This document shows positions 1 to 10,676 of a DNA stretch of 10,676 nucleotides, one piece after another. Both the position numbers and the translations under genes were made by a program. The notes under the pieces were generated by a model. The model had not been told where the DNA came from and ran no database searches. It saw only the letters and a program-made list of their open reading frames with translations. The stretch comes from Rugosibacter sp. (GTDB lineage: Bacteria; Pseudomonadota; Gammaproteobacteria; Burkholderiales; Rhodocyclaceae): NCBI GenBank assembly GCA_030652715.1, contig JAUSQB010000358.1, positions 1 to 10,676 on the forward strand, read 5' to 3'. Each line of letters starts with the position of its first letter. Positions within the stretch are counted from its first letter, which is position 1.

Positions 1-1646
1 GCATGAACATGGTGGCGCTGGTTGATGGTCGGCCACGGCTGCTCAATTTGAAAGAGATGCTGGAGTGCTTCCTTAATCATCGACGCGAAGTGGTTACGCG
101 GCGCACAGTGTTTGAGTTGCGCAAGGCGCGCGAGCGCGGGCATATTCTTGAAGGTTTGGCTGTTGCCTTATCGAACGTGGATGAAATCATCGCGCTCATT
201 AAAGCAGCACAGACGCCAGCTGAAGCCAAGCGTGGCCTGATGGGCCGCATCTGGCGCTCTGAGTTGGTTGAGGGCATGCTGGAACGCACGTCCGCAGAGG
301 CTTCGCGGCCTGATGGCCTGGCGCCTGAGTTTGGCATGTCGCCAGACGGCTATTTGTTGTCGGATGCCCAAGCGCAGGCGATTCTTGAGTTGCGTTTGCA
401 GCGCTTGACCGGCCTTGAGCAAGATAAAATTGTGAGCGAGTATCGCGAGGTGATGGCGCAGATTCTGGACTTGCTCGACATCCTTGCTCGCCCTGAGCGC
501 ATTACTGCCATCATTGGCGAAGAGTTGGCGGCAATCAAAGCACAGTATGGCGATGCCCGGCGCTCCGAGATTGTCTTCGATACCGCAGATATCAGCCTGG
601 AAGATTTGATTGTGCGCGAGGATATGGTGGTTACCTTATCGCATTCGGGCTATCTCAAGCGTCAGCCGCTGGCGGATTACCGGGCGCAAAAGCGCGGCGG
701 GCGGGGTAAGCAGGCGGCTGCTGTCAAGGACGATGATTTTGTGGATCGTTTGTTTGTCGCCAATACCCACGATTACATTTTGTGTTTTTCCAGCCGTGGC
801 CGCGTGTATTGGCTGAAGGTTTATGAGGCGCCAGAAGGCACGCGCACATCGCGCGGCAAGCCGATTATTAATCTGTTCCCGCTTGAAAAAGACGAAAAAA
901 TTACGGCTATCCTGCCGGTGAAAGAATTTGACGAGCAGCATTTCATTTTCATGGCTACCGCCAGAGGCACGGTCAAGAAGACGCCGCTGACCAGTTTTGC
1001 CAACCCCCGCAAGGCAGGCATTATCGCGGTAGGCCTGGATGAGGGAGATCATCTCATTGGGGTGTCCATTACCAATGGGCGGTGCGATGTGATGCTGTTC
1101 TCTGACGCAGGCAAAGCTGTTCGTTTTGACGAAGAAGATGTCCGCCCCATGGGCCGCGAAGCACGTGGTGTGCGCGGCATGATGCTCGAAGACGGGCAGC
1201 GCGTGATATCCATGCTGGTTGCTGACAGTGAGGCGTGGTCTGTCTTGACGGCAACAGAAAATGGGTATGGAAAACGTACGCCGATTGCCGAATACACGCG
1301 CCATGGCCGTGGCACTAAAGGCATGATCGCCATTCAAACCTCAGAACGTAACGGGCGCGTTGTCGCTGCTGTTCTGGCCGCCTTGGGTGAGACGCGTGAA
1401 GAGATCATGCTGATCTCTACCGGTGGTGTATTGATTCGCACGCCGGTGAATGATATTCGCGTCATGGGTCGTTCTACCCAGGGCGTGACCTTGATTAATC
1501 TCGATGACGGCACCTATCTTGCCGGCCTTGAAAAAGTGGTCGAGACAGAGGGGCTGGATGAGGAATTAGATGAACAGCTGAATGAGGATGCAAGTAATGG
1601 CGGATCCTCATCACAGAATCCCGAGCAACCTGAGGCGGAGGCATAA
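1..1646 (+). CDS. gyrA: DNA gyrase subunit A, C-terminal part (5' truncated by window)
   Basis: This is the C-terminal ~547 residues of GyrA, the DNA-breaking and DNA-wrapping subunit of gyrase (A2B2), which introduces negative supercoils using ATP. The reading frame is already open at base 1, and the N-terminal winged-helix domain with the catalytic tyrosine lies upstream. The first ~180 residues are the coiled-coil tower region, with the typical stretch HRREVVTRRTVFELRKARER. The six-bladed beta-pinwheel that wraps DNA follows. Its diagnostic GyrA box is QKRGGRG at window residues 229-235 (bases 687-707), which separates gyrase from topoisomerase IV ParC. The last ~30 residues form an acidic, low-complexity tail (EGLDEELDEQLNEDAS). 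In E. coli such a tail tunes supercoiling activity; that role here is inferred. The stop is TAA at 1644-1646, and serC begins 7 bases later, so serC may be partly served by gyrA transcription. Confidence 0.97.
   Translation, partial: MNMVALVDGRPRLLNLKEMLECFLNHRREVVTRRTVFELRKARERGHILEGLAVALSNVDEIIALIKAAQTPAEAKRGLMGRIWRSELVEGMLERTSAEASRPDGLAPEFGMSPDGYLLSDAQAQAILELRLQRLTGLEQDKIVSEYREVMAQILDLLDILARPERITAIIGEELAAIKAQYGDARRSEIVFDTADISLEDLIVREDMVVTLSHSGYLKRQPLADYRAQKRGGRGKQAAAVKDDDFVDRLFVANTHDYILCFSSRGRVYWLKVYEAPEGTRTSRGKPIINLFPLEKDEKITAILPVKEFDEQHFIFMATARGTVKKTPLTSFANPRKAGIIAVGLDEGDHLIGVSITNGRCDVMLFSDAGKAVRFDEEDVRPMGREARGVRGMMLEDGQRVISMLVADSEAWSVLTATENGYGKRTPIAEYTRHGRGTKGMIAIQTSERNGRVVAAVLAALGETREEIMLISTGGVLIRTPVNDIRVMGRSTQGVTLINLDDGTYLAGLEKVVETEGLDEELDEQLNEDASNGGSSSQNPEQPEAEA
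1637..1641 (+). promoter_or_regulatory. ribosome binding site of serC inside the gyrA end
   Basis: GGAGG lies 12 bases before the ATG at 1654, within the last codons of gyrA. It decides the serC start: the longer frame from 1582 would add 24 residues with no family similarity, and the protein proper begins MARLFNFSAGPAALP. The position suggests translation of serC is coupled to the end of gyrA. Confidence 0.6.
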
Positions 1647-1653
1647 GACTAGC

Positions 1654-2748
1654 ATGGCACGACTATTCAACTTTAGCGCTGGCCCGGCGGCTTTGCCCGA
1701 GGCGGTTCTCAAGCAGGCAGCAGAAGAAATGCTGGATTGGCATGGCAGCGGCCAATCAGTCATGGAAATGAGCCACCGTGGCAAAGAGTACATGGGCATC
1801 CATACGCAGGCAGAGGCTGATCTGCGTGAGCTGTTAGCGATACCCGCCAACTATAAGGTGCTGTTTTTGCAAGGGGGCGCTACGCTGCAGTTCGAGATGA
1901 TTCCGATCAATCTGTTGCGCGGCAAGGCCAGTGCGGATTACGTGAACACCGGCGAATGGGCCAAAAAAGCCATCAAGGAAGCCAAGCGTTTTGGCCAGGT
2001 CAATGTGGTGGCTTCCAGCGAAGATGGCAGTTTTTCTTACGCTCCCGCTTTAGCCAACTGGAAGCTCGATCCGAATGCCGCTTATGTGCATTACACCGCG
2101 AACGAAACCATCGGTGGCGTTGAGTTTCATTGGACACCCGATTTATCCCAAATGCCCGGCAATGTGCCGCTTGTCTGCGACATGTCTTCCAATATCCTTT
2201 CGCAGCCAGTCGATATCAGTAAATATGGTCTTATCTATGCAGGTGCGCAGAAGAATATCGGCCCTGCCGGGCTCACGCTGGTGATTGTGCGTGATGATCT
2301 GATTGGCCAAGGCGTGCCGCAGCCGCAAACCATGCTCGACTATAAAACGCATGCGGACAACGACTCCATGTACAACACACCACCTACCTATGGTATTTAC
2401 ATTGCCGGCCTGGTGTTCCAATGGCTCAAGCGGCAGGGTGGTTTGACGGCAATGCAAAAGATTAATGCCGAGAAGGCAGGCATTCTTTACAACTATCTTG
2501 ATCGCAGTTCGTTTTACAGCAACCCTGTTCGCGTCGAAGACCGGTCTTTGATGAATGTCCCCTTCACGTTGCAAGATGCCGCGCTAGATGATGCCTTTAT
2601 CAAAGGCGCACAAGCCCAGGGCATGATTCAATTAAAGGGACACCGCTCAGTGGGTGGGATGCGCGCTTCCATTTACAACGCCATGCCGATTGAGGGCGTT
2701 AAAAAGCTGGTTGCTTACATGGAAGAATTTGCAATCGCTCACGGGTGA
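1654..2748 (+). CDS. serC: phosphoserine aminotransferase
   Basis: A 364-residue PLP-dependent class V aminotransferase. It converts 3-phosphohydroxypyruvate plus glutamate to phosphoserine (serine pathway, step 2). In bacteria it usually also acts on 3-hydroxy-4-phosphohydroxythreonate for pyridoxal phosphate synthesis. The sequence shows the SerC start FNFSAGPAALP (residues 4-14), the GGATLQFEMIP segment that contacts cofactor phosphate, and the PLP-lysine motif GAQKNIGPAG with Lys200, equivalent to E. coli Lys198. The length is normal for the family. The start at 1654 is chosen because the homologous region begins there and GGAGG precedes it. It sits 7 bases after gyrA and 4 bases before the serA-like gene, which catalyses the preceding pathway step, so the two are probably co-transcribed. 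No sign of damage. Confidence 0.97.
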   Translation: MARLFNFSAGPAALPEAVLKQAAEEMLDWHGSGQSVMEMSHRGKEYMGIHTQAEADLRELLAIPANYKVLFLQGGATLQFEMIPINLLRGKASADYVNTGEWAKKAIKEAKRFGQVNVVASSEDGSFSYAPALANWKLDPNAAYVHYTANETIGGVEFHWTPDLSQMPGNVPLVCDMSSNILSQPVDISKYGLIYAGAQKNIGPAGLTLVIVRDDLIGQGVPQPQTMLDYKTHADNDSMYNTPPTYGIYIAGLVFQWLKRQGGLTAMQKINAEKAGILYNYLDRSSFYSNPVRVEDRSLMNVPFTLQDAALDDAFIKGAQAQGMIQLKGHRSVGGMRASIYNAMPIEGVKKLVAYMEEFAIAHG

Positions 2749-2752
2749 TGTG

Positions 2753-3946
2753 ATGGCTTCCCCTTACAGAATTCTGCTACTGAACCAGATTTCTGCCTCA
2801 GGCCTTAAGTGCCTGCCGGAAGCCCGCTATCTTGCGAGTAAAGAGATCAATGCGCCGCATGCGATTCTCGTGCGTTCTGCGGATATGCATGCAATGATGA
2901 TCCCCTCCAGCGTACGGGCGATTGCTCGTGCGGGTGCTGGCACCAATAACATCCCGGTCAAGCTGTTAAGTTCGCGCGGGGTGCCGGTGTTTAATGCGCC
3001 GGGCGCAAATGCCAATGCGGTAAAAGAGCTGGTTATCGCCGGGATGCTGCTTGCCGCAAGAAATTTATCTGAAGCGCTCCAGTTTGTTGCCATGCTTGAT
3101 CGGGCTGATCCTGACATGGAGAACAAGGTGGAGGATGGCAAGAAGCTGTACTCGGGTTTTGAGTTGGCTGGAAAAACATTGGGCGTTGTTGGCTTAGGCA
3201 AAATCGGTTGTCTGGTAGCTGACGCTGCAATCAAGCTGGGCATGCATGTTCTGGGGTTTGACCCGGAAATTACTGTGGATGCTGCCTGGAGCCTGCCTGC
3301 CCAGGTAAAAAAAGCGAACAGTGTTAGCGAGGTGTTGCGGCTGTCAAACTTTGTAACCCTGCATGTTCCTTTGATTGAAGCGACGAGCCATCTAATCAAT
3401 TCAGGCAATATCGGTAGCATGAAGCAAGGTGCTGTGCTGCTTAATTTTTCGCGTGCAGGCATAGTTGATGAAGCGGCTGTCGTTGCTGTCTTGAAAGAAA
3501 AAAAGCTGGGGCATTACGTGTGTGATTTTCCGTCGGCTGTTGTCAATCAAAGCCCGGGCGTCATTGCTTTGCCGCATCTGGGCGCCTCAACGCGCGAGGC
3601 AGAAGAAAATTGCGCCGTGATGGTGATCAACCAGTTAGCTGACTTTCTCGAACATGGCAATGTGATCAATGCGGTGAACTTTCCCAACGTCAGCATGCCG
3701 CGTGAATCGAGCGACCGGATTGCGATTGCCAATGCCAATGTACCCAATATGGTAGGGCAGATTTCAACGGCTTTGGCAGAGGCCAAACTGAATATCCATA
3801 ACATGGTGAATAAGTCGCGCGGTGACATGGCCTACACCCTGGTGGATGTGGATAGCACAGTCAAGCCCAGCGTGATTGAGGCCATCCGAAAAATTGAAGG
3901 CGTGCTTGATGTACGGTATTTGCCACTGGAGGGCATGCATGACTGA
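2753..3946 (+). CDS. serA: D-3-phosphoglycerate dehydrogenase, short ACT-domain type
   Basis: A 397-residue D-isomer-specific 2-hydroxyacid dehydrogenase. The expected reaction is NAD-dependent oxidation of 3-phosphoglycerate to 3-phosphohydroxypyruvate, the first step of serine synthesis. Visible parts are the N-terminal substrate-domain half (GAGTNNIP near residues 62-69), the Rossmann NAD site GLGKIG (147-152), the substrate/catalytic Arg234 in NFSRAGIVDE, the catalytic His275 in LPHLGAST, and a C-terminal ACT domain (about 325-397, NVPNMVGQI), probably for serine feedback. The usual DVFxxEP segment with the catalytic Glu is replaced by CDFPSAVV (D258, F259, P260, A262). I believe DFP forms occur in a short PGDH subfamily, so loss of activity is not implied. 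The ATG at 2753 is 4 bases after the serC stop; the longer frame from 2654 overlaps serC and is rejected. No strong Shine-Dalgarno site is visible. Its 3' end overlaps pheA by 8 bases. Confidence 0.9.
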   Translation: MASPYRILLLNQISASGLKCLPEARYLASKEINAPHAILVRSADMHAMMIPSSVRAIARAGAGTNNIPVKLLSSRGVPVFNAPGANANAVKELVIAGMLLAARNLSEALQFVAMLDRADPDMENKVEDGKKLYSGFELAGKTLGVVGLGKIGCLVADAAIKLGMHVLGFDPEITVDAAWSLPAQVKKANSVSEVLRLSNFVTLHVPLIEATSHLINSGNIGSMKQGAVLLNFSRAGIVDEAAVVAVLKEKKLGHYVCDFPSAVVNQSPGVIALPHLGASTREAEENCAVMVINQLADFLEHGNVINAVNFPNVSMPRESSDRIAIANANVPNMVGQISTALAEAKLNIHNMVNKSRGDMAYTLVDVDSTVKPSVIEAIRKIEGVLDVRYLPLEGMHD

Positions 3947-5018
3947 TGCAGAGCAGGAATTAAAAAAACTGCGCGAGGGGATTGATGCGCTGGATGCTGA
4001 TTTATTGCGCATCATTAACGAGCGGGCAAAAATTGCCCAGCGCATAGGCAAGCTTAAACAAGGGGCGATTTATCGGCCAGAGCGCGAAGCGCAGGTTTTG
4101 CATCGTGTGGCTGAAGCGAATCCCGGCCCGCTTACGGCCATTGCTGCTCAGCGCATTGTGCGTGAAGTGATGTCTGCGTGCCTGGCGCTGGAACAGCCGC
4201 TGACTATTGCCTATCTTGGTCCGGCGGGTACCTATTCAGAGGCCGCAGCGGCCAAGCATTTTGGTGCTGCGCCGACGTTTTTACCTTGTCCTTCGATTGA
4301 CGAAATTTTCCGTGCAGTGCAAGCTGGTACTGCACATTATGGCGTTGTGCCCGTTGAGAACTCAACAGAAGGGGCGATTGCCCGCACGCTGGATTTATTG
4401 CTGTCTTCCCCGCTAATGATTTGCGGTGAAATTAACTTGCCGATACATCATCAATTAATGGGCCATGCTGATTTGCAGTCGGCAGCACATGTGTATTCTC
4501 ATGCTCAGTCATTGGCGCAGTGTCACGAGTGGTTGAATCATCACCTGCCTGCAGTCGCCCGTGTTGCTGTTGCTAGCAATGCCGAGGCAGCGCGGCTCGC
4601 CGCACAAGAAAAAAATGCGCTGGCCATCGCTGGCGAAAAGGCTGCCGAGCTGTATGCGCTACCTGTTCTTGCGGCCAATATTGAGGATGACCCCGGTAAT
4701 ACGACGCGCTTTGTTGTCATTGCAGAACACGACGCCGGGCCATCAGGCAGTGATCGAACCTCGCTCATCTGTTCGGCAAAAAATCAACCCGGGGCGGTGT
4801 ATCACCTGTTGGCACCGTTGGCAGAACAAGGGGTGTCAATGACGCGTTTTGAATCGCGCCCGGCACGCAGTTGGGGCGGCAAGCGCTGGGAATATGTTTT
4901 TTATCTTGACATCGAGGGCCATCAACAGGATGCAGCTGTAGCCGCAGCCCTTGCAGCGCTTGAGCAGCGCGCTGATTTTGTCAAAAGTCTGGGCTCCTAC
5001 CCTAAAGCTGTCTATTAG
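3939..5018 (+). CDS. pheA: P-protein: chorismate mutase / prephenate dehydratase
   Basis: A 359-residue bifunctional cytoplasmic enzyme of phenylalanine synthesis: chorismate to prephenate, then prephenate to phenylpyruvate. Residues 1-88 form an AroQ-type chorismate mutase helical domain (LKKLREGIDALDADLL, then GKLK and RPEREAQVL). The prephenate dehydratase domain starts at YLGPAGTYSE (92-101), continues through VENSTEGAI (139-147) and ends with the catalytic TRF motif (256-258). A C-terminal ACT domain carries PGAVYHLL and the ESRP motif (305-308), which binds phenylalanine for feedback inhibition in characterised P-proteins. The start at 3939 is set by ATGACTGA, where pheA overlaps the serA stop by 8 bases; the frame upstream of this is serA sequence. 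Length and domain order are normal for proteobacterial PheA. hisC follows after 21 bases. Confidence 0.97.
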   Translation: MTDAEQELKKLREGIDALDADLLRIINERAKIAQRIGKLKQGAIYRPEREAQVLHRVAEANPGPLTAIAAQRIVREVMSACLALEQPLTIAYLGPAGTYSEAAAAKHFGAAPTFLPCPSIDEIFRAVQAGTAHYGVVPVENSTEGAIARTLDLLLSSPLMICGEINLPIHHQLMGHADLQSAAHVYSHAQSLAQCHEWLNHHLPAVARVAVASNAEAARLAAQEKNALAIAGEKAAELYALPVLAANIEDDPGNTTRFVVIAEHDAGPSGSDRTSLICSAKNQPGAVYHLLAPLAEQGVSMTRFESRPARSWGGKRWEYVFYLDIEGHQQDAAVAAALAALEQRADFVKSLGSYPKAVY

Positions 5019-5039
5019 CTGTTTATTGAGATTGAGATC

Positions 5040-6134
5040 ATGAGTATCGTAGCGCAGGCACTGTCCTATATCCGCAGCATTTCGCCCTATGTTCCTGGCA
5101 AGCCGATTACCGAGTTGGCGCGTGAGATGGGTTTGGTGCCTGAGACGATTGTCAAATTAGCCTCGAATGAAAATCCGCTGGGCATGAGCCCGCTGGCCAA
5201 GCAGGCGGTAGAAGCCGCGTTAGCAGGTGTTGAACGTTACCCCGATCAATTTGATCTGATCGCTGCATTGGCCGAGCATCACGCCGCATCGCCAGAGCAG
5301 ATTATTTTGGGCAATGGTTCCAATGATGTGCTGGATTTGGTGGCGCGGGTGTTTTTGTCAGCCGGACGGTCAGCCGTTTTTTCACAATATGCCTTTACTG
5401 TGTACCCACTGGCGACTATCGCTACGGGCGCTACGCCTATCACTGTTCCAGCGCGACATTACGGGCATGACTTAGATGCGATGCGAGCGGCTATTCGACC
5501 GGATACACATGTTCTCTGGATAGCGAATCCGAATAATCCGACAGGCACTTTTCTGCCGTATGCCGATTTGCATGCCTTTTTATCGAGCGTGCCAGCAGAG
5601 GTTGTTGTCGTGCTGGACGAGGCCTACACCGAGTATCTCTTGCCATCCGAGCGGGTCGATAGCGTGCGCTGGATCAGCGAGTTTCCCAATCTGGTGATCA
5701 CGCGTACTTTTTCAAAAGTGTATGGGCTGGCGGGTTTGCGCGTGGGGTATGCTGTTGCCGACGTTGCAGTGGCCGCTCTGATGAACCGTGTCCGGCAGCC
5801 TTTCAACGTCAGCAACTTAGGGCTGGCAGGCGCAAAGGCTGCATTGGCTGATCATATCTTCATTGCGGCGAGTTATGAATTGAATCGCCAGGGCATGCAG
5901 CAGTTGGTTGCTGGATTAAAGCGGCTGGGTCTGCAGCACATTCCTTCGCACGGTAATTTTGTTACCTTTGCTGTTGCCAATGCCACAGCAATCAATATCC
6001 ATTTGCTAAAGCAAGGGGTAATTGTGCGCCCCTTGGGGGGCTACGATATGCCTCACCACCTGCGGGTAACCATAGGGCGCGAAGACGAAAATCAGCGCTT
6101 TCTCGCGGCGCTTGAAAAAGCGTTATGTGCATGA
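5040..6134 (+). CDS. hisC: histidinol-phosphate aminotransferase (HisC2-type)
   Basis: A 364-residue fold-type I, class I/II PLP aminotransferase. The HisC family interconverts imidazole acetol phosphate and L-histidinol phosphate with glutamate. Motifs: LASNENPLG near residues 40-48, NPNNPTGT (163-170), DEAYTEY (193-199), and the PLP lysine K226 in TFSKVYGLAGLRVGY with the phosphate-binding Arg234. The C-terminal GYDMPHHLRVTIG segment holds the substrate-carboxylate arginine typical of HisC. The position between pheA and tyrA, away from other his genes, fits the copy often called hisC2. Related enzymes can transaminate phenylpyruvate and 4-hydroxyphenylpyruvate, so a role in Phe/Tyr synthesis is plausible by context but not shown by sequence. 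No clear ribosome site is seen in the 21-base gap. The stop overlaps the tyrA start. Confidence 0.94.
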   Translation: MSIVAQALSYIRSISPYVPGKPITELAREMGLVPETIVKLASNENPLGMSPLAKQAVEAALAGVERYPDQFDLIAALAEHHAASPEQIILGNGSNDVLDLVARVFLSAGRSAVFSQYAFTVYPLATIATGATPITVPARHYGHDLDAMRAAIRPDTHVLWIANPNNPTGTFLPYADLHAFLSSVPAEVVVVLDEAYTEYLLPSERVDSVRWISEFPNLVITRTFSKVYGLAGLRVGYAVADVAVAALMNRVRQPFNVSNLGLAGAKAALADHIFIAASYELNRQGMQQLVAGLKRLGLQHIPSHGNFVTFAVANATAINIHLLKQGVIVRPLGGYDMPHHLRVTIGREDENQRFLAALEKALCA

Positions 6135-7012
6135 AATTGGGCAAGGTTGCCGTCTGTGGTGTAGGCCTCATTGGCGGCTCATTTGCTCTGGCACTTAAAG
6201 CCGCCGGTGTGGCCACTGAAGTCGTCGGCATGGGCCGCACGCAAGCGGCTTTGGCAGAGGCGCTTGAGCGTGGTGCCATTGATAGCATTGCCCCTGACTG
6301 GGCAGATGCTTTAGCCGGAGCTGATCTGGTTTTTCTGGCGGTGCCGGTTGGGCAAGTCGCTTCTGTTTTGGCAGCAATGGCACCCTGTTTGTCATCAAAA
6401 ACAATCATTACCGATGGCGGAAGTACCAAGGCCGATGTGGTGACAGCCGCGCGCGAAGCGCTTGGTGCGCGGTGCGCGCAGTTTGTGCCGGGCCATCCGA
6501 TTGCCGGTGCAGAAAAAAGCGGTGTGGCAGCGGCCAGGGCTGATCTTTTCCATCAAAAACGTGTCGTGTTAACGCCGTTGGCAGAAAACACAGAGGCACA
6601 CATCGCCTTGGTCGAGCATGTATGGCAGGCCTGTGGCGCAGAGGTTTCCCGGCTGGATGCGGCAGATCATGATCGGGTGTTCGCTGCCGTGAGCCATTTG
6701 CCGCATTTTTTGGCATTTGCTCTGGTGCATGAGTTTGCACAGCGTGCTGACTCTGATCAATTGTTCGGTTTTGCCGCCGGCGGCTTTCGTGATTTCACGC
6801 GTATCGCCAGCAGTCATCCCGAGATGTGGCGCGATATCTGTTTGGCCAATCGATCAGCCCTTCTCATTGAACTGGATGCCTATATGGTGGAATTAATGCG
6901 CGCCCGTGTGCTGTTAGCCGGAGCAGACGCCCAAGGTTTGCAGGCCATGTTCGACACAGCCCGCACGCGGCGAGATGCGTGGCTGGAGTCTTTATTGCCG
7001 GTGGGAGAATAG
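6131..7012 (+). CDS. tyrA: prephenate (or arogenate/cyclohexadienyl) dehydrogenase
   Basis: A 293-residue monofunctional TyrA, oxidatively decarboxylating prephenate to 4-hydroxyphenylpyruvate with NAD(P). It has the N-terminal Rossmann motif GVGLIG (10-15), the substrate-domain motif GHPIAGAEKSG (121-131) and SHLPHFLAF with His189/His192 (188-196), the family signature on the helical domain. It has no chorismate mutase or ACT domain, unlike enteric TyrA, and is not fused to AroA as in pseudomonads. Prephenate versus arogenate preference cannot be read from sequence. The ATG at 6131 overlaps the hisC stop as ATGA, the usual coupling junction. An ATG two codons upstream (6125) is an equally possible start, and neither has a strong ribosome site. 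It is the last gene of the tight operon before the accessory insert. Confidence 0.94.
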   Translation: MKLGKVAVCGVGLIGGSFALALKAAGVATEVVGMGRTQAALAEALERGAIDSIAPDWADALAGADLVFLAVPVGQVASVLAAMAPCLSSKTIITDGGSTKADVVTAAREALGARCAQFVPGHPIAGAEKSGVAAARADLFHQKRVVLTPLAENTEAHIALVEHVWQACGAEVSRLDAADHDRVFAAVSHLPHFLAFALVHEFAQRADSDQLFGFAAGGFRDFTRIASSHPEMWRDICLANRSALLIELDAYMVELMRARVLLAGADAQGLQAMFDTARTRRDAWLESLLPVGE

Positions 7013-7109
7013 TCGGCCTATCCTGTTGTCTGTCATGATTCGATGAGTTCGTAATGCCTGTCGTAATGTACAGAGTGATTGAAGTTTGCGAAGCCACTGA
7101 CCGTTGCCA

Positions 7110-7124
7110 AGTGATAGCATCACT
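7110..7124. promoter_or_regulatory. upstream palindrome, candidate operator O1
   Basis: AGTGATAGCATCACT has perfect 6-base inverted arms with a 3-base centre. It shares the pattern GTGA-n-AG-nn-TCAC (10 of 15 positions) with the palindrome at 7152-7166. The centres (7117 and 7159) are 42 bp apart, about four helical turns, so a bound regulator would sit on the same DNA face at both. The role as an operator is inferred. Confidence 0.5.
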
Positions 7125-7151
7125 ATGGGTGCCGGGGCTTGCAATGGCGCT

Positions 7152-7166
7152 GGTGACAGTGTCACC
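7152..7166. promoter_or_regulatory. promoter-overlapping palindrome, candidate operator O2
   Basis: GGTGACAGTGTCACC is a perfect 7-base inverted repeat around a single central base. It covers the proposed -35 hexamer (GTGACA, 7153-7158) of the toxin-antitoxin promoter, so a protein bound here would block RNA polymerase. Autorepression by the antitoxin/toxin complex is common in such loci and is the simplest reading, but the binding protein is unknown. Confidence 0.55.
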
Positions 7167-7182
7167 GTGAAAATAGTATAAG
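7153..7182 (+). promoter_or_regulatory. probable sigma-70 promoter of the toxin-antitoxin operon
   Basis: The -35 box GTGACA (7153-7158) matches TTGACA at 5 of 6 bases. The -10 box TATAAG (7177-7182) matches TATAAT at 5 of 6, with an 18-base spacer. A start of transcription near 7189 would leave a leader of about 30 bases before the antitoxin ATG. Confidence 0.55.
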
Positions 7183-7204
7183 GTCAGCTTTTTATTGTGA
7201 GTTT

Positions 7205-7210
7205 GGGGGA
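7205..7210 (+). promoter_or_regulatory. ribosome binding site of the antitoxin
   Basis: GGGGGA is 7 bases before the ATG at 7218, good spacing. It favours that ATG over the GTG at 7215, which would leave only 4 bases. It is among the clearest Shine-Dalgarno sites in the window, fitting high antitoxin expression. Confidence 0.6.
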
Positions 7211-7217
7211 CTGAGTG

Positions 7218-7436
7218 ATGAATGTACGCGTGGAAGCGGTCGTGGAAATGGCCAGAACGTGGGCGACAGAGGATCAGGCCGAGCTGCTGGATGCGCTGTT
7301 CGGTTTGGTCAGTCCGGTCGGTGATGATTTGGAGGCGCAATGGGTCAATGAATGCGAAGATCGCTGTGCCGCGATAGATAGCGGCGAAATGCCGGTGATT
7401 GCTGCTGAAATGGTCATGGCCAAATATCGTCGTTGA
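7218..7436 (+). CDS. antitoxin of the PF09720 addiction-module family
   Basis: A 72-residue acidic protein resembling the addiction module component family (PF09720, often paired with ParE-like toxins). It has an N-terminal helix-forming half (about 5-31, EDQAELLDALFGL), then an acidic linker and the family-like C-terminal block with Trp42, the spaced acidic/basic pattern ECEDRCAAIDSGE (45-57), and the IAAEMV segment that would fold against the toxin. Its expected role is to bind and neutralise the toxin encoded directly downstream and to be degraded by host proteases when synthesis stops. No recognisable helix-turn-helix or ribbon-helix-helix DNA-binding motif is evident, so which component binds the palindromes is open. 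The stop overlaps the toxin start by one base (TGATG), a typical arrangement for translational coupling. Family assignment is from pattern memory. Confidence 0.8.
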   Translation: MNVRVEAVVEMARTWATEDQAELLDALFGLVSPVGDDLEAQWVNECEDRCAAIDSGEMPVIAAEMVMAKYRR

Positions 7437-7735
7437 TGGAACTCCGTTTTTCGGTAGCAGCTCAAGTTGAACTGGATGAGGCATTCGGGTATCTGGAAGC
7501 CGAGCAGGCGGATTTGGGCTACCGTTTTACCGCTGATATAGATGAGGCGCTTGGCCGTATTCAGATGTACCCACTGGCGTGGCATCCTCTAGGGCACAAT
7601 TTGCGGCGCTGCCACTTGAGGCACTTTCGCTATGGTGTGATTTATCGAATCCGGGGTGACCAGGCAGAAGTCGTCGCCATCGCGCATGACAGCCGCGAGC
7701 TTGATTATTGGCGTGATCGGTTGGGCACGAAGTGA
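7436..7735 (+). CDS. ParE/RelE-superfamily toxin
   Basis: A 99-residue basic protein with the ParE/RelE toxin pattern (PF05016). An N-terminal strand (LRFSVAAQ) leads into two helices with VELDEAFGYLE (11-21) and LGYRF (27-31), then a P-x-W-H-P-L-G turn. The beta-sheet core carries R57/R58, FRYGVIYRI (64-72), VVAIAHDSRE (79-88) and the terminal YWRDR (91-95). The HDSRxxxYWxxR ending is characteristic of ParE-like members. ParE proteins poison DNA gyrase, whereas RelE proteins cut mRNA in the ribosome. The RelE catalytic set is not clearly present and the pattern is closer to ParE, but the target cannot be decided from sequence. It is intact and full length, preceded by its cognate antitoxin with a 1-base overlap, so the module is probably functional. 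gyrA lies 5.8 kb upstream, presumably by coincidence. Confidence 0.83.
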   Translation: MELRFSVAAQVELDEAFGYLEAEQADLGYRFTADIDEALGRIQMYPLAWHPLGHNLRRCHLRHFRYGVIYRIRGDQAEVVAIAHDSRELDYWRDRLGTK

Positions 7736-7899
7736 ACCTGAAAGTTACGCGAGAAATTTGCTGTAACGATTCAGCGGCTGGCCTGGACCCATTTGATTTA
7801 CTGTTGTCCGCAAAAGTCGGCGCTGACGGGACGGCGTATGGGCAAAAAGAACCGCGATACGTCCCTTGTTTTCTAACTGTTTGAAACCTATCTCAATCT
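7736..7899 (+). other. 164-base spacer between toxin and HNH gene
   Basis: No credible gene. It contains the weak hairpin at 7828-7865 followed by a T-rich run, and an in-frame TGA at 7882-7884 that limits how far upstream the HNH gene can start. I see no clear promoter or Shine-Dalgarno site for the HNH gene, so it may be expressed from the toxin-antitoxin promoter or a non-consensus promoter. Confidence 0.6.
7828..7874 (+). terminator. weak possible terminator after the toxin
   Basis: GGGAC…GTAT (7828-7832, 7836-7839) can pair with ATAC-GTCCC (7857-7865), with a 3-base bulge and a 17-base loop. TTGTTTTCT follows. The bulge and long loop make it a poor terminator; it could be a leader structure of the HNH mRNA instead. 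Confidence 0.25.
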
Positions 7900-9504
7900 A
7901 TGTCGTCGTTACTCCTTAGCCGCCTATCTGGCGAAGACCGTCAGCAGCTCATTCAGCATCTTTATCTCGCGCAGAAGCGTAGTTGCTTCATATGTGAGCA
8001 GCCGATTGATCTGGTTGCGCAAAAAAATGCGATTGACATCGACCATGTCGTGCCATTGAAAGTGGGCGGCAAAGATGATCCGGCTAACTTTGCGTTGACC
8101 CACGCAAGTTGCAATCGCTCCAAACAGGCTTCCAATTTGGAGGTAGCACGCATCCTTAGTCGCTTTTCGCAACTGAAGGAGAAGCTGGCAGCCAGGAATT
8201 TATCGCCCAATCTTGGCGACTTGCTGACCCAGGCCGGGGGTGGTAATCACTCCTTGGGCTTTAGCTTGATCGGCGATACCTTGTCCTATAGTTTCAGTGA
8301 GCTGGGAGACAACACGGTAAGGACGCTGCCTATCTATGTGGATGAGTTAAGCGGCTTTCGCTTTTTTTTTGCAAAACTGCCGATTCAGTATTTGGCGCAT
8401 GATGCGCACATCAACCCACGTTCAATCGGCAGCAATATCTCCAAGCTGGTAGAAGAATTTTTTAACAAACGGCCTCAATTGCATGTTCCTTTAGGATGGA
8501 TTTCCAGCAAAGATAATCGTAGTGCTATTCATGTGTTTGATGGACAGCATAAGGCGGCAGCGCAAATCATGTTGGGCGCAAAGTCGCTGCCAGTGAGGGT
8601 ATTTATTGACCCTGATCCAGATACGTTAATCACAACCAATACCAATGCAGGAACAACGCTGAAACAAGTTGCATTTGATAAATCGGTACAGCGGCATTTA
8701 GGTAATACGCTCTACCAGGAACGTCTGCAACGGTATCGAATAGCTACGGGGCGCAAGGATGATGATCTGAATTTCTCCGAACGGGATTTGATCAACCATT
8801 TCAAGGGGCAGGCGCGCGAGATCAAGCGTTACATTCTGGATTCAGTTCGTACCGGTGTGACGTCAGATCCAGGCAATAAGCTGATTAGCTTCATTGACAT
8901 GTCTGGACGCGGTACGGATCACCCGTTGTCATACAGCACGGTGGAGAAAACCTTCTACTCGTTCTTTATTTATCAAGAGGTGCTGGAAACACCCATTGAT
9001 TATCAGATGGAAGAAGGGGAGAACCCGCGCGAAGTAGAGCGCAGTCAGATTGTCGCCCTGATGAACCTGATTGCTGAATCTCTGTACATTGACAAGTTCG
9101 ATGACAGTGTTGGTACTGACAAGATTGAAAACAAACTGCGCAAGGGCGAAACCTTCAGCCATGACCACTTGCGAGCCTACCGTCTAAGCAAGGAAGAGAT
9201 CGTCTATAACTGGCTACAGTACATGAGCCAGATTGCAAGGCAATATTTCATTATGCAAGGAAACCCCGACCCTCAAGATAAACTCTTTCAGTGTCGATTC
9301 CCTGAGCCGGTATGGGAAAACATGCGCAGGTTCTTGAAGAGCCTTGGTGAGCTTCCAGTATGGGTTAACACAGAATTGTCTGAGTCAGTATTCGGCGGCA
9401 AGCAGAACAATAATTTCTGGAAAACCATCTTTGAGACGGGTAAGACCCCGCAGGGCATGCAGGTGCTGGTCAAGCCTATCAATCTGATAGATATGATCAA
9501 GTAA
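7900..9504 (+). CDS. HNH endonuclease fused to a DndB-like DGQHR-type domain
   Basis: A 534-residue protein I recognise by domains only. Residues ~25-76 form an HNH (beta-beta-alpha metal) nuclease domain: CFIC (29-32), IDIDHVVPL (46-53) with Asp48 and catalytic His49, GGKDDPANF with Asn63, and THASCNRSK (67-75), giving a Cys-Cys-His-Cys zinc set (C29, C32, H68, C71). The rest (~140-534) is a DGQHR-type region with FDGQHKAAA (213-221; DGQHK in place of DGQHR) followed by LPVRVFID and NTNAGTTLKQV. That motif marks DndB, a DNA-phosphorothioation regulator, and related ParB-like folds. Intact and cytoplasmic, with no signal or membrane segment. The start is constrained by an in-frame TGA at 7882, but no ribosome site is visible. 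Sampled lines are AT-richer than neighbouring genes. It lies beside a toxin-antitoxin pair in an otherwise housekeeping operon. The likely role is DNA recognition and cutting (defence or selfish), by inference; no modification genes are adjacent. Confidence 0.8.
   Translation: MSSLLLSRLSGEDRQQLIQHLYLAQKRSCFICEQPIDLVAQKNAIDIDHVVPLKVGGKDDPANFALTHASCNRSKQASNLEVARILSRFSQLKEKLAARNLSPNLGDLLTQAGGGNHSLGFSLIGDTLSYSFSELGDNTVRTLPIYVDELSGFRFFFAKLPIQYLAHDAHINPRSIGSNISKLVEEFFNKRPQLHVPLGWISSKDNRSAIHVFDGQHKAAAQIMLGAKSLPVRVFIDPDPDTLITTNTNAGTTLKQVAFDKSVQRHLGNTLYQERLQRYRIATGRKDDDLNFSERDLINHFKGQAREIKRYILDSVRTGVTSDPGNKLISFIDMSGRGTDHPLSYSTVEKTFYSFFIYQEVLETPIDYQMEEGENPREVERSQIVALMNLIAESLYIDKFDDSVGTDKIENKLRKGETFSHDHLRAYRLSKEEIVYNWLQYMSQIARQYFIMQGNPDPQDKLFQCRFPEPVWENMRRFLKSLGELPVWVNTELSESVFGGKQNNNFWKTIFETGKTPQGMQVLVKPINLIDMIK
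8362..8370 (+). repeat. T9 homopolymer tract inside the HNH gene
   Basis: Nine consecutive T bases encode Phe155-Phe157. Loss of one T would lead to TAG at 8450-8452, and gain of one to TGA at 8400-8402. Either slip would leave the HNH domain but remove the DGQHK region. It is the longest single-base run I noticed in the window. Confidence 0.85.
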
Positions 9505-9705
9505 AAGGAATCAAAGAGCCGGGGTGAATTGCTTTCCTTGTTAGTCTTGTATATATCAACGACTTCACTTGTGCTGACTGAGCAAGATGCACCTTTACGC
9601 TGATGATGTGTCAGGTGCCGACGGTGCAAAGAAAGACAGATGAGCTACCACTGAGAGCGGAAGAAAAGTTTATGTTTGGAGCCGTGTGCAATACAAATAG
9701 ATAAT
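9505..9705 (+). other. 201-base spacer between HNH gene and aroA
   Basis: No credible gene; the only start-to-stop run noted is 18 codons. It is AT-rich at both ends. It holds a possible weak promoter (TTGCTT 9529-9534, 17 bases, TATATC 9552-9557) and a short inverted pair GCACCT/AGGTGC (9589-9594, 9613-9618) with a second GGTGC at 9623-9627. No strong terminator after the HNH gene and no Shine-Dalgarno site before aroA are visible. Confidence 0.6.
9529..9557 (+). promoter_or_regulatory. weak candidate promoter for aroA
   Basis: TTGCTT (3 of 6 to the -35 consensus) and TATATC (4 of 6 to the -10 consensus) are separated by 17 bases. The match is poor, but aroA is cut off from its usual operon by 2.7 kb and needs either read-through or a promoter of its own. 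Confidence 0.2.
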
Positions 9706-10676
9706 ATGAAATTCATTAACATTCCCCCGCTGACGAATGCCATAGGCACCGTGCGCTTGCCAGGCTCGAAGAGTATTTCCAACCGCATGCTGTTGCTGGC
9801 GGCACTGGCCGAAGGCACGACGGAAGTTCATGATGTGCTGGTGGCCGATGACACGCAAGTCATGCTGGCAGCACTCGAAAAAGTCGGCGTTGGTATGACG
9901 GCGATTGATGATCACACATGGCGAATTGAAGGCTGTGGCGGCACATTTCCTGTAAAAGCGGCTGATCTGTTCATGGGCAATGCAGGCACGGCGATTCGTC
10001 CGCTAACCGCAGCGCTGGCCTTGTCCGGCGGGCACTATCGTTTGAGTGGCGTGCCGCGCATGCATGAGCGCCCAATCGGCGATTTGATTGATGGCTTGCG
10101 CCAGATCGGTGCGGATGTCCGCTATACCGGCGAGGCTGGCTTTCCGCCGCTGGAAATTTTCCCCGCGACTATTCGCTTGGCGCAACCCATTCGTTTGCGC
10201 GGCGATGTCTCCTCGCAGTTTCTTACTGCCTTGTTGATGGCTTTGCCGCTCAGCGGTCAGGCGGCGGTGATTGAAATAACGACGGAGTTGATTTCTCAAC
10301 CCTATGTCGAGATCACGCTGAACTTGATGGCGCGCTTTGGCGTCGAGGTGCAGCGTGAAGGCTGGCAGCGCTTTATCATCCCGGCCGGGCAGCATTATCG
10401 CAGCCCCGGCGTGCTGCATGTTGAGGGCGATGCCTCTTCCGCATCGTATTTTCTTGCTGCCGGTTTGCTCGGCGGTGGCCCGGTGCGCGTGGAAGGCGTG
10501 GGCAAACACAGCATTCAAGGCGATGTGCGGTTTGCCGATGCGCTGGAATCCCTCGGTGCACGCATCGTGTGGGGCGAGAATTTTATTGAGGCTAGGGCAG
10601 GTTCAAGCGCGGCAGAAAAAATCAAGGCGTTCGATCTCGATCTCAATCACATTCCAGATGCGGCCATGACGCTGGC
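9706..10676 (+). CDS. aroA: 3-phosphoshikimate 1-carboxyvinyltransferase (EPSP synthase), 3' truncated by window
   Basis: The first 323 residues of a class I EPSP synthase, which joins shikimate-3-phosphate and phosphoenolpyruvate in the sixth shikimate-pathway step leading to chorismate. Motifs match E. coli Aro[11 protein letters not shown] (18-27, with K22, S23, R27), [10 protein letters not shown] (91-100, with Gly94 in the PEP site), [25 protein letters not shown], and NHIPDAAM with the catalytic Asp at 318. The frame is open to the last base; roughly the final 100-110 residues lie outside. The ATG at 9706 starts directly at the conserved N-terminus, yet no ribosome site precedes it. In relatives aroA normally follows tyrA closely; here the toxin-antitoxin and HNH genes intervene. 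It supplies the chorismate that PheA and TyrA (via prephenate) consume. Confidence 0.96.

Follow-up and report, generated by a model that had tools for sequence, protein, structure and literature searches.

A mobile gene for an HNH protein with a conserved DGQHK region in Rugosibacter, a putative anti-phage effector

The phage-restriction effector SspE is described as binding marked DNA, whereupon GTP is hydrolyzed by means of the arginine of its DGQQR motif and its HNH domain is licensed (PMC13251355). GmrSD joins a ParB/Srx-like NTPase to an HNH domain (PMC4619093), ParB-HNH proteins are described as auxiliary effectors in BREX loci (PMC12839542), and bacterial fusions of a ParB-CTPase with a PF01844 HNH domain were named briefly as novel (PMC12704722). 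Other HNH nucleases in dnd loci were listed in PMC10853773. The four genes of ARMADA type II were reported to be enough for protection of E. coli; in the main text of that preprint, ParB and DndB do not appear and HNH appears in one reference only (PMC12458937). In the literature that we searched, the string DGQHK did not occur and the relevant case pairing DGQHR with HNH was GmrSD. No title or abstract on ARMADA, ParB/HNH, DndB, or DISARM described the family reported here.

Here we describe a gene encoding an HNH domain followed by a DGQHK region, found in a 10,676-nucleotide stretch of Rugosibacter sp. DNA (hereafter, the window). We consider it fairly likely that the protein is a mobile anti-phage effector of the restriction type, whose HNH domain would be gated by a DndB/ParB-like nucleotide domain.

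HNH domain and DGQHK region

The window contains gyrA (3' part), serC, a serA-like gene, pheA, hisC, tyrA, and aroA; these names were assigned by eye from the translations, and tyrA was confirmed by Pfam. Between tyrA and aroA lie, in this order, an antitoxin-like gene, a ParE/RelE-type toxin gene, and the HNH-DGQHK gene (Table 1). The ORF of the last proved to be exactly as given in the first-pass annotation.

Table 1 Features of the tyrA-aroA interval, with positions in the window
Feature	Position	Strand	Basis
HNH-DGQHK gene, intact, ATG start, 534 aa	7900..9504	+	ORF list
HNH nuclease domain, residues 29-76, catalytic-type D48, H49, N63, and N72	7984..8127	+	PF01844, residue conservation
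DndB/DGQHR-like core, about residues 205-242, containing FDGQHK	8512..8625	+	hhalign
FDGQHK (residues 213-218), by analogy with DGQHR/DGQQR and SspE a putative nucleotide-binding signature	8536..8553	+	
Antitoxin-like protein, part of insert	7218..7436	+	PF09720, 25.6 bits (cut-off 23.3)
ParE/RelE-type toxin, part of insert	7433..7735	+	PF05016, 42.3 bits (cut-off 23)
tyrA-aroA insert, approximate limits	7013..9705	.	Empty sites in congeners

The N-terminal part of the protein matched PF01844 with 35.3 bits, above the gathering score of 21.4, and the catalytic H49 was present in all 231 homologues of the main subfamily; on these grounds the protein was assigned to the HNH endonucleases. The complete HNH motif noted at first (C29, C32, D48-H49, N63, H68, and C71) was confirmed at every residue, as was the position of FDGQHK. 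The main subfamily was defined as the 231 homologues of 505-565 aa among the 240 matches listed. In these, C29, H49, N72, K75, and D214-K218 were identical throughout, and D48 and N63 were identical in 230. About 204 of the 231 keep the zinc set C-C-H-C, while 26 have it in another arrangement, with C32 changed to G, H68 to C, and C71 to H.

A second subfamily (P0241-P0360) was reached through L078, a protein from a Verrucomicrobiota-sample genome that is 22% identical to the window protein. Its members are about 490 aa long, with 500 scored relatives, and the two subfamilies are about 22% identical to each other. When 12 of the 360 homologues were left out for a length outside 505-565 aa or 470-560 aa, DGQHK was found in all 348 homologues of both subfamilies, and FDGQHK in 347 (231/231 in the main subfamily and 116/117 in the second). 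Conservation of at least 95% in both subfamilies was observed at, among others, C29, H49, N63, D168, P173, R174, Q193, F213-K218, N247, F259, R377, E380, H423, and W488. Such conservation in homologues indicates that the co-occurrence of HNH and FDGQHK is not due to chance. The HNH residues are thus conserved across the main subfamily, in line with the initial interpretation, but less so in the second, where histidine mostly replaces both D48 (97 of 117) and N72 (96 of 117). In a solitary homologue (L034, G746 C3:171285-172877), the D-H-N-N residues are kept and most zinc ligands are lost, the positions of C32, H68, and C71 being T, F, and A, respectively.

With three queries, 2603, 2033, and 500 related proteins were scored, in overlapping sets whose looser matches may share the HNH part alone. 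The family occurs in bacteria and, judging from source names, in archaea. Identity with Septu PtuB, Cas9, or IscB was considered and rejected, because the match is confined to the HNH stretch: PADLOC matches to PtuB and Cas9 fall within residues 8-90, and the NCBIfam scores are far below the curated cut-offs. Matches to solved structures were also confined to HNH stretches.

The HNH domain is followed by a conserved region of about 400 residues containing FDGQHK. After about residue 95, no Pfam or NCBIfam match above cut-off was obtained, and the few matches seen all had E>0.1. Using hhalign, we compared a family C-terminal profile of 28 representatives with 17 DndB-like proteins and obtained a score of 47.0 with a probability of 77% over 38 columns. 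The 17 proteins came from 21 PF14072 places, for each of which a central ORF with DGQHR or DGQQR was required (L053, L057, L091, and L092, having none, were left out); accordingly, the DndB set was itself chosen with the motif. When the DndB columns were fully shuffled (n = 60), the best score was 18.9. When the DGQHR block was kept during shuffling (n = 60), the best score was 34.3 and none of the 60 reached 47.0. Hence, the likeness to DndB exceeds the pentapeptide, over a short extent. A smaller set of eight DndB-like proteins had given a probability of 41.5%, and for DndB against GmrSD it was 72%.

The window protein showed no match to PF14072 (DndB) at E<=1 and none to the DUF262 model (PF03235); PF14072 found no match in the window's genome either. 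TIGR03187 was matched by one of nine family members, with an E of 0.076. The DGQHR pentapeptide proper is absent and is replaced by DGQHK, with a conservative K for R. Against solved structures, the DndB set gave one weak DUF262 protein (E 0.68). Taken together, the HNH-DGQHK family is probably related to the DndB/DGQHR proteins, as judged from these profiles. The initial description of a single protein with an HNH and a DndB/DGQHR-like part is therefore supported by a profile match that beats the shuffles, but the window protein itself matched no DndB model at E<=1. DndC (TIGR03183) was found in none of 16 carriers, several of them incomplete, and the control genomes showed weak matches in 5 of 14, none above cut-off. 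This agrees with the description of the gene as lying outside any dnd cluster and, with the incompleteness of several carriers in mind, makes dnd-type phosphorothioate an unlikely ligand in the carrier hosts. On a different contig (C391:850-1293, L089), the genome of L015 (G851) encodes a distinct DGQHR protein (PF14072).

Neighborhoods and ARMADA-like operons

We compared the neighborhoods of 20 loci (the window, L001-L015, L079, L080, L100, and L101). The resulting fractions are rough, since the underlying search picks up close relatives only and some of the contigs break off early, that of L002 at 226 bases downstream. In six loci, a DrmMI/type-IIG-like methyltransferase gene was located upstream in the same direction, abutting the HNH-DGQHK gene in L010, L011, and L012 and separated from it by one ORF in L013 and L007 and by two in L101. 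Two further loci (L006 and L008) were convergent with type III restriction-modification (R-M) genes. Four loci (L003, L005, L009, and L100) lay among mobile-element or phage genes, including those for an MqsA antitoxin and IS-like proteins (by eye) in L003, a resolvase in L005, an integrase and a transposase in L009, and a resolvase and a terminase in L100. Eight loci (the window, L001, L002, L004, L014, L015, L079, and L080) had no defense gene close by, as judged mostly by eye and, for L002, L014, L015, L079, and L080, wholly so; in L015, an apparent type II R-M pair is located 8.6 kb downstream. Defense-type methyltransferase or R-M genes thus adjoin a minority of the loci (8 of 20, a raw count without a random-gene baseline), which supports the defense role suggested at first as a probable one. 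The contexts were mixed rather than uniformly housekeeping. A Toprim protein was observed near the L005 copy (9943-12888) and an ArdC/Toprim protein near the L008 copy (1773-4094). L008 additionally encodes a TraG-type coupling protein and an S26 peptidase and is therefore probably part of a conjugative element.

In four loci (L010, L011, L012, and L013), the genes followed an ARMADA-like armA-armB-armC order, with a DrmD-like SNF2 helicase, the methyltransferase, and a downstream YprA/DruE-like helicase. The last is 2112 aa long in L013 and 51% identical over 2132 columns to the copy in L102, the continuation of L010; in L011 and L012 it is cut off by the locus end, before armD. An armD-like GajB/UvrD-like helicase gene was present in L013 and L010/L102. 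This gene order matches ARMADA type II as presented in PMC12458937, by our own assignment without phylogeny. As the four ARMADA genes suffice in E. coli, the HNH gene would be an extra there and not a required component.

In L010, L011, and L012, the ATG of the HNH gene overlaps the methyltransferase stop in the same manner as at the CTGATG junction of E. coli L095, where the helicase start sits at the methyltransferase stop. Five plasmid records (two from E. coli and one each from Klebsiella, Aulosira, and Nostoc) carry a methyltransferase 45-47% identical, with genes matching in size and order; PADLOC supports this for three L095 genes and two L096 genes, and annotation and size for the rest. 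The helicase directly follows the methyltransferase in four of the five, and a 558-base gene lies between them in the Nostoc record. Among the 16 carriers, an ARMADA-type methyltransferase (E<=1e-30) was detected in five. The 102-kb viral contig L101 carries a copy with 47% identity, lying between genes for a DrmMI/IIG methyltransferase and for a DruE-like helicase. The armA-armB-armC-armD operon is absent at the window. The statement that no modification or helicase gene is adjacent holds for the window but not for several relatives, and the suggestion of a one-gene defense system fits the many solitary loci but not the relatives inside methyltransferase-helicase operons.

After the HNH gene, L011 and L012 have MkoA- and MkoB-like genes, and L010 has a second DrmD-like gene and PDC-M16A/B genes. 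Together with HNH-DGQHK and HipA-like genes (L010/L102), these make up the extra defense-like genes at the armB-armC junction; in Nostoc NIES-25 the gene at this junction is a small one without known function. The junction may thus be a site where further defense genes are added to ARMADA-like operons, and if so, new effectors could be found by position.

These operons raise the question of whether the protein is mainly a subunit of an ARMADA/DISARM-like R-M system, in which the methyltransferase would protect self DNA and the HNH protein would cut, solitary copies being strays or using other methyltransferases. Consistent with this, the methyltransferase was beside the HNH gene in all five carriers that have it, the start and stop codons overlap in L010-L012, and the methyltransferase/DruE-like linkage recurs in the distant relative L101. 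On the other hand, the methyltransferase was missing from 11 of the 16 carriers, including G746 with an estimated completeness of 100%; no HNH-DGQHK gene is annotated in the five plasmid operons, tblastn found none in plasmids, and the solitary copies of the window and L001 are under strong purifying selection, as described below. We consider a subunit role unlikely. A plug-in effector, still somewhat less probable to us, would have its DGQHK domain read host methylation (an ArmB-type or other mark), and nucleotide hydrolysis would license HNH to cut unmarked DNA, as a counterpart of SspE that slots in at the armB-armC junction or acts alone with other marks.

Insertion, transfer, and distribution

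In the eight other genomes of congeners, tyrA and aroA were directly adjacent in five, an insert was present in one (G004), and the site was unreadable in two. The locus of G004, a Rugosibacter MAG, is L001 and carries the same tyrA-aroA insert as the window. A ParE-type toxin-antitoxin pair (7218-7735) shares this insert with the HNH-DGQHK gene. The G+C content of the HNH-DGQHK gene was 0.479, against 0.57-0.58 for tyrA and aroA. No integrase or transposase was found among the insert ORFs of at least 60 aa, no direct repeats of at least 12 nt flank the insert, no RNA families were matched, and promoter and terminator scans gave scores below the shuffle means.

Between the window and L001, nucleotide identity was 93.7% for the HNH gene, 85% for the toxin-antitoxin stretch, 87% for aroA, and 72-75% for tyrA, hisC, and pheA. 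The dS of the HNH gene was 0.237, and that of aroA, pheA, hisC, and tyrA was 0.49, 1.65, 1.95, and 1.70, respectively. The dS of the HNH gene, far below those of pheA, hisC, and tyrA, indicates a recent transfer. The similarity of aroA does not by itself point to co-transfer, because three congeners without the insert likewise show 85-87% identity in this gene. The dN/dS of the HNH gene was 0.095 for this pair and 0.032 and 0.058 for two other pairs; the gene is under purifying selection. The copies of L013 (10001-11606) and L014 (10001-11604) are split by a frame change and are either decayed genes or assembly errors.

Full-length matches, the window's genome included, were found in 2 of 101 relatives, 1 of 369 genomes of the class, and 2 of 398 of the phylum; partial HNH-domain matches (two among the 101 relatives and six among the 369 of the class) were left out as members. 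In the phylum of L015, 2 of 240 had full-length matches, one being the distant L078. The proteins of Variovorax L011 and the gammaproteobacterial MAG L012 differ at 6 of 534 residues and are paired in the family tree, in which 17 of 29 inner branches are starred and 8 are open. The copy of a Bradyrhizobiaceae MAG (L004) groups there with mostly betaproteobacterial copies; some tree members being MAGs, misbinning is possible. The gene is a recent insert and is horizontally mobile.

Such a distribution bears on the view that the protein serves DNA repair or chromosome maintenance through a ParB-like domain. In its favor, ordinary genes surround eight of the 20 loci, segregation proteins include some with ParB-type folds, and an actin-like ALP_N gene follows the L009 copy; nevertheless, absence of the gene from nearly all sampled relatives, its recent transfer, and the lack of parA in the ORF lists (inspected by eye) make this view very improbable.

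Viral and plasmid sequences were also searched. By tblastn, the window protein matched nothing in 72,556 plasmid or 50,697 phage records, and among viral contigs it found no close relatives. Pattern scans with the family alignment, run over 2.9 million viral contigs, gave two relatives. One copy, 56% identical (L100, 4274-5890), is located between resolvase and terminase genes on a 27.7-kb viral contig, a position that suggests carriage by a phage or prophage. This copy and the conjugation genes (TraG, ArdC) adjoining L008 would fit a phage or mobile-element gene captured by chromosomes, acting in packaging as an HNH protein, in superinfection exclusion, or in competition between elements. The scarcity of viral relatives and the empty phage and plasmid searches argue against it, and we hold it to be very unlikely. 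Least probable is a selfish homing-type HNH gene spreading by cutting empty sites: HNH is common in homing enzymes, the tyrA-aroA insertion lacks an integrase gene, and neighbors vary between genomes, but the insert holds a toxin-antitoxin pair, the genes on either side change from one locus to the next, about 400 further residues hold dozens of invariant positions, and coupling to defense genes is repeated.

Proposed mechanism and comparison with known systems

For the anti-phage effector that we favor, we infer nuclease activity, nucleotide binding, gating, and anti-phage function as follows. The N-terminal HNH domain would cut DNA, and the C-terminal DndB/DGQHR-like core, presumably a nucleotide-binding one of the ParB-superfamily type, would keep HNH off until a signal arrives. 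Candidate signals are foreign or modified DNA and a replication or translocation intermediate. The gating would parallel the use that SspE makes of its DGQQR domain: by analogy, K218 may take the place of the DGQQR arginine, and nucleotide binding may gate the N-terminal HNH. The protein would act alone at many loci, including the window, and would supplement ARMADA-like methyltransferase/helicase operons as a further effector. Against this explanation we count the eight loci of 20 without defense neighbors, the 38-column extent of the DndB evidence, the lack of a GmrSD match, the fact that ARMADA does not need the HNH gene, the split copies of L013 and L014, and the separate DGQHR protein of G851. 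If the explanation is true, a large family joins the nucleotide-switched HNH restriction enzymes, with the domain order reversed and no dnd modification genes.

A direct link to GmrSD was tried and rejected: hhalign against six GmrSD proteins (six of the 19 places found) gave no match at DGQ, and the only match was a chance one in the C-terminal part (E 0.26).

The family resembles DndB/TIGR03187 in the profile match around DGQHR and the following strand, and it has an LxxTN (243-247) that is similar to the FxxxN motif. It differs from DndB in the K for R, the fused nuclease, the missing PF14072 match, and the absence of DndC from carriers. The loci L010-L013 are like ARMADA type II in having armA-, armB-, and armC-like genes in order, with an armD-like gene in L010/L102 and L013, but they have an extra gene between armB and armC. 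The fusions named in PMC12704722 combine a ParB-CTPase with a PF01844 HNH, as the HNH-DGQHK protein may; inclusion of the HNH-DGQHK family among them is not evident from that brief passage, which mentions no defense context. With GmrSD, the family shares an HNH domain and, putatively, a ParB/Srx-like part, whereas in GmrSD the ParB-like part comes first and a DUF1524 HNH last, and in the family a PF01844 HNH is N-terminal. SspE, described as a phage-restriction effector (PMC13251355), likewise has a DGQ[QH][RK] domain and an HNH nuclease in one protein, but there the DGQQR GTPase comes first and HNH is C-terminal, whereas the family has HNH first and DGQHK. We describe the HNH-DGQHK family as resembling GmrSD and SspE in reversed order, rather than as a member of either.
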